A stretch of 64,000 bases of DNA. Source: Panacibacter ginsenosidivorans (GTDB lineage Bacteria; Bacteroidota; Bacteroidia; Chitinophagales; Chitinophagaceae). A program made the translations under genes and the position numbers. The notes under the pieces are model-generated. The model had not been told where the DNA came from. It worked only from the letters and a program-made list of their open reading frames with translations, and did not search any database. The DNA is taken from positions 3,723,501 to 3,787,500 of the forward strand of contig NZ_CP042435.1 in NCBI RefSeq assembly GCF_007971225.1, written 5' to 3'. The first letter of the stretch is position 1, and each line of letters starts with the position of its first letter. Below are positions 1 through 64,000 of this stretch, one piece after another.

Positions 1-1
1 T

Positions 2-145
2 ATGCCACCCATGTCAATGATGCCTGTGGCATTAATGACCGATGATGAATTGAAAGCCATTTTTGCATACCTCAAAACGATACCGCCGATTCATAATATT
101 CAGCCTGAGGCAGTGTTGCTTCCGCCGCCACCGCCGGCAAAATAA
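2..145 (+). CDS. C-terminal end of a c-type cytochrome (partial, 5' end outside window)
   Basis: The open frame enters from the left edge and stops at 143-145. The visible 47 residues contain TDDELKAIFAYLKTIPP followed by a proline-rich tail. This matches the last helix and tail of many periplasmic cytochrome c domains, where LTDEEL..I.AYL..LPP follows the distal methionine ligand; the upstream PMSMMP stretch could hold that ligand. The haem-binding CXXCH motif would lie outside the window. The role would be electron transfer in the periplasm, but the specific partner cannot be told. A rho-independent terminator follows 28 bases after the stop. Confidence 0.6.
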   Translation: MPPMSMMPVALMTDDELKAIFAYLKTIPPIHNIQPEAVLLPPPPPAK

Positions 146-173
146 AGACAGAAAAGATTTTACTATTTCAAAA

Positions 174-195
174 AAGAGGCTTCATGCCTCTTTTT
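174..195 (+). terminator. Rho-independent terminator after the cytochrome gene
   Basis: Perfect 7-bp stem AAGAGGC/GCCTCTT with a 5-nt loop and a run of five T. It separates the cytochrome transcript from htpG. Confidence 0.75.
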
Positions 196-291
196 GTTGC
201 CATCATGTCAGCGAAACTGCATTTGGTATTTTCTTTGTCTTGTGCAGTTGGTCTATAGTAGGGCGTTGCTGTGCTGCCATTTGTTCATACA

Positions 292-330
292 GTACAAGGG
301 TGCGACGCAAGGGACGCTTAATTAATAATC
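292..330 (-). repeat. Intergenic core repeat, class A, upstream of htpG
   Basis: Core GTACAAGGGTGCGACGCAAG at 292-311 (one base off consensus), followed by the usual TTAATAAT-like flank. The outer GCCGGGCT flank is not recognisable. It lies about 50 nt before the htpG start. Confidence 0.8.
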
Positions 331-358
331 TAAAAGCTAAGTACAAAAATAAATTACT

Positions 359-2263
359 ATGCAAAAAGGACAGATAAGGGTTCATACGGAGAACATCTTC
401 CCGATCATTAAAAAATTTCTTTACAGCGAGCATGAAATTTTTCTGCGTGAGCTGATCTCTAACGCTACCGATGCTACGCAAAAACTGAAAACGCTTTCAT
501 CAATTGGCGAAGCAAAAGGCGATCTTGGCGAACTGCGCATTGACATTAGCATCGATGCGACGGAGAAGACATTAACGATTGCCGACCGTGGTGTGGGTAT
601 GACTGCCGAAGAAGTTGATAAATACATTAACCAGGTGGCATTCAGCGGCGCTGAAGAGTTCCTTGATAAATATAAAGACGCGAATATCATCGGGCATTTT
701 GGTCTTGGTTTTTATAGCGCCTTTATGGTGAGTGAGAAAGTGGAAATTTATACAAAGAGCTATCGTGAGGATGCTAAAGGTGTTTACTGGAGTTGCGATG
801 GCAGCCCTGAATTTGAATTGTATGAAATAGATAAGGAAGACCGCGGAACAAAAATTGTTTTGCATCTGAATGAAGAGAGCAAAGAATTTTTAGAAGCAGA
901 TCGTGTACGCGGAATACTGGAAAGATTTTGTCGCTTCCAGGCTGTGCCTATTTTCTTTGAAGACAAGCAGATTAATAATCCCAATCCTATCTGGGTTAGA
1001 AAACCTTCTGAACTTACCACAGAAGATTACCAGAATTTTTATAAAGAATTATATCCTTACAGCGAAACACCTTTGTTCTGGATTCACCTGAATGTTGATT
1101 ATCCTTTTAATTTAACGGGTGTGTTGTATTTCCCCAAGATCAAACAGAGTTACGAAATACAAAAAGATAAAATTCAATTGTACAGTAACCAGGTTTTTGT
1201 AACAGATGAAGTGAAGGATATTGTTCCTGAATTCTTGATGTTGTTGCATGGTGTAATTGATAGCCCGGATATTCCGTTGAACGTTAGTCGTAGCTATTTG
1301 CAGGGTGATCCGAATGTGAAAAAAATAAATTCTCACATTACAAAGAAAGTTGCTGATAAGCTTGATGAAATATTCCGCAATAACAGAAGTGAGTTTGAAG
1401 AAAAATGGGATAGCCTTGGTTTGTTTGTGAAGTATGGTATGATGACCGATGAGAAGTTTTTGGAAAAAGCAAACAAGTTTTTGGTGATGCAGGCCTCCCC
1501 AAACCCCTCCGGTGGAGGGGCTTTAAAGAAGGAGGCTTCTGATATCACTCCCCCACCGGGGGAGAAGGAGGGGGCTTTTTATACCCTTGAAGAATATAAA
1601 ATAGCTACGGAGACTTTACAGAAAAATAAAGATGGCAAACAGGTTATTATTTACACAACAGATCCTATTCAGCAGGATGCTTATATACAGGCATGCGTTG
1701 CAAAAGGTTATATAGTTGTAAAGCTGGAAACGCTGGTTGATGCAGCTTTCATCAACAACATGGAAATGAAATGGGAAGGTGTGCACTTTGTGCGTGTCGA
1801 CTCAGACATTGTTGATAACATCATCGACAAACAGGAAGCAACAGAAAGTGTGTTGAGCAAAGATGAAGCTGAACAACTGAAAACTATGTTTGGTAAAGAA
1901 ATGCATAACCTGCATGTAACAGTTGAAGTAAAAGGCTTAAGTCCTGAGACTGCGCCGGTAATTGCAACACGTCCAGAGTTTATGCGCCGCATGAAAGATA
2001 TGGGTGGTATGGGTGGCGGTATGGCTTCATTCTATGCAACCATGCCTGATGAAGTAACGCTTACTGTAAATGGTAATCACCCGATCTATCAATCGTTGCT
2101 GAAAGAATCTGATAAAGACAAACAGGAAAAGCAGATCAATAATCTTGCAGACCTTGCATTGTTATCACAAGGTTTGTTGAAAGGAAATGATCTTACCAGC
2201 TTTATCAACAGAAGTGTGGAGTTAATGCAGGGAGAGAAGAAGAGTTTGATAGTGGAAGCATAA
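359..2263 (+). CDS. htpG: Molecular chaperone HtpG (Hsp90 family)
   Basis: Cytosolic ATP-dependent chaperone, 634 aa, a normal length for Bacteroidota HtpG. The GHKL ATPase domain (about residues 1-200) shows FLRELISNATDA with the catalytic Glu, ADRGVGMT (ATP lid aspartate/glycine) and GHFGLGFYSAFMV. The middle domain has LNVSRSYLQGD with the arginine contacting ATP. The start at 359 gives the family-typical MQKGQIRVHTENIFPII. Residues 379-405 are an extra loop encoded by G/C-rich palindromic repeat DNA (reported separately); reading frame is kept on both sides. It is monocistronic, with a terminator at 2311-2339. Confidence 0.97.
   Translation: MQKGQIRVHTENIFPIIKKFLYSEHEIFLRELISNATDATQKLKTLSSIGEAKGDLGELRIDISIDATEKTLTIADRGVGMTAEEVDKYINQVAFSGAEEFLDKYKDANIIGHFGLGFYSAFMVSEKVEIYTKSYREDAKGVYWSCDGSPEFELYEIDKEDRGTKIVLHLNEESKEFLEADRVRGILERFCRFQAVPIFFEDKQINNPNPIWVRKPSELTTEDYQNFYKELYPYSETPLFWIHLNVDYPFNLTGVLYFPKIKQSYEIQKDKIQLYSNQVFVTDEVKDIVPEFLMLLHGVIDSPDIPLNVSRSYLQGDPNVKKINSHITKKVADKLDEIFRNNRSEFEEKWDSLGLFVKYGMMTDEKFLEKANKFLVMQASPNPSGGGALKKEASDITPPPGEKEGAFYTLEEYKIATETLQKNKDGKQVIIYTTDPIQQDAYIQACVAKGYIVVKLETLVDAAFINNMEMKWEGVHFVRVDSDIVDNIIDKQEATESVLSKDEAEQLKTMFGKEMHNLHVTVEVKGLSPETAPVIATRPEFMRRMKDMGGMGGGMASFYATMPDEVTLTVNGNHPIYQSLLKESDKDKQEKQINNLADLALLSQGLLKGNDLTSFINRSVELMQGEKKSLIVEA
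1493..1573 (+). repeat. Palindromic repeat inserted in frame in htpG
   Basis: 81 bases encoding residues 379-405 (ASPNPSGGG...PPPGEKEG). The DNA contains two nested palindromes: GCCTCC..GGAGGC enclosing CCCCTCCGGTGGAGGGG, then CTCCCCCACCGGGGGAG. The same type of word occurs in spacers at 20441-20470 and, degraded, at 2266-2291. The flanking protein (KFLVMQ / FYTLEEYK) reads as uninterrupted Hsp90 middle domain. Confidence 0.75.
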
Positions 2264-2310
2264 ATGCCCCCAGCCCTTAAAGGGGAGTTGAAAACATTAT
2301 AAATTTTAAA

Positions 2311-2339
2311 ACCTCGTTCTTTAGTGAATGAGGTTTTTT
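2311..2339 (+). terminator. Terminator after htpG
   Basis: Stem ACCTCGTTC/GAATGAGGT (one G-T pair) with a short loop, followed by TTTTTTA. It lies 48 nt after the htpG stop. Confidence 0.7.
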
Positions 2340-2370
2340 ATTTTATGTACTTAGCTGAAGAATAAGAATT

Positions 2371-2398
2371 GGGCTGTGGTTGCGTCGCACACTGAAGC
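2371..2398 (+). repeat. Intergenic core repeat, truncated copy
   Basis: GGTTGCGTCGCACACTGAAG keeps the left half of the core (GTTGCGTCGCAC) but loses the TTGTAC end. It is probably a decayed copy. Confidence 0.6.
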
Positions 2399-2449
2399 TG
2401 TTGGAATTTGTTTGTTAGATTTGATAACACTAATCTTCTGAATCATTTT

Positions 2450-3097
2450 ATGAAAATATATTTTATTTCAACCTTACTCTTACTGCTAGATTTAAATAGT
2501 TACGCTCAAGACAGTTCACATTCAGAAAAAATTTTTGGAATAAAATCCTGCAAAATAGTTTACGTCTTTGATATAGGAATCGGAAAAGGAGAAAAAACTA
2601 TCATCTTTGATGATTGGGGAAACGTTGCAAAAGAATATGGCGTCGTTTATCCGGATACTTCACAGATGAAGACTTTAATAGGCAAAGATTTTCCTCAGTT
2701 TTTTGATTCAATGCCTCTTAGTAAATTTTCTCAAGCACAGCACTTATTGAAAATTCAAACTAAAGGAGTTATGTATAATATTGATCTGGATAGAAAGGTT
2801 GGATATATTTCATCATATTTTCAACCGGATAGTTCATTCAAATTTCCAGATGGAATTGAAAAGACAATTGGAACTGATACTTTTTTAAATAGAAAATGTA
2901 TAATTAAATCATTCGGTGACAAAGTCAAATTTTGGTATTGGAATAATTTGGTTTTGAAAAAAGAATTTGATGAAAATGACTTAGTTAAAACATTCGAATA
3001 TGCAACTTCTATAGACGAAACATATATCATAAAATCAGATGAATTTGATATCCCAAAGGATGTAATAATTATAAAGAATTTTAGCGATCTAAAATAA
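2450..3097 (+). CDS. Secreted protein of unknown function
   Basis: 215 aa from the ATG at 2450, chosen because it opens a clear signal peptide (MKIYFISTLLLLLDLNSYAQ, cleavage likely after SYA). The frame can extend to 2408, but that adds a charged stretch before the signal. The mature part has KSCKIVYVFDIGIGKGEKTIIFDD and later FPDGIEKTIGTDTF, compatible with an all-beta periplasmic protein of the kind often annotated DUF4412 or simply hypothetical in this phylum; I cannot assign it. Composition is more A+T rich than neighbours. The last 17 bases overlap the convergent methylase gene. Confidence 0.75.
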   Translation: MKIYFISTLLLLLDLNSYAQDSSHSEKIFGIKSCKIVYVFDIGIGKGEKTIIFDDWGNVAKEYGVVYPDTSQMKTLIGKDFPQFFDSMPLSKFSQAQHLLKIQTKGVMYNIDLDRKVGYISSYFQPDSSFKFPDGIEKTIGTDTFLNRKCIIKSFGDKVKFWYWNNLVLKKEFDENDLVKTFEYATSIDETYIIKSDEFDIPKDVIIIKNFSDLK

Positions 3098-4265
3098 ACA
3101 ATGCTCCAAACATTGTATCCGCCTTTTTATCGTACCCAACCAATACTTTTTTCTTTATTAATTGTAGTTTTGAGCTAGCAAGAATAAAATCAACGACATC
3201 TTCATTTTCTTTTTTGAAAACAGAACAGGTAATGTATAAGAAGTAACCATTTTTATTTACATGCTTAATTACATTTTGTACAATCTGCTTTTGAAGGTTA
3301 GCATAGTAATCAATTTTTTCTGAACTAAAAAAATACAGTTGTTCGGGTGTTCTGCCCCATGTGCCGCTGCCACTGCAGGGAACATCGCAGATAATAATGT
3401 CGGATTGCAGATTTCGGATTTCGGATTTTTGATTGGTAAGGTCGGCAATGAAAGAATGATATTTTGTTATGCCTGCTGCTGCAAAACGTTTTTTTAGGTT
3501 TTGAATAATAGAAGGTCGCATATCGGAAACGGTGAGATCGATATTTCCCAATGTATCAACCGCTAGTAAAGATTTACCACCACTTGCTGCGCAACAATCC
3601 CAGACTTTTGGTTTTGAGTTTTGAGTTTTGAGTTTAGTGAGTTCTAAAAATTCAGCAATGCGTTGTGAAGAATAATCCTGCACGACAACTTCTTTATTTA
3701 CCTCCAGTATATCATCAATTTTTGTGGCATTAAAAAGTGCGAGGCAATCATTGCCATATTCTTCAAAGAGTATAGTGTTTGCCTTCAACTTTGAAAGAGC
3801 TCTTTCTCTTTGTCCAGGTCTTATTCGTAAGAAAAGTTCTGGTTGTGTCAAATGAGATAACGCAAATGCAGTTGCATCAATGCCTTCGCTTAATTCATCC
3901 TGCCAGGGAAAAATATTTTCGATAGAGAACGGATAACCGAGTAATTGTAGTTTGTCTTGTAAAGAATCTGTAATATTTTCTTTCCATTCGGGTCTTAGCT
4001 CTGAGATTATTTCATGTGTGTCATTGGAACAAAGAAATAAGGCGAGTAATATTCTTTCTTCTACTTCTAACCCCAGTTCCGCATGACCAAGCCTGTAATA
4101 ACAATAACAAAGATGTGTAATATGCTTCCTGTCTCTTGAACCATACTTTTTATGCAGTGCAAAATATTTTTTCAGGTAATCATTGAATGGCGTACTACCA
4201 TTATACTGTTGTATAATTGTTGCTGCCGTGGTTACATAACTTTTGTAGAGATGTTCTTTTGCCAT
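3081..4265 (-). CDS. RsmB/NOP2-family rRNA (cytosine-C5) methyltransferase
   Basis: 394 aa SAM-dependent RNA m5C methylase. An N-terminal NusB-like helical part (about 1-140) precedes the Rossmann domain. The SAM motif VWDCCAASGGKS is at 221-232, the motif IV Cys in DVPCSGSGTWGR at 294-305, and the catalytic Cys in YITCS at 344-348. Both cysteines needed for the two-Cys mechanism are present. 16S rRNA is the likely substrate, but the exact position (C967 by analogy to RsmB) is inference. Residues 211-219 and 278-289 are encoded by iterated words typical of spacers (see findings). A near-consensus -7 box (TATCTTCG on the minus strand, 4271-4278) sits 5 nt before the ATG. Confidence 0.9.
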   Translation of the reverse strand: MAKEHLYKSYVTTAATIIQQYNGSTPFNDYLKKYFALHKKYGSRDRKHITHLCYCYYRLGHAELGLEVEERILLALFLCSNDTHEIISELRPEWKENITDSLQDKLQLLGYPFSIENIFPWQDELSEGIDATAFALSHLTQPELFLRIRPGQRERALSKLKANTILFEEYGNDCLALFNATKIDDILEVNKEVVVQDYSSQRIAEFLELTKLKTQNSKPKVWDCCAASGGKSLLAVDTLGNIDLTVSDMRPSIIQNLKKRFAAAGITKYHSFIADLTNQKSEIRNLQSDIIICDVPCSGSGTWGRTPEQLYFFSSEKIDYYANLQKQIVQNVIKHVNKNGYFLYITCSVFKKENEDVVDFILASSKLQLIKKKVLVGYDKKADTMFGALFILDR

Positions 4266-4301
4266 TGATGCGAAGATATTGGATTAGCCGCCATGAAAAC
4301 A

Positions 4302-4336
4302 TACGGCACAAGTGAGTGACACAACGAAGATGCCAC
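4302..4336 (-). repeat. Intergenic core repeat, class B
   Basis: Core GGCACAAGTGAGTGACACAAC (class B, reverse orientation) followed by the GAAGATGCCA flank. It lies between two minus-strand genes. Confidence 0.8.
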
Positions 4337-4361
4337 GAAGACGAAAGCAGGTATCAAAATA

Positions 4362-5186
4362 TTACCACATATCCATCGGGTCTTCGCAAATCCTGAAGTT
4401 CTCATTGAAACTATCTATCAGCGCTACATCTTCTTTAGATAAAGTAAAATCGAAAATGTTGAAGTTCTCTTCAATGCGCAGTGGGTTTGAGGATTTTGGA
4501 ATAGTTGAAACTCCATGCTCAATATTCCAGCGAAGTATGATTTGTGCAGGTGTTTTATCGTACTTCTTGCAGAGCTGCTGCACGCGTTCATCACCAAACT
4601 TTTTGCCTCTTGTAATGGGCGAGTAAGATTGCAATTGTATGTTCTTCTCTTTGCAAAACGCCATCACATCTTTTACAAATAACCACGGCGTAAACTCTAT
4701 CTGGTTTACAACAGGCTGAATGTTTGCATACGTTTCAAGCTCATATAAAAAAGGGATAAGATAATTGGCAACACCAATTGCACGTACACGTCTATCAGCG
4801 TATAACTTTTCAAGTGCTTTCCAGGTGTCTTTCCTTTTTCCTTTAACGGGCCAGTGCACAAGGTAAAGATCGATGTGATCAATGTTTAACTTTTGCATGC
4901 TTGTATCAAATGCACGCATGGTATTATCATAACCCTGGTCTGGGTTTGCAACTTTCGTGGTAACAAATATTTCATGCCTTGCAATACAGCTTTCTCTTAT
5001 GGCACTGCCAATCTCTACTTCATTTTTATAAGCTGCGGCAGTATCGATTAAACGATAGCCAACTTCCAAAGCCTTTAGCACTGCAGCTTTTGCTTCAGCC
5101 TCGTACATATCATAAACACCAAGGCCAAGCAATGGCATTTGTATTTCATTATTGAGCACTGTGTATGGCTGTGTGTTCATCATCAT
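4362..5186 (-). CDS. Aldo/keto reductase (NADPH-dependent)
   Basis: 274 aa, typical for the short AKR barrel (2,5-diketogluconate reductase/YvgN-like group). The catalytic tetrad is visible: D48 and Y53 in LIDTAAAYKNE, K78 in VTTKV, H111 in LVHWP. The late NADP-binding segment IPKSSNPLRIEEN is also present. It reduces aldehydes or ketones in the cytosol; the substrate cannot be told. The start has three adjacent Met codons, and any of 5186, 5183 or 5180 may be used. It is the last of a loose run of minus-strand genes with no evident operon partner. Confidence 0.93.
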   Translation of the reverse strand: MMMNTQPYTVLNNEIQMPLLGLGVYDMYEAEAKAAVLKALEVGYRLIDTAAAYKNEVEIGSAIRESCIARHEIFVTTKVANPDQGYDNTMRAFDTSMQKLNIDHIDLYLVHWPVKGKRKDTWKALEKLYADRRVRAIGVANYLIPFLYELETYANIQPVVNQIEFTPWLFVKDVMAFCKEKNIQLQSYSPITRGKKFGDERVQQLCKKYDKTPAQIILRWNIEHGVSTIPKSSNPLRIEENFNIFDFTLSKEDVALIDSFNENFRICEDPMDMW

Positions 5187-5272
5187 GATCTAAAAGTATT
5201 AAAGATTGTTGAAAGGAAGTGAAAGGTGAAAAGTCAAAAGTGAAATTGTTTCACGCAAAGGAACATAAGTAA

Positions 5273-5304
5273 CAAAGGCGCAAAGTTTTTTCTTCGCGCC
5301 TTTG
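5273..5304. repeat. Hairpin made of CGCAAAG-type spacer words
   Basis: Nine-bp inverted repeat CAAAGGCGC/GCGCCTTTG with a 14-nt loop, embedded in iterated TTTGCG words. This sort of spacer sequence is common in Bacteroidota. It lies 22 nt beyond the PhyH stop. It lacks a T run on the minus strand, so a terminator role is uncertain. Confidence 0.45.
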
Positions 5305-5325
5305 CGTCTTTGTGGTGAGAGTGTA

Positions 5326-6309
5326 TTACCACTTTCTTAACCCCAATAATTTTTCTCCTAACTCACTTAACACGGCAGTGTCAAATTTTGTTTGCTCCCA
5401 ATTGCGCGGGTCACCGGGGAATGCATAACCTTCCGGTGCAATGCGGTTTTTCCATGAGTTTATACGCCATTGCTTCAATGCTTCATTATCTTCTTCTGCA
5501 GGCATCATAGAAATGTATTGTGCAATGCGAACTTTGTTGCCACTCATGTTTGGACGAATACCATGTGGTTGCAGGCTATTGAAAATTAGAAGATCTCCTG
5601 CTTCCATTTTTACTTTGTCAAAACTAAAACCTGTTGTATCGGGTTTGAAATGATCACGATCTTCAGGCTGCGTTAATTTCCATGTATCATAAGTTCTGAA
5701 TAATTCAGGCAAACATTGAAAGCCACCCATGTTCTCATCCGCCTGGTCTGCCAATGCAAGCACACCCTGCACATTTACAGGTTTTGTTTCAGGATCATAA
5801 TCCCAGTGAATAAAGCCTTTGTATTCAAAACCCGGACGAATAGGAAAATTCAAATTTGCCCTGTCAATTGTTACCCATAATTTTTCTGTGCCCCAGATAT
5901 CAACGAATGCATCATACACACGTTGCATTTGTCGGTTGTTCCAAAGATGCTGGTTGTTATAAACTTCCACCATACCTGTGTTGGTAAGTTCTTTCATTTT
6001 CATTTCTGCGCGTGGAGGTGCGTACCACGTTTCAGAATCGTTAGGATCTTTCTCTTCAAACTCCCACAAAAAATCTGCGGTTGCTTTTGCCTGCTCTTTG
6101 GGCACTGCATTTTTTATAACTACATAACCATTGTGAATCCAGAAGCTCCAGTCATCTTCACTTAGTACACGCAATGGTTTGCCATTACTTCTGTCGTTCA
6201 ATTTTGTCGCGCTGCTTTTTGCAGTTGACGGATTACCCGGAATGTCTTTGTGTGCATTGTTGGGAATCATGGAAGGTGCCATTGTCGGGGTCATTGTCTG
6301 TTGTTCCAT
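5326..6309 (-). CDS. Phytanoyl-CoA dioxygenase (PhyH) family Fe(II)/2-oxoglutarate oxygenase
   Basis: 327 aa. After a Thr/Pro/Met-rich N-terminus (1-45) comes a PhyH-type jelly roll. The 2-His-1-carboxylate iron triad is visible as H168-W-D170 in GFIHWDYDPET and H249 in LQPHGIRPN; R261 in KVRIAQYI is the likely 2-oxoglutarate anchor. It should hydroxylate a small molecule in the cytosol, with unknown substrate. An AraC-type regulator is encoded divergently 508 bp upstream and is a plausible controller. The ATG at 6309 is the only good start. A second PhyH gene lies at 13538. Confidence 0.9.
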   Translation of the reverse strand: MEQQTMTPTMAPSMIPNNAHKDIPGNPSTAKSSATKLNDRSNGKPLRVLSEDDWSFWIHNGYVVIKNAVPKEQAKATADFLWEFEEKDPNDSETWYAPPRAEMKMKELTNTGMVEVYNNQHLWNNRQMQRVYDAFVDIWGTEKLWVTIDRANLNFPIRPGFEYKGFIHWDYDPETKPVNVQGVLALADQADENMGGFQCLPELFRTYDTWKLTQPEDRDHFKPDTTGFSFDKVKMEAGDLLIFNSLQPHGIRPNMSGNKVRIAQYISMMPAEEDNEALKQWRINSWKNRIAPEGYAFPGDPRNWEQTKFDTAVLSELGEKLLGLRKW

Positions 6310-6660
6310 ATTGCAAGATTTATTTGTTGAGTGATAAATTAAACATTGTGGCAGGGCATTGCCTGTTGCTTCGGATACAAAAACCTGTTGTTGTTCTGTG
6401 TTTGCAAGGTTTTACAACAGCTTCATTTAAAATGATAATACCATTTTCTGTTGTATTGCCAATCGTGTTTTTATAGGCTTTTGTTAGTAATGTTTGCTGG
6501 TTCATACGGCAAATTTTCTTTGTTATTGACAGATCAAAAATACCATTTGATAATAGCTGTTTTCTACACTTGCAATAGCCAGTTTTTGTGCTGTATTGAT
6601 ATTTTATAAGTAAATTGAAGCTATAAAGTATATTCAAAGACAAATAAGCGTAAATTTTAG
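6310..6660. other. Spacer between phyH and the araC-like gene: no gene seen
   Basis: About 350 bases between the divergent genes, before the repeat pair. Open frames here are short, have no recognisable protein signature and run into repeat DNA. It probably holds the phyH promoter and any AraC operator, but I could not define a site. Confidence 0.5.
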
Positions 6661-6793
6661 AAGCCCGGCGTTTCAGTTTTATGGCATCTTTACTTGCGTC
6701 GCACTCTTGTACTTCCTGATCAATGTTCAGCAAAGAACAATGCGTAAAAGAGTGCGACGCAACGATGCTTTATAGTAATATAACAGCCCGGCT
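6661..6793. repeat. Composite inverted pair of core repeats (most complete palindromic unit)
   Basis: The forward core TTGCGTCGCACTCTTGTAC (6694-6712) faces the reverse core GTAAAAGAGTGCGACGCAAC (6744-6763). Outer ends AAGCCCGGC (6661) and GCCCGGCT (6785-6792) form terminal inverted repeats, and TGGCATC/GATGC sit at matching places inside. The total of about 133 bp resembles a small non-autonomous mobile element or a REP-doublet. Confidence 0.85.
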
Positions 6794-6817
6794 CCAAAGA
6801 GAAAATATTATTATGTA

Positions 6818-7666
6818 ATGAAAGTAAAACTAGAAGCAATAAAACCCGGCATCGATAGTTCATTTGCCATTTTACTTACACCAAAGCTGAATGAAATTTT
6901 TTACTGGCATTTTCATCCCGAGTATGAAATTGTGTATGTAGAAGCAGAGACAGGTGTGCGGCATGTGGGGGATCATATCTCTAAATATGAAGGCAGTGAT
7001 CTTGTTTTTATTGGTCCTAATATCCCGCATCTGAATTTTGATTATGGCGTAAAGACAATTGCCGAGACTGTAGTGATACAAATGAAAGAGCATTTTCTTG
7101 GTCAGCCTTTTTTTGCGTTGCCTGAGATTGCAGCCATAAATGATCTGTTTGAACGTGCTAAAAGTGGTGTTGCATTTCACGGTGAGACAAAAAGAAATGT
7201 TGGAGAAAAATTAAAGCAAATTCCATCGCTTCCGCATTTTCAGCAACTGATAGAGTTGCTGCAGGTATTTCAACTGCTTGCTACCAGTGAGGAATATACC
7301 TTGCTGCACAGCAGGCCCATTGCAAATGCCTCGATACTAAAAGAACAGCAACGATTACATAAGATCTATCATTTTATAGAAACCAATTATCAAAAAGATA
7401 TTGATGTAAATAAAGTTGCCGCGCTTACAAATCTTACTACGGCTGCATTCTGCCGGTATTTCAAAAAAACAACCCATCTTACTTTTACAGATTTTCTTAA
7501 TCAGTATAGAATTAACCAGGCAAAGAAATTATTACTACACGATAAGAATGTAACAGAAGCCTGTTATGAAAGTGGCTTTGAAAACCTTTCTCATTTTAAT
7601 AAGACCTTTAAAAAAGTAGCAGGTGAAAACCCTTCGCAGTTTAAAAAACGCCACGCCATAAATTGA
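6818..7666 (+). CDS. AraC-family transcriptional regulator with cupin sensor domain
   Basis: 282 aa. The N-terminal cupin (about 1-150) has HFHPEYEIVYV and FIGPNIPHLNF, the usual metal or ligand-pocket strands. The C-terminal double helix-turn-helix (about 180-280) has KVAALTNLTTAAFCRYFKK and GFENLSHFNKTFKK, ending in the signature NPSQFKKRH. It binds DNA as an activator or repressor in response to a small ligand. The divergent phyH gene, or genes elsewhere, may be targets. The composite repeat pair lies immediately upstream (25 nt from its end to the ATG), so it falls in the promoter or leader region. Confidence 0.93.
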   Translation: MKVKLEAIKPGIDSSFAILLTPKLNEIFYWHFHPEYEIVYVEAETGVRHVGDHISKYEGSDLVFIGPNIPHLNFDYGVKTIAETVVIQMKEHFLGQPFFALPEIAAINDLFERAKSGVAFHGETKRNVGEKLKQIPSLPHFQQLIELLQVFQLLATSEEYTLLHSRPIANASILKEQQRLHKIYHFIETNYQKDIDVNKVAALTNLTTAAFCRYFKKTTHLTFTDFLNQYRINQAKKLLLHDKNVTEACYESGFENLSHFNKTFKKVAGENPSQFKKRHAIN

Positions 7667-7818
7667 ATGATGAAACAAGTATTTGTAAATTTCAGTTTAA
7701 TGTTTTATATTTATTTTCCTCGAATGTTTAAACCGTTTAATATCCCACGATTGCCATCACACTAATCATTGAAAGCACAGTTAAGGTTTTGTATTGCATA
7801 ATTTAAAAACTTTACTGT

Positions 7819-8361
7819 ATGAAAAAGCTTCTTTTTATTCTTCTCATTTCTATTTTATACGTTGCGTGTACAGGTAATCAATCTTCATCCAAAACCACAA
7901 ATGACAGTACATCTGCTTCGGTTAAAGAAGCGCTACTAACTATGCCTTATAAGGCAAGTTATTCTTCGGATATATCTGTTGGCAAACAGTCAGATGCGTT
8001 AACAGTGCTTAATTCTTATAAAGCATGGGAAACAGGCGATATGATTGCCTTTGCAAATACATTTTCCGACTCTGTTTATTTAAATTTTTCCGATGGCTCT
8101 AAATTGACGGGTACAAAAGATTCTATGATGAAGATGGCAAGTAAATACAGGGATAGTATTGCATCTGTAAAAATAGATATGGATGTTTGGTTACCCGTGC
8201 ATAGTAATGATAAAAATGAAGATGCTGTTTTGGTTTGGTATAAAGAAATTGATACTTATAAAAGTGGTAAAATCGATTCTATTTATTACAATGATATTAA
8301 TGGCATCAAAGATGGCAAGATCAATTTCGTTGAATCAATGGCTATGAAGTACAAAAAATAA
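7819..8361 (+). CDS. Lipoprotein with NTF2/SnoaL-like domain
   Basis: 180 aa. The N-terminus MKKLLFILLISILYVAC ends in a lipobox (YVAC, Cys17), so it is lipid-anchored in the envelope. After a Ser/Thr-rich linker, residues about 60-178 (LNSYKAWETGDMIAFANTFSDSV...) show the alternating pattern of NTF2-like folds, including a central WYKEIDTYKSGKIDSI strand. Its function is not predictable; such domains often bind small ligands. It stands alone, with no clear operon. Confidence 0.8.
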   Translation: MKKLLFILLISILYVACTGNQSSSKTTNDSTSASVKEALLTMPYKASYSSDISVGKQSDALTVLNSYKAWETGDMIAFANTFSDSVYLNFSDGSKLTGTKDSMMKMASKYRDSIASVKIDMDVWLPVHSNDKNEDAVLVWYKEIDTYKSGKIDSIYYNDINGIKDGKINFVESMAMKYKK

Positions 8362-8454
8362 TGATAGGTTTAGTTTAGTCCGTGCCCAGCTGCGACCCTG
8401 GTATTTTACCGGGGTTTTTATTTTAATGGAATTTGTATAATGCTCAATTATTGT

Positions 8455-8512
8455 ATTGCGGCGCAAGAGTGCGACGCAACAAAAGTTTAATTGTAGTAAT
8501 GCAGGTTGGGTC
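8455..8512 (-). repeat. Intergenic core repeat, class A
   Basis: Core GCGCAAGAGTGCGACGCAAC (8461-8480), then AAGTTTAATTGTAGTAATG and a GGTTGGGTCATAATAAA end, which is the alternative outer flank also seen at 46660 and 49086. Confidence 0.85.
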
Positions 8513-8515
8513 ATA

Positions 8516-8550
8516 ATAAAAAAAGCCCGTCATAAGACGAGCTTTAAAAA
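8516..8550 (-). terminator. Terminator of odhB
   Basis: On the minus strand AGCTCGTC-TTAT-GACGGGCT (one G-U pair) is followed by eight T. It lies 20 nt beyond the odhB stop. The G-U pairing works only in the minus-strand RNA, which supports this direction. Confidence 0.8.
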
Positions 8551-8564
8551 AATAATCTTAGAAT

Positions 8565-9797
8565 TTATAACTCAAGTAAACTCTTTACAGGATCTTTTCC
8601 GATCAATAACAATTCAGGATTTTCAAGTAATTCTTTTACACGTACTAAGAAACTTACACTTTCTCTTCCATCAATAACACGGTGATCATAACTCAATGCT
8701 AAATACATCATAGGTCTTATTACTACCTGACCGTTTATCGCCATAGGCCTTTCCTGTATTTTATGCATACCAAGAATACCACTCTGTGGAATATTGATAA
8801 TGGGTGTGCTCATTAAACTGCCAAACACACCACCATTTGTAATAGTGAAAGTGCCACCCTGTAGTTCTTCCATAGTAAGTTTGTTATCTCTTGCTTTGCC
8901 TGCAAGTTCAACCACTTTCTTTTCAATATCGGCCATGCTAAGACTTTCTACATTGCGGATAACAGGAACGGTTAAACCACGTGGAGTGCTTACTGCAATA
9001 CTGATGTCTGCATAATCATGATAGATAAGTTCGTCGCCATCTATATATGCATTCACAGCAGGCCATTCGCTTAATGCAATGGCACAGGCTTTTGTAAAGA
9101 AACTCATGAAGCCAAGGTTTACGCCATGCGCCTTGCTAAAGGCATCTTTATATTGTTTGCGGGTATCCATGATGCGCCCCATATCCACTTCGTTGAAAGT
9201 GGTGAGCATGGCAGTAGTATTCTTAGCTTCAACCAATCGTCTGCTGATAGTTTTGCGCAGGTTGCTCATTTTCTCTTTACGTACATTACGTGTAAAGAGT
9301 TCCTGGCCTGCAAAGGCTTTTTTGCCAGGGTGTGATAAAGCTTCGAGCACATCACTTTTCATGATCTTGCCACCAAAGCCGGATGCTGTAATAGAAGAGG
9401 GATCTACTTTCTTATCAGCGATTATAGCGGAAGCTACCGGAGTTGCTTTTATATCATTGGTAACTGCTGTAACCGGAGCTTCAACAACAGCAGGTTTTGC
9501 TTCTGCTTTCGGAGTTTCTTTTTTTGGAGTTTCGGCTGAAACATTTACAGTAGCAGGCTTTTCGGCTGTTTCATCAATGTGTGCCAGCACAGAACCAATA
9601 TTTAAAGTATCACCTTCTTTTGCAATGATCTTAAGAGAACCAGCCTGTTCGGCATTTACTTCAAAAGTCGCTTTTTCGCTTTCCAGTTCGGCAATAACCT
9701 CGTCCCTGTCAACATATTCGCCATCTTTCTTTACCCATTTCAATAAAGTAACTTCACTTATGGACTCGCCAACCGCTGGAACTTTTATTTCAATCAT
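8565..9797 (-). CDS. odhB: 2-oxoglutarate dehydrogenase E2, dihydrolipoyl succinyltransferase
   Basis: 410 aa TCA-cycle E2 subunit. One lipoyl domain (1-77) carries lipoyl-Lys42 in [11 protein letters not shown] long Ala/Pro/Lys linker follows, then an E1/E3-binding domain (about 130-157, [21 protein letters not shown]), and the catalytic acyltransferase domain (about 175-410) with H372 and D376 in [14 protein letters not shown]. The single lipoyl domain and ELESEK context favour the succinyl- over the acetyltransferase. E1 (odhA) is not adjacent in this window. A -7 box TAGGTTTG (9817-9824, minus) sits 19 nt before the ATG. Confidence 0.93.
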
Positions 9798-9816
9798 AAC
9801 CTTCTTTTTGGGATTG

Positions 9817-9824
9817 CAAACCTA
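9817..9824 (-). promoter_or_regulatory. Probable -7 box of odhB
   Basis: TAGGTTTG on the minus strand matches the Bacteroidota TAnnTTTG box and predicts a leader of about 13 nt. No clear -33 element was identified. Confidence 0.5.
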
Positions 9825-9874
9825 CTTTAAAAAGGGGAATTTATATTCAATTTTTTAGTATGGGTTTATGTACC

Positions 9875-9960
9875 CTTCAGCAGTATCAAATGGCATCGTC
9901 CCTTGCGTCGCACACTTTTACATTTGTATTTCATGGCAATAAAAACAAGTATTGAAAAAG
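9875..9960 (+). repeat. Intergenic core repeat, class A variant
   Basis: Core TTGCGTCGCACACTTTTAC at 9903-9921, preceded by ATGGCATCGTCC. It is in the divergent/upstream region of odhB. A at core position 13 makes it intermediate between classes A and B. Confidence 0.8.
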
Positions 9961-10020
9961 ATCATGAGCAACATGAAACACTTGGCAAAAGAAAATTGTA
10001 TTGCTGATATGTGGATGAGA

Positions 10021-10491
10021 TCACTTACTCTTAATCGCAGCAGCATGCTGTGCATTAATTACCGTAACCTTTGTACGCTGCAGGTTTTGTTGCCTATAAT
10101 TTTGAGAAAGAATTTCATTTAGGCGTATAAGAAGCAACTCAGCAGATTGGTCATTGATCTTGCGCAGGAAATAACCATCAAAAGTTTTGTCTGTCCAGAT
10201 TGCATAAGTAAAACACTGCAGTATAGTTTTTATATCTACGCTTTTTACCCATTCTTCCATAGCGGAAATACCGTTAGGTTTGTTTTGTATAAAAGAGTAA
10301 TCTGTATCTGCAAAATTATTCTGGCAAAAGATCTCTATAAAAGAGTCTATAAACTGCTGTAATGTAATTTTACTGCCTTTTACCGGCTTTGTTTTCAATG
10401 TAAGGATAGAACCCCCTGTTTTGAATACACCGCGATAATCAGCTAGCTGTTGCAGCGCTGCAATTTGATATTGATTGAATTCCTGTGGCAT
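10021..10491 (-). CDS. DUF6508-like protein of unknown function
   Basis: 156 aa from the ATG at 10491 (MPQEFNQYQIAAL); an in-frame ATG at 10521 would add ten residues. The second half, ILQCFTYAIWTDKTFDGYF...LLLIRLNEI, resembles the DUF6508 pattern of Thr-Tyr, Arg/Lys, Phe-x-Asp-Gly, and a closing Leu-rich RL.EI helix. No catalytic motif, signal or membrane segment is visible, so it is probably cytosolic. The family has no established role. It stands apart from its neighbours. Confidence 0.6.
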   Translation of the reverse strand: MPQEFNQYQIAALQQLADYRGVFKTGGSILTLKTKPVKGSKITLQQFIDSFIEIFCQNNFADTDYSFIQNKPNGISAMEEWVKSVDIKTILQCFTYAIWTDKTFDGYFLRKINDQSAELLLIRLNEILSQNYRQQNLQRTKVTVINAQHAAAIKSK

Positions 10492-10671
10492 CGTCCGTTT
10501 AACTAAATTAGTATTATGCACAGGTTATTTAGAGTCTTTCATACTTATTTATATACATTTTAATTTATGTATTAAAGCAGCATTAAAACAAGCTTGAATT
10601 TTACATTCATTTTATTAGTTGCTCAGGTAAATTCAATTTATAAGCACATTTTTTCTTTAACCTTGTTACAG

Positions 10672-10679
10672 TAATTTTG
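10672..10679 (+). promoter_or_regulatory. -7 box directly before trhO (leaderless arrangement)
   Basis: TAATTTTG is followed after only five bases (CAGCT) by the ATG at 10685. This predicts a transcript starting at or next to the start codon. Confidence 0.5.
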
Positions 10680-10684
10680 CAGCT

Positions 10685-11731
10685 ATGTCAGTGTTACACA
10701 ACAAAATTTCCAACGCCGAGCTTAAGCGCAAAATGATGGAAGAAACGGAAAACCGTGTTACCATTAGCTTCTATTGTTATTTTACCATTGTTGATCCCAA
10801 ATCTTTCAGGGATTGGTTGTATAAAAATCTTTTTGCTTTAAAAGTGTTTGGGCGTATTTACATAGCACATGAAGGAATTAATGCCCAGATCAGTGTTCCT
10901 GAATCAAACTTTGAAGCAATGAAGCAATTGCTTTATTCAATCGAACCACTCAACGGATTACGATTGAATATTGCTATAGATGATGATGGGAAATCATTTT
11001 GGGTACTTAGAATAAAAGTGCGGGCAAGAATTGTTGCTGATGGCATTGATGACCCTTCCTTTAGTATGCAAAATAAAGGGAAGTATGTAAACGCAGGTCA
11101 GATGAATGAGCTATTGAATGACCCAAATACGATTGTGGTAGACATGCGTAATCATTACGAATATGAAGTAGGACATTTTGTAAAAGCGCTGGAAGTGCCA
11201 TCTGACACCTTTCGCGACCAATTACCCATGGCAGTTGACATGCTGAAAGGTAATGAGGAAAAGAATATCATTATGTATTGCACAGGAGGTATACGCTGCG
11301 AGAAAGCGAGCGCCTTTATGTTGCACAAGGGATTTAACAATGTTTTCCATTTAGAAGGAGGCATCATTAATTATGCCAGGCAAGTAAAAGAAGCCGGACT
11401 AGAAAGTAAATTCATTGGAAAAAATTTTGTTTTTGATGAGAGACTCGGCGAAAGAATAACAGAAGATATCATAGCCCATTGTCATCATTGTGGTAAGCCA
11501 TGCGATACACATACCAATTGTAAAAATGACGGCTGTCATTTATTATTTATACAATGCAAAGAATGTGCTACAAAATATGATGGCTGTTGCAGTATTGAAT
11601 GTAAAGACACATTGCATATGCCCGTTGAAAGGCAAAAAGAAATTCGAAAAGGTATAGACAAAGGACAGAATATATTTAATAAAAGCAAGACCCGCCTAAG
11701 ACCAAAATTAAAAGATATTGCAGGCAGCTAA
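10685..11731 (+). CDS. trhO: tRNA uridine(34) hydroxylase TrhO (YceA family, rhodanese domain)
   Basis: 348 aa. An N-terminal acylphosphatase-like domain (about 25-115, [15 protein letters not shown]) is followed by a rhodanese domain (about 130-235) with the active Cys199 in [16 protein letters not shown]-terminal cysteine-rich segment (about 265-305: [27 protein letters not shown]) probably binds metal. E. coli TrhO makes 5-hydroxyuridine at tRNA wobble U34 with oxygen, and the same role is expected here. The start is fixed by the adjacent -7 box. A hairpin at 11739-11764 follows. Confidence 0.92.
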
Positions 11732-11738
11732 AACTATG

Positions 11739-11764
11739 AAACCGGGTTAACTTAGTCCCGGTTT
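11739..11764. terminator. Hairpin between convergent trhO and RRM gene
   Basis: Perfect 8-bp stem AAACCGGG/CCCGGTTT with a 10-nt loop, located between two stops. There is no long T run on either strand, so it is a weak or bidirectional terminator. Confidence 0.5.
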
Positions 11765-11799
11765 CACAATGTTATGTGTTATTAATAAATTCAAATGAT

Positions 11800-12198
11800 C
11801 TAATAGCGTTTGCGGTCTTTATTATATCCACCACCATTGTTATATCCCCCGCCACCTCTTGAATCCCTATCTCTGAAACCGCCACCACCAGAAGGGCGAT
11901 AACCACCACCCTGGCCGCCTGAAGAGGGACCCCTGCCTCCACCGCCAGCTGCGCCGCCGCGATCTTCAGCAGCTTTTACTACCAATGGTTTTTTGCCAAG
12001 TGAAATATCATTTAGATTTTCTATGGCGTCATTTGCTTCTGTGCTGTCGGGCATTTCTACAAAACCGAAACCCCTGCTTTTACCAGTTTCTTTGTCTAAC
12101 GTGACCTTTGCCGATTTAACAGTACCGAATTTCTCAAATATTTCTTCAAGTTCCGCGTCGTCCAAATCATAAGGAAGACCTGCTACGAAAATAAACAT
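11800..12198 (-). CDS. RNA-binding protein with one RRM and a Gly-rich tail
   Basis: 132 aa from the ATG at 12198, where the RRM fold begins directly (MFIFVAGLPYDLDDAELEEI). The open frame continues to 12249, but the added residues have no homology pattern. RNP2 is IFVAGLPY and RNP1 is KSRGFGFVEM; the RRM spans about 1-80. The tail (about 85-132) is Gly/Arg/Ser/Tyr-rich with RDSRGGGG-type repeats, like cyanobacterial Rbp and plant GRP proteins. It probably binds RNA in the cytosol, possibly as a cold or stress RNA chaperone (inference). Confidence 0.9.
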   Translation of the reverse strand: MFIFVAGLPYDLDDAELEEIFEKFGTVKSAKVTLDKETGKSRGFGFVEMPDSTEANDAIENLNDISLGKKPLVVKAAEDRGGAAGGGGRGPSSGGQGGGYRPSGGGGFRDRDSRGGGGYNNGGGYNKDRKRY

Positions 12199-12555
12199 GT
12201 TGGTGCTTTTTTGTAAAAGTACATATTTATAATTGTATTGTTTTCTCAATAATAATGTGGTTCCATATAAACACGATGAAAATCAGGAACGTGCTCGGTA
12301 AAAACATATAAAAACCTTTATGTTTCAGCACATATTCCCTTTGAAATGTAAGTATTCGGTAAAATAATACTCCGAAAAGACATTTGTTAAAAAGCGTAAC
12401 GAAAACATCCAAATCGGGAGGTTGCATTAACGCAATTTTTCATTTTAGCCCGCTTATAGCAAAACATTGGTTAAAGCAATTTTTATAAGCATGCTTCGGA
12501 ACACAGTTTGCATTTCTACTATAAACTTATTAATCAACAAATAAAATTTACAGTT
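12199..12555. other. Spacer upstream of RRM gene and small ORF: no gene seen
   Basis: About 357 bases, A+T rich. A 66-codon minus-strand open frame here (12227-12427) has no protein signature and was not called. It should contain the divergent promoters of the RRM gene and the small membrane peptide. Confidence 0.4.
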
Positions 12556-12663
12556 ATGAAAACAGTTTTACATTCCAATAATGAAGCAAAAAAATTTACC
12601 GTATTTATGCTTGTTGCTGATCTTGTTTTTATCAGCTTATTGTTTCTAACACACATAAAATAA
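12556..12663 (+). CDS. Small membrane peptide, 35 aa
   Basis: ATG at 12556 to TAA at 12661-12663. The peptide begins MKTVLHSNNEAKKFT and continues with one hydrophobic helix of about 17 residues (VFMLVADLVFISLLFL), ending THIK. The short polar N-terminus plus single helix suggests an inner-membrane microprotein. Support comes from isolation between two longer spacers and from a strong dedicated terminator starting 21 nt after the stop. The function is unknown; comparison with relatives would decide whether it is conserved. Confidence 0.5.
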   Translation: MKTVLHSNNEAKKFTVFMLVADLVFISLLFLTHIK

Positions 12664-12683
12664 AGGGCATAACATATTTGCTA

Positions 12684-12720
12684 AAGAGATTGTATGCTAT
12701 TAGTATACAATCTCTTTTTA
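12684..12720 (+). terminator. Strong terminator after the 35-aa ORF
   Basis: Stem AAGAGATTGTATGC/GTATACAATCTCTT (about 13 of 14 paired), 5-nt loop, then a TTTTTA tail. It shows that something is transcribed on the plus strand just upstream. Confidence 0.8.
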
Positions 12721-12747
12721 TTTTATTGAATACAGCATATTTTATTG

Positions 12748-12937
12748 TGAGCCTGGCTGAAATACTGCTATTAAACATTGTTGCGTCGCACACTTGTACT
12801 TTTTTTATTTTATTCAGCAGACACAAGAACAGTTGTTGAATTTCATTACCTCCTGACGGGTTATTGTGCTGAAATAATCGTCGCCGTACAAGAGTGCGAC
12901 GCAAGAGAAGCCGGATACGTATTCAAAAGCCCGGGCA
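12748..12937. repeat. Composite inverted pair of core repeats
   Basis: The forward core TTGCGTCGCACACTTGTAC (12781-12799) with outer GAGCCTGGCT and inner TTTATTCAGCAG faces the reverse core GTACAAGAGTGCGACGCAA (12886-12904) with inner TGTGCTGAAATAA and outer AGCCCGGGC. It is the longest pair with all four flank modules recognisable. Confidence 0.85.
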
Positions 12938-13016
12938 AAACAAAGTTTACTGTGCTACATCTTTGCTGTAAACATTACGTATATCTTTTGTGTTCAGTAA
13001 AGAACAATAATTATAT

Positions 13017-13436
13017 ATGATCACCATAAATCCTGAAAATAAATGGCGACGGAATATTTCAAAGACATTTTGGTTGTACACAATGGTTGCATTATATGTT
13101 ATTGCGGGGATCAATCATTTTGTAAATACAGCAACATATTTAACCATAATGCCCCCATGGCTGCCCTGGCCTGCAGAGTTGATTTTTGTAAGTGGTGCAT
13201 TTGAAATATTTTTCGGATTGCTGCTTGTGCCACTTGCTACACGAAGTATTGCCTCGCTGGTACTAATACTTTTATTGATCGTTGTATTTCCAGCCAATAT
13301 TCAAATGATGTTAAACTATATACAGGAAAATAATCCATATAAATGGCTTAGTATTCTGCGGCTGCCTTTGCAGTTTGTACTTATAGGTTGGGCATATAAT
13401 TATTATAAGCGACCGGCTCTTATAAGACCAATATAA
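13017..13436 (+). CDS. DoxX-like membrane protein
   Basis: 139 aa with four predicted transmembrane segments (about 17-37, 50-75, 77-100, 110-130). AGINHFVNTATYLTIMPPWLP is the typical first loop of DoxX/DoxD-like proteins, and FEIFFGLLLVP fits helix two. The family is linked to quinone or thiol redox in some bacteria, but the function here is not assignable. It is 101 bp ahead of a PhyH oxygenase on the same strand, with no terminator seen between. Confidence 0.8.
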   Translation: MITINPENKWRRNISKTFWLYTMVALYVIAGINHFVNTATYLTIMPPWLPWPAELIFVSGAFEIFFGLLLVPLATRSIASLVLILLLIVVFPANIQMMLNYIQENNPYKWLSILRLPLQFVLIGWAYNYYKRPALIRPI

Positions 13437-13537
13437 TAACAATGATGATTTTTACCGGCGAAGACATTCAGTTGTAATTTACATCCATCCATATTTCATA
13501 AAAGAATAAGCACTAATTTTAGCCAAACGATTGTGTT

Positions 13538-14422
13538 ATGCTATATAAGGATTTAAGCACTGTGCATGCTTTGGTTAGTAATCTCTTTCAACAGCCAAAA
13601 ACAAAAGAAGAATGGGAGCAATACAAATTAACTGACGACCAGGTAAATTTTTTTAATGAAAACGGATACCTGCCTAATATAAAAATGCTGGATGAAAAAC
13701 AGATCGCCGTTATTAAATCTGAGATAGAACAACTGGCCGATGTAAAACATCCGGGTCATCATTTATTTTATGAATTTCACAGTAATGAATCTGCTGATCC
13801 CTCTACCATTTTATTTCATGCATTGGGTGCGTGGCGCATAACAGCGGGTTTGCATGATGTATTATGGAATCCACGTTTTGTTGTGGCAGCAAGCCAGTTG
13901 CTGGGCAATGCACCGGTACGTTTCTGGCATGATCAATTGTTTTGCAAACCACCCAAAAAAGGTGGTGTTGTTGCATGGCACCAGGATTATTCTTACTGGA
14001 CAAGAACAAAGCCTGTGGCGCATCTTACGTGCTGGTGTGGCCTCGATGATTCAACTGTTGAAAATGGTTGTTTACAGTATGTTCCGGGAAGCCAGCGCTG
14101 GGGTTTGCTTGATAAACCTGAGCTTGCAGGCGACATGATGGAAATTGTAAATTATCTGACAAGAGAGCAACGCAAAGAATTCAATCCTGTGCACGTTCCT
14201 ACAAAGGCCGGCGAAGCTATTTTTCATCATTCGCTTACTCTGCATGGCTCCGGCGAAAATAAAAGTGAGCAGCCACGCAGGGCTTTTGTAATCAATGTTT
14301 TTAAAGATGGAGTAGTAAGCGATTCTGATGATGTATTGCTTAGCGGTGTGCCGCCTGTGCATAAAGGTTCGAAAATGGAAGGACAATTTTTTCCATTGCT
14401 ATTTAAGGGTATTGATGGTTAA
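13538..14422 (+). CDS. Second PhyH-family Fe(II)/2-oxoglutarate oxygenase
   Basis: 294 aa. The iron ligands are visible as H148-Q-D150 in VVAWHQDYSYW and H236 in LTLHGSGEN, with R247/R248 (QPRRAFVINVF) for 2-oxoglutarate. VENGCLQYVPGSQRWG is a classic PhyH strand. The protein is little like the 5326 paralogue outside the motifs, so the two probably act on different substrates. The substrate is unknown; the active site is complete and activity is expected in the cytosol. Confidence 0.92.
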   Translation: MLYKDLSTVHALVSNLFQQPKTKEEWEQYKLTDDQVNFFNENGYLPNIKMLDEKQIAVIKSEIEQLADVKHPGHHLFYEFHSNESADPSTILFHALGAWRITAGLHDVLWNPRFVVAASQLLGNAPVRFWHDQLFCKPPKKGGVVAWHQDYSYWTRTKPVAHLTCWCGLDDSTVENGCLQYVPGSQRWGLLDKPELAGDMMEIVNYLTREQRKEFNPVHVPTKAGEAIFHHSLTLHGSGENKSEQPRRAFVINVFKDGVVSDSDDVLLSGVPPVHKGSKMEGQFFPLLFKGIDG

Positions 14423-14429
14423 TTTTTTT

Positions 14430-14510
14430 GATGCCAGCTACAGTATTACATGGCATCACCTCTTGCGTCGCACTCTTGTACTAAAACATTTTAATTGAAC
14501 TAAAGAACCG
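14430..14510 (+). repeat. Intergenic core repeat, class A
   Basis: Core TTGCGTCGCACTCTTGTAC (14463-14481), preceded by ATGCCAGCT...ATGGCATC and followed by TTTTAATTGAACTAAAGAAC. Confidence 0.85.
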
Positions 14511-14560
14511 CTGGCTAAATATTATTTATTTATTTTTTATTTAGCATGGAATTAAACAAC

Positions 14561-14600
14561 GAATAGCGGCCCGGAGGGCCGCCATTCTCATAATTTTTTT
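14561..14600 (+). terminator. Terminator downstream of the second phyH gene
   Basis: GCGGCCC-GGA-GGGCCGC stem extended by GAAT/ATTC, then TCATAATTTTTTTTC. The T run is on the plus strand. It may also serve the convergent chitinase gene. Confidence 0.7.
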
Positions 14601-14609
14601 TCGGTAAAA

Positions 14610-15695
14610 TTAGTTATGTAGTGCTTTATCCAAAGCATCTAACAAGCCATCTTTGGTTTTATCATCAGCTAATTGCCAGAACATAATACCATTCAGTTTT
14701 TGATCAACTGCATATTTTGTTTTTAAAGTAATGGATCTTTCATTATCGAAAGTGATGATCTTTTTCTTTGCGGCATTATACATATAAGGTGCTTTGGCAA
14801 CATCATCCCAATGATAAACATACCCTTCTTTTTGTAAGGCGTCCATGTCAAAATCTTTCCAGGAAAAACCGCGGTCAAATTTGCCAGGCTGGTATAAACC
14901 ATTATTGGCATCAATATCTGTATCAAAAATGCGTGCATAAAATGCAGCGCCAATCACCAGTTTATTTTTAGGGAAGCCAATAGAGTCAAGATAATGTACA
15001 GCATTATTTGTTGATTCAAGTTGTTGTGGGGTAGAATAAAGTGGTGTGTGATGACCTGTGACTTTACTATAGCCATGCACAAGATCATAGGTCATCAGGT
15101 TGACTTTGTCAACAAACGGAACGATCTTATCCCATTCAATTGATTGCTGTAAAAATTTTGTAAAGCCACCTGCGGCAAAACTTATTTCATATTTTTTGCC
15201 GAGGGTGTTCCGTAATGTTTGTAGCAGCAATGTAAAATTATGTTTGTCCTCAGGTGTATAACGATGACCGGGATAGCCTTCTATTGCAGGATATTCCCAG
15301 TCAATATCTATGCCATCTGTTTTGAAATATTCATTCAGGTGTTTTACGGAGGCCGCAAACTCGTTGCGTCCCACGTCTGTAGAAAACACCAGTGAACATG
15401 GCTCACAACCACTCCAGCCGCCAATTGATAAAATTATTTTTAGTGAAGGGTTTCTTTTTTTTAATTCAACGAGATGCATAATGGTTAATGAATCATTCTT
15501 GTTATCAACATTTAGTTGATTGCCTTTTAAGTGACAGAAACTATAAATGATATGGGTTAGTTTTTCAACAGGATATGCATCTATATGTTGTGCATCTCCG
15601 GCATAGTAAGCTATTACAGATATTTTTTTGTTGTTCGTTTGTGCTGAAACAAAAGTTGCCGAAACAATAAAAGTAAGAAGCAGTAATTTTTTCAT
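14610..15695 (-). CDS. Secreted chitinase, glycoside hydrolase family 18
   Basis: 361 aa with a Sec signal peptide (MKKLLLLTFIVSATFVSAQ). The single GH18 barrel shows LKIILSIGGWSG (strand 3 SxGG) at about 86-96 and the catalytic DGIDIDWEYP with proton-donor E134 (DxxDxDxE complete); LMTYDLVHGY is the barrel strand 6 motif. It hydrolyses beta-1,4-GlcNAc polymers or related glycans in the periplasm or outside the cell. There is no chitin-binding module and no T9SS tail. It stands as a single gene. Confidence 0.95.
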   Translation of the reverse strand: MKKLLLLTFIVSATFVSAQTNNKKISVIAYYAGDAQHIDAYPVEKLTHIIYSFCHLKGNQLNVDNKNDSLTIMHLVELKKRNPSLKIILSIGGWSGCEPCSLVFSTDVGRNEFAASVKHLNEYFKTDGIDIDWEYPAIEGYPGHRYTPEDKHNFTLLLQTLRNTLGKKYEISFAAGGFTKFLQQSIEWDKIVPFVDKVNLMTYDLVHGYSKVTGHHTPLYSTPQQLESTNNAVHYLDSIGFPKNKLVIGAAFYARIFDTDIDANNGLYQPGKFDRGFSWKDFDMDALQKEGYVYHWDDVAKAPYMYNAAKKKIITFDNERSITLKTKYAVDQKLNGIMFWQLADDKTKDGLLDALDKALHN

Positions 15696-15727
15696 TGTAT
15701 GTTATTGTATTTGTATGGTTTATTTGA

Positions 15728-15802
15728 TATTGTTTATTGCTGCATAATGATAAGAACGTACAAGTGAGTGACACAACAGAAGCCTAATAGCAACAGGCAG
15801 CT
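15728..15802 (-). repeat. Intergenic core repeat, class B
   Basis: Core GTACAAGTGAGTGACACAAC (15758-15777), reverse orientation, then AGAAGCCTAATAGCAA. It is upstream of the chitinase gene. Confidence 0.85.
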
Positions 15803-15816
15803 CAGTACAAAATGTG

Positions 15817-16695
15817 TTATAATATTTCTGCTACATGCTTCTTTATATTTTCTGCTATTTTCATGATGGGAAGATCATTTTCATCACCATCAAAAGGATC
15901 TTCGATTTCTTCTGCAATTACTTCAAGGCTGGTAAGCGCATAGAAAATAAAGGCTACTACGGGAATCGCCCAGTATTGTAAACTCAATACAAAACTAAAT
16001 GGCAGTGTAAGGACAAAAAAGAAAATAAATTTTTTTAAAAAAGTACTGTACGAAAGTGGTATCGGTGTGTTTTTGATACGCTCACAGGCGCCACAGATAT
16101 CTGTAAAAGAAATCAATTCGCCATTTAAAATAATAAGCTGATCGCCCGAAATTTTTTTTTCTTCATAAAGCCTGTTTGTTCTGCGAAAGAGTAACGACGC
16201 TACCTGGTTTGGTAAGTGTTTGCCGCTCTCTAACTGAAGCAACTCCGGATGATCTTTTTCATCTAGCTCAAATTTTGTGAGTTCACTCTTTAAATGAAGT
16301 GCCAGCACATTTGCATAGATGGATATTGTTTTGTTATAAAACTCCCTGTTGTACTTATCTTCCGAAGGGAGCATGGCATTTAGTTTTATAGCAAGGTTGC
16401 GGCTGTTGTTTACCAGGGCACCCCAAAGTTTGCGGCCCTCCCACCAGCGATCATAAGCACTGTTTGTTCTGAATACAAGCAGCATAGATATTACGAACGT
16501 AAGCATGGTATGCATCATGCTTACGTTCTTGATAACTTCTCTTTCGGAAATAAGTAGATACTTTAACTCGAGCCATGCTATGAGCCATGTAAACAAACCC
16601 ATGCCGATCATTAGCGGCAATAACTTTCTTACGGTGTCAGACCGGCGAAAAAAGAAAATAAATTTAAACCAGTCTTTGGAATTGTATGTAAGCAT
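15817..16695 (-). CDS. Bestrophin family anion channel
   Basis: 292 aa integral membrane protein of the bacterial bestrophin (UPF0187) group. Hydrophobic segments are at about 25-47, 60-80, 210-230 and 235-255. Family markers include FRTNSAYDRWWEGRKLWGAL near residue 75-95 and DPFDGDENDLP near the C-terminus, the acidic Ca-clasp-like cluster. It forms a pentameric chloride or cation channel in the inner membrane. It is convergent with nothing and is probably transcribed alone. Confidence 0.92.
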   Translation of the reverse strand: MLTYNSKDWFKFIFFFRRSDTVRKLLPLMIGMGLFTWLIAWLELKYLLISEREVIKNVSMMHTMLTFVISMLLVFRTNSAYDRWWEGRKLWGALVNNSRNLAIKLNAMLPSEDKYNREFYNKTISIYANVLALHLKSELTKFELDEKDHPELLQLESGKHLPNQVASLLFRRTNRLYEEKKISGDQLIILNGELISFTDICGACERIKNTPIPLSYSTFLKKFIFFFVLTLPFSFVLSLQYWAIPVVAFIFYALTSLEVIAEEIEDPFDGDENDLPIMKIAENIKKHVAEIL

Positions 16696-16785
16696 GATTG
16701 TAAAAATAAAAAAGCGAAACAGTATTTGCTATGCTTTTTATGTCTTTTGCTACAATTAATTATGCAGGTATGATTACAACGTAAA

Positions 16786-16815
16786 AAATAAAAGACCAGG
16801 TTTTTACCCGGCCTT
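16786..16815 (-). terminator. Terminator of the T9SS-sorted S74 gene
   Basis: On the minus strand AAGGCCGGG-TAAAAA-CCTGGTCTT pairs over nine positions with two G-U pairs, then TTTATTTTTTA. It is 40 nt beyond the stop at 16855. Confidence 0.75.
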
Positions 16816-16854
16816 ATTATTTGTGTAGTTGATATTAACAGGAACAGTAATTAC

Positions 16855-18450
16855 TTATTTGGTTAGCATCATATTTTTTGTATCAATTTTTGCTCCATCT
16901 ACTATCAATGAATACATATATTGACCTGCTGACAAGGCACCTGCATTTATAGTAACCTGGTTCAATCCATTGTTAAGTGTATAAGATTTAACCTGGCGGC
17001 CATCCATACCATATACAATGAGTTGCGCCTGGTGCATGGTCTCTGGTAAATAATATTGAATGCTTGTATTTTGTGTAAAAGGGTTTGGTACATTTTGTTT
17101 AAGGTACGCAGCGGTTGAAATTTTTGTAACTGCTGAATTTGAAGTAGCAGAAGAAACGCTGCCTTGTTTCATAGAAGCAATGGTGTTTTCAAGCTCTGTG
17201 ACTTTTTGCTGTAATTCCTGCATGCCTTTAATCATAATCGGAATAAGCTCTGTGTAGTTTAATGCTTTGAAATCTATTGTTTCAGATTTGCCGTCAGGAC
17301 TGCTTTCCATTTTTCCATCTGCTCCAACTTTGCCTGGCGCTTTTGCAAGAGCTGTTTCAAACTTTGTATCTTTTACAAGCGTAGGTAATATTTTTTCTAC
17401 GTCTTGTGCTATAAGGCCATAATGTGTGCCCTGTGGAAGATTCATGAGTTTATAATTACCATCCTGGCGAAAATCATAAGTCTTTGGCCTGAGCTGAGTA
17501 ATGATATCCATAGCACTGGTAACATCTTTTATATTTTGTTTCAGTTTTTGATCTGAACCCTGGTAGCTACCCGTGCTGTAAACATTACCTGCAAAATATC
17601 CTGCATAGGAACTGCTGTTACCGGTAGAACCCCATACACCTACATAGTTGGCAGAATAGCCAAGCACACCTGAGCCATTATAACAATAGCCGCCGGTGCC
17701 ATAACCATAAGAGCCATTATAGCCATATACGCCTGAAGGATAGAAGGGATCCGAACCAGAGCCGCCTGCTGTGTAACCATATACGCCATAACCGGGGCCG
17801 GAGTTAAATCCATATAAAGCAGGGGATGTGTTTGTAGAAGAAGTATTTTCGATTAACATTCCAATACCGGAACCTGTTTTTGCACCAAATGCCATATAGC
17901 CATTTACGGGATCGTTAAATAAAATACCATTGCCTGCCGTTGTTGGATTTACTGCTAAAGCATAAGCAGAATTGGTAGCGCTGCTGCCAATGCCTACTGC
18001 GCCATTGGAACCGATATAAATGCCCGGAGAAATAGTGCCACTATGATTACCCATCCACACGCCACCACCCCAGTAGTTTAAATAAAGCGTATTGCCCGTG
18101 CCGTTATAGCGTGCCTGTATTTCATTGTTGTCGAATGCAAGATTGGAACCGCTGATGCTGCCAAGCAAAAAACTATCTGTTGTAGTTAAAGTAACGCCAC
18201 CACCCACTGCAACGGTAAACCTTGCATCAGGCAGCGTAGTGCCAATACCAATTTTGCCACCGGGTAATATGCGCATCCTTTCTTTGTTGTTTGTCCTGAA
18301 TACAATGGGCCTGTTATCTGTGGTACCCACAAAATTTAAATTGCCATTTGTTCCTGCATTACCATTTAGTAACCAGTTTTGTGCATTTGAAGAAAATGCT
18401 GCTGTGCATAATAAAATCACAGCAAGAAGTTTGGTGTTTTTCTGTTTCAT
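16855..18450 (-). CDS. Secreted protein with S74 chaperone domain and T9SS sorting tail
   Basis: 531 aa. It has a signal peptide (to about residue 23, AFSSNAQ), then a Gly/Asn/Tyr-rich body (about 25-285) of tail-fibre-like repeats, including GYNGSYGYGTGGY. The peptidase S74 intramolecular chaperone domain (about 300-410) has SDQKLKQNIKDV and YGLIAQDVEKILP. A short coiled coil (about 410-430) precedes the C-terminal T9SS type A domain (about 452-531, NVPNPFTQNTSIQYYLPE to the LTK end). It is exported by the type 9 system to the cell surface, probably as a trimer. The protein is modular and low in complexity; the function may be adhesive (inference). Confidence 0.9.
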   Translation of the reverse strand: MKQKNTKLLAVILLCTAAFSSNAQNWLLNGNAGTNGNLNFVGTTDNRPIVFRTNNKERMRILPGGKIGIGTTLPDARFTVAVGGGVTLTTTDSFLLGSISGSNLAFDNNEIQARYNGTGNTLYLNYWGGGVWMGNHSGTISPGIYIGSNGAVGIGSSATNSAYALAVNPTTAGNGILFNDPVNGYMAFGAKTGSGIGMLIENTSSTNTSPALYGFNSGPGYGVYGYTAGGSGSDPFYPSGVYGYNGSYGYGTGGYCYNGSGVLGYSANYVGVWGSTGNSSSYAGYFAGNVYSTGSYQGSDQKLKQNIKDVTSAMDIITQLRPKTYDFRQDGNYKLMNLPQGTHYGLIAQDVEKILPTLVKDTKFETALAKAPGKVGADGKMESSPDGKSETIDFKALNYTELIPIMIKGMQELQQKVTELENTIASMKQGSVSSATSNSAVTKISTAAYLKQNVPNPFTQNTSIQYYLPETMHQAQLIVYGMDGRQVKSYTLNNGLNQVTINAGALSAGQYMYSLIVDGAKIDTKNMMLTK

Positions 18451-18547
18451 AGTTTTGATTTTTTGTGTAAAAAATGAGTAAGTATTATTGTTCCTGTTCT
18501 TTCATAGAATTGGTACCCGTTAATTGGTAAGAAGTTCTGTGCATTTT
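18451..18547. other. Leader/promoter region of the S74 gene
   Basis: Spacer of 97 bases before the next repeat. No box could be assigned with confidence. The full gap to the M16 gene (18451-18991) otherwise holds two core repeats and no gene. Confidence 0.3.
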
Positions 18548-18615
18548 TTGGCTACAGGCTTTTGTGCATATGGCATCGCCTGTTGCGTCGCATTACGTTC
18601 ATCGTTTGGAACATT
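18548..18615 (+). repeat. Intergenic core repeat, class C end
   Basis: ATGGCATCGCCTGTTGCGTCGCATT then ACGTTCATCGTTTGGAAC. The left part is standard, but the right half (CGTTCATCG) replaces CTCTTGTACG. The same alternative end occurs at 61882-61902. Confidence 0.75.
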
Positions 18616-18824
18616 GCGGAGCTATAAAAATATTAGCGTTAAGTCTTTGGATTGTTACCAAAAATTTATGGCATTGAGGAAGTATATATCTTTCATAGTT
18701 TCGGTTTTCTTTTTATTGATGACACAAAAATAGCTGCCCCAATAAAGTTTTGTAAGCGGGAAACTACGTAACCTGCAAGGGATTTTTCTCTTATAAAATG
18801 TGTGAAAATATTTGCAGCCATAAA

Positions 18825-18890
18825 AACAAAAAGTACAAGTGAGTGACACAACAACCGATGCCATAATAATCTAAAGCCGGTTCCATAAAA
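18825..18890 (-). repeat. Intergenic core repeat, class B
   Basis: Core GTACAAGTGAGTGACACAAC at 18833-18852, then CCGATGCCATAATAAT and AAGCCGGTTCCATAAAA. Outer and inner flanks are intact. It faces the class C copy at 18548. Confidence 0.85.
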
Positions 18891-18959
18891 ATTCCTTACC
18901 GTTAATCACAGTTTTTCAGGGTTTAACAAACAAACTAACCCCTGTTATTGGCTAATCAA

Positions 18960-18967
18960 TACATTTG
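18960..18967 (+). promoter_or_regulatory. Probable -7 box of the M16 peptidase gene pair
   Basis: TACATTTG, 24 nt before the ATG at 18992. Confidence 0.45.
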
Positions 18968-18991
18968 CGGCAACCTAAATAATACTATTCT

Positions 18992-20326
18992 ATGCACATT
19001 CTGAAGAAGCTCTCTATGGTTACAGGTGGCTTTTTGCTGATGACTGTTGCAGTCAAAGCGCAAAAAGTTGACTTTACCGAATATGACCTTGCTAATGGCC
19101 TGCATGTAATTCTGCACCAGGATAAAACCGCACCGGTTGTAGCTGTTACTGTTTTTTATCATGTTGGTTCAAAAAATGAAGAAACAAGCCGTACCGGTTT
19201 TGCGCATTTCTTTGAACATCTTTTGTTTGAAGGCACAGACAATATTAAACGCGGCGAGTGGTCAAAAATAGTCTCCTCAAATGGCGGGCAGGAAAACGCC
19301 ACCACATCGCAGGACCGCACATTTTACTACGAAGTATTTCCCAGCAACCAGCTTGAGCTGGGTTTGTGGATGGAGAGTGAACGCATGCTACATCCTGTAA
19401 TAAATGAAGTTGGCGTAAAAACACAGAATGAAGTGGTGAAGGAAGAAAAACGTCAGCGTATAGATAACCAGCCTTATGGTCATTTCCTGGAAGAAATATT
19501 TAAGCGTTTGTTTACAGCGCATCCTTACCGATGGCAGCCAATCGGCTCAATGGAAGATCTTGATGCTGCAAAGCTTGAAGAGTTCCAGGCCTTCTTTAAA
19601 AAATATTATATCCCCAACAATGCCACATTAAGTGTTGCCGGTGATATAGATATTGAGCAGGCAAAAAAATGGGTAGCAAAATATTTTACTGATGTTCCAA
19701 AAGGGCCTGCAATTGTGCAACCCAATATACAGGAAGCACCTATTACAAAAGAGATCGTTGACACAGCATACGATGCAAACATCCAGATACCGGCTGTTAT
19801 GGCTGCTTACCGTATTCCTGGTTTAAAATCTGATGACTCAAAAGTGCTGGAGCTTATTTCTAATTATTTATCAAACGGCGGAAGCTCCAAGCTTTACAAA
19901 AAAATGGTTGATGATAAAAAGAATGCATTGCAGGTTGGCGCATTTAATTATGCACTCGAAGATTATGGCGCATACATAACTTATGCATTGCCCAACAACA
20001 ATGCCTCTTTGCAGGATCTGCTGAAAGACATTGATGAAGAAGTTGTAAAACTTCAAACAGATCTTATTAGCGAAGAAGATTACCAGAAACTCATGAACCA
20101 GGAAGAGAATGATTTTGTAAGCGCCAACACACGCATGCTGGGTGTTGCAGAAAATTTATCTGATGGTCATGTTTATTTCAACAACACAGGTCACATCAAT
20201 GATGAGCTGAGCGATTACAAAAAAATAACACGTGAGCAAATAAGAGATGTTGCAAAGAAATATCTGAACAGCAATCAGCGTGTGGTGTTGTATTATTTGC
20301 CAGATACAAAATCAGGGAATAATTAA
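18992..20326 (+). CDS. M16 family zinc metallopeptidase (catalytic subunit)
   Basis: 444 aa with an N-terminal signal peptide (to about residue 23, VAVKAQ), so it is periplasmic. The inverted zinc motif HFFEH is at residues 72-76, with the distal Glu in NEVVKEEKRQ near 150; the catalytic site is intact. The second M16 domain (about 190-430) shows YYIPNNATLSVAGDID. It pairs with the next gene, which lacks HxxEH, in the usual catalytic/non-catalytic arrangement of bacterial M16 heterodimers. It degrades peptides or small proteins; the native substrate is unknown. Confidence 0.94.
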   Translation: MHILKKLSMVTGGFLLMTVAVKAQKVDFTEYDLANGLHVILHQDKTAPVVAVTVFYHVGSKNEETSRTGFAHFFEHLLFEGTDNIKRGEWSKIVSSNGGQENATTSQDRTFYYEVFPSNQLELGLWMESERMLHPVINEVGVKTQNEVVKEEKRQRIDNQPYGHFLEEIFKRLFTAHPYRWQPIGSMEDLDAAKLEEFQAFFKKYYIPNNATLSVAGDIDIEQAKKWVAKYFTDVPKGPAIVQPNIQEAPITKEIVDTAYDANIQIPAVMAAYRIPGLKSDDSKVLELISNYLSNGGSSKLYKKMVDDKKNALQVGAFNYALEDYGAYITYALPNNNASLQDLLKDIDEEVVKLQTDLISEEDYQKLMNQEENDFVSANTRMLGVAENLSDGHVYFNNTGHINDELSDYKKITREQIRDVAKKYLNSNQRVVLYYLPDTKSGNN

Positions 20327-20336
20327 TATTTATTTT

Positions 20337-20412
20337 ATGAACCAGGCTTCCGTATTTCATAGCATCCAGGTTGCGTCGCACTCTTGTACGCTGCATCTTT
20401 TAGCAACAAGAG
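20337..20412 (+). repeat. Intergenic core repeat, class A, between the M16 genes
   Basis: TATGAACCAGGCTTC at the left end, core GTTGCGTCGCACTCTTGTAC (20370-20389), then TTTTAGCAACAAGAGAAC. It is a full-length single element, 10 nt after the first M16 stop. Confidence 0.9.
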
Positions 20413-20440
20413 AACCTTACCGAATGTTACAAAGTTTATA

Positions 20441-20470
20441 AAGTCCCCCACCGGGGGATTTAGGGGGCCT
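20441..20470. repeat. CCCCC/GGGGG palindromic spacer word
   Basis: AGTCCCCCACCGGGGGAT followed by TTAGGGGGCCT. It is the same kind of sequence as that inserted in frame in htpG. It lies 16 nt before the second M16 gene. Confidence 0.7.
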
Positions 20471-20486
20471 ATCAATCAATTATACA

Positions 20487-22565
20487 ATGAAAAAAATATT
20501 TATAGCAGCCACAGGTTTACTGTTTGTAACAGCAACAATGGCGCAATCAGCTTTAGACAGAAGCCAAAGACCCAAGCCTGGTCCTGCTCCTGTTATTTCT
20601 TTCAAGGATCCTGTAATGTATAAGCTGCCAAACGGTATTACTGTTTTGGTTGTTGAAAATCATAAACTGCCAAAAGTATCTGCAACATATTCTATAGATG
20701 CTGGTCCAATAACTGAAGGCAGCAAAGCAGGCACGCTCGATATTATGGGTCAGATGCTCGGGGAAGGAACTACAAAAATGACCAAGGCACAATTTGATGA
20801 AGCAGTAGATCAAATGGGTGCAGATGTAAGTCTCAGCGCAGGTGGGGGAAGTGTTGGTGCACTTACAAGATATTTCGATAAGGCCTTTACTTTAATGACA
20901 GAAGCTTTGAAAAGCCCTGCATTTACACAGGAGTCTTTCGATAAAATAAAATCACAAACACTTACCGATCTTAAGTCAAACGAAAAAAGTGCAAAAGCTA
21001 TTTCAGCAAATGTAGTAAGTGCGTTAGCTTATGGCCTTGATCATCCCAACGGTGAGTTTACAACAGAAGCAACAGTAAATAATATTACACTTGATGATGT
21101 GAAGAAAGCTTATGCTGCATACATCACACCATCACGCGGTTATTTAACTTTTGTTGGGGACATTACACCTGCACAGGCAAAGGCTTTGGCAGAAAAAACA
21201 TTAGCAACATGGAAAGGCGTTGCGTTAACATTACCACAATTAAAAACAGTTGCTAATCCTGATAAAACAGAAATAGATCTTGTAGATGTGCCTAATGCGG
21301 TACAAAGTGAAATAACCGTTACCAATCTTGTTTCGTTGCCAATGAGCAGTCCTGATTATTTTCCTGTGTTACTTACCAATCAAATTCTTGGTGGTGGTGG
21401 AGATGCAAGATTATTCATGAACCTTCGTGAACATCACGGTTTTACTTATGGTAGTTATTCAAGAGTTAATGCAGGGAGATTCCAGACAACATTTGGTGCA
21501 ACAGCTTCCGTACGTAACGATAAAGTTGATAGCGCCGTTGCAGAAATATTACACGAAATAGATACAATCCGCACCAAAAAAGTTTCTGCTGATGAATTGG
21601 CAAATGCAAAAGCAATTTATAATGGTTCATTTGCATTAGGTCTTGAAAACCCTGCTCGTACAGCAGGTTTTGCAAGCAATATTCTCATCAATAATTTGCC
21701 AAAAGATTTTTACAGAACTTACCTGCAAAAAATAAATGCAGTTACTGTTGATGATGTACAACGTGTAGCGCAGAAATATTTTAATTATAGTAACACACGT
21801 ATTGTTGTAGTTGGTAAAGCTGCTACAGTACAAGCAGGTCTTGCAAAGCTTGGCTACGAAGTAAAGATGTATGACAAGAATGCAAAACCTGTTGCAACAA
21901 AATCAACTGCTGCAGTTAATATGACCGCAGACCAGGTAGTTCAAAAGTTTATTACCGTAAGCGGTGGTGCAGATGAATTGAAGAAGATCAATTCAATGGT
22001 GATGACTGCCAGCATGACTATCCAGGGCATGCAGCTTGATGCGGTTTCTAAAAAATTAGCTCCAAACATGGAGCTTACAGAAATAAGCATGAACGGACAG
22101 GTTGCAATGAAAGAAGTATTTGATGGCACAACGGGTTACCAGGCACAGATGGGTAATAAGTCAGATATGGGTGCTGATGAGATTGCACAGAAAAAAGATG
22201 TAAAAGGTATTTTTCCGCAGTTGTTTTATAATGATGGGAGTTACAAACTCGAAGTTGCAGGCATAGAAAAAGTGGGCGATGCAGATGCATATAAAGTAAA
22301 GATCACCACAGCTGCAGGTAACGAAAGCACCGAATATTATGATGCAGCTACAGGCTATCTTGTAAAGCAGGAATCTGTTGTAAAGCAGGGTGGCATGGAA
22401 ATACAGCAGTCCACAGAATTAAGTAATTACAAAAAAGTAGGTACTGTTATGTTGCCTTTTACTTATAATGTTTCCGTACAAACGCCGCAAGGCAACCAGG
22501 ATTTTACGATGGAAGCAAAAGAATATAAATTAAACGAAGCAATAGCGGCAGACGAGTTTAAGTAA
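20487..22565 (+). CDS. M16 family non-catalytic partner with C-terminal extension
   Basis: 692 aa; signal peptide MKKIFIAATGLLFVTATMAQ. Two M16 domains span about 30-460, but at the zinc site the sequence is GTLDIMGQMLGEGT, so HxxEH is missing. YGSYSRVNAGRFQTTFGA is the R/Y substrate-binding strand of the partner subunit. Residues about 475-692 form an additional beta-rich domain (GMQLDAVSKKL... FKVEA-like repeats) resembling LolA/LolB-like or DUF-type outer membrane lipoprotein folds; this assignment is weak. It is co-directional with the catalytic gene, 160 bp apart, with repeat DNA between. Confidence 0.92.
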   Translation: MKKIFIAATGLLFVTATMAQSALDRSQRPKPGPAPVISFKDPVMYKLPNGITVLVVENHKLPKVSATYSIDAGPITEGSKAGTLDIMGQMLGEGTTKMTKAQFDEAVDQMGADVSLSAGGGSVGALTRYFDKAFTLMTEALKSPAFTQESFDKIKSQTLTDLKSNEKSAKAISANVVSALAYGLDHPNGEFTTEATVNNITLDDVKKAYAAYITPSRGYLTFVGDITPAQAKALAEKTLATWKGVALTLPQLKTVANPDKTEIDLVDVPNAVQSEITVTNLVSLPMSSPDYFPVLLTNQILGGGGDARLFMNLREHHGFTYGSYSRVNAGRFQTTFGATASVRNDKVDSAVAEILHEIDTIRTKKVSADELANAKAIYNGSFALGLENPARTAGFASNILINNLPKDFYRTYLQKINAVTVDDVQRVAQKYFNYSNTRIVVVGKAATVQAGLAKLGYEVKMYDKNAKPVATKSTAAVNMTADQVVQKFITVSGGADELKKINSMVMTASMTIQGMQLDAVSKKLAPNMELTEISMNGQVAMKEVFDGTTGYQAQMGNKSDMGADEIAQKKDVKGIFPQLFYNDGSYKLEVAGIEKVGDADAYKVKITTAAGNESTEYYDAATGYLVKQESVVKQGGMEIQQSTELSNYKKVGTVMLPFTYNVSVQTPQGNQDFTMEAKEYKLNEAIAADEFK

Positions 22566-22590
22566 GTAAAGAAATTATCTAAACTATAAA

Positions 22591-22620
22591 GAGCAGTTCA
22601 TAAGTGAACTGCTCTTTTTT
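22591..22620 (+). terminator. Strong terminator after the M16 gene pair
   Basis: Perfect 10-bp stem GAGCAGTTCA-TAAG-TGAACTGCTC followed by TTTTTT. Confidence 0.9.
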
Positions 22621-22640
22621 GTTGATCAGCAATAGGATTT

Positions 22641-22745
22641 CTATTTGGCTTTCGTTGCGTCGCACTCTTCATCTTCCTGTTGAATATTGAACAAAGCGTA
22701 CAGGAGTGCGACGCAAGTAAAGTTTCATTCTTATTCAATGCCAGT
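22641..22745. repeat. Short inverted pair of core repeats
   Basis: Forward GTTGCGTCGCACTCTTC (22654-22670, class C-like end) faces reverse GTACAGGAGTGCGACGCAA (22697-22715). The two cores are only 26 nt apart, so the unit could fold as one long hairpin. Confidence 0.8.
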
Positions 22746-22801
22746 TCAAAAAAATCTCTTTTGCCTTAATCCTAAACAACAAACGATAAATTGCCAACTC
22801 C

Positions 22802-22809
22802 TATATTTG
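22802..22809 (+). promoter_or_regulatory. Probable -7 box of kbl
   Basis: TATATTTG, 20 nt before the ATG at 22830. Confidence 0.45.
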
Positions 22810-22829
22810 CCTTTTAAAATTTGCCCGCC

Positions 22830-24017
22830 ATGAACGAAAAGTTTGTTAACCGTATAAGAACAGAAGTTGCAGAAATTGAAGCAGCAGGTTTATTCAAAAA
22901 AGAAAGAATCATCACCAGTGAGCAAGGCCCCGAAATTGTAGTGAATGGCAAAACAGTGTTGAATTTTTGCGCCAATAATTATCTTGGTCTTTCCTCACAT
23001 CCAAAAGTTATAGAAGCAGCACATAAAGCAATTGACACGCATGGCTATGGCATGAGCAGTGTGCGTTTTATTTGCGGTACACAGGATATACATAAAGAAC
23101 TTGAAGCAAAGATCGCGCAGTTCCTCGGCACTGGAGATTCCATACTATATGCGGCAGCTTTTGATGCAAATGGTGGTGTGTTTGAACCTTTGTTCAACGA
23201 ACAGGATGCAATTATTTCTGATGCATTGAATCATGCTTCCATTATTGATGGTATTCGTTTATGCAAAGCTGTTCGTTATAGGTACGAGCACAACAATATG
23301 GAAGATCTTGAAACAAAACTGTTAGACAGCTCTCATTTACGCAGCAGGATAATTGTAACAGATGGTTCATTCAGCATGGATGGAACTATTGCTCAGCTTG
23401 ATAAAATTTGTGACCTCGCAGATAAGTATGATGCGATTGTGATGAGCGATGAATGTCATTCATCCGGTTTTCTTGGTAAGACAGGAAGAGGCACACACGA
23501 GTATCGCGGCGTAATGGGAAGGATCGATATTATTACAGGAACATTGGGCAAAGCATTGGGTGGTGCAAGTGGAGGTTTCACCAGTGGTCGCAAGGAAATT
23601 GTTGAAATGCTGCGCCAGCGTTCAAGGCCTTACCTCTTCTCAAACACTGTGACACCAAGCATTGTAGGCGCTTCTATCGCCGTGCTCGACATGCTTACAG
23701 AGACAACAGAGCTAAGAGATAAACTTGAATACAACACAAAATATTTCCGTACACAAATGACGGCAGCAGGATTTGATATAAAACCCGGCGATCATCCTAT
23801 CGTTCCAATTATGTTGTACGATGCAGTTGTTGCGCAAAATTTTGCTGCAAAATTGTTGGAAGAAGGTGTGTACGTTATTGGTTTCTTTTATCCTGTTGTT
23901 GCAAAAGGTTTGGCACGCATTCGTGTGCAGTTAAGCGCCGCACACGAGCAACATCATCTTGATAAAGCAATAGAAGCGTTTACAAAAGTTGGAAAAGAAT
24001 TAGGTGTGTTGAAATAA
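22830..24017 (+). CDS. kbl: Glycine C-acetyltransferase (2-amino-3-ketobutyrate CoA ligase)
   Basis: 395 aa from the ATG at 22830; a TTG three codons earlier is in frame but unlikely. It is a PLP-dependent alpha-oxoamine synthase that converts 2-amino-3-ketobutyrate plus CoA to glycine and acetyl-CoA, the second step of threonine breakdown. Visible motifs: NNYLGLSSHPK, YGMSSVRFICGT, DECHSSGFLGKTGRG, and the PLP-Lys in TGTLGKALGGASGG. KBL rather than AONS or SPT is favoured by VRFICGTQDIHKELE. Threonine dehydrogenase is not in the window. Confidence 0.93.
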   Translation: MNEKFVNRIRTEVAEIEAAGLFKKERIITSEQGPEIVVNGKTVLNFCANNYLGLSSHPKVIEAAHKAIDTHGYGMSSVRFICGTQDIHKELEAKIAQFLGTGDSILYAAAFDANGGVFEPLFNEQDAIISDALNHASIIDGIRLCKAVRYRYEHNNMEDLETKLLDSSHLRSRIIVTDGSFSMDGTIAQLDKICDLADKYDAIVMSDECHSSGFLGKTGRGTHEYRGVMGRIDIITGTLGKALGGASGGFTSGRKEIVEMLRQRSRPYLFSNTVTPSIVGASIAVLDMLTETTELRDKLEYNTKYFRTQMTAAGFDIKPGDHPIVPIMLYDAVVAQNFAAKLLEEGVYVIGFFYPVVAKGLARIRVQLSAAHEQHHLDKAIEAFTKVGKELGVLK

Positions 24018-24096
24018 AATGCATTGCTGCCATAAAAAACTAAAGTACAAGAGTGCGACGCAACAGTTGATGCTATAAAATACAAAAGCCCGGATC
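24018..24096 (-). repeat. Intergenic core repeat, class A
   Basis: Core GTACAAGAGTGCGACGCAAC (24045-24064), then GTTGATGCTATAAAAT and outer AAAGCCCGGATCAG. It lies between convergent kbl and the permease gene. Confidence 0.9.
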
Positions 24097-24105
24097 AGAA
24101 ATTTC

Positions 24106-25323
24106 TTAACTCTTCAAAGAGAATAGTTGTGCAGCCGCTTTCCTGGAGGGCAACCATGCGGCTAATACAGCAACCGTAAATACGGTAAACGCCACCAATA
24201 AAAAATCTGCAATGTGCATTTGTACAGGGTAATAATCTATAATAAAAGTATTGCCTCCCAGTTTAATTAAATGAAACTGCAGTTGCAATGTGCACACAAG
24301 AAATGCCAGCAACATGCCTGAAGTGCCGCCAACAATGGCCAGTACAAGACCTTCACTTAAAAAGATATTTTGAATGCGTGTATCATGTGCGCCCATTGCT
24401 TTAAGCACGGCAATATCTTTTTGCTTTTCCAGCACGAGCATGGTTAATGCACCGATCATATTAAATGCAGCTACCACCAATATCAAAGAAAGAATGCCGT
24501 ATATCACCCATTTTTCTATTTGCATAATACTGAACAACCCCTGGTTTTGCTCGTATCTTGTTTGCACTTTCAGGTCTTTGCCAACAACCATTTCAAGTTG
24601 TTTCTTTACTTCATTTTCATCAACACCTGCTTTTAATAAAATATCGGTACCGCTGTATTCATTGGCGTTAAGATCAAGCATGTATTGCATAAACGGCAGG
24701 TTGGTAAATGCATACTTATCATCAAACTCCTGCTGAATAGCAAACACACCTGCCGTGGATACATTATAAGAATGCATGGCATCCATGTTGTTGAAGTTCG
24801 TGGCTTTCCTGTTGGGCAGGTAAACAACAAGATTAGAAAGTTTATCTTCAGGATCGGCACCTACGGCGTTACTGATTCCAGCACCAGCAACAATTGCTGG
24901 TTCATCTGTGTTGCCAAGTGCGTAAGCGCCTCTTTCAATATGGCCGCCAATATTGCTAACGGTTGAATAAGTTGCATCAACCCCTTTCAGATAAACAATA
25001 GTTTGATAATCGCCATTAACAAGCACTGCTTTTTCTTCTACAAAAAAACTCAGTTTATCAACACCGGGCACACTACCTAATTTCTTTGTTATATCAGGAG
25101 AGAAACTTGCAAATTTTCCTTTGACCGGTGTAATACGTATATCAGAGTAGAAATCGCTGTAAAGCCCTTTTACGATATCTTCAAAACCATTGAACACACT
25201 CAATACAATGATCAGCGCTGCTGTACCAACAGCAATAGCCAGCACGCTGATCCATGCAATGATATTAATTGCATTGGCAGATTTTTTAGATCTGAAATAC
25301 CGCCATGCAAAAAGAAAATTCAA
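24106..25323 (-). CDS. LolC/LolE-like ABC transporter permease
   Basis: 405 aa. The FtsX/MacB-type topology is clear: TM1 about 20-45 (NIIAWISVLAIAVGTAALIIVLSV), a large periplasmic MacB_PCD-like domain about 50-265, and three C-terminal TMs (about 275-300, 325-350, 375-395). VLEKQKDIAVLKAMGAHDTRIQNIFLSEG is the conserved coupling-helix segment. NGFEDIVKGL near residue 45 is typical of LolC/E. It probably extracts lipoproteins from the inner membrane with a LolD ATPase encoded elsewhere. It sits downstream of lspA on the same strand, which fits a lipoprotein-maturation context. Confidence 0.85.
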   Translation of the reverse strand: MNFLFAWRYFRSKKSANAINIIAWISVLAIAVGTAALIIVLSVFNGFEDIVKGLYSDFYSDIRITPVKGKFASFSPDITKKLGSVPGVDKLSFFVEEKAVLVNGDYQTIVYLKGVDATYSTVSNIGGHIERGAYALGNTDEPAIVAGAGISNAVGADPEDKLSNLVVYLPNRKATNFNNMDAMHSYNVSTAGVFAIQQEFDDKYAFTNLPFMQYMLDLNANEYSGTDILLKAGVDENEVKKQLEMVVGKDLKVQTRYEQNQGLFSIMQIEKWVIYGILSLILVVAAFNMIGALTMLVLEKQKDIAVLKAMGAHDTRIQNIFLSEGLVLAIVGGTSGMLLAFLVCTLQLQFHLIKLGGNTFIIDYYPVQMHIADFLLVAFTVFTVAVLAAWLPSRKAAAQLFSLKS

Positions 25324-25371
25324 GCTTGAAAATTTTATTGAATAAATGAAAGGGAAGTTAGTATTTTTTTG

Positions 25372-25455
25372 GGGCCCGGCTTTTGTTCTTTAATCAGGTT
25401 GTCGTTGCGTCGCACTCTTGTGCATTTAAATCTTTACTCAACAATAAAGCACTTC
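25372..25455 (+). repeat. Intergenic core repeat, class A
   Basis: Outer GGCCCGGCTTTTG, core GTTGCGTCGCACTCTTGTGC (25404-25423), then TTTACTCAACAATAAAGC. It lies between lspA and the permease gene. Confidence 0.85.
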
Positions 25456-25462
25456 ACAAAAT

Positions 25463-25497
25463 AAATCCGAAATCCGCAATCGCAAATCCGCAATCTT
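25463..25497. repeat. Iterated AAATCCGCAATC words
   Basis: Three to four degenerate copies of (AA)ATCCG(C/A)AATC just after the lspA stop. The same word occurs in frame inside the RsmB-like gene at 3399-3434. Confidence 0.6.
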
Positions 25498-26167
25498 ATG
25501 ATACCTGTGTACTATCATCAACCACTGCGCCGGTCTCTACAGTTGAATGCATTTCGTGTTCTCTTTTTGGAAAAAACTTTTTCTGCCACAACAGTAAAAC
25601 AATAACACCGGTAGAAATAGAAGCATCAGCAAGGTTAAATACCGGTCTGAAGAATTCAAAATCCTCACCGCCCCAGAAAGGAAACCACGACGGATATTTT
25701 GCATTTGTAATAACAGGAAAGTACAACATGTCTACTACTTTGCCATGTAGAAAGGCAGCATAACCACCACCATCAGGAAAAGCCTGCGCTATCAAATATG
25801 GTTCACTGTTGCTGAATATTAATCCGTAGAACATACTGTCAAGAAGATTGCCTAATGCACCGGCGTAAATAAGTGCGGCACAAACAATAAAACCGCGATG
25901 GTATTTTTTGCGGATGATGGTGCGCAGGTAAAATGTACCAAAAATTACTGCCACAAAACGGAAAAGCGTAAGAATGATCTTGCCCCAGTCGCCACCAAAT
26001 TTCCAGCCCCAGGCCATACCTTCATTTTCTACAAAGTGCAGCCTGAACCAATCACCAAGTACAAGGTGTTCTTCACCAAGGTAATAAGTTGTCTTTATGT
26101 AAAGTTTAAGTAATTGGTCGGCCAGTAAAATGGCTATGATAATAAATGCTACATGCTTACCCTTCAC
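25496..26167 (-). CDS. lspA: Lipoprotein signal peptidase (signal peptidase II)
   Basis: 223 aa inner-membrane aspartic protease that cleaves prolipoproteins before the lipidated Cys. Four TMs are evident. Conserved blocks: ADQLLKLYIK (region I), VENEGMAWGW, GALGNLLDSM, VVDMLYFPV with one catalytic Asp, and FNLADASISTGV with the other. It is longer than the E. coli enzyme because of a loop around 110-165 and a hydrophilic tail, as in other Bacteroidota. GTG is the start: an in-frame TAA lies two codons upstream, excluding a longer form. The -7 box TATCTTTG is at 26187-26194. Confidence 0.95.
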   Translation of the reverse strand: MKGKHVAFIIIAILLADQLLKLYIKTTYYLGEEHLVLGDWFRLHFVENEGMAWGWKFGGDWGKIILTLFRFVAVIFGTFYLRTIIRKKYHRGFIVCAALIYAGALGNLLDSMFYGLIFSNSEPYLIAQAFPDGGGYAAFLHGKVVDMLYFPVITNAKYPSWFPFWGGEDFEFFRPVFNLADASISTGVIVLLLWQKKFFPKREHEMHSTVETGAVVDDSTQVS

Positions 26168-26186
26168 GGTTTATAAAAATTTGCGG

Positions 26187-26194
26187 CAAAGATA
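26187..26194 (-). promoter_or_regulatory. Probable -7 box of lspA
   Basis: TATCTTTG on the minus strand, 19 nt before the GTG start codon. Confidence 0.5.
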
Positions 26195-26322
26195 AGGGAA
26201 TTGGATACTGTGCATCAGAAGTTAACAAATGGTTTAATGGTCTTTAAATACGTTGGTAAAAAGAATAATATGCTTTTTACTAACCTTTAATTTACTATCT
26301 ATGCATAAAGAATATTTTAACT

Positions 26323-28125
26323 ATGAAACCCGTTCAATTCATTTTGATCTTTTGCCTTATTTCGTTTGTTTCCTGTGCACAGCAAACAAATATCGAGTAT
26401 ACAAAGATCGAACGCATGATACCCATGCGGGATGGCATAAAACTCTTTACCGCTATTTACATTCCAAAAAATGCATCAGAGAAATTACCTATTCTTATGG
26501 AACGCACACCATACTCCTGTGCGCCTTATGGAGAAAGTAATTACAGAAACAGGCTTGGGCCAAATGCTTTGTTTAAAAACGAACCTTACATATATGTGTA
26601 CCAGGATGTACGTGGCCGCCACATGAGCGAAGGCGATTTTCAGGAAATGACACCAGCTATTGATAATAAGAAAAGTAATAAAGATGTGGATGAAAGCAGC
26701 GATACGTATGATACGGTAGATTGGCTGTTAAAAAATATTGACAACAATAATGGCAAAGTGGGCATTTATGGTATTTCTTACCCGGGATTTTATGCTACTG
26801 CTTCTCTGCCGAATGCCCATCCTGCTATCGTTGCTGTTTCTCCGCAGGCTCCTGTAACAGATGAATTTGAAGGAGACGATGCTTATCACCGTGGCGCATT
26901 TTACCTTATGGATAATTTTGATTTTATGAATTTTTTTGACTCACCAAGAAACTCCCCAAGAAAAGAAGATCCATTTATAAGCGATAAAATAAATATTGAA
27001 GATGCTTACCAGTTCTATCTTCAAATGGGTGCATTAAGCAACTACAACGCAAAGTATTTTGAAAATAAAAGCAAAATATGGAACGAATATCTTGAACACA
27101 ATACCAATGACAGTTACTGGCAACAGCGAAACATTAGAACCCATCTTAAAAATATTAAACCCGCAACGCTTCTGGTAGGTGGTTTTTTTGATGCAGAAGA
27201 TATGTTTGGTGCGTTAAACACTTACCAGGCTATTGAAAAGCAAAATACAGGTAACGATAATAAACTGGTAATGGGACCATGGACCCACGGTGCATGGGAA
27301 AGCAGCAACTGGAGCAAATTTGTTTCTTATGATTTCAGTAGTAATACCAGCACTTATTTTCAACAACTGGAATATGATTTTTTTAATTCTCATCTGAAGG
27401 GCAAAGGAGCATTTAATGCTGGTGAGGCCACTATTTTTTTTACCGGCAGTAATGAATGGAAAACATTTGCACAATGGCCTCCAAAAGAGGCTGTGCAAAC
27501 AAAATGGTTTTTAAATGAGCAACATGGCCTTGCAATTAATACCACAGCAACTAAAGGTTTTGATGAATATACCTCTGACCCGGCTAACCCTGTACCTTAC
27601 ATTGATAAAAAGGCTGGCGAAAGATTGAGTGAATACATGGCAGCAGACCAGCGGTTTGCCACCAAAAGAAAGGATGTGCTTTATTATGAATCCCCGGTTT
27701 TGGAAAATGATATTACGCTGAGTGGCCCGCTTACAGCTAGTCTTTCTGTAAGTATGACAGGTACAGATGCTGACTTCATCATAAAGGTCATTGATGTTTT
27801 ACCAGACACTGCGCAAACCCAGCAATTGGTAAGAGCAGAAGTATTACGTGGAAAATTCCGCAATAGCTTTGAAAAGCCTGAGCCATTTGAACCAAATAAA
27901 ATAACGCCGGTTAAGCTGGTGTTGAATGATGTGGCCCATACTTTCAAGAAAGGACATAAAATAATGGTGCAGGTACAAAGCAGCTGGTTTCCCCTGGTGG
28001 ACAGGAATCCACAGCAATTCATGAATATCCCGGCGGCAAAAGACAGCGATTTTAAAAAATCGGATATAAAAATTTATCATGACAGCCAGCATCCTTCTTA
28101 TATTGAATGTCTTCAATTAAAGTAG
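26323..28125 (+). CDS. CocE/NonD family hydrolase (S15-like), lipoprotein
   Basis: 600 aa. The N-terminus MKPVQFILIFCLISFVSC carries a lipobox (FVSC, Cys18). The alpha/beta-hydrolase domain shows MRDGIKLFTAIYIPK, DVRGRHMSEGDF, the nucleophile S152 in YGISYPGFYA, the Asp in GGFFDAEDMFGA and the His in GPWTHGAW. The C-terminal jelly-roll X-Pro dipeptidyl-peptidase domain runs about 380-600. It acts as an esterase, alpha-amino-acid ester hydrolase or glutaryl acylase; the substrate is not predictable. It is in the periplasm or at the membrane and is monocistronic. Confidence 0.93.
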   Translation: MKPVQFILIFCLISFVSCAQQTNIEYTKIERMIPMRDGIKLFTAIYIPKNASEKLPILMERTPYSCAPYGESNYRNRLGPNALFKNEPYIYVYQDVRGRHMSEGDFQEMTPAIDNKKSNKDVDESSDTYDTVDWLLKNIDNNNGKVGIYGISYPGFYATASLPNAHPAIVAVSPQAPVTDEFEGDDAYHRGAFYLMDNFDFMNFFDSPRNSPRKEDPFISDKINIEDAYQFYLQMGALSNYNAKYFENKSKIWNEYLEHNTNDSYWQQRNIRTHLKNIKPATLLVGGFFDAEDMFGALNTYQAIEKQNTGNDNKLVMGPWTHGAWESSNWSKFVSYDFSSNTSTYFQQLEYDFFNSHLKGKGAFNAGEATIFFTGSNEWKTFAQWPPKEAVQTKWFLNEQHGLAINTTATKGFDEYTSDPANPVPYIDKKAGERLSEYMAADQRFATKRKDVLYYESPVLENDITLSGPLTASLSVSMTGTDADFIIKVIDVLPDTAQTQQLVRAEVLRGKFRNSFEKPEPFEPNKITPVKLVLNDVAHTFKKGHKIMVQVQSSWFPLVDRNPQQFMNIPAAKDSDFKKSDIKIYHDSQHPSYIECLQLK

Positions 28126-28159
28126 CTGGAACAATTATATAAAGGGGATTTTATTGTGG

Positions 28160-28232
28160 AAAAGTGAACCGGAAGTACAAGCGTGCGACGCAAGAAAAGC
28201 TAAATAATAGTAATGCTGCATGGCCCATAAAA
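28160..28232 (-). repeat. Intergenic core repeat, class A
   Basis: Core GTACAAGCGTGCGACGCAAG (28175-28194), then AAAGCTAAATAATAGTAATGC and a GGCCCATAAAAAA end. Confidence 0.85.
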
Positions 28233-28341
28233 AAAGGAAAAAATAATTTGTTGAAAATCAGGTATTCTTTTTGGGAGGGTAAAATGCCCGACTAAGCGAT
28301 TTTTTTTGCATTTTTGCAACAGGCACCATTTAAAAACAGGC

Positions 28342-29097
28342 ATGAAGCAAACGATATATAATCAGTTAACCGAGAAAAAAAGAACAGGACGAAGGTCATT
28401 TACGGTGCTGATCGATCCCGATAAAGTTGACGGAACTAAAATTGACCAGCTGGTATCTTTGTCTATTGATGCCAAAGTCGATTACTTTTTTGTGGGTGGC
28501 AGTCTCGTTATTTCTAATTATCTCGACCAATGCATTCAACACATAAAGTCAGCCTGCAATATTCCCGTAATTCTTTTTCCGGGCGCACCTTCGCAGGTAA
28601 GTAAATATGCAGATGCTTTATTGTATCTTTCGCTTATCTCCGGACGCAACCCGGAATTGCTTATTGGTCAGCATGTAATAAGTGCGCCGTTTGTAAAGCA
28701 AAGTGGTCTTGAAATTATGCCAACCGGTTATATGGTAATTGATGGCGGCGCACCAACTACGGTGTCTTACATTTCCAATGCATCTCCTATACCTTCTGAT
28801 AAAAATGAGATTGCCATGTGTACGGCTATGGCCGGTGAAATGCTTGGCATGAAATTAATTTACATGGATTCCGGCAGCGGTGCCAAAAGGTCCGTAACCG
28901 AAACCATGATAGAAAAAGTGGCTACCCATATAGAAGCTCCGCTAATCGTTGGTGGTGGCATTTCTGATCCAGAAAAGGCATACCGCAACTGCAAATCAGG
29001 TGCAGATATTATTGTAGTTGGCAATGCTATAGAAAAAGATACTTCGCTCATAAAAGAAATGAGTAATGCTGTGCATTCTGTTCCAGTCCTGATATAA
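28342..29097 (+). CDS. Geranylgeranylglyceryl-phosphate synthase (GGGPS, PcrB-like)
   Basis: 251 aa from the ATG at 28342; an in-frame non-ATG extension to 28306 adds a poor N-terminus. TIM-barrel prenyltransferase that joins glycerol-1-phosphate to a polyprenyl diphosphate as an ether. Markers: FTVLIDPDKVDG (first strand), FVGGSLVISN, VILFPGAPSQVS, YMDSGSGAKRSV and the phosphate site LIVGGGISDPEKA plus GADIIVVGNAIE. Bacteroidota carry this group II enzyme although they lack archaeal membranes; the end product in this phylum is not well defined. The cytosolic gene stands alone between the hydrolase and deoC. Confidence 0.92.
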   Translation: MKQTIYNQLTEKKRTGRRSFTVLIDPDKVDGTKIDQLVSLSIDAKVDYFFVGGSLVISNYLDQCIQHIKSACNIPVILFPGAPSQVSKYADALLYLSLISGRNPELLIGQHVISAPFVKQSGLEIMPTGYMVIDGGAPTTVSYISNASPIPSDKNEIAMCTAMAGEMLGMKLIYMDSGSGAKRSVTETMIEKVATHIEAPLIVGGGISDPEKAYRNCKSGADIIVVGNAIEKDTSLIKEMSNAVHSVPVLI

Positions 29098-29112
29098 TTT
29101 TGGAGGAATTTT

Positions 29113-29196
29113 TTAAGTCAAACTATTGCACTGCTATTAAGCGTTGGTTGTGTCACTCACTTGTACGCTTTGTACATTATTCAGCAAGAGAAATCC
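29113..29196 (+). repeat. Intergenic core repeat, class B, just upstream of deoC
   Basis: Core GGTTGTGTCACTCACTTGTACG (29146-29167), followed by CTTTGTACATTATTCAGCAAG. The inner flank is one of the best preserved. The element ends about 23 nt before the deoC -7 box. Confidence 0.9.
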
Positions 29197-29218
29197 GCAC
29201 CTGCATGTATCAGAAACT

Positions 29219-29226
29219 TATCTTTG
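29219..29226 (+). promoter_or_regulatory. Probable -7 box of deoC
   Basis: TATCTTTG, 18 nt before the ATG at 29245. It supports that start over the longer frame that runs back into the repeat. Confidence 0.5.
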
Positions 29227-29244
29227 CACAGCAATCAGAATCGT

Positions 29245-29916
29245 ATGCAACTCAACAGGTATATAGATCACACTATTTTAAAACCAACAACATTGGTAAC
29301 CGATATTGAGCAATTGTGCAGCGAAGCAAAACAATATGATTTTGCTGCAGTTTGCGTGCCCCCACCTTTTGTGCAAAAAGCTAAACAGTTACTCGAAGGT
29401 TCAGATACAAAAACGGCAACAGTGATTGGCTTTCCATTTGGCTATTCAGCAATAGAAGCCAAGATAGCAGAGATTTTGCTGGCCATGGTTGATGGTGCAG
29501 ATGAATTGGATATGGTCATCAACCTTATTGCACTAAAAAATAACGACTGGCAATATCTTGCAAATGAGATCAATCATATAATGCCGGTAGTAAAGCAAAA
29601 AAATAAAATAATCAAGATCATTATAGAATCCGGAGTACTCACAAATGACGAGATCATAAAGTGTTGTGATCTGTATGGCGCAGCAGGAATTGATTATTTG
29701 AAGACCTCAACAGGTTACGCAGAAAAAGGCGCTTCAGCAGATGCCGTTCAACTAATGAGGAAACATTTACCTGATCATGTAAAGATCAAGGCATCCGGCG
29801 GTATACGCACATACGATTTTGCCAGGCAATTAGTAGATGCAGGTGCCGAAAGATTGGGTTGCAGTGCAGGCGTTGCTATCATGCAGCAAACTGTTAATAC
29901 TGATGCGGTGTATTAA
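29245..29916 (+). CDS. deoC: Deoxyribose-phosphate aldolase
   Basis: 223 aa, standard length. It cleaves 2-deoxyribose-5-phosphate to glyceraldehyde-3-phosphate and acetaldehyde in the cytosol. The Schiff-base Lys153 lies in DYLKTSTGYA; DGADELDMVIN (Asp near 88) and KIKASGGIRT (second Lys) complete the active site. RYIDHTILKPTTL is the conserved start. The open frame extends to 29161 but would translate the class B repeat, so the ATG at 29245 is chosen. A SPOR protein gene follows 44 nt later. Confidence 0.95.
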   Translation: MQLNRYIDHTILKPTTLVTDIEQLCSEAKQYDFAAVCVPPPFVQKAKQLLEGSDTKTATVIGFPFGYSAIEAKIAEILLAMVDGADELDMVINLIALKNNDWQYLANEINHIMPVVKQKNKIIKIIIESGVLTNDEIIKCCDLYGAAGIDYLKTSTGYAEKGASADAVQLMRKHLPDHVKIKASGGIRTYDFARQLVDAGAERLGCSAGVAIMQQTVNTDAVY

Positions 29917-29960
29917 CACTGGCACTAATTTTTATAAGTGATGTATCAAATGAAATAATT

Positions 29961-30395
29961 ATGACTCGAATAGTATTGCTTATTTACATACTTACTTTTT
30001 GCACTGGCTTTTTATATGCCAATGATACAGTTATTGTTCATAAAGATGCAAGACTTGATATTTTAAGTACTAAACAGGCTGCGGTAAATAAGCTCACCTC
30101 AAAGATGACCAGTAACGGTCAATATAAAGGATTTAGATTACAGGTATTGAATAGCCGTAGCAGAGACGATGCTTTTAAAATAAAAGCTCAACTATTGCAA
30201 TTGTTTCCCGATCAAAAAACTTATGTACTATTTCAATCACCTTATTTCAAGGTTAGGATAGGCAATTTTATAGAGAAGTCGGAAGCCCTCTCATTCAAGA
30301 ACCAATTGGCAAAAAAGTATCCGCAAAATGCTTATGTTGTGGAAGATATAATAGAATATACCCCGGAGGATGATGAAGATCCGGTGGCTAATTAA
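29961..30395 (+). CDS. SPOR-domain protein, exported
   Basis: 144 aa; signal peptide MTRIVLLIYILTFCTGFLYA. The C-terminal SPOR domain (about 52-130) shows KGFRLQVLNSRSRDDAFKIKAQL and YFKVRIGNFIEKSEALSFKNQL, the RNP-like fold that binds denuded peptidoglycan strands. There is no other domain, so it is a minimal periplasmic SPOR protein. It probably localises to division sites (family knowledge). The stop is 16 nt before the M20 amidohydrolase ATG, so the two are likely co-transcribed. Confidence 0.85.
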   Translation: MTRIVLLIYILTFCTGFLYANDTVIVHKDARLDILSTKQAAVNKLTSKMTSNGQYKGFRLQVLNSRSRDDAFKIKAQLLQLFPDQKTYVLFQSPYFKVRIGNFIEKSEALSFKNQLAKKYPQNAYVVEDIIEYTPEDDEDPVAN

Positions 30396-30411
30396 GCGAA
30401 ACCGACAAGCT

Positions 30412-31593
30412 ATGCTGAAAGAGAAAATAAAAGCACTTGCCTCTGATTATAACGCCTCTTTTATTGCTATCAGGCATCACCTGCACGCTCACCCTGAATT
30501 AAGCTACCAGGAGTTTCAAACATCGCTGTTTGTAAAACAAAAACTTACTGAGTTTGGTATCCCGTTTAAAGTGCTGGCTGTAACCGGCGTAGTTGGATTG
30601 ATCGAAGGGAAAAACCCGGAAAGCCGGATAATAGCATTACGAGCCGACATGGATGCACTACCCATTAAAGAAGAAAATGAAGTATCTTATACGTCATTGA
30701 ATGCAGGCGTTATGCACGCTTGTGGTCATGATGTACACACCACTTGTTTATTAGGAGCTGCAAAAATTCTGAATGAATTGAAAGATGAATGGGAGGGCAC
30801 TGTAAAACTGATCTTTCAGCCTGGCGAAGAAAGAAATCCCGGCGGCGCCAGTATTATGATCGCAGAGGGGGTTTTGGAAAATCCTAAACCTTTTGGTATA
30901 GCCGCATTACATGTAAACCCTGCGCTGGAAACTGGCAACCTTAGTTTTCGATCGGGCCGGGTAATGGCAAGTGCCGATGAAATTTATATTACCATTAAAA
31001 GTAAGGGTGGTCATGCTGCGGCTCCTCATTTAACAGCCGATACGATCCTGATTGCTTCAAGTATTATAGTAAATCTGCAACAGATTATCAGCCGGAACAA
31101 TAATCCCTTTTCTCCATCCGTGTTATCTATCTGTTCATTCCAGGGTGGAAATACAACAAATGTAATTCCCAGTGAGGTTAAACTGATGGGCACTTTCAGA
31201 GCGATGGATGAAACATGGCGATTTAAAGCACATGAACTTATAAAGCAGGAAGTGCTTGGTATCGCAACAGCAATGGGTGCAGAAGCAACTATTCATATTG
31301 ATGTAGGTTATCCAACTGTTGATAATGATGAATCACTTACCAACGCTGCAAAAGCATTGGCATCAGTATATTTGGGCGCTTCATTTGTCTCAGAAACTGA
31401 GATGCGTATGGGAGCAGAAGATTTTGGATATTATACGCAAAGAATTCCGGGGTGCTTCTTTCGTCTTGGTGTGCGCAATGAAGAAATGGGTATTATTCAT
31501 AATGTGCATACGCCTAAATTCAATATTGATGAGAATGCTATTGCGACAGGAGTGGGTATAATGGCATGGTTAGGAGCAACGTTAAACTTTTAA
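30412..31593 (+). CDS. M20 family amidohydrolase (N-acyl-amino-acid hydrolase type)
   Basis: 393 aa from the ATG at 30412, which gives the family N-terminus KALASDYNASFIAIRHHLHAHPELS; the frame extends to 30370 within the SPOR gene. Two-domain zinc peptidase. Metal-binding motifs: ALRADMDALPI, MHACGHDVHT (His and Asp), PGEERNPGGA (catalytic Glu). The dimerisation/lid domain is about 185-295. HNVHTPKFNIDENAI supplies the last His. It resembles the hippurate/IAA-amino acid hydrolase and N-acetyl-diaminopimelate deacetylase group. The substrate is uncertain. Confidence 0.93.
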   Translation: MLKEKIKALASDYNASFIAIRHHLHAHPELSYQEFQTSLFVKQKLTEFGIPFKVLAVTGVVGLIEGKNPESRIIALRADMDALPIKEENEVSYTSLNAGVMHACGHDVHTTCLLGAAKILNELKDEWEGTVKLIFQPGEERNPGGASIMIAEGVLENPKPFGIAALHVNPALETGNLSFRSGRVMASADEIYITIKSKGGHAAAPHLTADTILIASSIIVNLQQIISRNNNPFSPSVLSICSFQGGNTTNVIPSEVKLMGTFRAMDETWRFKAHELIKQEVLGIATAMGAEATIHIDVGYPTVDNDESLTNAAKALASVYLGASFVSETEMRMGAEDFGYYTQRIPGCFFRLGVRNEEMGIIHNVHTPKFNIDENAIATGVGIMAWLGATLNF

Positions 31594-31617
31594 AGTAAAC
31601 CCCGTGTCAGCCAATTC

Positions 31618-33666
31618 ATGAATGTTATTTACATAAAAGTCAGGCTTCTAAAATTATGTTTTTTGCTGGTGTGGGCTTTGGCCTTCCCCTGTTTTTTGCA
31701 TGCGCAGCAAAAGGCAATTGATAGTATCGCAGCACTCTTACAACAACATACCACAGAAGACTCTGTAAAAGTTGATCTTTTAAAAACACTTTCATCTTAC
31801 TACCAGGCAGTGAATCTTAGCAAATCAGAATATTATGCTTTGCAAGCGCTGCAAACTGCAGAAAAAATAAAGGATAACAATGCCATCTGTCAATCATTAT
31901 CTCAATTAGGCAGCGTATATTCCTGGCAGCGGGCATCAGCAAAAGCGCTTAATACTTATTTCAGGGAAAGGGAAATAGCTATAAAGATGAAAGATGAATA
32001 TTGGCAGCAGGATGCTAATCTCGGGATCGGTTATGTATATGAACTTGAAAATGATTGGGACAAAGCATTAACCTATACAATGAAAGCATTGCCTTATGCT
32101 GAAAAATCTGATGAACCTTTTGTAAAAGCATTTGCATATACCAATCTTGGTTCTGAATACCTGGGTGTTAAAAATATCGACAAAGCGGAGTATTATTTGA
32201 AACTGGCCAGTAAATTATACTTTGACAATGATTACATAGATCAATATGCGAATAACGAAATAAATCTCGCTAAAGTTTTTGTAGCTACCAAACAATACGA
32301 TTCTGCAAAATTTCACTTTAATAATGCTGACTCTATTTTCACAATATTAGATGAGCCTTACCAGGTGGCAGATGTATGTCAGCAAATAGGGGATATGTAT
32401 GTGCAGCTTGGTAATTTTAAACAGGCAAAACAATATTATGACCGTACCATTGAAAATTATAATAAGAATGATGTAGCTGAAGCCGACTATGCGCTTGCAG
32501 TTATGGGTCTTGGTGTAGTGGCTTTATCAGAAAAAAAATATGATACTGCATCCAGTATCTTTCACAAAGAATTTTCAAAAGTTAAAGCAGCTAATATTGT
32601 AGAACAGCAATTGCATTATCTCAAATATATGGCAAAGGTAGATTCGGTTAAAGGCAATTACCTGGAGGCATATCAGCACATGCAGGAATATACAAACCTT
32701 AATGACAGCTTTAATAACGAGGAAAGGGCAAAGGCAGCGCAGCGCATGATTGTCGAGTTCGAAGTACAGAAAAAAGATAAAGAAAATGAACAGCTGAAAA
32801 TTCAGAATGGATTGGAAAGACAGCGGGTTATAATCGTTGGTATAATGGGTATCATCCTGTTTATTGTGGGTATTTTTCTTGCATCTATGTACAGGCAAAA
32901 AATAATTGCGCTTGACTCGTTAAAAGAACAACAGGCTACCACTGAAGCAAAAAATAAAGAGCTTGCTGTAATTAATGCCATACGAGATAAGCTTCTCTCT
33001 ATGATTGCACATGACGTACGTGCCCCGCTTACTTCACTGCAAAACACTTTATACCTTACACGTGAAAAGATCATCAATGAAGAAGAATTCGCTTATTTAA
33101 GCCAGATACTCGATAATGATATCCGCCATCTTATAAGCATGCTCGATAATACTTTGCTTTGGGCAAGAGAACAGATTCATGTATTGAACATAGACAAAGT
33201 AAAATTCAACCTGCATCATCTTTCAGAAGATGTGCTGGGCTTGTATAACCAATCGGTAAAAGATAAAGGCCTTGAAGTAAGCAATGAAATTCCTCCTGAA
33301 CTTGAAGTAGTATCAGATCGTGAGATCATTCATACAGTATTCCGCAATCTTATTTCAAACGCTATTAAATTTACGCCTCCCGGAAAAAAGATATCTCTGC
33401 ATGCCTATCCAATGCCAGGTGAAGTGATGGTGCATATACAAGATGAAGGCTCAGGCATTTCTTATGGCATCCTTGAAAAAATCAGCAGGAAAGAATTTAT
33501 TTCTACACGCGGTACTAATAATGAAAAAGGAACCGGTTTAGGTTTAATGTTCAGTTACGATCTGCTGGCAAAACTCAATGAAAGCCTTACCATTAAAACA
33601 GAGCCCGATGAAGGTACAACCGTCATCTTCTCTATCACACCGCCGGAAGAGCCAAAGACTGTTTAG
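31618..33666 (+). CDS. Orphan sensor histidine kinase with periplasmic TPR array
   Basis: 682 aa. Signal peptide (to about residue 31, FLHAQQ), then about seven TPR units (about 50-370; for example AYTNLGSEYLGVKNIDKAEYYLKL is one half-unit). One TM lies at about 402-424 (IIVGIMGIILFIVGIFLA). A coiled coil precedes HisKA with phospho-acceptor H465 in SMIAHDVRAPLTSL. The HATPase domain (about 565-678) has an N box FRNLISNAIKF, G1 DEGSGIS and G2 GTGLGLM. It senses a periplasmic cue and phosphorylates a response regulator, but none is encoded next to it. PorX (57741) is the only receiver protein in the window; a link is speculative. Confidence 0.93.
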   Translation: MNVIYIKVRLLKLCFLLVWALAFPCFLHAQQKAIDSIAALLQQHTTEDSVKVDLLKTLSSYYQAVNLSKSEYYALQALQTAEKIKDNNAICQSLSQLGSVYSWQRASAKALNTYFREREIAIKMKDEYWQQDANLGIGYVYELENDWDKALTYTMKALPYAEKSDEPFVKAFAYTNLGSEYLGVKNIDKAEYYLKLASKLYFDNDYIDQYANNEINLAKVFVATKQYDSAKFHFNNADSIFTILDEPYQVADVCQQIGDMYVQLGNFKQAKQYYDRTIENYNKNDVAEADYALAVMGLGVVALSEKKYDTASSIFHKEFSKVKAANIVEQQLHYLKYMAKVDSVKGNYLEAYQHMQEYTNLNDSFNNEERAKAAQRMIVEFEVQKKDKENEQLKIQNGLERQRVIIVGIMGIILFIVGIFLASMYRQKIIALDSLKEQQATTEAKNKELAVINAIRDKLLSMIAHDVRAPLTSLQNTLYLTREKIINEEEFAYLSQILDNDIRHLISMLDNTLLWAREQIHVLNIDKVKFNLHHLSEDVLGLYNQSVKDKGLEVSNEIPPELEVVSDREIIHTVFRNLISNAIKFTPPGKKISLHAYPMPGEVMVHIQDEGSGISYGILEKISRKEFISTRGTNNEKGTGLGLMFSYDLLAKLNESLTIKTEPDEGTTVIFSITPPEEPKTV

Positions 33667-33724
33667 TATAATCAGGCTCTTTACACTAATTTGCGGCTTT
33701 TAATTACGAACAGTTGTATTTTTT

Positions 33725-33950
33725 ACCGGGCATCAAAACAAATAGCATCGTCCCTTGCGTCGCACACTTGTACTGAAAAATATTTAGCAACAAGTAAAAT
33801 GGCAAAAGTGAAAAATGAAATAGCGCAGTTATTTCACTTCTCACTTTGTCTATCATAGTTCCGAACGATGAAAGGATTACGGATTTATTTTTATTTTAGT
33901 ATCTGTGAATTTCATTTGCGACGCAAGCCGATGCCACAAAGCACAACAGC
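33725..33950. repeat. Core repeat plus facing remnant
   Basis: The forward class A core TTGCGTCGCACACTTGTAC (33755-33773) has left flank AATAGCATCGTCC and right flank TATTTAGCAACAAG. A truncated reverse arm TGCGACGCAAGCCGATGCCA lies at 33917-33936. Between them are iterated AAAGTGAAAAATGAAA words. The 336-bp spacer before maeB holds no gene. Confidence 0.75.
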
Positions 33951-34002
33951 CGGTAATTAAAATATTTCAATGTTTTGATTTTTGATTTTTTACTTTTTTA
34001 GC

Positions 34003-36339
34003 ATGCAAAAAGATCTAAGAAAAGAACAGGCGCTGGAATATCACTCTACAGGAAGACCCGGAAAGATTGAAGTAGTGCCCACCAAAGAAGCCAAAACACA
34101 ACGCGATCTTTCACTCGCATACAGCCCGGGTGTAGCAGAGCCCTGCAAAGAAATTTTTAAGGATAAAGAAGATGTTTATAAATACACAGCTAAAGGAAAT
34201 CTTGTTGCTGTAATAACCAATGGTACCGCGGTTTTAGGTCTTGGTGATATCGGCCCTGAAGCAAGCAAACCTGTAATGGAAGGCAAAGGTGTATTATTCA
34301 AAATATTTGCAGATATAGATGTATTTGATATAGAGATAAATGAAAACGATCCGGAAAAATTTGTGCAGATTGTAAAGGCTTTAGAGCCAACATTCGGTGG
34401 CATCAATCTCGAAGACATTAAAGCGCCTGAATGTTTTTACATAGAAAAAAAGTTGCGGGAAGAATTACATATTCCTGTAATGCATGATGACCAGCATGGA
34501 ACTGCCATCATTAGCTCTGCTGCATTACTTAATGCGCTTGAAGTACAAAAAAAGAAAATTGATAAAGTACATTTTGTAGTTAGCGGTGCAGGCGCTGCAG
34601 CAATGGCATGTGTACAATTGTATGTTGCGCTTGGTGCGAAGTATGAAAATTTTACGATGTTTGATAAAGATGGTGTGATACACAGAGGTCGCACCGATCT
34701 TGATGAAACAAAAATAAAATTCGCTGTTACAAAAGATGATATCACACTTGATAAAGCCATGAAAGACGCAGATGTTTTTCTTGGTTTAAGTGTTGGTAAT
34801 ATTCTTTCTCAGGATATGGTAAAAAGCATGGCGAAAAACCCTATTGTTTTTGCTATGGCAAACCCTGATCCTGAAATTGGTTATGAAGATGCGGTTGCTG
34901 CAAGAAAAGATATTGTTATGGCAACCGGCAGAAGCGATTATCCCAACCAGGTAAATAATGTGCTTGGGTTCCCTTATATCTTCCGAGGTGCATTGGATGT
35001 ACGTGCAAGTCAAATTAATGAAGCTATGAAACTTGCTGCTGTAAGGGCTTTGGCAGATATGGCCAAAACTGCAGTGCCGGACATTGTTAACCTTGCCTAC
35101 AATCAAAAGAACATGGTATTTGGCGCTGAGTATATTATTCCAAAACCACTTGACCCAAGATTGCTGGCAAGCATAGCACCTGCTGTTGCGAAAGCTGCTA
35201 TTGAAAGTGGCGTTGCAAAAAACCCCATTACTGACTGGGAAAAGTACGTGGTTGATTTAAATAAGCGTCTGGGTCTTGATAACCAGGTTATGCGTGCCGT
35301 GGGCAGCAAAGCAAGACGTGATCCAAGACGCATTGTGTTTGTAGAAGCAGATAACCAGAAAATACTAAAAGCAGCCAGTATTATTTATGATGATGGTATT
35401 GCTTACCCTATTTTATTAGGAGATGAATTGAAAATAAGAAAGATCGCAGATGAAAATCAAATAGACCTTTCTGATATTCCTATTATCGATCCTAAGAGTG
35501 ATGAGATGGAAGAGAAAAGAAATTTTTATGCTGAATTATTTTTTAAGAAACGTCAGCGTAAAGGCTTCAATTATTATGAAAGCAAGAAAATGATGCGTGA
35601 CCGTACTTATTATGGCTGCATGATGGTGGAAACAGGTGATGCAGATGCAATGATCTCAGGGCTTACACGCAATTATGTAGATGCTATTAAACCTGCATTA
35701 CAAATAATAGGCACAGAAGAAGGTGTAAAAAAAATTGCAGGTATGTATTTGTTGCTAACAAAGAAAGGTCCGTTGTTCTTGGCAGATACTACCGTAAACT
35801 TTAACCCAACAGCAGAAGAACTTGCAGACATAACTATTATGGTTGCAAGAGAAGTGCGCAACTTTAACATTGTGCCACGCATTGCCATGCTTAGCTATAG
35901 TAATTTCGGCAGCAGCGATTCCCCGGAAGCAAGGTTGGTGGCCGAAGCTACAAAGATTGTTAAGCAGCGAAACCCATCATTGATCGTTGATGGTGAAATG
36001 CAGGCATGGGTTCCTTTTAACAAAGAAATTCTAAAAGACAATTTCCCTTTTAGTGATCTTGTGGATGAAGATGTGAATGTGTTGATCTTCCCAAATCTTA
36101 CTGCGGGTAATATTGCTTATAATCTGCTGAAAGAAGTTGGTGGTGCAGATGCTATTGGCCCGATATTGCTTGGTATAAAAAAACCGGTGCACGTACTGCA
36201 ATTGGGAAGCAGTGTGCGCAGCATTATTAATATGGCTAATATTGCAGTAGTGGATGCACAGATAAAATGTCGTATAAATCCTGAAGAGGTAATTCAGCGT
36301 TCGCCGTGGTGGAAGCGGTTGAAGAAAAAGAAGAAATGA
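34003..36339 (+). CDS. maeB: NADP-dependent malic enzyme with C-terminal phosphotransacetylase-like domain
   Basis: 778 aa from the ATG at 34003; the frame extends seven codons further. The malic N-terminal domain (about 15-155) has [12 protein letters not shown]. The NAD(P)-binding domain (about 165-400) has [12 protein letters not shown] and [13 protein letters not shown]. The PTA-like domain (about 435-775) has [17 protein letters not shown] and [20 protein letters not shown]. It decarboxylates malate to pyruvate with NADPH formation; the PTA-like part is usually regulatory (acetyl-CoA binding) and not catalytic. The gene ends in a Lys-rich tail, RLKKKKK. The two-domain length is normal for MaeB. 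Confidence 0.95.
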
Positions 36340-36377
36340 TGTGCGGATGAGAGAATGTGCGGATGTGCGGATGATAA
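36339..36377. repeat. Iterated ATGTGCGGATG words
   Basis: Three to four tandem copies of GTGCGGATG(A) immediately after the maeB stop; a short, spacer-type iteration. Confidence 0.6.
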
Positions 36378-36386
36378 GAACATTTT

Positions 36387-36611
36387 GTAGCTGGCTTTTA
36401 GTTTTTTGGTCATCACCTGTTGTGTCACTCACTTATACGTTTTGAACAATAAGGAACAAAAGTTTACAGGTTCACCAGTTTATGTGTTTACATGTGTCCG
36501 GATCCCCGAAACCCGTGAACATGTAAACTTAAAACCAGTCGAAACCTTTGTTTCAGTACAAGAGTGCGACGCAACAGAAGCTTAATATTTATTCAACAGT
36601 TTGGTACATAA
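36387..36611. repeat. Mixed facing pair: class B arm and class A arm
   Basis: The forward class B core TGTTGTGTCACTCACTTATACG (36419-36440) with left flank GTAGCTGGCTTTTAG faces the reverse class A core GTACAAGAGTGCGACGCAAC (36556-36575) with AGAAGCTTAATATTTATT after it. Between the arms is a 10-bp inverted repeat, GTTTACATGT (36487-36496) / ACATGTAAAC (36519-36528). Confidence 0.8.
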
Positions 36612-36623
36612 AAAATATTTATA

Positions 36624-37367
36624 GTGATAGGTTTATTTCTTAATCATCTTGGCAGGTTCCTACTCATGCTTAAAAGCATGTTTACCAAACCTGAAAATTT
36701 TAAAATGTATTGGAAAGAATTTATGCATCAATGTGTAGAGATTGGTGTAGGTTCTTTACCTATTGTTATTATCATTTCATTATTTCTTGGTGCGGTTACT
36801 ACGGTGCAAACAGCGTATCAGCTGGTAAGCCCTTTGGTGCCGCAATCGACCATTGCACAAATAGTAAGAGACAGTGTGATACTCGAATTATCTCCAACCG
36901 TTGTAAGTATTGTACTGGCTGGTGTTGTGGGCAGTAAGATCGCCAGTGAGCTGGGCAATATGCGTACTACGGAACAGATAGATGCGCTGGAGATTATGGG
37001 TATCAATACACGCAGTTATCTTATTGCACCGAAGATCGTTGGTGCATTGGTAGTGGTGCCTTGTTTGGTTGTAATATCAGCTGTGCTTGCCATTTGGGGT
37101 GGACGTACCGCCGGCGATATGTCTGGCATACTTGCCACAGAAATTTTTGATAATGGTCTTCGTCAGAATCTTAATACTTATAATATTACGTTTGCTTTAT
37201 ACAAAGCTTATACGTTTGCTTTTATCATCAGCAGTATCCCTGCTTATTACGGCTATCATGTAAAAGGCGGTGCATTGGAGATTGGTCGTGCAAGTACAAC
37301 AGCGGTCGTTGTAAGTTGTATTATGATACTGTTTGCAGATTATGTGCTTGCTGCTTTGTTCCTGTAA
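36624..37367 (+). CDS. MlaE-family ABC transporter permease
   Basis: 247 aa inner-membrane permease of the Mla/Mce lipid transport type. Five to six hydrophobic segments. Diagnostic stretch GSLPIVIIISLFLGAVTTVQTAYQL, LSPTVVSIVLAGVVGSKIASELGNMRTTEQIDALEIMG (EQIDAL is the family hallmark) and GYHVKGGALEIGRASTTAVV. GTG at 36624 is the best start: a stop lies five codons upstream and homologous N-termini begin near here; an ATG exists at codon 15. MlaF and MlaD partners are expected next to it but the neighbour is a convergent proC, so they must lie elsewhere. Confidence 0.9.
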   Translation: MIGLFLNHLGRFLLMLKSMFTKPENFKMYWKEFMHQCVEIGVGSLPIVIIISLFLGAVTTVQTAYQLVSPLVPQSTIAQIVRDSVILELSPTVVSIVLAGVVGSKIASELGNMRTTEQIDALEIMGINTRSYLIAPKIVGALVVVPCLVVISAVLAIWGGRTAGDMSGILATEIFDNGLRQNLNTYNITFALYKAYTFAFIISSIPAYYGYHVKGGALEIGRASTTAVVVSCIMILFADYVLAALFL

Positions 37368-37450
37368 TAACGGTTGGTGAATTGTGAGTGGTGAATAAAT
37401 GAGTTACTGTAACGTTGTTTACACAACTATTCACTAATTACAACTTGTGT

Positions 37451-38251
37451 TTACATATCACTAATAATTTTCTTATAGCTTGTTATCACACCTTTTATTA
37501 GCGATGAACTGAAGCCCTGGTGCTCCATTTCGTTCAAACCTGCAATGGTGCAGCCTTTTGGCGTAGTTACTTTATCAATTTCCTGTTCCGGATGCGTATG
37601 TTTTATTAACAACAATTCTGCAGCACCTTTTACTGTTTGTGCTGCAATGAGTGAGGCGGTCTTTGCATCAAAACCTATTTCAATTCCACCCTGTATGTTT
37701 GCGCGGATATAACGCATGGCATAAGCAGTACCGCATGCACCAAGTACTGTTGCTGCATCCATCAATTTCTCTTCGATTAAAGCAGTTTTGCCAAGCTGGT
37801 CAAAAAGATCGGAAACAAATTTCGCCTGTTCATCAGTAGCATTGTGTTTGCAGATGCAGGTAATACTTTCCTGTATGGCAATAGCTGTATTTGGCATGGC
37901 GCGGAATAAAGTAAAATCTTTACCCACTATTTCCTGTAAGTCTTTTATCCAGATACCTGTAATAACGCTAACTAATGCATGACGCTTTGCATCAAGGTTT
38001 GGTTTTAATTGTTGTAAGATTTCTTTTACCTGGAAGGGTTTTACTGCAAGTATTATCCAGTCTGCAAACTGCACCGCTTCAGTATTATTGTTGCTAACTA
38101 ATATACCTTTTTCTTCAAGTGATGCAAGTGTGCTGATATTTCTTTTGGTAACAATGATATGTTCAGCTTTTGTAAAGCCGCTGTTTATTAATCCTTCAGC
38201 TATTGCTGTGCCGAGATTGCCACCGCCAATGATGGCTATTTTTTTGCTCAT
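37451..38251 (-). CDS. proC: Pyrroline-5-carboxylate reductase
   Basis: 266 aa from the ATG at 38251, where the Rossmann motif starts (KKIAIIGGGNLGTAIAEGL); 16 upstream codons are open but overlap the hldD end. Last step of proline synthesis with NAD(P)H. Markers: ILAVKPFQVKEIL, VSVITGI, RAMPNTAIAIQESITCI, and the C-terminal signature KVTTPKGCTIAGLNEMEHQGFSSSL. Cytosolic oligomer. The -7 box TAAATTTG at 38288-38295 lies within the end of hldD, so proC can be transcribed on its own. Confidence 0.95.
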   Translation of the reverse strand: MSKKIAIIGGGNLGTAIAEGLINSGFTKAEHIIVTKRNISTLASLEEKGILVSNNNTEAVQFADWIILAVKPFQVKEILQQLKPNLDAKRHALVSVITGIWIKDLQEIVGKDFTLFRAMPNTAIAIQESITCICKHNATDEQAKFVSDLFDQLGKTALIEEKLMDAATVLGACGTAYAMRYIRANIQGGIEIGFDAKTASLIAAQTVKGAAELLLIKHTHPEQEIDKVTTPKGCTIAGLNEMEHQGFSSSLIKGVITSYKKIISDM

Positions 38252-38287
38252 GTTGATTGCTCTTAACTTGATTAATGAAAAGGGAAA

Positions 38288-38295
38288 CAAATTTA
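38288..38295 (-). promoter_or_regulatory. Probable -7 box of proC, overlapping hldD stop
   Basis: TAAATTTG on the minus strand; 36 nt before the proC ATG. Confidence 0.4.
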
Positions 38296-39291
38296 CCAAA
38301 TCTTTCCTGCACTTAAATAATTACGCACATAATCATCAACGCCTGCTTCAAGCGAATAAAATGGTTCTGTATAACCTGCGTTGTGCAGTTTGTTCATATT
38401 TGCTTCTGTGAAGTATTGGTATTTATCCCGAATATCTAAAGGCATATCAACGAAAACGATATTTGGTTCTTTGTCTACTCCACGAAATGTTGAAGATGCA
38501 AGATCATAGAAACTGCGTGCTGTGCCGGTACCGAGATTAAACAAGCCATTCAGTTTTATTGACCATTGACCATTGACCATTGATTGCATCATCCAGCAAA
38601 TAACTTTTACTACGTCCTTCACATAAACGAAGTCTCTAAGTTGCTCCCCGTCTTTAAAATCGGAACGATGGCTTTTAAATAACTTTACTACACCATCCTT
38701 ATTGATTTGATTGAATGAATGAAAGATCACACTTGCCATTCGGGCTTTATGATATTCATTTGGTCCGTACACATTGAAAAACTTTAACCCGGTCCAGGAT
38801 GGTGGTGTTACTGTTTGTTGTAGTGCCCATTTGTCAAATTCATTTTTGCTAACGCCGTATGGATTGAGCGGTTTTAATTTTTCAACCACATCATGATCGT
38901 CATTATATCCTAATTCTCCTGCGCCGTATGTTGCAGCAGATGAGGCGTAGATCAATGGTACATTATGTTTGGTGCAATAGTTCCATACATTTTGCGAATA
39001 CTCAACATTCAACTCCTGGTGAATAGCATAATCAAATTCTGTAGTATCTGTTCTTGCGCCAAGGTGAATAACAATATCAACTGTTGGTTGATGTAATTCA
39101 AGCCAGTCAAATAAATTATAGCGCTCTACAACATGCGCATAGTTTTTCTTTTCCCAGTTCTTTCTTTTTTCTTCTACACCAAAATCATCAACAATTACAA
39201 GATTGGTATAACCTTGTTCATTTAAATATTGCACCATGCAACTGCCGATAAAACCTGCTGCACCGGTAACGACGATATAACCTTTTTCCAT
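38293..39291 (-). CDS. hldD: ADP-L-glycero-D-manno-heptose-6-epimerase
   Basis: 332 aa SDR-fold epimerase that makes the heptose donor for LPS core. NAD site TGAAGFIGSCM at 9-19, the catalytic Ser region ASSAATYGAG at 116-125, Y145 and K149 in NPYGVSKNEFD, and the HldD-specific RDFVYVKDV near 219-227. Residues 236-249 (QSMVNGQWSIKLNG) are encoded by iterated GGTCAAT words and lengthen the loop before FNLGTGTARSFYDLA. The -7 box TATCTTTG (39297-39304) ends 5 nt before the ATG, a leaderless arrangement. Confidence 0.93.
   Translation of the reverse strand: MEKGYIVVTGAAGFIGSCMVQYLNEQGYTNLVIVDDFGVEEKRKNWEKKNYAHVVERYNLFDWLELHQPTVDIVIHLGARTDTTEFDYAIHQELNVEYSQNVWNYCTKHNVPLIYASSAATYGAGELGYNDDHDVVEKLKPLNPYGVSKNEFDKWALQQTVTPPSWTGLKFFNVYGPNEYHKARMASVIFHSFNQINKDGVVKLFKSHRSDFKDGEQLRDFVYVKDVVKVICWMMQSMVNGQWSIKLNGLFNLGTGTARSFYDLASSTFRGVDKEPNIVFVDMPLDIRDKYQYFTEANMNKLHNAGYTEPFYSLEAGVDDYVRNYLSAGKIW
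38545..38586 (-). repeat. Iterated GGTCAAT words in frame in hldD
   Basis: On the minus strand ATGGTCAATGGTCAATGGTC: three copies of a 7-mer translated as MVNGQWS. It lies at a variable loop and the frame is maintained. Confidence 0.7.
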
Positions 39292-39296
39292 TGATA

Positions 39297-39304
39297 CAAA
39301 GATA
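39297..39304 (-). promoter_or_regulatory. -7 box directly before hldD
   Basis: TATCTTTG on the minus strand with 5 nt to the ATG. Confidence 0.5.
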
Positions 39305-39325
39305 ATAGGAGATGTTTATTTGTAG

Positions 39326-39396
39326 CAAAAAGGTCATAAAGTACAAGTGTGCGACGCAACCAAAGTTTAATAGGTGAATAATGGCTGGGTCCAAAA
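39326..39396 (-). repeat. Intergenic core repeat, class A variant
   Basis: Core GTACAAGTGTGCGACGCAAC (39341-39360), then AAAGTTTAATAGGTGAATAATGGCTGGGTCC. A/T at position 13 differs from the main class. Confidence 0.85.
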
Positions 39397-39422
39397 AAAG
39401 CCCCGAGGAATTGCAGGGCTTT
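39393..39422 (-). terminator. Terminator of purL
   Basis: On the minus strand AGCCCT..GGGGCT (one G-U) with a 10-nt loop, then TTTTTTT. It is 17 nt after the purL stop and abuts the core repeat's outer end. Confidence 0.75.
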
Positions 39423-39438
39423 TATAAATAAGAAATTA

Positions 39439-41646
39439 TCAGGCATTCAATATCTTCTCAATTGCCGTATCATATTTCTCTTTCCAGGCAGCGATATTAC
39501 CCCAGCTTTCGCCGTTTACTTTTATTTCGCCGTTTGTTACTGTTCCAAGAATTGTGACAGGAATATTGTTGGCAGCCGCTTTATGTTTTATGTTTTCAGC
39601 GTTTTGTTTGGAGCAGGTAATAACAACGCGGCTCTGCGCTTCGCCAAACCAGAATGCATCTTTTCGAATATCGAAATCTGCATGTACATCGAAACCAAGG
39701 TTTCGGTTGAAACCTTTCTCAAGCAGTGTTACAGCCAATCCGCCTTCGCTGATGTCATGTGCACTATTGATCAATTTTTCATGAATGATCGATGCAACAA
39801 ATTTCTGCACTGCAAATTCTTCATCCAGTTCGAAATGCGGAGCAGGAGAATATTCAACGCCTTTCAGTTTGTGCAAATATTCTGATGAAGCAATATCATT
39901 TTGTTGTTCGCCAATCAATATAATTACATCTCCTGTTGTTTTATAATCAAGTGTCATACGATTATAGAAATCATCTAATACACCTACCATTCCAATGGTT
40001 GGTGTTGGATACACCGCACCTTCAGGATGCTGATTATAGAAACTTACGTTACCACCAGTAACAGGCGTGTTGAATTTGCGAGAAGCATCGCCCATACCTG
40101 TTACAGCTTTTACAAATTGATAATACACTTCAGGATTATAAGGATTGCCAAAGTTGAGACAGTTGGTAACACCGATCGGTTCACCTCCACTGCAAACAAT
40201 ATTGCGTGCAGCTTCTGCAACGGCTATCATGCCACCTTTGTAAGGATCTGCAAAAACATACTTACTGTTACAGTCTGTTGTTACAGCCAAAGCTTTGCCC
40301 GTGCCTTTTGCAAGAACAATCGCTGCATCGCTTGGTGCATTGGTGCTGGTGTTTGCGGCGCCAACAGTGCTATCGTACTGAACCGTAACCCAACGTTTGT
40401 TGGCAATGTTTGGTATTTGTATTATCTGTTCTGCGACAGCTTTGATATCTGTAATATCTTCAATGCTGTTCTGATCAAACGCTTTTATTGCTGCAAAATA
40501 TTTTGGCTCTGTATATTCTCTTATGTATTGAGGTGCACCACCACCAAGCACTAATTCATATGCAGGAACTGATGCCTCTAATTCTCCGTGCATATAAAAA
40601 TTGAGAATGCCATCGCCTGTCACTTCACCAATTTCGCTACAAGGGAGATCCCACTTATCGAATACTTTTAATACGGCTTCTTCTTTGCCTTTTTCAACCA
40701 CGATAAGCATGCGTTCCTGGCTTTCGCTTAACAGCAGTTCCCATGCTTTCATATTTTTCTGACGCGTAGGCACTTTGTCCAAATCTATACGCATACCCAC
40801 TTTGCCTTTTGCACTCATTTCCGCGGTGGAGCAAATAATGCCCGCTGCACCCATATCCTGCATGCCTACTACGGCGCCTGTATCAATCACTTCAAGACAT
40901 GCTTCCAATAATTTCTTTTCCTGGAAAGGGTCACCAACCTGAACGGCTGGTAATTCTTCGGTACTTTCTTCTGTGATGTTTGCAGATGCAAATGATGCAC
41001 CGCCAATTCCATCTTTACCTGTTGCGCTACCTACAAAGAATACAGGGTTGCCAATACCTTCTGCAGTTGCAGAAATAGTTTTACCCACTTTTACAATACC
41101 AACACTCATGGCGTTTACGAGTGGATTGGTATGATAACATTCTTCAAAATAAATTTCACCACCAACGGTTGGTACACCAAAGCAGTTACCATAGTGACCG
41201 ATGCCTTTTACCACGCCGCTTAATAAGCGCTGCGTTTTTTTATCTTTTATATTACCGAAACGCAGACTGTTTAATGATGCAATTGGTCTTGCGCCCATGG
41301 TAAAAATATCACGCTGAATACCGCCCACGCCTGTAGCTGCACCCTGGAAAGGTTCAATAGCGCTTGGGTGGTTGTGGCTTTCGATCTTAAACACCACGCC
41401 CCATCCCCCGCCCATATCCATTAAGCCGGCGTTCTCTTCACCAGCGGCAACAAGCATTCTGCCACCATCACGTGGTAAAGTTTTCAGCCATTTGATGGAG
41501 TTTTTGTAGCTGCAATGTTCACTCCACATGGCGCTGAACGTACACAGTTCGGTAAAGTTTGGTGTGCGCCCAAGTTTTTGCTTAATCAGTTCAAATTCTT
41601 CTGCGGTTAACCGAAGTTCTTCGGCGGTCTTAACGGTAACTTCCAT
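39439..41646 (-). CDS. purL: Phosphoribosylformylglycinamidine synthase subunit PurL (small type)
   Basis: 735 aa, the length of the small PurL that works with PurQ and PurS. ATP-dependent conversion of FGAR to FGAM in purine synthesis. Markers: FSAMWSEHCSYKNSIKWLK near the N-terminus, VVFKIESHNHPSAIEPFQGAATGVGG, GNCFGVPTVGGE, MQDMGAAGIICSTAEMSAKG, LSESQERM and AHDISEGGLAVTL. PurQ and PurS are not in the window. The -7 box TACCTTTG (41790-41797, minus) would give a leader of about 135 nt that contains a core repeat arm. Confidence 0.97.
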   Translation of the reverse strand: MEVTVKTAEELRLTAEEFELIKQKLGRTPNFTELCTFSAMWSEHCSYKNSIKWLKTLPRDGGRMLVAAGEENAGLMDMGGGWGVVFKIESHNHPSAIEPFQGAATGVGGIQRDIFTMGARPIASLNSLRFGNIKDKKTQRLLSGVVKGIGHYGNCFGVPTVGGEIYFEECYHTNPLVNAMSVGIVKVGKTISATAEGIGNPVFFVGSATGKDGIGGASFASANITEESTEELPAVQVGDPFQEKKLLEACLEVIDTGAVVGMQDMGAAGIICSTAEMSAKGKVGMRIDLDKVPTRQKNMKAWELLLSESQERMLIVVEKGKEEAVLKVFDKWDLPCSEIGEVTGDGILNFYMHGELEASVPAYELVLGGGAPQYIREYTEPKYFAAIKAFDQNSIEDITDIKAVAEQIIQIPNIANKRWVTVQYDSTVGAANTSTNAPSDAAIVLAKGTGKALAVTTDCNSKYVFADPYKGGMIAVAEAARNIVCSGGEPIGVTNCLNFGNPYNPEVYYQFVKAVTGMGDASRKFNTPVTGGNVSFYNQHPEGAVYPTPTIGMVGVLDDFYNRMTLDYKTTGDVIILIGEQQNDIASSEYLHKLKGVEYSPAPHFELDEEFAVQKFVASIIHEKLINSAHDISEGGLAVTLLEKGFNRNLGFDVHADFDIRKDAFWFGEAQSRVVITCSKQNAENIKHKAAANNIPVTILGTVTNGEIKVNGESWGNIAAWKEKYDTAIEKILNA

Positions 41647-41698
41647 TTTTTTATAGTTTCCAGTTTCCGGTTATTCGTTCCCGGTAGATTTTTTGTGA

Positions 41699-41746
41699 TA
41701 CCAGCTTTTAGGATGTATGGCATCTTCGTTGCGTCGCAATCAATTC
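41699..41746 (+). repeat. Intergenic core repeat, truncated, in the purL leader
   Basis: ACCAGCTTTTAGG, ATGGCATCTTC, then GTTGCGTCGCAATCAATTC. The left module and half-core are intact while the right half diverges (class C-like TTCATC follows). Confidence 0.7.
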
Positions 41747-41789
41747 ATCTATTGAATATGAATTGATCAAACGCATATTTTTTACGCGG

Positions 41790-41797
41790 CAAAGGTA
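41790..41797 (-). promoter_or_regulatory. Probable -7 box of purL
   Basis: TACCTTTG on the minus strand, about 143 nt upstream of the ATG. Confidence 0.4.
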
Positions 41798-41910
41798 AGG
41801 AAGTGATGGAAGGCTGCAAGGTGGAAAATGTTATATGATTATGCACAGGAACTATAATAAACAACTTCTTTCTAAAAGTAGTTATTACATTTATGTACAA
41901 CTCAATTTAT

Positions 41911-42759
41911 ATGCGCTTAAAGAACATTATAATATTTTTTTGCTTATGCACTCTTTTACAAATGCTTTCCTGTAAAGAAATTAATAGCTCGGAATGTTTT
42001 GCGGATGCTGATAGATTTCAGAACGCTTATAATTATCCAGACCTTCAAAACAGAAAGGATACTGACATTTTATTTTATCCAATAAAAGATTCTGTATCTC
42101 AACGAGATTCTTTTTTTGATGTGACTTATGGAATGAATTATTTAAAAAAACTCAATGAACAGAATCTTAGCCTTCGATTTGTTGGTATGGAAACATTTAG
42201 GTTTATACATGATCCACAAGTAAATATTACTTTCAATAAAAACGAAATGATTATCAAAACGTTTAAAAGCGGAAATATTAGTCCGGTGTTGAACCAAAGA
42301 AAACTGGATAGTTTCGAAGCAGGGGAATATAGATTTTTTAAAAAGTTTTATTTCAGAGATATAGGGACACTTTCTCCTGCCCAAAAAGAATATTATGATT
42401 CAATGATAAAAGTACACCCTGAATTACTGTCTATTCAATTGTATAAAAAGCTTTATGATATAGCACTTGATTATGATTCTGCAAAATTCGAGTATGAAAC
42501 TAAAGTCATTAAGTTAAGTTCAAAACAATATTGTTCTTTAGTTGATTCACTAAACAAAACAGATTTTTGGAAATTGCCGTGGAAAATAGAAGCCCCGGAC
42601 GTAACTATGGATGGCGGTGGTTATTGTTTTGAAGCAAACACTAAGAATAAATACAAAATTTTTCTTTGCTACCGATCGCGGAGTGATAATATTAAAATGA
42701 CAGGATTTTGTAAATACTTACTTGAGTTTGCAGGGTTAGATGATAAAATACATTTATAG
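41911..42759 (+). CDS. Lipoprotein of unknown function
   Basis: 282 aa from the ATG at 41911 (MRLKNIIIFFCLCTLLQMLSC, lipobox MLSC); six more codons are open upstream. The mature part is hydrophilic and rich in Lys, Asp, Tyr and Phe, with no family I recognise. The last third (KLSSKQYCSLVDSLNKTDFWKLPW and DGGGYCFEANTKNKYKIFLCYRS) looks like a compact alpha/beta domain. Composition is more A+T rich than the flanking housekeeping genes, like the secreted protein at 2450; recent acquisition is possible. It is flanked by purL (divergent) and pyrH (convergent). Confidence 0.75.
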   Translation: MRLKNIIIFFCLCTLLQMLSCKEINSSECFADADRFQNAYNYPDLQNRKDTDILFYPIKDSVSQRDSFFDVTYGMNYLKKLNEQNLSLRFVGMETFRFIHDPQVNITFNKNEMIIKTFKSGNISPVLNQRKLDSFEAGEYRFFKKFYFRDIGTLSPAQKEYYDSMIKVHPELLSIQLYKKLYDIALDYDSAKFEYETKVIKLSSKQYCSLVDSLNKTDFWKLPWKIEAPDVTMDGGGYCFEANTKNKYKIFLCYRSRSDNIKMTGFCKYLLEFAGLDDKIHL

Positions 42760-42769
42760 TTCTTCTCCA

Positions 42770-42846
42770 GCTCAATAGCCAATCCAACCGTACAAGAGTG
42801 CGACGCAACGAATGCCCAATGCTTATTCTATCGCTTAGTACAAAAA
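42770..42846 (-). repeat. Intergenic core repeat, class A
   Basis: Core GTACAAGAGTGCGACGCAAC (42790-42809) followed by GAATGCCCAATGCTTATT. It is in the convergent spacer between the lipoprotein gene and pyrH. Confidence 0.88.
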
Positions 42847-42847
42847 A

Positions 42848-43558
42848 TTAACTCACCAAAGTACCAACGTGTTTGCCTTCTACCACATCCATTAAATTGC
42901 CGGGTTTGTTCATGTCGAAAACAATGATAGGGAGTTTGTTTTCCATACAAAGCGTAAAGGCAGTCATGTCCATTACTTTCAGGTTTTTCATGATGCATTC
43001 CTGGTAAGTAATATGGTCGTACTTGGTTGCGGTGGGATCTTTTTCGGGATCGGCTGTGTAAATGCCATCCACACGTGTGCCTTTAAGAATTACGTCGGCC
43101 TTTATTTCGATGGCACGGAGAGAACCTGCGGTATCTGTAGTGAAATATGGATTGCCGGTGCCTGCTCCAAAAATTACTACGCGACCTTTTTCAAGATGGC
43201 GCATGGCGCGGCGGCGGATATATGGCTCGGCAACCTGCTCCATTTTAATGGCACTTTGCAAACGTGTTTTTACGCCAACCTTTTCTAGCATTGCCTGCAG
43301 TGCCATGCCGTTGATCATAGTGGCGAGCATACCCATATAATCTCCGTGTGCACGTTCAATACCTGTTTCGCTTTCATTAAGACCACGGTAAATATTGCCA
43401 CCGCCTATTACAAGCGCTACTTCTACACCAAGGTCAGTAATGCCTTTAATATCTCTTGCATATTGTTCTATGATCTGTGGATCGAATGGGTCTGCAGTTT
43501 GGGAACTAAGGCTTTCACCGGATAATTTTAAAAGAATGCGCTTGTACTTTAAAGACAT
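42848..43558 (-). CDS. pyrH: UMP kinase
   Basis: 236 aa from the ATG at 43558, giving the standard [16 protein letters not shown] start; the open frame extends 21 codons upstream without homology. It phosphorylates UMP to UDP with ATP. Markers: [63 protein letters not shown], and [16 protein letters not shown]. Hexameric cytosolic enzyme. It follows the DUF2490 gene by 66 nt on the same strand. Confidence 0.97.
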
Positions 43559-43624
43559 AAGTAAAGTGTTATTAAAGGTAAAATTGTTTGCAAATAACAG
43601 TAAAAAATTCGGCAACGGCAAAAG

Positions 43625-44359
43625 CTAATTGATATTGATATAAGTATTAAGTACAATGCCATTGTTTTGCTGGAACACATTTTTGTTGTCTACTTCTCTG
43701 CCCAACTGAACAATCTGGTTGATGTAACCTGCTTCTATGCGAATAGTTGGATTGAATTTGAAACCTGCCATTAATGCGATGCGGTTTTGGTCGAAAATAT
43801 TTTCGCCAACATTTTTTCCAAAGCCAATGAATATTTCATCATAAGCGGCGGCGTACCATTTCTTATTGAAAGGAACATCTAATCTCGGCATATAACGAAC
43901 TCGGTTGAGGTAAATCCATGTATCAGGTTTTTCACTTTCAATACTGTTGAAACGGCCGGGCCATCTTTGTTCCAAACGTAACCGGTGCGTAAGATTTGTT
44001 TTGCCGACAGGGGTTGTAACAGTGAGCTGTTCGTATATACGATGTTCGGGAAATGTTTTGGGAACAGCAGCAAGCGTTGTTGTTCCGTAAGGAAAGGTAT
44101 GAATGAAAGCATAACCTGCCTGCACAGTAAGGTTACTGTTGATCTTATAGTTAATGCCCACACGTGGTAAAGACTGCTGCCAGTTTTTTATTATGCCTGT
44201 GCGGCGCCATTGGTATTCAATATGAGCGCTTACTTTATTTGAGATCTTTGGTGTAATAAAAAAGGCGTACCAGCCGATTGTGTTGTATTCGTTTATCCTG
44301 TTTTGTGCCAATGAAAATAAGGGTGACAAAAACAAGATAGCAGCAAGTGTTTTTCTCAT
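43625..44359 (-). CDS. DUF2490 family outer-membrane-like protein
   Basis: 244 aa; signal peptide MRKTLAAILFLSPLFSLAQ. The rest is amphipathic beta strands (KVSAHIEYQWRRTG, LTVQAGYAFIHTFPYG, THRLRLEQRWPGRF, RIEAGYINQIVQLG) ending in an aromatic-poor strand NGIVLNTYININ, as in DUF2490 proteins, which are predicted beta-barrels of the outer membrane. Function unknown. The -7 box TAAATTTG at 44365-44372 ends 5 nt before the ATG. It is possibly co-transcribed with pyrH downstream. Confidence 0.88.
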   Translation of the reverse strand: MRKTLAAILFLSPLFSLAQNRINEYNTIGWYAFFITPKISNKVSAHIEYQWRRTGIIKNWQQSLPRVGINYKINSNLTVQAGYAFIHTFPYGTTTLAAVPKTFPEHRIYEQLTVTTPVGKTNLTHRLRLEQRWPGRFNSIESEKPDTWIYLNRVRYMPRLDVPFNKKWYAAAYDEIFIGFGKNVGENIFDQNRIALMAGFKFNPTIRIEAGYINQIVQLGREVDNKNVFQQNNGIVLNTYININ

Positions 44360-44364
44360 GGCTG

Positions 44365-44372
44365 CAAATTTA
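44365..44372 (-). promoter_or_regulatory. -7 box directly before the DUF2490 gene
   Basis: TAAATTTG on the minus strand, five nucleotides before the ATG. Confidence 0.5.
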
Positions 44373-44430
44373 TGGCTGATAGATTAACGATAAACAACAA
44401 AACACTTTCTTTGCTATATAAAGATTGCAT

Positions 44431-45471
44431 ATGAAAAATACAAACGTGTATTACCAGGATTACCTTCAACTCAATAATATTTTGAACAGCCAGCACCCTG
44501 AAAGTTTTAAAGAAGGTAACGAAAAAGCGCATGATGAAATGCTGTTTATCGTTATTCACCAGGCGTATGAATTATGGTTCAAGCAATTGTTGTTTGAAGT
44601 AAGTTCTGCTATCGAAGTAATGAGCCAGCAAAGCATTAATGATAACACACCACAACTCCAAACGGTAGTACACAGGTTGAACCGCGTGGTAACGATATTA
44701 AAGGTTTTGGTACACCAGATTGATATTATGGAAACCATGACGCCGATGGATTTTCTTGAGTTCAGAGATCTGCTAAGACCTGCTTCCGGTTTTCAAAGCT
44801 GGCAGTTTAAAGCGCTGGAAGCAAGGCTGGGACTGGAATATGCAGAACGCTATGGTAAAGAATATTATACTTCGCAATTAAAGCAACCAGAGATCGATAT
44901 TATTAAAACAGCAGAAAGTGAAAAGTCATTGTTGCACGTGGTAAACAAATGGCTAGAACGTATGCCTTACTTCGATAACATTGATCACTGGAAAGATTTT
45001 GCCAATGAAAGTAATGAAGCAAACATTCATCCTTACTGGAGCACTTATCGCATGCGATATAGCAACAGCCTTGCAGAAGCAGAGCGTAATAACATGAATG
45101 CGTTTGACAAAATTTTTATTGAAGGCAAGGAGGGTGGACAGTTATCTGCAAAAGCAAGAAGGGCAGCATTGTTTATTATGTTGTATCGTGGCTATCCAAT
45201 TCTGCATTTGCCGTTTGAATTGCTGAATAATTTATTAGAAATAGATGAGCAAATGAGTACCTGGCGTTACCGGCATATGAATATGGTGCATCGTATGATA
45301 GGCACACGCATTGGAACCGGAGGAAGTACAGGAAAGGATTACCTGAAAGCCGCGCTGGATAAGCATTACATCTTTAAAGAAATTGCACAGCTTACCAGTT
45401 TCTTAATTGAAAGAAGTAAGTTGCCTGCATTGCCCGCATCGTTGATACAGCATTTGAGTTTTAATATGTAA
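44431..45471 (+). CDS. kynA: Tryptophan 2,3-dioxygenase
   Basis: 346 aa from the ATG at 44431; a TTG two codons earlier is also in frame. Haem enzyme that opens the tryptophan indole ring to N-formylkynurenine. Markers: YYQDYLQLNNIL, HDEMLFIVIHQAYELWFKQL with distal H43, PASGFQSWQFKALE, and the C-terminal MVHRMIGTRIGTGGSTGKDYL. It is all-helical and a homotetramer in family members. The N-terminal half is canonical while the middle is somewhat longer than the xanthomonad enzyme. No other kynurenine-pathway gene is present in the window. A bidirectional terminator follows. Confidence 0.93.
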   Translation: MKNTNVYYQDYLQLNNILNSQHPESFKEGNEKAHDEMLFIVIHQAYELWFKQLLFEVSSAIEVMSQQSINDNTPQLQTVVHRLNRVVTILKVLVHQIDIMETMTPMDFLEFRDLLRPASGFQSWQFKALEARLGLEYAERYGKEYYTSQLKQPEIDIIKTAESEKSLLHVVNKWLERMPYFDNIDHWKDFANESNEANIHPYWSTYRMRYSNSLAEAERNNMNAFDKIFIEGKEGGQLSAKARRAALFIMLYRGYPILHLPFELLNNLLEIDEQMSTWRYRHMNMVHRMIGTRIGTGGSTGKDYLKAALDKHYIFKEIAQLTSFLIERSKLPALPASLIQHLSFNM

Positions 45472-45474
45472 GCA

Positions 45475-45556
45475 TTTTATGAGCCGGACTTTTGTATATG
45501 AGTGATGCTTTGTTGCGTCGCACTCTTGTACTGGATAATATAAGTCATCAGTAAGA
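45475..45556 (+). repeat. Intergenic core repeat, class A
   Basis: TTTTATGAGCCGGACTTTTG, then GTTGCGTCGCACTCTTGTAC (45512-45531), then ATAATATAAGTCATCAGTAAG. It starts four nt after the tryptophan dioxygenase stop. Confidence 0.9.
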
Positions 45557-45600
45557 GTCTAAAATTTTTTATGATGGGTTCATGATCATAAAACGCAAAC

Positions 45601-45636
45601 AAAAAGGGGAACGAAATATTTCGTTCCCCTTTTTTA
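45601..45636. terminator. Bidirectional terminator between kynA and tsf
   Basis: Near-perfect palindrome of 17-bp arms (AAAAAGGGGAACGAAAT / ATTTCGTTCCCCTTTTT) flanked by A and T runs on both sides, between two convergent genes. Confidence 0.92.
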
Positions 45637-45655
45637 TAACAAATAAGATTAATAA

Positions 45656-46498
45656 TTAACCTAAAGCCACTCTTTTAAATTCTGTTACTTTCAAAGATGG
45701 ATCCACGCTTTTCAAGTAAGTTTCTACGCTTATACCTGCATCTTTTACAAAAGCCTGTGCTAATAAAGTTTGTTCTTTAAAGAAAGCATTGAGTTTACCT
45801 TCTGCGATCTTGCCAAGCATTTCATCTGTTTTACCAGCCATCTTAGGATCAGCTTTCATTGTTTCAATAACAATGTTTCTTTCTCTCTCTATTGTTGCAG
45901 CAGGAACACTTGCGGCATCAACTGCAACAGGATTCATAGCTGCAATCTGCATAGCTACATCTTTACCTGCTTCAGCAGCTTCTTTGCTTAAGCCAACCAA
46001 TACGCCCATCCTGTTTGCACCATGTATATAAGAGGCAACATAAGGTGCTTCAATTCTTTCAAATTTAGCTATACCGATTTTCTCACCGATCGCAGCAAGT
46101 TTATCGTTGATAAGATCTGCTACTTTAGAACCATTTACGTTTACTTCACTTAATTCTTCTGCACTCTTTACATTGTTGGCTACTGCAGCATCAGCAATAC
46201 TCTGTGCAAATGCAACGAAGTCTGCATTCTTGCTTACGAAGTCGGTTTCGCAACTGATACAAACAATAAAACCTGTTTTGTTATCTGCTGAAGTCTTTGC
46301 AATGATCACACCTTCTTTTGCTTCACGGTCGCTGCGTTTTGCAGCAACTTTCTGGCCCTGTTTGCGCAACCAGTCGATGGCAGCTTCAAAATCGCCATTA
46401 GTTTCTGTTAAGGCCTTACGGCAATCCATCATACCTGCGCCAGTTGTCTGGCGAAGTTTGTTGATGTCGGCTGCAGTTATTTGAACTGTTGTTGACAT
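45656..46498 (-). CDS. tsf: Translation elongation factor Ts
   Basis: 280 aa from the ATG at 46498 (MSTTVQITAADINKLRQTTG). The same frame is open to 46636, but that stretch translates the core repeat (RRTLV) and is rejected. It is the guanine-nucleotide exchange factor for EF-Tu. The UBA-like N-domain has TGAGMMDCRKALTE; the core has CISCETDFVSKNADF (TDF-V contact to EF-Tu), and the C-terminus has LLAQAFVKD. It is last in the rplM-rpsI-rpsB-tsf run. A 225-nt spacer to rpsB, holding a core repeat and a 13-bp inverted repeat, is unusually long for this pair. Confidence 0.97.
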   Translation of the reverse strand: MSTTVQITAADINKLRQTTGAGMMDCRKALTETNGDFEAAIDWLRKQGQKVAAKRSDREAKEGVIIAKTSADNKTGFIVCISCETDFVSKNADFVAFAQSIADAAVANNVKSAEELSEVNVNGSKVADLINDKLAAIGEKIGIAKFERIEAPYVASYIHGANRMGVLVGLSKEAAEAGKDVAMQIAAMNPVAVDAASVPAATIERERNIVIETMKADPKMAGKTDEMLGKIAEGKLNAFFKEQTLLAQAFVKDAGISVETYLKSVDPSLKVTEFKRVALG

Positions 46499-46601
46499 AA
46501 AATATAATTTGAAGATTGAGAATTTGAAAATCTGAAAATGAGCGGCAAAAGTTTTTTTACAACAATCATTTTCTGCGTTAAGAAAAGTTGAACACATAGG
46601 T

Positions 46602-46662
46602 CCATAAAGAACTAAGCGTACAAGAGTGCGACGCAACGGAAGTTGAATAGCGTTATAAAAGT
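46602..46662 (-). repeat. Intergenic core repeat, class A, inside the rpsB-tsf spacer
   Basis: Core GTACAAGAGTGCGACGCAAC (46618-46637), then GGAAGTTGAATAGCGTTATAAAAG leading into TTGGGTCAATAAT. It will be part of the rpsB-tsf transcript if the operon is read through. Confidence 0.9.
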
Positions 46663-46705
46663 TGGGTCAATAATCACCTCACAAATGATAATGATTATTG
46701 ACCCA
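46663..46705. promoter_or_regulatory. Perfect 13-bp inverted repeat between rpsB and tsf
   Basis: TGGGTCAATAATC (46663-46675) and GATTATTGACCCA (46693-46705), 17-nt loop. The left arm merges with the end of the core repeat. A T run follows only on the plus strand, away from the operon direction, so a processing or attenuation hairpin is as likely as a terminator. Confidence 0.6.
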
Positions 46706-46723
46706 TTATTTTTTGTGATTCAA

Positions 46724-47653
46724 TTATCTTCTTCCGCCACCTGCACCGCTACCGCCTGGTGCACCGCCGCCTTGTGGCCTGCGGCTTGCGCCACCTGGTA
46801 CACGGCGTTTAGGTTGGCCACCACCTGCACCACCACGGCCACCGCCACGGGAACCACCGCGACCGCCACGTGCTGCTTCAGCTTCAGCCTCTGCCTGTAA
46901 ACGCGCCGCTCTTTTTTCTGCCTCGTTATCTGTTTCTTCTACTTCTTCATCTTTAGAAGCCTGGCGTTCTGCCAAACCTTCTGCAATGGCAGCAGTAATA
47001 TAATTAGTGATGATAGCGATTGATTTTGTAGCATCATCATTGGCAGGAATAGAGTAATCAACTTTGTTAGGATCGCAGTTTGTATCTACCATACCGAATG
47101 TGGTAATGCCCAAACGTTTTGCTTCCGCCAAAGCAATGTGCTCGTGTCCGATATCAACGATGAACAATGCTGCAGGAAGACGGCCAAGCTGAGCGATACC
47201 ACCCAATACTTTTTCCATCTTGTCTTTATCACGGCTCAATGTTAAACGTTCTTTCTTGGTAAGACTTTCAGCGCTGCCGTCGTTCAGCATCTTTTCAATG
47301 CTCTGCATTTTCTTAACGCTCTTACGAACAGTATTGAAATTAGTAAGCATGCCACCCAACCAACGCTCAGTTGCGTAAGGCATATTTACTTTTTTGGCGC
47401 ATTCGCTAACGATCTCTTTCGCCTGCTTTTTAGTAGCAACGAACATGATCTTTTTACCGCTCTTAGCTATCTGCTTCATAGCAGCTGCAGTTTCCTGCAA
47501 ACCGTCAACTGTTCTGTTAAGATCAATGATGTGAATACCTTTCTTCTCTGCGAAGATGTAAGGCAACATCTTTGGGTTCCACTTCTTCTTGAGGTGACCA
47601 AAATGTACACCTGCTTCGAGCAACTGTTGCTGTAAAGAAGTATTTTGTTCCAT
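46724..47653 (-). CDS. rpsB: Ribosomal protein S2 with an RGG-type C-terminal extension
   Basis: 309 aa. Residues 1-230 are standard S2 (LLEAGVHFGHLKKKWNPKM, MLTNFNTVRKS, GITTFGMVDTNCDPNKVDYSIPANDDA). Residues 231-260 are an acidic/Ala-rich helix and 261-309 a Gly/Arg/Pro-rich tail (RGGRGGSRGGGRGG, then PKRR and SRRPQGGG), about 50-70 residues longer than E. coli S2. The tail resembles eukaryotic RGG motifs and may add RNA contacts. S2 sits on the 30S head-body junction near the mRNA exit, where Bacteroidota handle initiation without strong Shine-Dalgarno pairing. Second to last in the ribosomal operon. Confidence 0.97.
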   Translation of the reverse strand: MEQNTSLQQQLLEAGVHFGHLKKKWNPKMLPYIFAEKKGIHIIDLNRTVDGLQETAAAMKQIAKSGKKIMFVATKKQAKEIVSECAKKVNMPYATERWLGGMLTNFNTVRKSVKKMQSIEKMLNDGSAESLTKKERLTLSRDKDKMEKVLGGIAQLGRLPAALFIVDIGHEHIALAEAKRLGITTFGMVDTNCDPNKVDYSIPANDDATKSIAIITNYITAAIAEGLAERQASKDEEVEETDNEAEKRAARLQAEAEAEAARGGRGGSRGGGRGGAGGGQPKRRVPGGASRRPQGGGAPGGSGAGGGRR

Positions 47654-47757
47654 TTTACTTTATTGTTGTAATTGTTTTGAATATTGTTTGTTCCCGGTTC
47701 CCGGTTTCCAGATACCAGTTAAAACCGGTAACCAGCAACCTGTAACAGGCATCCAGA

Positions 47758-48147
47758 TTAACGTTTGCTGAACTGATAGCTTCTGCGAGCTTTCTTATGA
47801 CCAAATTTCTTACGTTCCACACCACGTGGGTCACGTTTAAGAAAACCAGCAGCTTTTAAAGCAGGGCGGTATTCTGCGTTTACTTCGAGCAGTGCACGTG
47901 CAATGCCGAGTTTAGCAGCTTCTGCCTGGCCTTTAATACCACCGCCTGCTGCATTGATCTTTACATCAAATTTATCAGTAGCTTCAATGGCTTTTAAAGG
48001 TGCAACTACCTGGTTCTGCAGGTATGCAAGCGAGAAATATTCTTTGTAGTCTTTGTCGTTTATAGTGATCTTACCATCACCCTTGCTTAAGAAAACACGG
48101 GTAACAGCTTCTTTACGGCGACCAACTGCGTTTTTTTGCTTTTCCAT
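47758..48147 (-). CDS. rpsI: Ribosomal protein S9
   Basis: 129 aa, standard length. GRRKEAVTRVFLSKGDGKITIN at the start, GGGIKGQAEAAKLGIARALLE in the middle and the conserved basic C-terminus KKFGHKKARRSYQFSKR, whose last Arg touches P-site tRNA. It lies 46 nt after rplM. The spacer to rpsB (104 nt) consists of degenerate CCGGTTCCCGG/ACCAG words. Confidence 0.98.
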   Translation of the reverse strand: MEKQKNAVGRRKEAVTRVFLSKGDGKITINDKDYKEYFSLAYLQNQVVAPLKAIEATDKFDVKINAAGGGIKGQAEAAKLGIARALLEVNAEYRPALKAAGFLKRDPRGVERKKFGHKKARRSYQFSKR

Positions 48148-48193
48148 TTATTTTTTTGCTTTGAGCTTTAAGCTTTGGGCTTTCAGCAATTTT

Positions 48194-48637
48194 TTAGAAT
48201 TTAAATGCTTTAGGTTGCTGTGCTGTGTGAGGGTGTTTATCACCTGCATACACAAACAATTTCTTATACATCTTACGGCCAAGACGGTTTTTAGGAAGCA
48301 TGCCTTTTACAGCTCTTTCCATTACCACTTCAGGACGGCGTTTAATAAGATCCTGTGCTGCTTCTTCTTTTTTACCACCTGGGTAACCAGAGTAGTTGAT
48401 GTATTGTTTGTCATGGAATTTGTTACCTGTAAAAACAACTTTGTCAGCGTTTGTTACGATAACATAATCGCCGCAATCTACGTGCGGTGTATAATACGCC
48501 TTGTTCTTGCCACGAAGAACAGCAGCGATTTTAGATGCAATGCGACCTACGGTTTGATTAGTACCGTCAACTATGTACCAGTCACGCTGTACGGTAGCCT
48601 CGTTCGCACTTTTTGTGGTGAAATGTAGTTTACTCAT
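48194..48637 (-). CDS. rplM: Ribosomal protein L13
   Basis: 147 aa. [26 protein letters not shown] and the family signature [29 protein letters not shown] are present. First gene of the rplM-rpsI-rpsB-tsf run. A small hairpin in the leader (48659-48676) sits 22 nt before the start; since L13 represses its own operon in E. coli, a regulatory leader is possible but not shown. Confidence 0.98.
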
Positions 48638-48658
48638 TGTATTTTGTTTTTGATCCTG

Positions 48659-48681
48659 CCTGCGCTATCCCGCAGGTTTTT
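48659..48681 (-). promoter_or_regulatory. Leader hairpin before rplM
   Basis: CCTGCG/CGCAGG stem with 6-nt loop in the probable 5' leader; an imperfect -7 box CACCTTTG (48692-48699, minus) lies just upstream. Role uncertain. Confidence 0.4.
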
Positions 48682-48811
48682 AAATGGAGCGCAAAGGTGC
48701 AGTTATACATTTATTCTTCCAAAGAATTAAGGAAGTTATTTTTATTAAACATTCATAATTTGCTGATTTTCAATAAAAATTTTGCTCAAATATTTTATTT
48801 GTAGTGTGAAA

Positions 48812-49096
48812 CCAGCACCAATATTACTATTTGATATCTGTTGTGTCACTCACTTGTACGTTCTGTAAGCGCTTCAGCAAAGTGCAAAACTTAAATATAA
48901 TAAAGCTTTGTGCTGGAATTTTATTTTCGAACAAGGATTGTTTGTCATCAATTTGTCATAACAAGTTTTATATAAAATCTTCGTTCCATTTCATTACGTA
49001 AATAATACTGCTCATTAAATAGTTTGCCCCGTTTAGCACAACAGTACACGAGTGCGACGCAACGGAAGCTTAATTTAGTTTTATAGTTGGGTCAAT
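48812..49096. repeat. Mixed facing pair: class B arm and class A arm
   Basis: The forward class B core TGTTGTGTCACTCACTTGTACG (48839-48860) with CAGCAAAG inner flank faces the reverse class A core GTACACGAGTGCGACGCAAC (49044-49063), followed by GGAAGCTTAATTTAG and GTTGGGTCAATAAT. The 614-bp spacer between rplM and hemA has no gene. Confidence 0.85.
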
Positions 49097-49210
49097 AATA
49101 TTGTATATACACATAACATTCGTAAGAGCATTTTAAATGGCAAACGAAAACATGACAGAGAAATGACACAGGAATGACGCCGGTCATGTTTCAAACGTAA
49201 ACGTATCGGG

Positions 49211-49218
49211 TATTTTTG
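49211..49218 (+). promoter_or_regulatory. Probable -7 box of hemA
   Basis: TATTTTTG, 33 nt before the ATG at 49252; the first promoter of the haem cluster. Confidence 0.5.
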
Positions 49219-49251
49219 CGTCAGAATAAAATTAACCAGCAGATAAAGAAA

Positions 49252-50478
49252 ATGCATATCAGCCAGTTTTATATCGCCGGGATCAACTACAAAAAAACAG
49301 ATGCATCTGTAAGAGGTTTGTTTGCTGTTAATAATGATCATTATGCTTCTGTACTTCAGAAGGCTCCGGACTATTTTCTTGATCAGCTTTTTATATTGAG
49401 TACCTGCAACCGCACAGAGATCTATGGAATTGCACCTTGTGCAGACAGCCTGGTTCATTTGCTTTGCAGCGAAACAGAAGGTTCAGTTGAAACATTTAAA
49501 GAACTGGCTTATATAAAACAAGGCGAAGAAGCAATTGAACACCTTTTCAATGTAGCTTCTGGTTTAGATTCCCAGATTCTTGGTGATTATGAAATTGTGG
49601 GCCAGATAAAACAGGCTACCAGATTTGCAAAAGAGCATGGTTTCGTTGGTGCTTTTCTTGAAAGAATGGTGAATACTGTTTTACAATCTTCGAAAGCAGT
49701 AAAAGGCCAGACCGCATTAAGTGGTGGTACTGTTTCTGTATCTTTTGCAGCTATCCAGTTTTTGATGGATAATGTTACAAATGTTGCTAATAAAAAAATA
49801 CTGTTGCTTGGCACAGGAAAGATTGGCCGCAACACATGTAAAAATCTTGTTGATTATTTACACACCACGAATATTACACTTATCAATCGCACCCCAGATA
49901 AAGCTGTTGAGCTGGCAGATGAATTAGGGTTACAATACGCATCATTTGAAGATGCTGATAAATATATTGCGGAAGCAGATATTATAATTGTTGCTACCAA
50001 TGCAGAGCAACCTGTTATTATGAAAGCAGATCTTGAAAGCAGTAATACCAAAATCCTTATTGATCTTTCCATTCCTAATAATATTGACCCATTAGCAAAA
50101 GAACTTGCTCATATTACTTTAGTAAATGTGGATGATCTTTCAAAGATCAACGATGCCACTTTACAGAAACGTCAGGCAGAAGTTCCCAAAGCAAAAGCAA
50201 TTATAGCAGAGCACATTGATGAATTTACAGAATGGTACAGCATGCGTAAGAATGTTCCTGTTTTAAAAGCAGTAAAACAAAAGCTTCAGGATATGCATGC
50301 ATGTAATCTTTTTATGGCTATGCATCCAAATCTTGGAGAAAATTACACACATCACGCTTCATCAGATTCTATTCAAAAAGTTATTAATAATATGGCCCTT
50401 AAAATGCGCCAGCAACGCAAACCCGGGTGTAATTATATAGAAGCAATTAATGATTTCATTACCAGCCGCGTTCATTAA
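49252..50478 (+). CDS. hemA: Glutamyl-tRNA reductase
   Basis: 408 aa from the ATG at 49252; the frame is open to a TTG at 49216 that overlaps the promoter. It reduces Glu-tRNA(Glu) to glutamate-1-semialdehyde with NADPH, the first committed step of haem synthesis. Catalytic C52 in ILSTCNRTEIYG, LDSQILGDYEIVGQIKQA in the catalytic domain, the NADPH site KILLLGTGKIGRN, and a C-terminal dimerisation helix. Its stop (TAA 50476-50478) is the first three bases of the hemC -7 box. Confidence 0.97.
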   Translation: MHISQFYIAGINYKKTDASVRGLFAVNNDHYASVLQKAPDYFLDQLFILSTCNRTEIYGIAPCADSLVHLLCSETEGSVETFKELAYIKQGEEAIEHLFNVASGLDSQILGDYEIVGQIKQATRFAKEHGFVGAFLERMVNTVLQSSKAVKGQTALSGGTVSVSFAAIQFLMDNVTNVANKKILLLGTGKIGRNTCKNLVDYLHTTNITLINRTPDKAVELADELGLQYASFEDADKYIAEADIIIVATNAEQPVIMKADLESSNTKILIDLSIPNNIDPLAKELAHITLVNVDDLSKINDATLQKRQAEVPKAKAIIAEHIDEFTEWYSMRKNVPVLKAVKQKLQDMHACNLFMAMHPNLGENYTHHASSDSIQKVINNMALKMRQQRKPGCNYIEAINDFITSRVH

Positions 50479-50483
50479 TTTTG
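50476..50483 (+). promoter_or_regulatory. -7 box of hemC overlapping the hemA stop (leaderless arrangement)
   Basis: TAATTTTG, with four nucleotides to the hemC ATG at 50488; the first three bases are the hemA stop codon. Confidence 0.45.
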
Positions 50484-50487
50484 CCGC

Positions 50488-51411
50488 ATGTCCAAAGTTT
50501 TAAGGATCGGTACAAGAGAAAGCCAGTTAGCCGTTTGGCAGGCAGAGCTTGTAAAATCTCAATTAGCACAAAACAATATTGAAAGTGAATTGGTCTTCAT
50601 CAAAAGTGAAGGCGATATTGATTTGGTTACACCTTTATATGAAATAGGCGTGCAGGGCATTTTTACCAAAACACTTGATGCCGCATTGCTTAGCAGAAGA
50701 ATTGATCTTGCAGTTCATTCCATGAAAGATGTTCCCGTACAACTTGCAAAAGGAATTGTGCAGGCTGCAGTGTTGAAAAGAGCTTCTTATAAAGACATTC
50801 TTGTTTATAAAAACGATACAGGTTTTCTCAACGAGAAAAATTCAGTTGCAACAATCGCAACAAGCAGTATTCGTCGTAAAGCGCAATGGTTGCACCAATA
50901 CCCAAATCATACAATCGAAAATCTTCGTGGTAATGTAAATACACGTTTACAAAAGGTTAAAGACAATAACTGGAACGGCGCCATCTTTGCCGCGGCAGGT
51001 GTTGAACGTATTAATGTGCGTCCTGAAAATTCTATTGATATAACCTGGATGTTACCTGCACCTGCACAAGGGGCGATCATGATTGTATGTAATGAAGATG
51101 ATGCAGAAACAAAAGCAGTGTGTGCATCATTAAACGATGAGACAACTGCAGCTTGCACAAAAATTGAAAGAGATTTTTTAAAGACATTGATGGGTGGTTG
51201 CTCAACGCCAATAAGTGCATTGGCAGAGATTGAAAATGATAAAATACATTTCAAAGGAAATATTTTCTCATTAGATGGAACCCGATTTTTAGAAACAGAA
51301 AGATTAATTGACATAAATAATGCAATTACTTCAGGTATTGATGCAGCTAAAGAATTATTAAACAGAGGCGCAGATAAAATAACAGCCGCTATCAGGAATG
51401 CCATCATTTAA
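50488..51411 (+). CDS. hemC: Porphobilinogen deaminase (hydroxymethylbilane synthase)
   Basis: 307 aa. Polymerises four porphobilinogens to hydroxymethylbilane. LRIGTRESQLAVWQAE at the N-terminus, DLAVHSMKDVPVQLAKG with the catalytic Asp, SSIRRKAQWLHQYPNH, NLRGNVNTRLQKV and the dipyrromethane-cofactor Cys in LMGGCSTPISALAE. Nine nt after hemA and overlapping hemD by 14 nt, so translational coupling with hemD is likely. Confidence 0.97.
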   Translation: MSKVLRIGTRESQLAVWQAELVKSQLAQNNIESELVFIKSEGDIDLVTPLYEIGVQGIFTKTLDAALLSRRIDLAVHSMKDVPVQLAKGIVQAAVLKRASYKDILVYKNDTGFLNEKNSVATIATSSIRRKAQWLHQYPNHTIENLRGNVNTRLQKVKDNNWNGAIFAAAGVERINVRPENSIDITWMLPAPAQGAIMIVCNEDDAETKAVCASLNDETTAACTKIERDFLKTLMGGCSTPISALAEIENDKIHFKGNIFSLDGTRFLETERLIDINNAITSGIDAAKELLNRGADKITAAIRNAII

Positions 51412-52099
51412 ATACAACATATTATGCACACGACCTCTTGATAGCATGCTTATATACAAAGCAGCTAACAAAGGCATAAGTATAGATGAAGTATCGTTTG
51501 TAGAAACGGAAGCAATTATAACAACGGATATTATTGAGAAGATAAAAAATATCGCAACAAAAAAAGCAACAGTAGTTTTTACAAGCATGAATGCAGTGGA
51601 TGCGGTTACTGCGCAGTTAACGCAGATACCAGACTGGAAAATTTTTTGCGTTGGTGGTGTTACCAAAGAAACTGTTTTCAATTTTTTTGGAGAGAAATCT
51701 GTTGAAGGCACAGCAAAGAATGCAAAAATGCTGGCAGAAAAAATAATTCTCACGGGTGAAAGCAAAGAGGTTTTTTTCTTTTGCGGAGATCAGCGGCTCG
51801 ACGAGTTACCGGAAACCCTCAACGCAAATGATATAAAAGTTAATGAAGTAATTGTCTATACCACAAGGCTTATTCCAAATTTCATTGTTAAGAATTACGA
51901 TGGCATTATTTTTTTCAGCCCAAGTGCTGTGCATAGTTTTTTTTCAGATAATACAATTGCCACAAGTGTAGTATTGTTTTCGATCGGTACCACTACAACG
52001 GCCACAATAAAAACATATTGCACCAATAAGATCATTACAAGCGAGTGGCCCGGCAAAGAAAATATGATAGATTTAGTATTGGATTATTATAAAACATAA
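51398..52099 (+). CDS. hemD: Uroporphyrinogen-III synthase
   Basis: 233 aa, at the expected position and size. It cyclises hydroxymethylbilane with D-ring inversion. As usual for HemD the sequence is weakly conserved; visible marks are ILCTRPLDS near the start, VVFTSMNAVDAVTAQL, FCVGGVTKETV, and IIFFSPSAVHSFFSDN with GTTTTATI (the conserved SPSAV...G.TTA.). It overlaps hemC by 14 nt. Confidence 0.92.
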   Translation: MPSFKYNILCTRPLDSMLIYKAANKGISIDEVSFVETEAIITTDIIEKIKNIATKKATVVFTSMNAVDAVTAQLTQIPDWKIFCVGGVTKETVFNFFGEKSVEGTAKNAKMLAEKIILTGESKEVFFFCGDQRLDELPETLNANDIKVNEVIVYTTRLIPNFIVKNYDGIIFFSPSAVHSFFSDNTIATSVVLFSIGTTTTATIKTYCTNKIITSEWPGKENMIDLVLDYYKT

Positions 52100-52110
52100 A
52101 TAGAGAATTA

Positions 52111-52188
52111 TGAGCCAGGCGTCATTACTACTATGATGCTCCTATTGCGTCGCACTCTTGTGCTGCAACAAATATTTCAGCAATTCAC
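52111..52188 (+). repeat. Intergenic core repeat, class A, between hemD and hemE
   Basis: TATGAGCCAGGCGTC, CTATGATGCTCC, core ATTGCGTCGCACTCTTGTGC (52144-52163), then AATATTTCAGCAATTC. It starts 10 nt after the hemD stop. Confidence 0.9.
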
Positions 52189-52205
52189 TATTCACCATCA
52201 ACACA

Positions 52206-53240
52206 ATGTCACAACTTAAGAACGATTTACTACTACGAACACTAAAAGGAGAACAAACAGAACGTACCCCTGTATGGATGATGCGCCAGGCAGGAAGATA
52301 TTTGCCTGAATACAGAGTACTTAGAGAGAAGTACGGTTTCTTTGAAAGGTGCCAGACACCTGGGCTTGCATGCGAAATAACTATTCAGCCTGTTGATATC
52401 GTTGGTGTAGACGCAGCAATTTTATTTTCAGATATCCTGGTAGTACCACAGGCTATGGGATTAGAAGTACAGTTGATAGAAAACAAAGGGCCAATTCTTC
52501 CTGATCCAATTCAAACGGCAAATGATTTAAAACGTATTCACGTTCCCGATGTGTATGAAACATTACAATATGTTTTTGATGCCATCAAATTAATCAAACA
52601 GGAATTAAATGGCCGTGTACCATTGATAGGTTTTGCCGGTGCACCATGGACATTGCTTTGTTATATGGTGCAAGGTAAGGGCTCTAAAACATTTGACGAA
52701 GCAAAAGCATTTTGCTACCAGCAACCTGAACTTGCACACCAGTTACTACAAATGATAACTGATACAACCATTGCCTATTTGAAAGGCCAGGTTGCAGCAG
52801 GTGCAGACACTATCCAGATCTTTGATAGCTGGGGTGGCTTATTAAGTCCGCAGGACTTTGAAAATATTTCTTTAAAATATATCAGGCAGATCGTTAACGC
52901 GTTAAAAGATGAAGTACCAACGATAATCTTCGCAAAAGGTGCCTGGTTTGCACTGGAAGAAATGGCGGCAACAGGCGCGGCTGGCCTTGGAATCGATTGG
53001 TGTATCAAACCTCAACTGGCAAGAAAATTTGCAGGTAATAATGTAACACTACAAGGTAATTTTGATCCTGCAAAATTGTTATCGCCAATTCCTGTTATAC
53101 AAAAAGAAGTAAAAGAAATGTTACAGGCATTTGGCCCCGGAAGACATGTTGCAAATCTTGGTCATGGTATTTTACCAAATGTTCCTGTTGATCATGCAAG
53201 AGCATTTGTGGAAACAGTGAAAGAATACAGTTTTAAGTAA
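52206..53240 (+). CDS. hemE: Uroporphyrinogen decarboxylase
   Basis: 344 aa from the ATG at 52206; 16 more upstream codons are open and run into the repeat. It removes four acetate carboxyls to give coproporphyrinogen [20 protein letters not shown] (signature 1), [16 protein letters not shown] with the catalytic Asp, [20 protein letters not shown] (signature 2), [12 protein letters not shown] and a final [19 protein letters not shown]. Cytosolic dimer. Confidence 0.97.
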
Positions 53241-53249
53241 TAAGTCGTG

Positions 53250-53322
53250 CAAGGTTCTGAACGTACAAGAGTGCGACGCAACGAAGATGGCCATAGATGT
53301 AAAGCCCGGCTCAAAAAAAATT
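53250..53322 (-). repeat. Intergenic core repeat, class A, between hemE and hemF
   Basis: Core GTACAAGAGTGCGACGCAAC (53263-53282), then GAAGATGGCCATAGATG and AAGCCCGGCTCAAAAAAA. All modules present. Confidence 0.92.
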
Positions 53323-53383
53323 GTAGTGATCAATATCATAATTTATTTATCAGATTGCTTTGACCTTTGTTTAAAAAGTTTTT

Positions 53384-54346
53384 ATGCATGTAAAAAATAC
53401 CTGGATACATTTTATTCATCAGCTGCAGGATGATATTTGTGCCGCGTTGGAAGCATGCGATGGTAAAGCAAAATTTATTGAAGATAAGTGGGAACGCCCT
53501 GAAGGGGGTGGTGGCATTACACGTGTAATTGCAAATGGCAATGTGTTTGAGAAAGGCGGCGTAAATACTTCTGTTGTGCATGGCGAAGTATCCACCGAAA
53601 TGCGCAACCAGTTGAAGATATTTGGATCAACATGGTTTGCATGTGGATTGAGTTTGGTGATACATCCTTTGAATCCAATGGTGCCAACAGTGCATTGTAA
53701 TTATCGTATGTTTGAATTATACAACGAACGGGGCGATGTGCTTGACCGGTGGTTTGGTGGCGGGACGGATCTTACGCCATATTATTTGTTTGAGGAGGAT
53801 GCCATACATTTTCACAGGACTTATAAGAATGCATGCGATAAATTTGACGCATCATTTTACACGCAGTTCAAAGAAACTTGTGATAACTATTTCGTGAACT
53901 GGCATCGCGATAAAGAGCGTAGAGGTATTGGCGGAATTTTCTACGATTATAAAAGACCGGACGCAAAACAGGATATTCAATTCTGGATGGACCTTGCAAA
54001 AGCGTGTGGCTATGGTTTTATTGATGCTTATGTGCCCATTGTTGAAAGAAGAAAAAATCTTGCTTATACTGATGCACAAAAACATTGGCAGGAAATAAGA
54101 AGAGGCAGATATGTTGAGTTTAACCTGGTGCATGATCGTGGTACTTTGTTTGGTTTAAAAACAAACGGACGTATAGAAAGCATATTGATGAGTTTACCGC
54201 CAACAGTGCGTTTTGAATATAATTATCAGCCAACGCCAGGAAGCGAAGAAGATAAATTATTGCAGGCTTGTCTGCATCCACGTGACTGGTTAAAAGAAGA
54301 CGAAGAAGCTACAATTGTGTGGGCAAAAAAATCTAACACTTGTTGA
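53384..54346 (+). CDS. hemF: Oxygen-dependent coproporphyrinogen III oxidase
   Basis: 320 aa. It oxidatively decarboxylates coproporphyrinogen III to protoporphyrinogen IX using O2, implying aerobic or microaerobic haem synthesis. WERPEGGGGITRV, KGGVNTSVVHGE, NPMVPTVHCNYRMFEL, WFGGGTDLTPYY, RGIGGIFYDY and EIRRGRYVEFNLVHDRGTLFGL are all present and canonical. The 143-nt spacer upstream holds a core repeat, so hemF may have its own promoter (imperfect box GACCTTTG at 53362-53369). Confidence 0.97.
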   Translation: MHVKNTWIHFIHQLQDDICAALEACDGKAKFIEDKWERPEGGGGITRVIANGNVFEKGGVNTSVVHGEVSTEMRNQLKIFGSTWFACGLSLVIHPLNPMVPTVHCNYRMFELYNERGDVLDRWFGGGTDLTPYYLFEEDAIHFHRTYKNACDKFDASFYTQFKETCDNYFVNWHRDKERRGIGGIFYDYKRPDAKQDIQFWMDLAKACGYGFIDAYVPIVERRKNLAYTDAQKHWQEIRRGRYVEFNLVHDRGTLFGLKTNGRIESILMSLPPTVRFEYNYQPTPGSEEDKLLQACLHPRDWLKEDEEATIVWAKKSNTC

Positions 54347-54360
54347 TCTAAAAATATTTT

Positions 54361-55335
54361 ATGTATCTACAGAGAAGAAATAGAATACTTCGTAAGTCGG
54401 CTCCGGTACGTTCGCTTGTTTCAGAAACAACACTAACGCCAAACGATTTTATTGTTCCTTTATTTATTGATGAAGGTGAAAATGTAAAGACAGAAATTGC
54501 TTCGATGCCTGGCTATTATCGCAACAGTCTTGATGTTACGGTTAAAGAAGTAAAAGAATTATGGAGCATGGGTTTAAAGTGTGTGTTGCTTTTTGTAAAA
54601 GCAAAAGATGAATTAAAAGATAACACCGGTAAAGAGGCATGGAATGCAGACGGTTTAATGCAGCGAAGTATTAAAGCTATAAAAGATACCTGCCCTGAAA
54701 TGGTTGTTATGACTGATGTTGCGCTTGATCCATATTCTTCTTATGGTCACGATGGCATTGTAAAAGATGGTGAGATCGTTAACGATGAAACGGTTGATGC
54801 ATTGGTGAAGATGAGTGTTAGTCATGCTGTTGCAGGTGCAGATTTTGTTGCACCAAGTGATATGATGGATGGTCGCATTGGTGCTATTCGTGAAGGTCTT
54901 GAAGAGAGTGGTTTTACAAAAGTTGGTATCATGGCTTACAGCGCAAAATATGCTTCGTGTTTTTATGGTCCGTTTAGAGATGCGCTGGATAGTGCGCCTG
55001 GCTTTGGTGATAAAAAAACATACCAGATGAATTATGCCAATCGCCTTGAAGCAATCAAAGAAACGTTGCAGGATGTGGAAGAAGGTGCAGATATCGTTAT
55101 GGTAAAACCTGCGCTTGCTTATCTTGATATAATTCGTGAAGTAAAGAATGCGGTCAATGTTCCGGTAAGTGCCTACAACATCAGCGGTGAATATGCTATG
55201 ATAAAAGCAGCAGCAAAAATGGGATGGATAGATGAGAACAAAGCGATCATCGAAACACTAACTTCAATGAAACGTGCAGGTGCGGATTTGATCGCAACAT
55301 ATTTTGCAAAAGACGCGGTGATGTTGTTGGGATAA
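54361..55335 (+). CDS. hemB: Delta-aminolevulinic acid dehydratase (porphobilinogen synthase)
   Basis: 324 aa. It condenses two ALA molecules to porphobilinogen. LRKSAPVRSLVSETTLTPNDFI near the start, TDVALDPYSSYGHDG (the zinc-cysteine loop of Zn-type enzymes is replaced by DPYSSYGHDG, the Mg-type pattern), the first Lys in IMAYSAKYASCFYGPFRDAL and the second in IVMVKPALAYLD. SGEYAMIKAAAKMGWID is conserved. It is 14 nt after hemF, so probably co-transcribed. Confidence 0.97.
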   Translation: MYLQRRNRILRKSAPVRSLVSETTLTPNDFIVPLFIDEGENVKTEIASMPGYYRNSLDVTVKEVKELWSMGLKCVLLFVKAKDELKDNTGKEAWNADGLMQRSIKAIKDTCPEMVVMTDVALDPYSSYGHDGIVKDGEIVNDETVDALVKMSVSHAVAGADFVAPSDMMDGRIGAIREGLEESGFTKVGIMAYSAKYASCFYGPFRDALDSAPGFGDKKTYQMNYANRLEAIKETLQDVEEGADIVMVKPALAYLDIIREVKNAVNVPVSAYNISGEYAMIKAAAKMGWIDENKAIIETLTSMKRAGADLIATYFAKDAVMLLG

Positions 55336-55336
55336 T

Positions 55337-55412
55337 TTTATGAACTAAACTTATTGCTACTATTGAGCTTTCGTTGTGTCACTCACTTGTACTGCACAAT
55401 TCTATTCAACAA
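55337..55412 (+). repeat. Intergenic core repeat, class B, between hemB and yciI
   Basis: TTTTATGAACTAAACTT, core GTTGTGTCACTCACTTGTAC (55373-55392), then TCTATTCAACAAAAATT. Reading frames through it produce a false N-terminus for the next gene. Confidence 0.9.
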
Positions 55413-55423
55413 AAATTACGATC

Positions 55424-55720
55424 ATGTTTATAATTGAATTAACATACAAAGTGCCGCTTGCCGAAGCAGATACACATATGGCATCACATATTGAGTTCCT
55501 TGAAAAATATTATAAGTCGGGCCACTTTATTGCCTCAGGCAGAAAAGAACCAAGAGATGGTGGAATTATTTTTGCAAAAGCATCAGGCAGGAAAAGAGTA
55601 GAAGAAATTATTGCAGAAGATCCTTTTAATAAACTAGGCATTGCAGATTACCGCATCATAGAATTTAAGGCAACAAAAAAAGTAAAAGCTTATGATGCTT
55701 TTGGAGGAGAAGAAGAATAA
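55424..55720 (+). CDS. YciI-like protein
   Basis: 98 aa from the ATG at 55424; the open frame to 55376 translates repeat DNA and is rejected. The ferredoxin-like YciI fold is indicated by FIIELTYKVPLAEADTHMASHIEFLEKYYKSGHFIASGRKEPRDGGIIFAKA (two His and the GHF.ASG.. turn are the family's conserved residues) and ends with a loose acidic tail GGEEE. YciI proteins are small dimeric enzymes or binding proteins of mostly unknown function. It lies between hemB and hemL, 2 nt before hemL, so a role in haem synthesis is worth testing. Confidence 0.85.
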   Translation: MFIIELTYKVPLAEADTHMASHIEFLEKYYKSGHFIASGRKEPRDGGIIFAKASGRKRVEEIIAEDPFNKLGIADYRIIEFKATKKVKAYDAFGGEEE

Positions 55721-55722
55721 TC

Positions 55723-57012
55723 ATGAACATTTCAAATAGCAAGCAACTATTCGAACGCGCCCAGCACTCAATTCCCGGAGGTGTAAATTCACCGGTACGT
55801 GCATTTAAAAGTGTAGGCGGAACGCCATTGTTTATCAAACATGCAAAAGCTGCGTATCTCTACGATGCAGATGATAATAAGTATATTGATTACATCGCTT
55901 CATGGGGACCAATGATTCTTGGTCATGCATATGAACCTGTAGTTAAGGCAATACAGGAACAAGCTGTTTATTCAACTTCATATGGTGCACCAACAGAGCT
56001 TGAAATAAAAATGGCAGAGCTTATCAAAAGCATGGTGCCAAATGTTGATCTTATAAGAATGGTTAGTAGCGGCACAGAGGCATGCATGAGTGCTATACGT
56101 GTTGCACGGGGTTATACAGGAAAGAATAAGATCATAAAGTTTGAAGGTTGTTATCATGGTCATGCAGATTCATTTTTAGTAAAAGCAGGAAGTGGCGTTG
56201 CTACATTCAATATACAAACTGTTCCCGGTGTTACTGCAGGCGTAAGTGCTGATACACTCACCTGTGCGTATAATGATCTTGCTGCAGTTGAAAGATTGGT
56301 GGAAGAAAATAAGGGAGAAGTAGCGGCAATTATTGTTGAACCTGTTGCTGGTAATATGGGTTGCATTATTCCGCAACCAGGATTTCTTGAAGGCATTCGC
56401 AAAATTTGCGATGCAGAAAATATCGTTTTCATCTTTGATGAAGTAATGAACGGTTTTCGCCTTGCACTGGGTGGCGCTCAGGAAAAACTGGGTATTGATG
56501 CGGACCTCATTACTTATGGCAAAGTAATTGGAGCTGGCATGCCCGTTGGTGCATTTGGTGGTAAGAAACATATTATGGAAGTAGTATCACCACTGGGTAG
56601 TGTGTACCAGGCTGGAACATTGAGCGGTAACCCCATTGCCATGATCGCGGGTTATACATTGCTTTCTATTTTAAAAGAGCAACCGCAACTACTAAAAGAA
56701 CTTGACGATAAAACTGCTTACTTAAAAGAAGGGTTAGATAAAGTTTTGAAAGCATCAGGTACACCTTATGTTATTAATCACCTCGGTTCAATGCTTAGCA
56801 TACATTTCAGCGATCATCCTGTTACAGATTTTGCAAGTGCGGCTTCTGCAAACAATGAATTGTTCAAAAAATATTTTCATGCCATGTTAGATCGTGGTGT
56901 GTATTTACCGCCATCGGCATTTGAGAGCTGGTTCCTGAATAATGCATTGACAAAAAAAGATCTTGATCATACTATAAAAGCTGCAGAAGAAAGTTTGAAA
57001 GAGATTTTGTAA
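55723..57012 (+). CDS. hemL: Glutamate-1-semialdehyde 2,1-aminomutase
   Basis: 429 aa PLP enzyme that makes 5-aminolevulinate from the HemA product. IPGGVNSPVRAFKSVGGTPLF, VSSGTEACMSAIRVARGYTGK, FEGCYHGHADSFLVKAGSG, EPVAGNMGCI, FDEVMNGFRLA, and the PLP-Lys in ITYGKVIGAGMPVGAFGG are present. It is only two bases after the YciI gene. With hemA it shows the C5 pathway. Convergent with a DUF4136 gene 7 nt away. Confidence 0.97.
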   Translation: MNISNSKQLFERAQHSIPGGVNSPVRAFKSVGGTPLFIKHAKAAYLYDADDNKYIDYIASWGPMILGHAYEPVVKAIQEQAVYSTSYGAPTELEIKMAELIKSMVPNVDLIRMVSSGTEACMSAIRVARGYTGKNKIIKFEGCYHGHADSFLVKAGSGVATFNIQTVPGVTAGVSADTLTCAYNDLAAVERLVEENKGEVAAIIVEPVAGNMGCIIPQPGFLEGIRKICDAENIVFIFDEVMNGFRLALGGAQEKLGIDADLITYGKVIGAGMPVGAFGGKKHIMEVVSPLGSVYQAGTLSGNPIAMIAGYTLLSILKEQPQLLKELDDKTAYLKEGLDKVLKASGTPYVINHLGSMLSIHFSDHPVTDFASAASANNELFKKYFHAMLDRGVYLPPSAFESWFLNNALTKKDLDHTIKAAEESLKEIL

Positions 57013-57019
57013 GTAAAAT

Positions 57020-57559
57020 TTATTTAACCGCAACAGGATAGTGTTTAAATAAAGCTGCTACTCCTTTATCAATGGCAGTTTGAAATTTTGAAGATTTTTC
57101 AGGAACCACATCTTCTACAGCACCTGTCCAGATCATCATGTTCTTTTTTGCATCTACGATATCAAGGGTCATGGTGCCAACCCTGTAGCGGCCTGTTTCT
57201 ATCTCTTTGCTCTCCCATTTATAATTACGCTGTCCAATGTACAAAGGAGGGTCAGTCATAAGATTTGTCTCTCTTGTCTGTACCTTTTCTTTTACAACAA
57301 GTCCGATGTTTATAAGTATATCGGGGTTAGCTTCAGATCTTTCGCACCCTCTTTTTTCCAGTTCTCTTGCTATCGCATTTTGCAGCAGTAAAGTAGAAGA
57401 TATGAAGTTTGCACTAATAGTATCACCGCTTGCATGCAGTTTATAAAAATCAAAAGTTTTATAATCATTGAAATCAACATTTGGTGCTGATTCTGTATTA
57501 GATACTTTGGTAGTGGAACAGGAAGTAATCAACAATGCAAAAAAGATGTATTTTTTCAT
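57020..57559 (-). CDS. DUF4136 lipoprotein
   Basis: 179 aa; lipobox in MKKYIFFALLITSC (Cys14). The mature part matches the DUF4136 pattern: FNDYKTFDFYKL near the start, LLQNAIARELEKRGCERSEANPDILINIGLVVKEK, and YRVGTMTLDIVDAKKNMMIWTGAVEDVV, ending IDKGVAALFKHYPV. Probably outer-membrane anchored; function unknown. The segment RGCERSEANPD is unusually rich in Ser/Glu but is family-like. Confidence 0.9.
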   Translation of the reverse strand: MKKYIFFALLITSCSTTKVSNTESAPNVDFNDYKTFDFYKLHASGDTISANFISSTLLLQNAIARELEKRGCERSEANPDILINIGLVVKEKVQTRETNLMTDPPLYIGQRNYKWESKEIETGRYRVGTMTLDIVDAKKNMMIWTGAVEDVVPEKSSKFQTAIDKGVAALFKHYPVAVK

Positions 57560-57610
57560 AGCTAAACATTATTCAGCAATTTAAAAAAAATAACTATCAC
57601 TAAGAATTGT

Positions 57611-57692
57611 GAATTGCTGAATACTATCCAATGCGTACAAGAGTGCGACGCAACAAAAGCATCATTTATATTCTTCAGCCCGGCTCAAAAAT
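57611..57692 (-). repeat. Intergenic core repeat, class A
   Basis: AATTGCTGAATACTATCCAATGC, core GTACAAGAGTGCGACGCAAC (57635-57654), AAAAGCATCATTTATATT, and outer CAGCCCGGCTCAAAAATG. A complete single element. Confidence 0.92.
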
Positions 57693-57740
57693 GCTTCTGT
57701 TCAATACATGCTTCTTGAACCTTTTAACTTGAATCTTCGT

Positions 57741-59297
57741 CTACTTACTAATCATCTTCACCACAGGAATGATCATCTCCTCCATGCTTACACCACCATG
57801 TTGAAATGTGTTCTTGTAATAGTTTACGTAATAATTGTAATTGTTTGGGTAACAAAGAAACCCATCTTCCTTTGCAAAAATGAAAGAAGAATTTACATTG
57901 GGCACAGGCAAACCTGCTTCATGCGGGTTGCGGAATGCAAGCACTTCTTTAGGTTCGTAATTTAAATTGCGGCCGTGTTTATAACGAAGGTTAGCAGTAG
58001 TTTGTTTATCGCCGATAACTTTATAAGGTGTCTTCACACGCACACTACCATGGTCCGTAGCAAGCACTATATTAATTTTCTTATCTGCGATTTTTTTCAA
58101 TGCCTGGTACAACGGGCTGTGTTCAAACCAGCTTTTTGTAATGCTTCTGTAGCTTCTTTCATCGGCAGCCAATTCTTTCAGCACTTCCATTTCTGTGCGT
58201 GCATGGCTAAGCATATCAACAAAATTGTAGATGATAATATTCAGGTCGTTTCGTAAAAGGTTGTGAATATTATTTACCAGTTGCTGACCATCGTTATGAT
58301 TCACCACTTTTGTATAACTGAACTTTATATCATCCCTGTTCAAACGCTTTAGCTGGCCTTTAAAAAACTCTTCTTCAAACAAATTCTTACCACCTTCATC
58401 ATCATCATTTTTCCATTGCACCGGATATTTCTTTTCAATATCTACCGGTAGTAATCCTGCACAGATAGCATTCCTGCTGTATTGTGTGGCGGTAGGCAAT
58501 ATGCTGTAAAAAGTTTCTTCTTCCAGTATGCGGAACGTTTCTGCAAAAATCGGTTGTATGGTTTTCCATTGATCATAACGTAAGTTATCAATGAGTATAA
58601 AAAATGTTGGTGTGCCTTTTTCAACATGCGGTAAAACTTTTCTTTTAAAAAGATCATGGCTCATTACGGGCGCATCAGGAGCTTTAGGATTTAACCAGCC
58701 TGCATAGTTTCTTGAAATAAATTTAAAAAATTCTGTATTGGCCTCCTGCTTTTGAGATTGCAATACTTCACGCATTTCAGGGCTTTCGCTCTTTTCCATT
58801 TCAAGTTCCCAATACACCAGTTTTTTATAAATATCCATCCATTCGTTGTAATCAGGGTTGCTGTTCAACGCCATGAATAAATTACGAAACTGTTGCTGGT
58901 AAGCCGTGTTGGTTTTTTCAGAAACCAGTCTTTTATTATCAATGATCTTTTTTAAACTAAGCAATACCTGATTCGGATTCACAGGCTTAATCAAATAGTC
59001 TGTAATCTGGCTGCCAATTGCATCATCCATCAGGTTCTCTGTTTCATTTTTTGTGATCATTACAACCGGTATCTGGCTATTCACTTCTTTTATCTTCTGT
59101 AATGTTTCCAGGCCTGTAATGCCGGGCATCGTTTCATCAAGCAACACCACATCAACTGCATTATCCCTTACAAAATCAATTGCTTCAAAACCATTGGTAA
59201 GCGTTTGCACATCGTAGCCTTTATTTTCTAAAAATAATTTTTGAGATTGCAGGCTTTCAATTTCATCATCTACCCAAAGTATAGTTGCTAATGCCAT
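57741..59297 (-). CDS. porX: PorX: T9SS-controlling response regulator with PglZ domain
   Basis: 518 aa. The receiver domain (1-122) has ATILWVDDEIESL (acidic pocket), phospho-acceptor D54 in VVLLDETMPGITG, the switch Thr/Lys in VVMITKNETE and DYLIKPVNP. A linker helix precedes the PglZ alkaline-phosphatase-like domain (about 210-515) with TFFILIDNLRYDQW, YNFVDMLSHARTEM and VLATDHGSVRVKTP (metal ligands D, H). This is the architecture of PorX, partner of the PorY kinase and of SigP in Porphyromonas gingivalis, controlling type 9 secretion genes. PorY is not adjacent. Upstream is a divergent HD gene. Confidence 0.93.
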   Translation of the reverse strand: MALATILWVDDEIESLQSQKLFLENKGYDVQTLTNGFEAIDFVRDNAVDVVLLDETMPGITGLETLQKIKEVNSQIPVVMITKNETENLMDDAIGSQITDYLIKPVNPNQVLLSLKKIIDNKRLVSEKTNTAYQQQFRNLFMALNSNPDYNEWMDIYKKLVYWELEMEKSESPEMREVLQSQKQEANTEFFKFISRNYAGWLNPKAPDAPVMSHDLFKRKVLPHVEKGTPTFFILIDNLRYDQWKTIQPIFAETFRILEEETFYSILPTATQYSRNAICAGLLPVDIEKKYPVQWKNDDDEGGKNLFEEEFFKGQLKRLNRDDIKFSYTKVVNHNDGQQLVNNIHNLLRNDLNIIIYNFVDMLSHARTEMEVLKELAADERSYRSITKSWFEHSPLYQALKKIADKKINIVLATDHGSVRVKTPYKVIGDKQTTANLRYKHGRNLNYEPKEVLAFRNPHEAGLPVPNVNSSFIFAKEDGFLCYPNNYNYYVNYYKNTFQHGGVSMEEMIIPVVKMISK

Positions 59298-59317
59298 AAT
59301 TTAATTTTAGATTTTTA

Positions 59318-59398
59318 TGAACCAGGCTTCTGAATAAGTATTAAACATCGTTGCGTCGCACTCTTGTACGCTTTGTACTTTATTCCACATAAGAACGA
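59318..59398 (+). repeat. Intergenic core repeat, class A, between porX and the HD gene
   Basis: TATGAACCAGGCTTCTG, core GTTGCGTCGCACTCTTGTAC (59350-59369), then GCTTTGTACTTTATTCCAC and ATAAGAACG. Complete; lies in the divergent promoter region. Confidence 0.92.
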
Positions 59399-59429
59399 CA
59401 GCCTTGCAATATTAGTGCGACGATTTTTG

Positions 59430-59485
59430 CAAATCTGCGCTTTCATTTGCACATTTGCATATTTTCACATTTCACATTCGACACA
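59430..59485. repeat. Iterated TTTGCACATTTGCATATTT words
   Basis: Degenerate tandem copies of CA(T/A)TT(T/C)(G/C)CA just upstream of the HD gene; spacer-type iteration. Confidence 0.5.
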
Positions 59486-59505
59486 TTAACAATTTAGCAA
59501 CAGCC

Positions 59506-60711
59506 ATGCAGATACCTAAAAGAAAAATCATCAACGATCCGGTGCATGGTTTTATCACAATTGAGCATCCGCTTATTTTCAGCATTATTGCGCATCCATA
59601 CTATCAAAGGTTACGACGGATTCATCAAATGGCATTGGCGCAACTTGTTTATCCTGGTGCAGTCCATACAAGATTGCATCATTCATTGGGTGCTTATCAT
59701 TTAATGTGTCTTGCCATTAATGAACTTAAAAGTAAAGGTGCAGTAATAACACCCGACGAAGAAGTTGCAGCCAAGGCTGCTATATTGTTGCACGATATTG
59801 GGCATGGGCCTTTCTCCCATGCACTGGAAAATATATTGCTGCCGGGCATTAGCCATGAAGAATTAAGTTTGCAGATCATGCATGTGCTGAATAAAGAATT
59901 AAATGGCAAACTTGATCTAGCCATTCAATTATTTACCGGCAAATACCATAAACTTTTTTTGCACCAGCTTATCAGCAGCCAGCTTGATGTAGACAGGATG
60001 GATTATCTCACACGTGACAGTTTTTTTACAGGCGTAAGCGAAGGAATAATTGGTTATGACCGCTTGCTAAAAATGTTCATCGGGTATAACAACCAGCTAA
60101 TGATAGAAGAAAAAGGCATTTACAGTGTGGAGAAGTTTTTGGTAGCACGCAGGCAAATGTACTGGCAGGTTTACCTGCATAAAACAGTGCTTGCAGCAGA
60201 AAAAATGCTGGTGAAAATTATTACAAGAGCACGAGAGATAAAAGCAAATTCTTTTTCACCCTATCTCAATGAGTTTCTGCACAAAGAACATTCTAAAGAA
60301 ACCGTTTATCAATTATTATTCGAATTCTGCCAGCTTGATGATTATGATATAATTGGTTCTATAAAAATATGGGCAACCGAAAATGATAGAGTGCTTTCCA
60401 CCTTATGTAAAAACCTGTTAAAAAGAGATTTACTAAAATGTAAATTACAAACACAACGTTTTGACGAAGAGCTTATTCAAACAAAGAAAAAATCAGTGAT
60501 GCAGCAACTAGGTCTTACGTTCGAAGAGGCAGGTTATTTTGTATTTACAGGAGAAGCCATCAACACAACCTACAAGCTTGAAGATGAACACATCAACATT
60601 CTTTTTAAAAATGAATCTGTGAAAGACATTTCAAAAGTTGATAACCCGCTTATCCACCAAACATTGTCTGTGCCTGTGAAAAAATTCTACATTTGCTATC
60701 TTAATGTTTAG
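59506..60711 (+). CDS. HD-domain phosphohydrolase (YdhJ/dGTPase-like)
   Basis: 401 aa from the ATG at 59506 (MQIPKRKIINDPVHGF), which gives the conserved start of this family; 17 further codons are open upstream. The HD domain (about 45-180) shows HTRLHHSLGAYHL (first His), AILLHDIGHGPFSHALE (HD pair) and SSQLDVDRMDYLTRDSFFTG with the last Asp. These proteins hydrolyse nucleotide phosphates or act on unknown phosphoesters; dGTP specificity cannot be assumed. Terminal half mixed helical. Divergent from porX. Confidence 0.92.
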   Translation: MQIPKRKIINDPVHGFITIEHPLIFSIIAHPYYQRLRRIHQMALAQLVYPGAVHTRLHHSLGAYHLMCLAINELKSKGAVITPDEEVAAKAAILLHDIGHGPFSHALENILLPGISHEELSLQIMHVLNKELNGKLDLAIQLFTGKYHKLFLHQLISSQLDVDRMDYLTRDSFFTGVSEGIIGYDRLLKMFIGYNNQLMIEEKGIYSVEKFLVARRQMYWQVYLHKTVLAAEKMLVKIITRAREIKANSFSPYLNEFLHKEHSKETVYQLLFEFCQLDDYDIIGSIKIWATENDRVLSTLCKNLLKRDLLKCKLQTQRFDEELIQTKKKSVMQQLGLTFEEAGYFVFTGEAINTTYKLEDEHINILFKNESVKDISKVDNPLIHQTLSVPVKKFYICYLNV

Positions 60712-60785
60712 GTTGTTCCCCCTGCGTGCATAAAATTTTTATCGCGTAACAATTTTTAATATCTAAATTTAAACATCTGTTCAAT

Positions 60786-61838
60786 ATGCAATTTACCGCA
60801 GCTCAAATAGCCATGCTCATAAACGGGCAGGTAGAAGGTAATGCTTCTGCAACTGTTGATTCCTTTGGCAAAATTGAAGAAGCCAAATCCAATCAACTGG
60901 CCTTTCTGGCCAACCCCAAATATGAGGAATATCTATACTCCACAAAGGCTGCGGTTATTATAGTCAATGAAACACAAGAGCTAAAAGAACCGGTAAGTGC
61001 AGCGCTTATCCGCGTACCGGATGCTTATTCGGCTTTTGCAACCCTTCTGCATAAGTACCAGGAAATTATGCGCCAGCAACTCAGTGGCATACAGGAGCCA
61101 AGTTTTATTCATAAAACTGCAGTACTGGGTGAAAATGTTTTTGTGGCTGCATTTAGTTATATAGGAGAAAAAGTGCAGGTTGGCAATAATGTAAAAATAT
61201 ATCCGGGTGTTTTTTTGGGTGATAATGTGAAAATAGGTGAGAATTCAATCTTGCTCCCGGGCGTAAAAATTTATCATGATTGTGTTATTGGAAAAAATGT
61301 AACCATTCATGCAGGTACAGTTATCGGCGGCGATGGGTTTGGTTTTGCGCCACAACCGGATGGCAGCTATAAAAAAGTTCCGCAGATTGGCAATGTTGTG
61401 GTGGAAGATTTTGTAGAAATAGGTTCCAATTCCTGTATAGATCGTGCAACTATTGGGTCAACAATTATAAGATCCGGTGCCAAGCTCGATAATCTTTTGC
61501 AGATTGCCCATAATGTAGAAGTGGGCAATAATACAGTAATTGCTGCACAGGCAGGTATTAGTGGCAGCACCAAAGTGGGTAACAATGTGCAGATAGGCGG
61601 CCAGGCAGGCATTGTAGGCCACATTCAAATTGCAGATGGTACACGCATCAACGCTCAAAGCGGCGTAAGCAAATCAATAAAAACACCTAATTCAGCAGTA
61701 ACCGGTTCCCCTGCTTTTGAATATACCAGCGCATTACGCAGCCAGGCAGTAAGCCGCAATCTTCCCGATCTTGAAAAAAGGGTATTGGAGCTCGAAAAAC
61801 TGGTTCAGCAACTCATGCAGGAACGGGTAATAATTTAA
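60786..61838 (+). CDS. lpxD: UDP-3-O-(3-hydroxyacyl)glucosamine N-acyltransferase
   Basis: 350 aa. Third step of lipid A synthesis. The N-terminal uridine-binding domain (1-100) is followed by the left-handed beta helix of hexapeptide repeats (VGNNVKIYPGVFLGDNVKIG... ) and the catalytic His in NLLQIAHNVEVGNN (E. coli His239 position). The C-terminal helix LPDLEKRVLELEKLVQQLMQ is typical. First of the lpxD-lpxC/fabZ-lpxA group, 257 nt ahead of lpxC-fabZ. Confidence 0.97.
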   Translation: MQFTAAQIAMLINGQVEGNASATVDSFGKIEEAKSNQLAFLANPKYEEYLYSTKAAVIIVNETQELKEPVSAALIRVPDAYSAFATLLHKYQEIMRQQLSGIQEPSFIHKTAVLGENVFVAAFSYIGEKVQVGNNVKIYPGVFLGDNVKIGENSILLPGVKIYHDCVIGKNVTIHAGTVIGGDGFGFAPQPDGSYKKVPQIGNVVVEDFVEIGSNSCIDRATIGSTIIRSGAKLDNLLQIAHNVEVGNNTVIAAQAGISGSTKVGNNVQIGGQAGIVGHIQIADGTRINAQSGVSKSIKTPNSAVTGSPAFEYTSALRSQAVSRNLPDLEKRVLELEKLVQQLMQERVII

Positions 61839-61848
61839 TTTATTTGGA

Positions 61849-61915
61849 TACCAGCAGTTGTTCCTTGTGGCGTCGTTCCTTGCGTCGCATTTCGTTCATC
61901 GTTTCATCAAATGGC
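61849..61915 (+). repeat. Intergenic core repeat, class C end
   Basis: TACCAGCAGTTGTTC, a partial duplicate GTGGCGTCGTTCC, then TTGCGTCGCATTTCGTTCATCG (61880-61901). It shares the altered right half with the 18548 copy. Confidence 0.75.
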
Positions 61916-61992
61916 ATCAATATAAAAATGCTGTTTATTAATCAGTATATATAAGCTTGGCATTATAGCCTTTTATCTTTCCCGCGAAACCT

Positions 61993-62000
61993 TATTTTTG
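61993..62000 (+). promoter_or_regulatory. Probable -7 box of lpxC-fabZ
   Basis: TATTTTTG; predicts a leader of about 90 nt that includes the class A repeat at 62031. Confidence 0.45.
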
Positions 62001-62012
62001 CAGCCGATAAAG

Positions 62013-62092
62013 CCGAAAGAGCAACAGAATGTACAAGAGTGCGACGCAAGTAAAGCCTCATTGTTATGCTGCAGACGGGCTCATAAAAAAAT
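62013..62092 (-). repeat. Intergenic core repeat, class A, in the lpxC leader
   Basis: AGAGCAACAGAAT, core GTACAAGAGTGCGACGCAAG (62031-62050), TAAAGCCTCATTGTTATGC, and outer GACGGGCTCATAAAAAA. It ends four nt before the ATG. Confidence 0.9.
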
Positions 62093-62095
62093 ATC

Positions 62096-63502
62096 ATGAA
62101 CGCAACATTTAATCCTGACAAGCAGCATACGCTGTCTTCCAAAGTAACGATCAGTGGTACGGGCTTACATACAGGTGTACTGGTAGATATGACACTTATC
62201 CCGGCCAATCCCGGTTTTGGCATACAGTTTCAGCGTGTGGATCTGCCGAATAAACCAATAATTAAAGCTGACTGTGATCTTGTAACAGATACAAGCAGGG
62301 GCACTACTTTACAGGTTGGAGATGCAAAAGTTAGCACTGTAGAGCATATACTTGCTGCATTGGTAGGTAAAGGCATCGACAATGTTTTGGCGGAACTGAA
62401 TGGCCCGGAAATACCTATTATGGATGGAAGCTCCGAACCTTTTATTGAACTGATTGAGGAGGCTGGTGTTTCAGAACAGGAGGCTGCTAAAAGCTGGTAT
62501 AGCCTTGATGAAAATATTTATCATTATGATGAAGTTAAAAGGGTTGAAATGGTTGCCTTACCTTCTATGGAATACCAGATAACCACTTTAATTGATTTTA
62601 ACAGCCCGGTGCTTGGCACACAGCATGCAGGCCTGAAATCTATGCGGGAATTTAAAACAGAAATTGCTCCCTGCCGTACTTTCTGCTTTTTGCATGAACT
62701 GGAAATGCTGCTGGATAATAATCTTGTAAAAGGTGGCGACATAAACAACGCTATCGTGGTTGTTGACAAACCTGTTACAGAAGAGGAAATGAAACGATTG
62801 GCGAAGGCTTTCAAAAGAGAGAAAATTGAAATAAAAAGCGAAGGTTATTTGAACAACCTGGAACTGCGTTTTCCCAATGAACCGGCGCGCCATAAATTAT
62901 TGGATGTGGTGGGAGATCTTGCATTAATTGGTTATCCTATTAAAGCCAGGATCATTGCAAACAGGCCGGGTCACAGTACCAACGTAGATTTTGCTAAAAA
63001 GATAAAGCAATACATCAAAAAGAATAAGCATGTAAAAGATGTGCCGGTGTATGATGCATCTCAGCCGCCGGTATTTGATCTGCAGCATATTGAAAAAACA
63101 TTGCCACACCGTTACCCTTTTTTGCTGGTAGATAAGATCATCGAACTTACCGATACAAAAATTGTTGGGGTAAAAAATGTAACATTCAATGAGCAATTCT
63201 TCCAGGGCCATTTCCCCGGAAACCCGGTAATGCCAGGTGTACTTCAGATCGAAGCATTGGCACAAACTGGTGGCATTCTTGCTATTAACGCTATGGGAGA
63301 TGGAAAATATGATACCTATTTTCTAAAAATAGATAATTGTAAATTCAAACAAAAAGTGGTGCCTGGGGATACCATGCTGCTTAAAATGGAGCTGGCTTCG
63401 CCTATACGCCGCGGTATCTGTGAAATGAAAGGAACTGTTTATGTAGGTGGCAAAGTAGCAACAGAAGCAGACCTGGTTGCACAAATTGTGAAAAGCAAGT
63501 AG
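62096..63502 (+). CDS. lpxC-fabZ: Bifunctional LpxC deacetylase / FabZ dehydratase fusion
   Basis: 468 aa fused protein known from Bacteroidota. The LpxC part (1-about 310) removes the N-acetyl group from UDP-3-O-acyl-GlcNAc, the committed step of lipid A; zinc ligands H84 (STVEHILAAL), H266 and D270 (RHKLLDVVGDL) are present. The FabZ part (about 325-468) dehydrates 3-hydroxyacyl-ACP; catalytic H372 in GHFPGNPVMPG and E386 in LQIEALAQTGG, preceded by LPHRYPFLLVDKI. The fusion couples lipid A and fatty-acid synthesis, which compete for hydroxyacyl-ACP. The promoter and a repeat arm precede it. Confidence 0.97.
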   Translation: MNATFNPDKQHTLSSKVTISGTGLHTGVLVDMTLIPANPGFGIQFQRVDLPNKPIIKADCDLVTDTSRGTTLQVGDAKVSTVEHILAALVGKGIDNVLAELNGPEIPIMDGSSEPFIELIEEAGVSEQEAAKSWYSLDENIYHYDEVKRVEMVALPSMEYQITTLIDFNSPVLGTQHAGLKSMREFKTEIAPCRTFCFLHELEMLLDNNLVKGGDINNAIVVVDKPVTEEEMKRLAKAFKREKIEIKSEGYLNNLELRFPNEPARHKLLDVVGDLALIGYPIKARIIANRPGHSTNVDFAKKIKQYIKKNKHVKDVPVYDASQPPVFDLQHIEKTLPHRYPFLLVDKIIELTDTKIVGVKNVTFNEQFFQGHFPGNPVMPGVLQIEALAQTGGILAINAMGDGKYDTYFLKIDNCKFKQKVVPGDTMLLKMELASPIRRGICEMKGTVYVGGKVATEADLVAQIVKSK

Positions 63503-63546
63503 TAAAACATACACCTGCTTATTAAATTATTACCATTAATTTTGCG

Positions 63547-63575
63547 CCATTCGTTGAAAGACGGATGGTTTTTTT
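63547..63575 (+). terminator. Terminator-like hairpin between lpxC-fabZ and lpxA
   Basis: CCATTCGT-TGAAAG-ACGGATGG (8 bp, one G-U) followed by seven T. A -7-like TAATTTTG (63537-63544) just before it means it could instead be the start of an lpxA leader. Confidence 0.65.
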
Positions 63576-63627
63576 GTAGTATCGTACAGAACTAAAATAT
63601 AATTAAACACGTTATTTCAGCGCTTTC

Positions 63628-64000
63628 ATGATTCATCCGCATACATACATACATCCCAATGCCAGGCTGGCACAAAATGTAAAAATAGACCCCTTCACTG
63701 TTATTCATCAGGATGTTGAAATAGGAGAGGGTACCTGGATTGGCAGCAATGTAACCATTATGGAAGGTGTGCGCATTGGCAAAAATTGTCGCATTTTCCC
63801 AGGTGCTGTTTTGGGTGCTGTTCCACAGGACCTGAAATATGATAACGAAAAAACCTACGTCGAAATAGGTGACAACACTACGATCCGTGAATTTGTAACT
63901 ATACACCGCGGTACAACAGATCGTATTAAAACAAAAGTGGGTAGCAACTGCCTTATCATGGCATACAGCCATATAGCGCATGACTGTATTGTGGGCAATA
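63628..64000 (+). CDS. lpxA: UDP-N-acetylglucosamine acyltransferase (partial, 3' end outside window)
   Basis: The first 124 codons are visible from the ATG at 63628. First step of lipid A synthesis. Hexapeptide beta-helix repeats ([20 protein letters not shown]), GAVPQDLKY, and [15 protein letters not shown] are the conserved LpxA stretches; the catalytic His is in [14 protein letters not shown] (E. coli His125 position). It follows lpxC-fabZ by 125 nt with a terminator-like hairpin in between. The frame continues past the window end. Confidence 0.95.

Follow-up and report, generated by a model that had tools for sequence, protein, structure and literature searches.

A translated palindromic repeat in the HtpG chaperone of Panacibacter ginsenosidivorans and its candidate link to DUF559 endonuclease elements

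Introduction

The htpG gene of Panacibacter ginsenosidivorans (Bacteroidota, Chitinophagaceae) contains a G/C-rich palindromic segment that is read through as part of an Hsp90-family chaperone, and the question arises where this segment came from and by what means it could have entered the gene. The locus lies in a stretch of 64,000 nucleotides (contig NZ_CP042435.1, positions 3,723,501 to 3,787,500 of the forward strand), referred to below as the window. A preliminary description made from its letters had proposed a repeat-derived insert of 27 residues in a loop, with the reading frame kept, had likened it to the palindromic elements of Rickettsia, and had named an alignment of related HtpG proteins and a genome search for the palindrome as checks. 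Both have now been carried out, together with a search for an enzyme to which such palindromes might be tied.

The palindromic segment of HtpG

The features of the window are listed in Table 1. Residues 379-405 of HtpG correspond exactly to a segment with two exact hairpins, and the open frame of 634 residues is intact across it, as had been described. The length of 27 residues holds for the segment itself, but the net gain is only 22 residues when the same-genus genome G058 is taken as reference. Each hairpin has a C-rich foot on its own strand, the composite being two mutually inverted monomers. The like palindrome that had been pointed out near 20441-20470 is indeed present as an intergenic monomer with the third hairpin of this type in the window; the word "identical", however, does not hold, as the two HtpG monomers are related and their stem sequences differ. 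Altogether 11 GC-rich inverted repeats were counted in the window against a mean of 3.0 in five block shuffles, and the HtpG hairpins are two of the 11. Folding of the 101-nt composite as a single strand was not exceptional (z -1.54; 17 of 200 shuffles equally good), and what speaks for the HtpG palindromes is their repeat family together with the two exact hairpins, not the fold of the whole composite. The proposed loop placement fits an AlphaFold model in which residues 383-404 (pLDDT below 50) are predicted between short strands at 376-379 and 407-409, the model being of low confidence as a whole (mean pLDDT 64, pTM 0.39, alignment of 25 sequences).

Table 1. Position of the HtpG palindromes and of other repeats in the window
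Feature	Position	Strand	Remarks
htpG, 634-aa Hsp90-family chaperone	359..2263	+	open frame unbroken through the insert
palindrome-derived segment, HtpG residues 379-405, ASPNPSGGGALKKEASDITPPPGEKEG	1493..1573	+	net gain of 22 residues over same-genus G058
left monomer: C-rich foot GCCTCCCC, AAAC, hairpin CCCCTCC-GGT-GGAGGGG, CTTT	1489..1524	+	covariance model 38.5 bits, E 3.6e-7; training copy
exact hairpin CCCCTCC-GGT-GGAGGGG	1504..1520		inside the HtpG segment
19-base spacer between the inverted monomers	1525..1543	+
right monomer, inverted; reverse complement AAAAGCCCCCTCCTTCTCCCCCGGTGGGGGAG	1544..1579	-	covariance model 37.6 bits, E 5.7e-7; training copy
exact hairpin CTCCCCC-ACC-GGGGGAG	1548..1564		inside the HtpG segment
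GCCCCCAGCCCTTAAAGGGGAGTT	2266..2289		directly 3' of the htpG stop
core of second dispersed repeat, (G/C)TTGCGTCGCACTCTTGTAC	2379..2390	+	example
core of second dispersed repeat	6752..6763	-	example
core of second dispersed repeat	20370..20381	+	example
core of second dispersed repeat	59350..59361	+	example
solo intergenic monomer, same family	20439..20474	-	ends 12 bp before the ATG at 20487; covariance model 35.8 bits, E 1.5e-6; training copy
third hairpin of the HtpG type	20444..20458
inverted repeat AAAAAGGGGAACGAAA-TA-TTTCGTTCCCCTTTTT	45601..45634		16-bp arms, terminator-like

Three further repeats of the window are recorded here as separate observations. The sequence directly behind the htpG stop codon looks like a decayed palindrome with the general shape of the others. 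A second dispersed repeat, different in sequence from the palindromes and far denser, has a 12-base core with 30 matches (at most one mismatch) in the 64-kb window, where 0.14 would be expected. The third is the terminator-like inverted repeat of Table 1.

The HtpG loop in related genomes

The HtpG of G058 is identical to that of the window at 576 of 614 aligned residues, and it has MQDAREGKFYTL where the window has MQ, the 27 residues and AFYTL. The comparison covered 116 HtpG loci of the family, counting that of the window and some that occur in both of two collections. Of these, 113 were parsed; two of the remaining three (L033 and L062) are without the insert by eye and one (L117) gave no frame. 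A recognisable GC-rich palindrome is present in the loop at only four of the 116 loci. Besides the window these are L165 (GL140_5 MAG), where the left monomer is identical to that of the window over GCCTCCCCAAACCCCTCCGGTGGAGGGGCTT, L127 (a Ferruginibacter MAG), where the palindrome has a GAA loop, and L014, with CCTTCTCC-AAA-GGAGAAGG. The expected absence of the insertion from relatives was thus borne out, and an old loop common to the family was rejected across these loci. Long loops without a palindrome are found in several other lineages (L011, L013, L015), and because of these and of the four palindromic loci the loop is seen to be a tolerant place that has changed repeatedly. Six loci (L013, L015, L104, L113, L114, L116) share a long non-palindromic loop of the NKSTTTITKEDGTTEEK type in the same place, possibly a decayed insertion.

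A dispersed palindrome family

When 161 bases around the insert were used as a DNA query against the 5.53-Mb genome, other copies were found at E values of 2.4e-10, 5e-6, 1e-5 and 3e-5, the best match, at the 3' end of argB, sharing 97% identity across 38 bp. A degenerate pattern gave 17 matches at 12 places and its reversed control none. A covariance model made from 16 copies recognised at least 28 genomic copies at E<=0.2, among them the 16 training copies, which match by construction, and 33 at E<=10; the figure of 28 is a lower bound since 150 of 235 first-look candidates were scored. The genome search therefore turned up a family of about 28 members where the preliminary description had pointed to two places. 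The end type typical of this family, named R1 in this analysis, is GCCCCCTNNAACTCCCCC-GGT-GGGGGA, and a second type, for which the name ST1 was likewise coined, is CCTCACCCC(T/C)AACCCCTCTCC-NNN-GGAGAGGGG; both types are found repeatedly as ends of the DUF559 elements described below.

It could be argued that the HtpG segment arose without any mobile element, as an ordinary loop expansion that acquired its GC-rich composition by chance, since the loop varies in length within the family and long non-palindromic loops occur in L011, L013 and L015. This is hardly credible in view of the near-identical DNA elsewhere in the genome, the occurrence of an identical monomer at this loop in a second lineage and the empty sites in relatives, and the repeat family rules it out. 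The comparisons support the reading of the segment as an in-frame insertion of a dispersed palindromic repeat into a loop.

Ten of the 28 copies lie in frame in gene bodies, one breaks a frame, five are at gene ends, including two at argB, and 12 are outside recognised gene bodies, gene names having been taken from NCBIfam. The ten in-frame copies occur in eight genes: ribD, icmF (two copies), htpG (two copies), ispG, a UvrD/Rep-like helicase gene, paaD, alaS and treA. With 10 of 11 genic copies in frame, the probability under a chance of one third is 1.3e-4, if all events are independent, and this distribution is therefore taken to reflect selection. In a palindrome of the glycogen-debranching enzyme gene (L085, G000:C1:5495665-5495700) a frame break lies inside the palindrome itself, and the frame of this gene is uninterrupted in the relative G047 (G047:C93). 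Functional RNA or terminator hairpins that only happen to lie in genes would agree with the intergenic position of about 12 of the 28 copies, and with the fact that some copies supply a stop codon or sit just before a start codon; such a role is nevertheless very improbable for the family, as a terminator would be expected to do harm inside the gene bodies where ten copies are in frame.

Compared with G058, the products are longer here by 9 residues in alaS, 8 in paaD, 5 in ispG, 4 in the uvrD-like gene and about 14 in icmF; treA is 6 residues longer, the G058 comparison being a 65%-identical match. The ribD product is of equal length in G058, where an apparent decayed palindrome is seen, and this copy appears to predate the split of the two genomes. 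A model of insertions of constant length fails, with net gains against G058 of 12-66 bp and ribD unchanged. No target-site duplication was seen by eye at the sites compared with G058.

DUF559 domains inside host genes

Two genes of this genome have a DUF559 domain in frame. In icmF the domain is encoded at C1:2345352-2345672 and is followed, after about 50 bp, by an R1 palindrome (C1:2345267-2345302), and NCBIfam names both DUF559 and icmF in that frame; on the left, the nearest palindrome is some 55 codons upstream of the domain, with host sequence in between. In aroC, the chorismate synthase gene, the domain (G000:C1:1692975-1693430; L228, L268) has the inverted ends CCTCACCCCTAACCCCTCTCCAAAGGAGAGGGG and CCTCACCCAAACCCTCTTCAAAGGAGAGGG. 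A profile search (PF04480) of 60 genomes of the family gave 70 matches in 27 genomes. The domain itself is about 110 aa long, and of the 50 strongest matches (E<=3.4e-25) 30 are in long open frames (282-1380 aa) and 20 in short ones (119-213 aa). Hosts were named by NCBIfam for ten frames: leuS and metH three times each, aroC twice (once in this genome), metG and adenine deaminase. In relatives the in-frame domain adjoins palindromes inside leuS, metH, metG, aroC and icmF. One leuS (L213, G013:C90) has DUF559 inserted in frame at two separate places, both of them with a palindrome pair of their own. In a sample of 198 genomes of the phylum DUF559 was found in 83 at E<=1e-20, and among the matches listed there are again many frames of 600-1484 aa.

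NCBIfam detected no intein or Hint domain at E<=1e-10 in the ten DUF559 frames and the icmF frame, only DUF559 and the host enzyme, and the 27 residues in HtpG leave no room for a protein-splicing domain. The E-x-D motif is present in 33 of 33 in-frame DUF559 domains, and a stricter DF...ExD pattern in 31 of them. In nine of ten pairs dN/dS was about 0.09-0.29, ratios that are rough because dS exceeded 1 in all nine, and the tenth pair gave no estimate; by this measure the predicted nuclease is shown to be under purifying selection.

Of the 26 in-frame copies in a tree of 37 domains, 24 fall into a single clade (99/94) without any short-frame member, and the icmF copies of three genomes likewise group together (100/99). 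A model of homing only, with each DUF559 lineage tied to one host site, fits icmF and does not fit LeuRS site A, the nine copies of which formed one clade in none of 200 bootstrap trees, although the well-supported branches alone do not force non-monophyly.

Palindromic ends and nuclease-less sites

Of the 70 matches 44 loci were examined, and these reduce to 37 unique domains, 26 in frames of at least 250 aa and 11 in shorter ones. Among the 26 domains in long frames, 24 have an exact GC-rich hairpin within 150 bp to the left or right, and in 16 both flanks have one; the corresponding figures for the 11 in shorter frames are 4 and 2. Control windows of the same frames had such a hairpin in 10 of 223 cases. 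In the 24 of 33 in-frame domains for which both ends were found, the left end and the reverse complement of the right end are on average 0.64 identical within an element, 0.52 between elements and 0.33 on the same strand, and none of 1000 permutations reached the within-element value. The two palindromic ends of an element are shown by this alignment to be, on average, inverted repeats of each other. Palindromes of the R1 type are present (E<=0.01) in only 8 of the 44 loci, the others having other palindrome types or none. An R1 example is icmF of G060, in which monomers with a GGT loop, the loop also seen in the G060 HtpG, stand on both sides of DUF559; the left monomer closest to the domain has the orientation of the right one, and an inverted monomer lies further out.

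Several sites are found with the nuclease in one genome and without it in another. At the start of argB a DUF559 unit is present in G038, G060 and G061, and an inverted palindrome pair alone in this genome (its left monomer is weak, E 3.2). One site in metH has a DUF559 unit in G043 and a single palindrome in G038. The aroC of G058 has no DUF559 but retains PGY and, next to it, the left palindrome minus one inner stem pair; sequence comparison shows it as a nuclease-less remnant. A pair laid out like that of HtpG, SPNPSGGGELEEMNSEIQKASPTGEVEGGL, is present in G038 (L259). In G058 neither DUF559 nor, with stricter filters, R1 copies were found, and its ST1 hairpins have all eight stem pairs in 0 of 4 cases, against 7 of 9 in this genome. 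A DUF559 domain, and with it a parent element at the HtpG site, was seen in none of the 113 parsed HtpG loci.

The association was also followed over whole genomes. DUF559 occurs, in frames of 409-1308 aa, in all four genomes that have a palindrome in the HtpG loop, for which the chance is 0.04 given 27 positive genomes of the 60 in the sample. The R1 counts of these 60 genomes, which are lower bounds (stricter filters, at most 113 candidates scored per genome), are correlated with the DUF559 counts (Spearman 0.32, p 0.014); the correlation is modest partly because R1 recognises one palindrome type. DUF559 is present in 8 of 11 genomes with R1 and in 19 of 49 others (p 0.043; Fisher p 0.07 without the own genome), so that 19 genomes have DUF559 without R1.

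The repetitive extragenic palindromes (REPs) of Escherichia and Pseudomonas are moved by RAYT, a Y1 tyrosine transposase, and the foot-plus-hairpin shape and the inverted pairs of the present palindromes recall REP and BIME structures; Y1 genes are, moreover, widespread in the family (43 of 60 genomes). It is all the same quite improbable that RAYT has moved them. The PF01797 profile had no match in this genome, with matches in 5 of 14 control genomes, and none in the copy-rich G012 (72% complete), whereas G058 has two Y1 genes and no R1 palindromes. Furthermore, R1 counts are uncorrelated with Y1 counts (Spearman 0.08, p 0.54; 60 genomes) and the consensus is without a GTAG end. For this genome RAYT mobilisation is disfavoured by the profile searches.

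A more serious competitor is that palindromes and DUF559 are separate parasites, the palindromes spreading by other means and DUF559 entering them, or the space between them, where they are already tolerated. Solo palindromes outnumber DUF559 in this genome (28 R1 copies against two DUF559 copies, in aroC and icmF, with an R1-type end at only one), a single R1 copy occurs without DUF559 in three genomes, the additional icmF palindromes lie across host sequence, and the LeuRS site A copies never came out as one clade. Such independence is still considered rather unlikely. The ends of one element match each other, in inverted orientation, better than they match the ends of other elements; chance entry would be expected to split a palindrome rather than to leave a complete hairpin at each end; and no other mobiliser of R1 was found, Y1 being the one that was searched for by profile.

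Proposed explanation

The reading preferred here is that the HtpG insert is probably a small, non-autonomous copy, lacking the nuclease, of a DUF559 element that has palindromic ends and is translated. A full element would consist of a foot and hairpin, a gene for DUF559 (a Vsr-like PD-(D/E)XK endonuclease) and an inverted foot and hairpin. No stop codon interrupts such an element over its whole length, so that it can lie in frame within a housekeeping gene, and the nuclease would then become an additional domain of the gene product. The spacer between the two HtpG monomers is interpreted as the place that the DUF559 gene takes in full elements. The mobility of the element and the role of the nuclease in it are inferred from sequence comparison: the DUF559 protein would recognise the palindromic ends and cut DNA, copies of the element would be pasted in by break repair, and the protein would also act in trans on nuclease-less copies such as that in HtpG. 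Likely sources of the nuclease in this genome are the DUF559 domains of its own AroC and IcmF. Copies inside genes would persist only if, with their given length, frame and position in a loop, the host protein still works.

A wider proposal can be put forward more tentatively, at a little less than even chance. Bacteroidota would possess a class of elements that are neither transposons nor inteins, in which a stop-free, palindrome-ended DUF559 unit spreads as a translated, unspliced domain of essential enzymes; the dispersed palindromes, that of HtpG included, would be its nuclease-less offspring, and DUF559 would be the missing dedicated enzyme of translated palindromic repeats, possibly also in Rickettsia and other phyla. 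The leucyl-tRNA synthetase, methionine synthase and chorismate synthase of a number of Bacteroidota are predicted to have an internal nuclease domain. Insertions of this kind add new peptide segments to old proteins, of which HtpG is an example.

Comparison with known systems

Rickettsia palindromic elements (RPE), described by Ogata and Claverie, are short palindromic repeats that are inserted in frame and translated in many unrelated conserved genes. The parallel drawn in the preliminary description is sound as far as the style goes, as here too short palindromes lie in frame in coding genes (ten in eight genes, with one frame-breaking copy); it does not extend to membership in the RPE family, since neither end of the 16-copy consensus has the CGTC tetranucleotide. 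The palindromes described here differ also in that they bracket an encoded endonuclease. In a 2013 survey the CGTC REPs, RPE-4 and RPE-6 among them, are said to "apparently lack a dedicated transposase", and REPs inside genes are noted in other phyla (PMC3733652). For the movement of translated palindromic repeats the link to DUF559 offers a concrete and testable candidate enzyme.

With the GTAG REPs (REP, BIME, REPIN) and their RAYT the present palindromes have in common a foot and hairpin, occurrence as single copies or inverted pairs, dispersal and an occasional position in genes. They differ in that the consensus of 16 copies is without GTAG at the foot (one copy, L041, has AGTAG before it), that this genome has no Y1 transposase, and that the partner nuclease is of the PD-(D/E)XK type. 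RAYT subclass 2.6 of Bacteroidetes is described as flanked by atypical structures (PMC6006769).

The HtpG insert resembles MITEs in being short and non-autonomous and in having terminal inverted repeats in common with a longer element that has coding capacity (the R1 ends at the icmF DUF559). In contrast to MITEs, each end is itself a palindrome, the putative parent encodes DUF559 and not a transposase, and the element is stop-free and translated through. Neither a target duplication nor a constant insert length is visible against G058.

Vsr-like homing endonucleases exist, for example I-Bth0305I. The proposed parent, though not the HtpG insert, is like inteins and homing endonucleases in having an in-frame nuclease in essential genes at sites that recur across genomes. 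It differs from them in that no splicing domain was found in the scanned frames, that the insert should stay in the protein, that several unrelated sites are occupied in one genome and that nuclease-less copies with palindromic ends are present. DUF559 is described as a Vsr-like nuclease domain in a study where a DNA damage response of a Caulobacter methyltransferase mutant is reported to require the DUF559 protein VsrA (PMC12907096), and on the strength of VsrA it is plausible that the domain acts on DNA in vivo. Searches of the open-access literature turned up no paper that connects DUF559 with palindromic repeats, subscription papers being outside their scope. Against these known systems, the translated palindrome in HtpG is by itself a further case of a known phenomenon, and it is the tie to DUF559 that is new.
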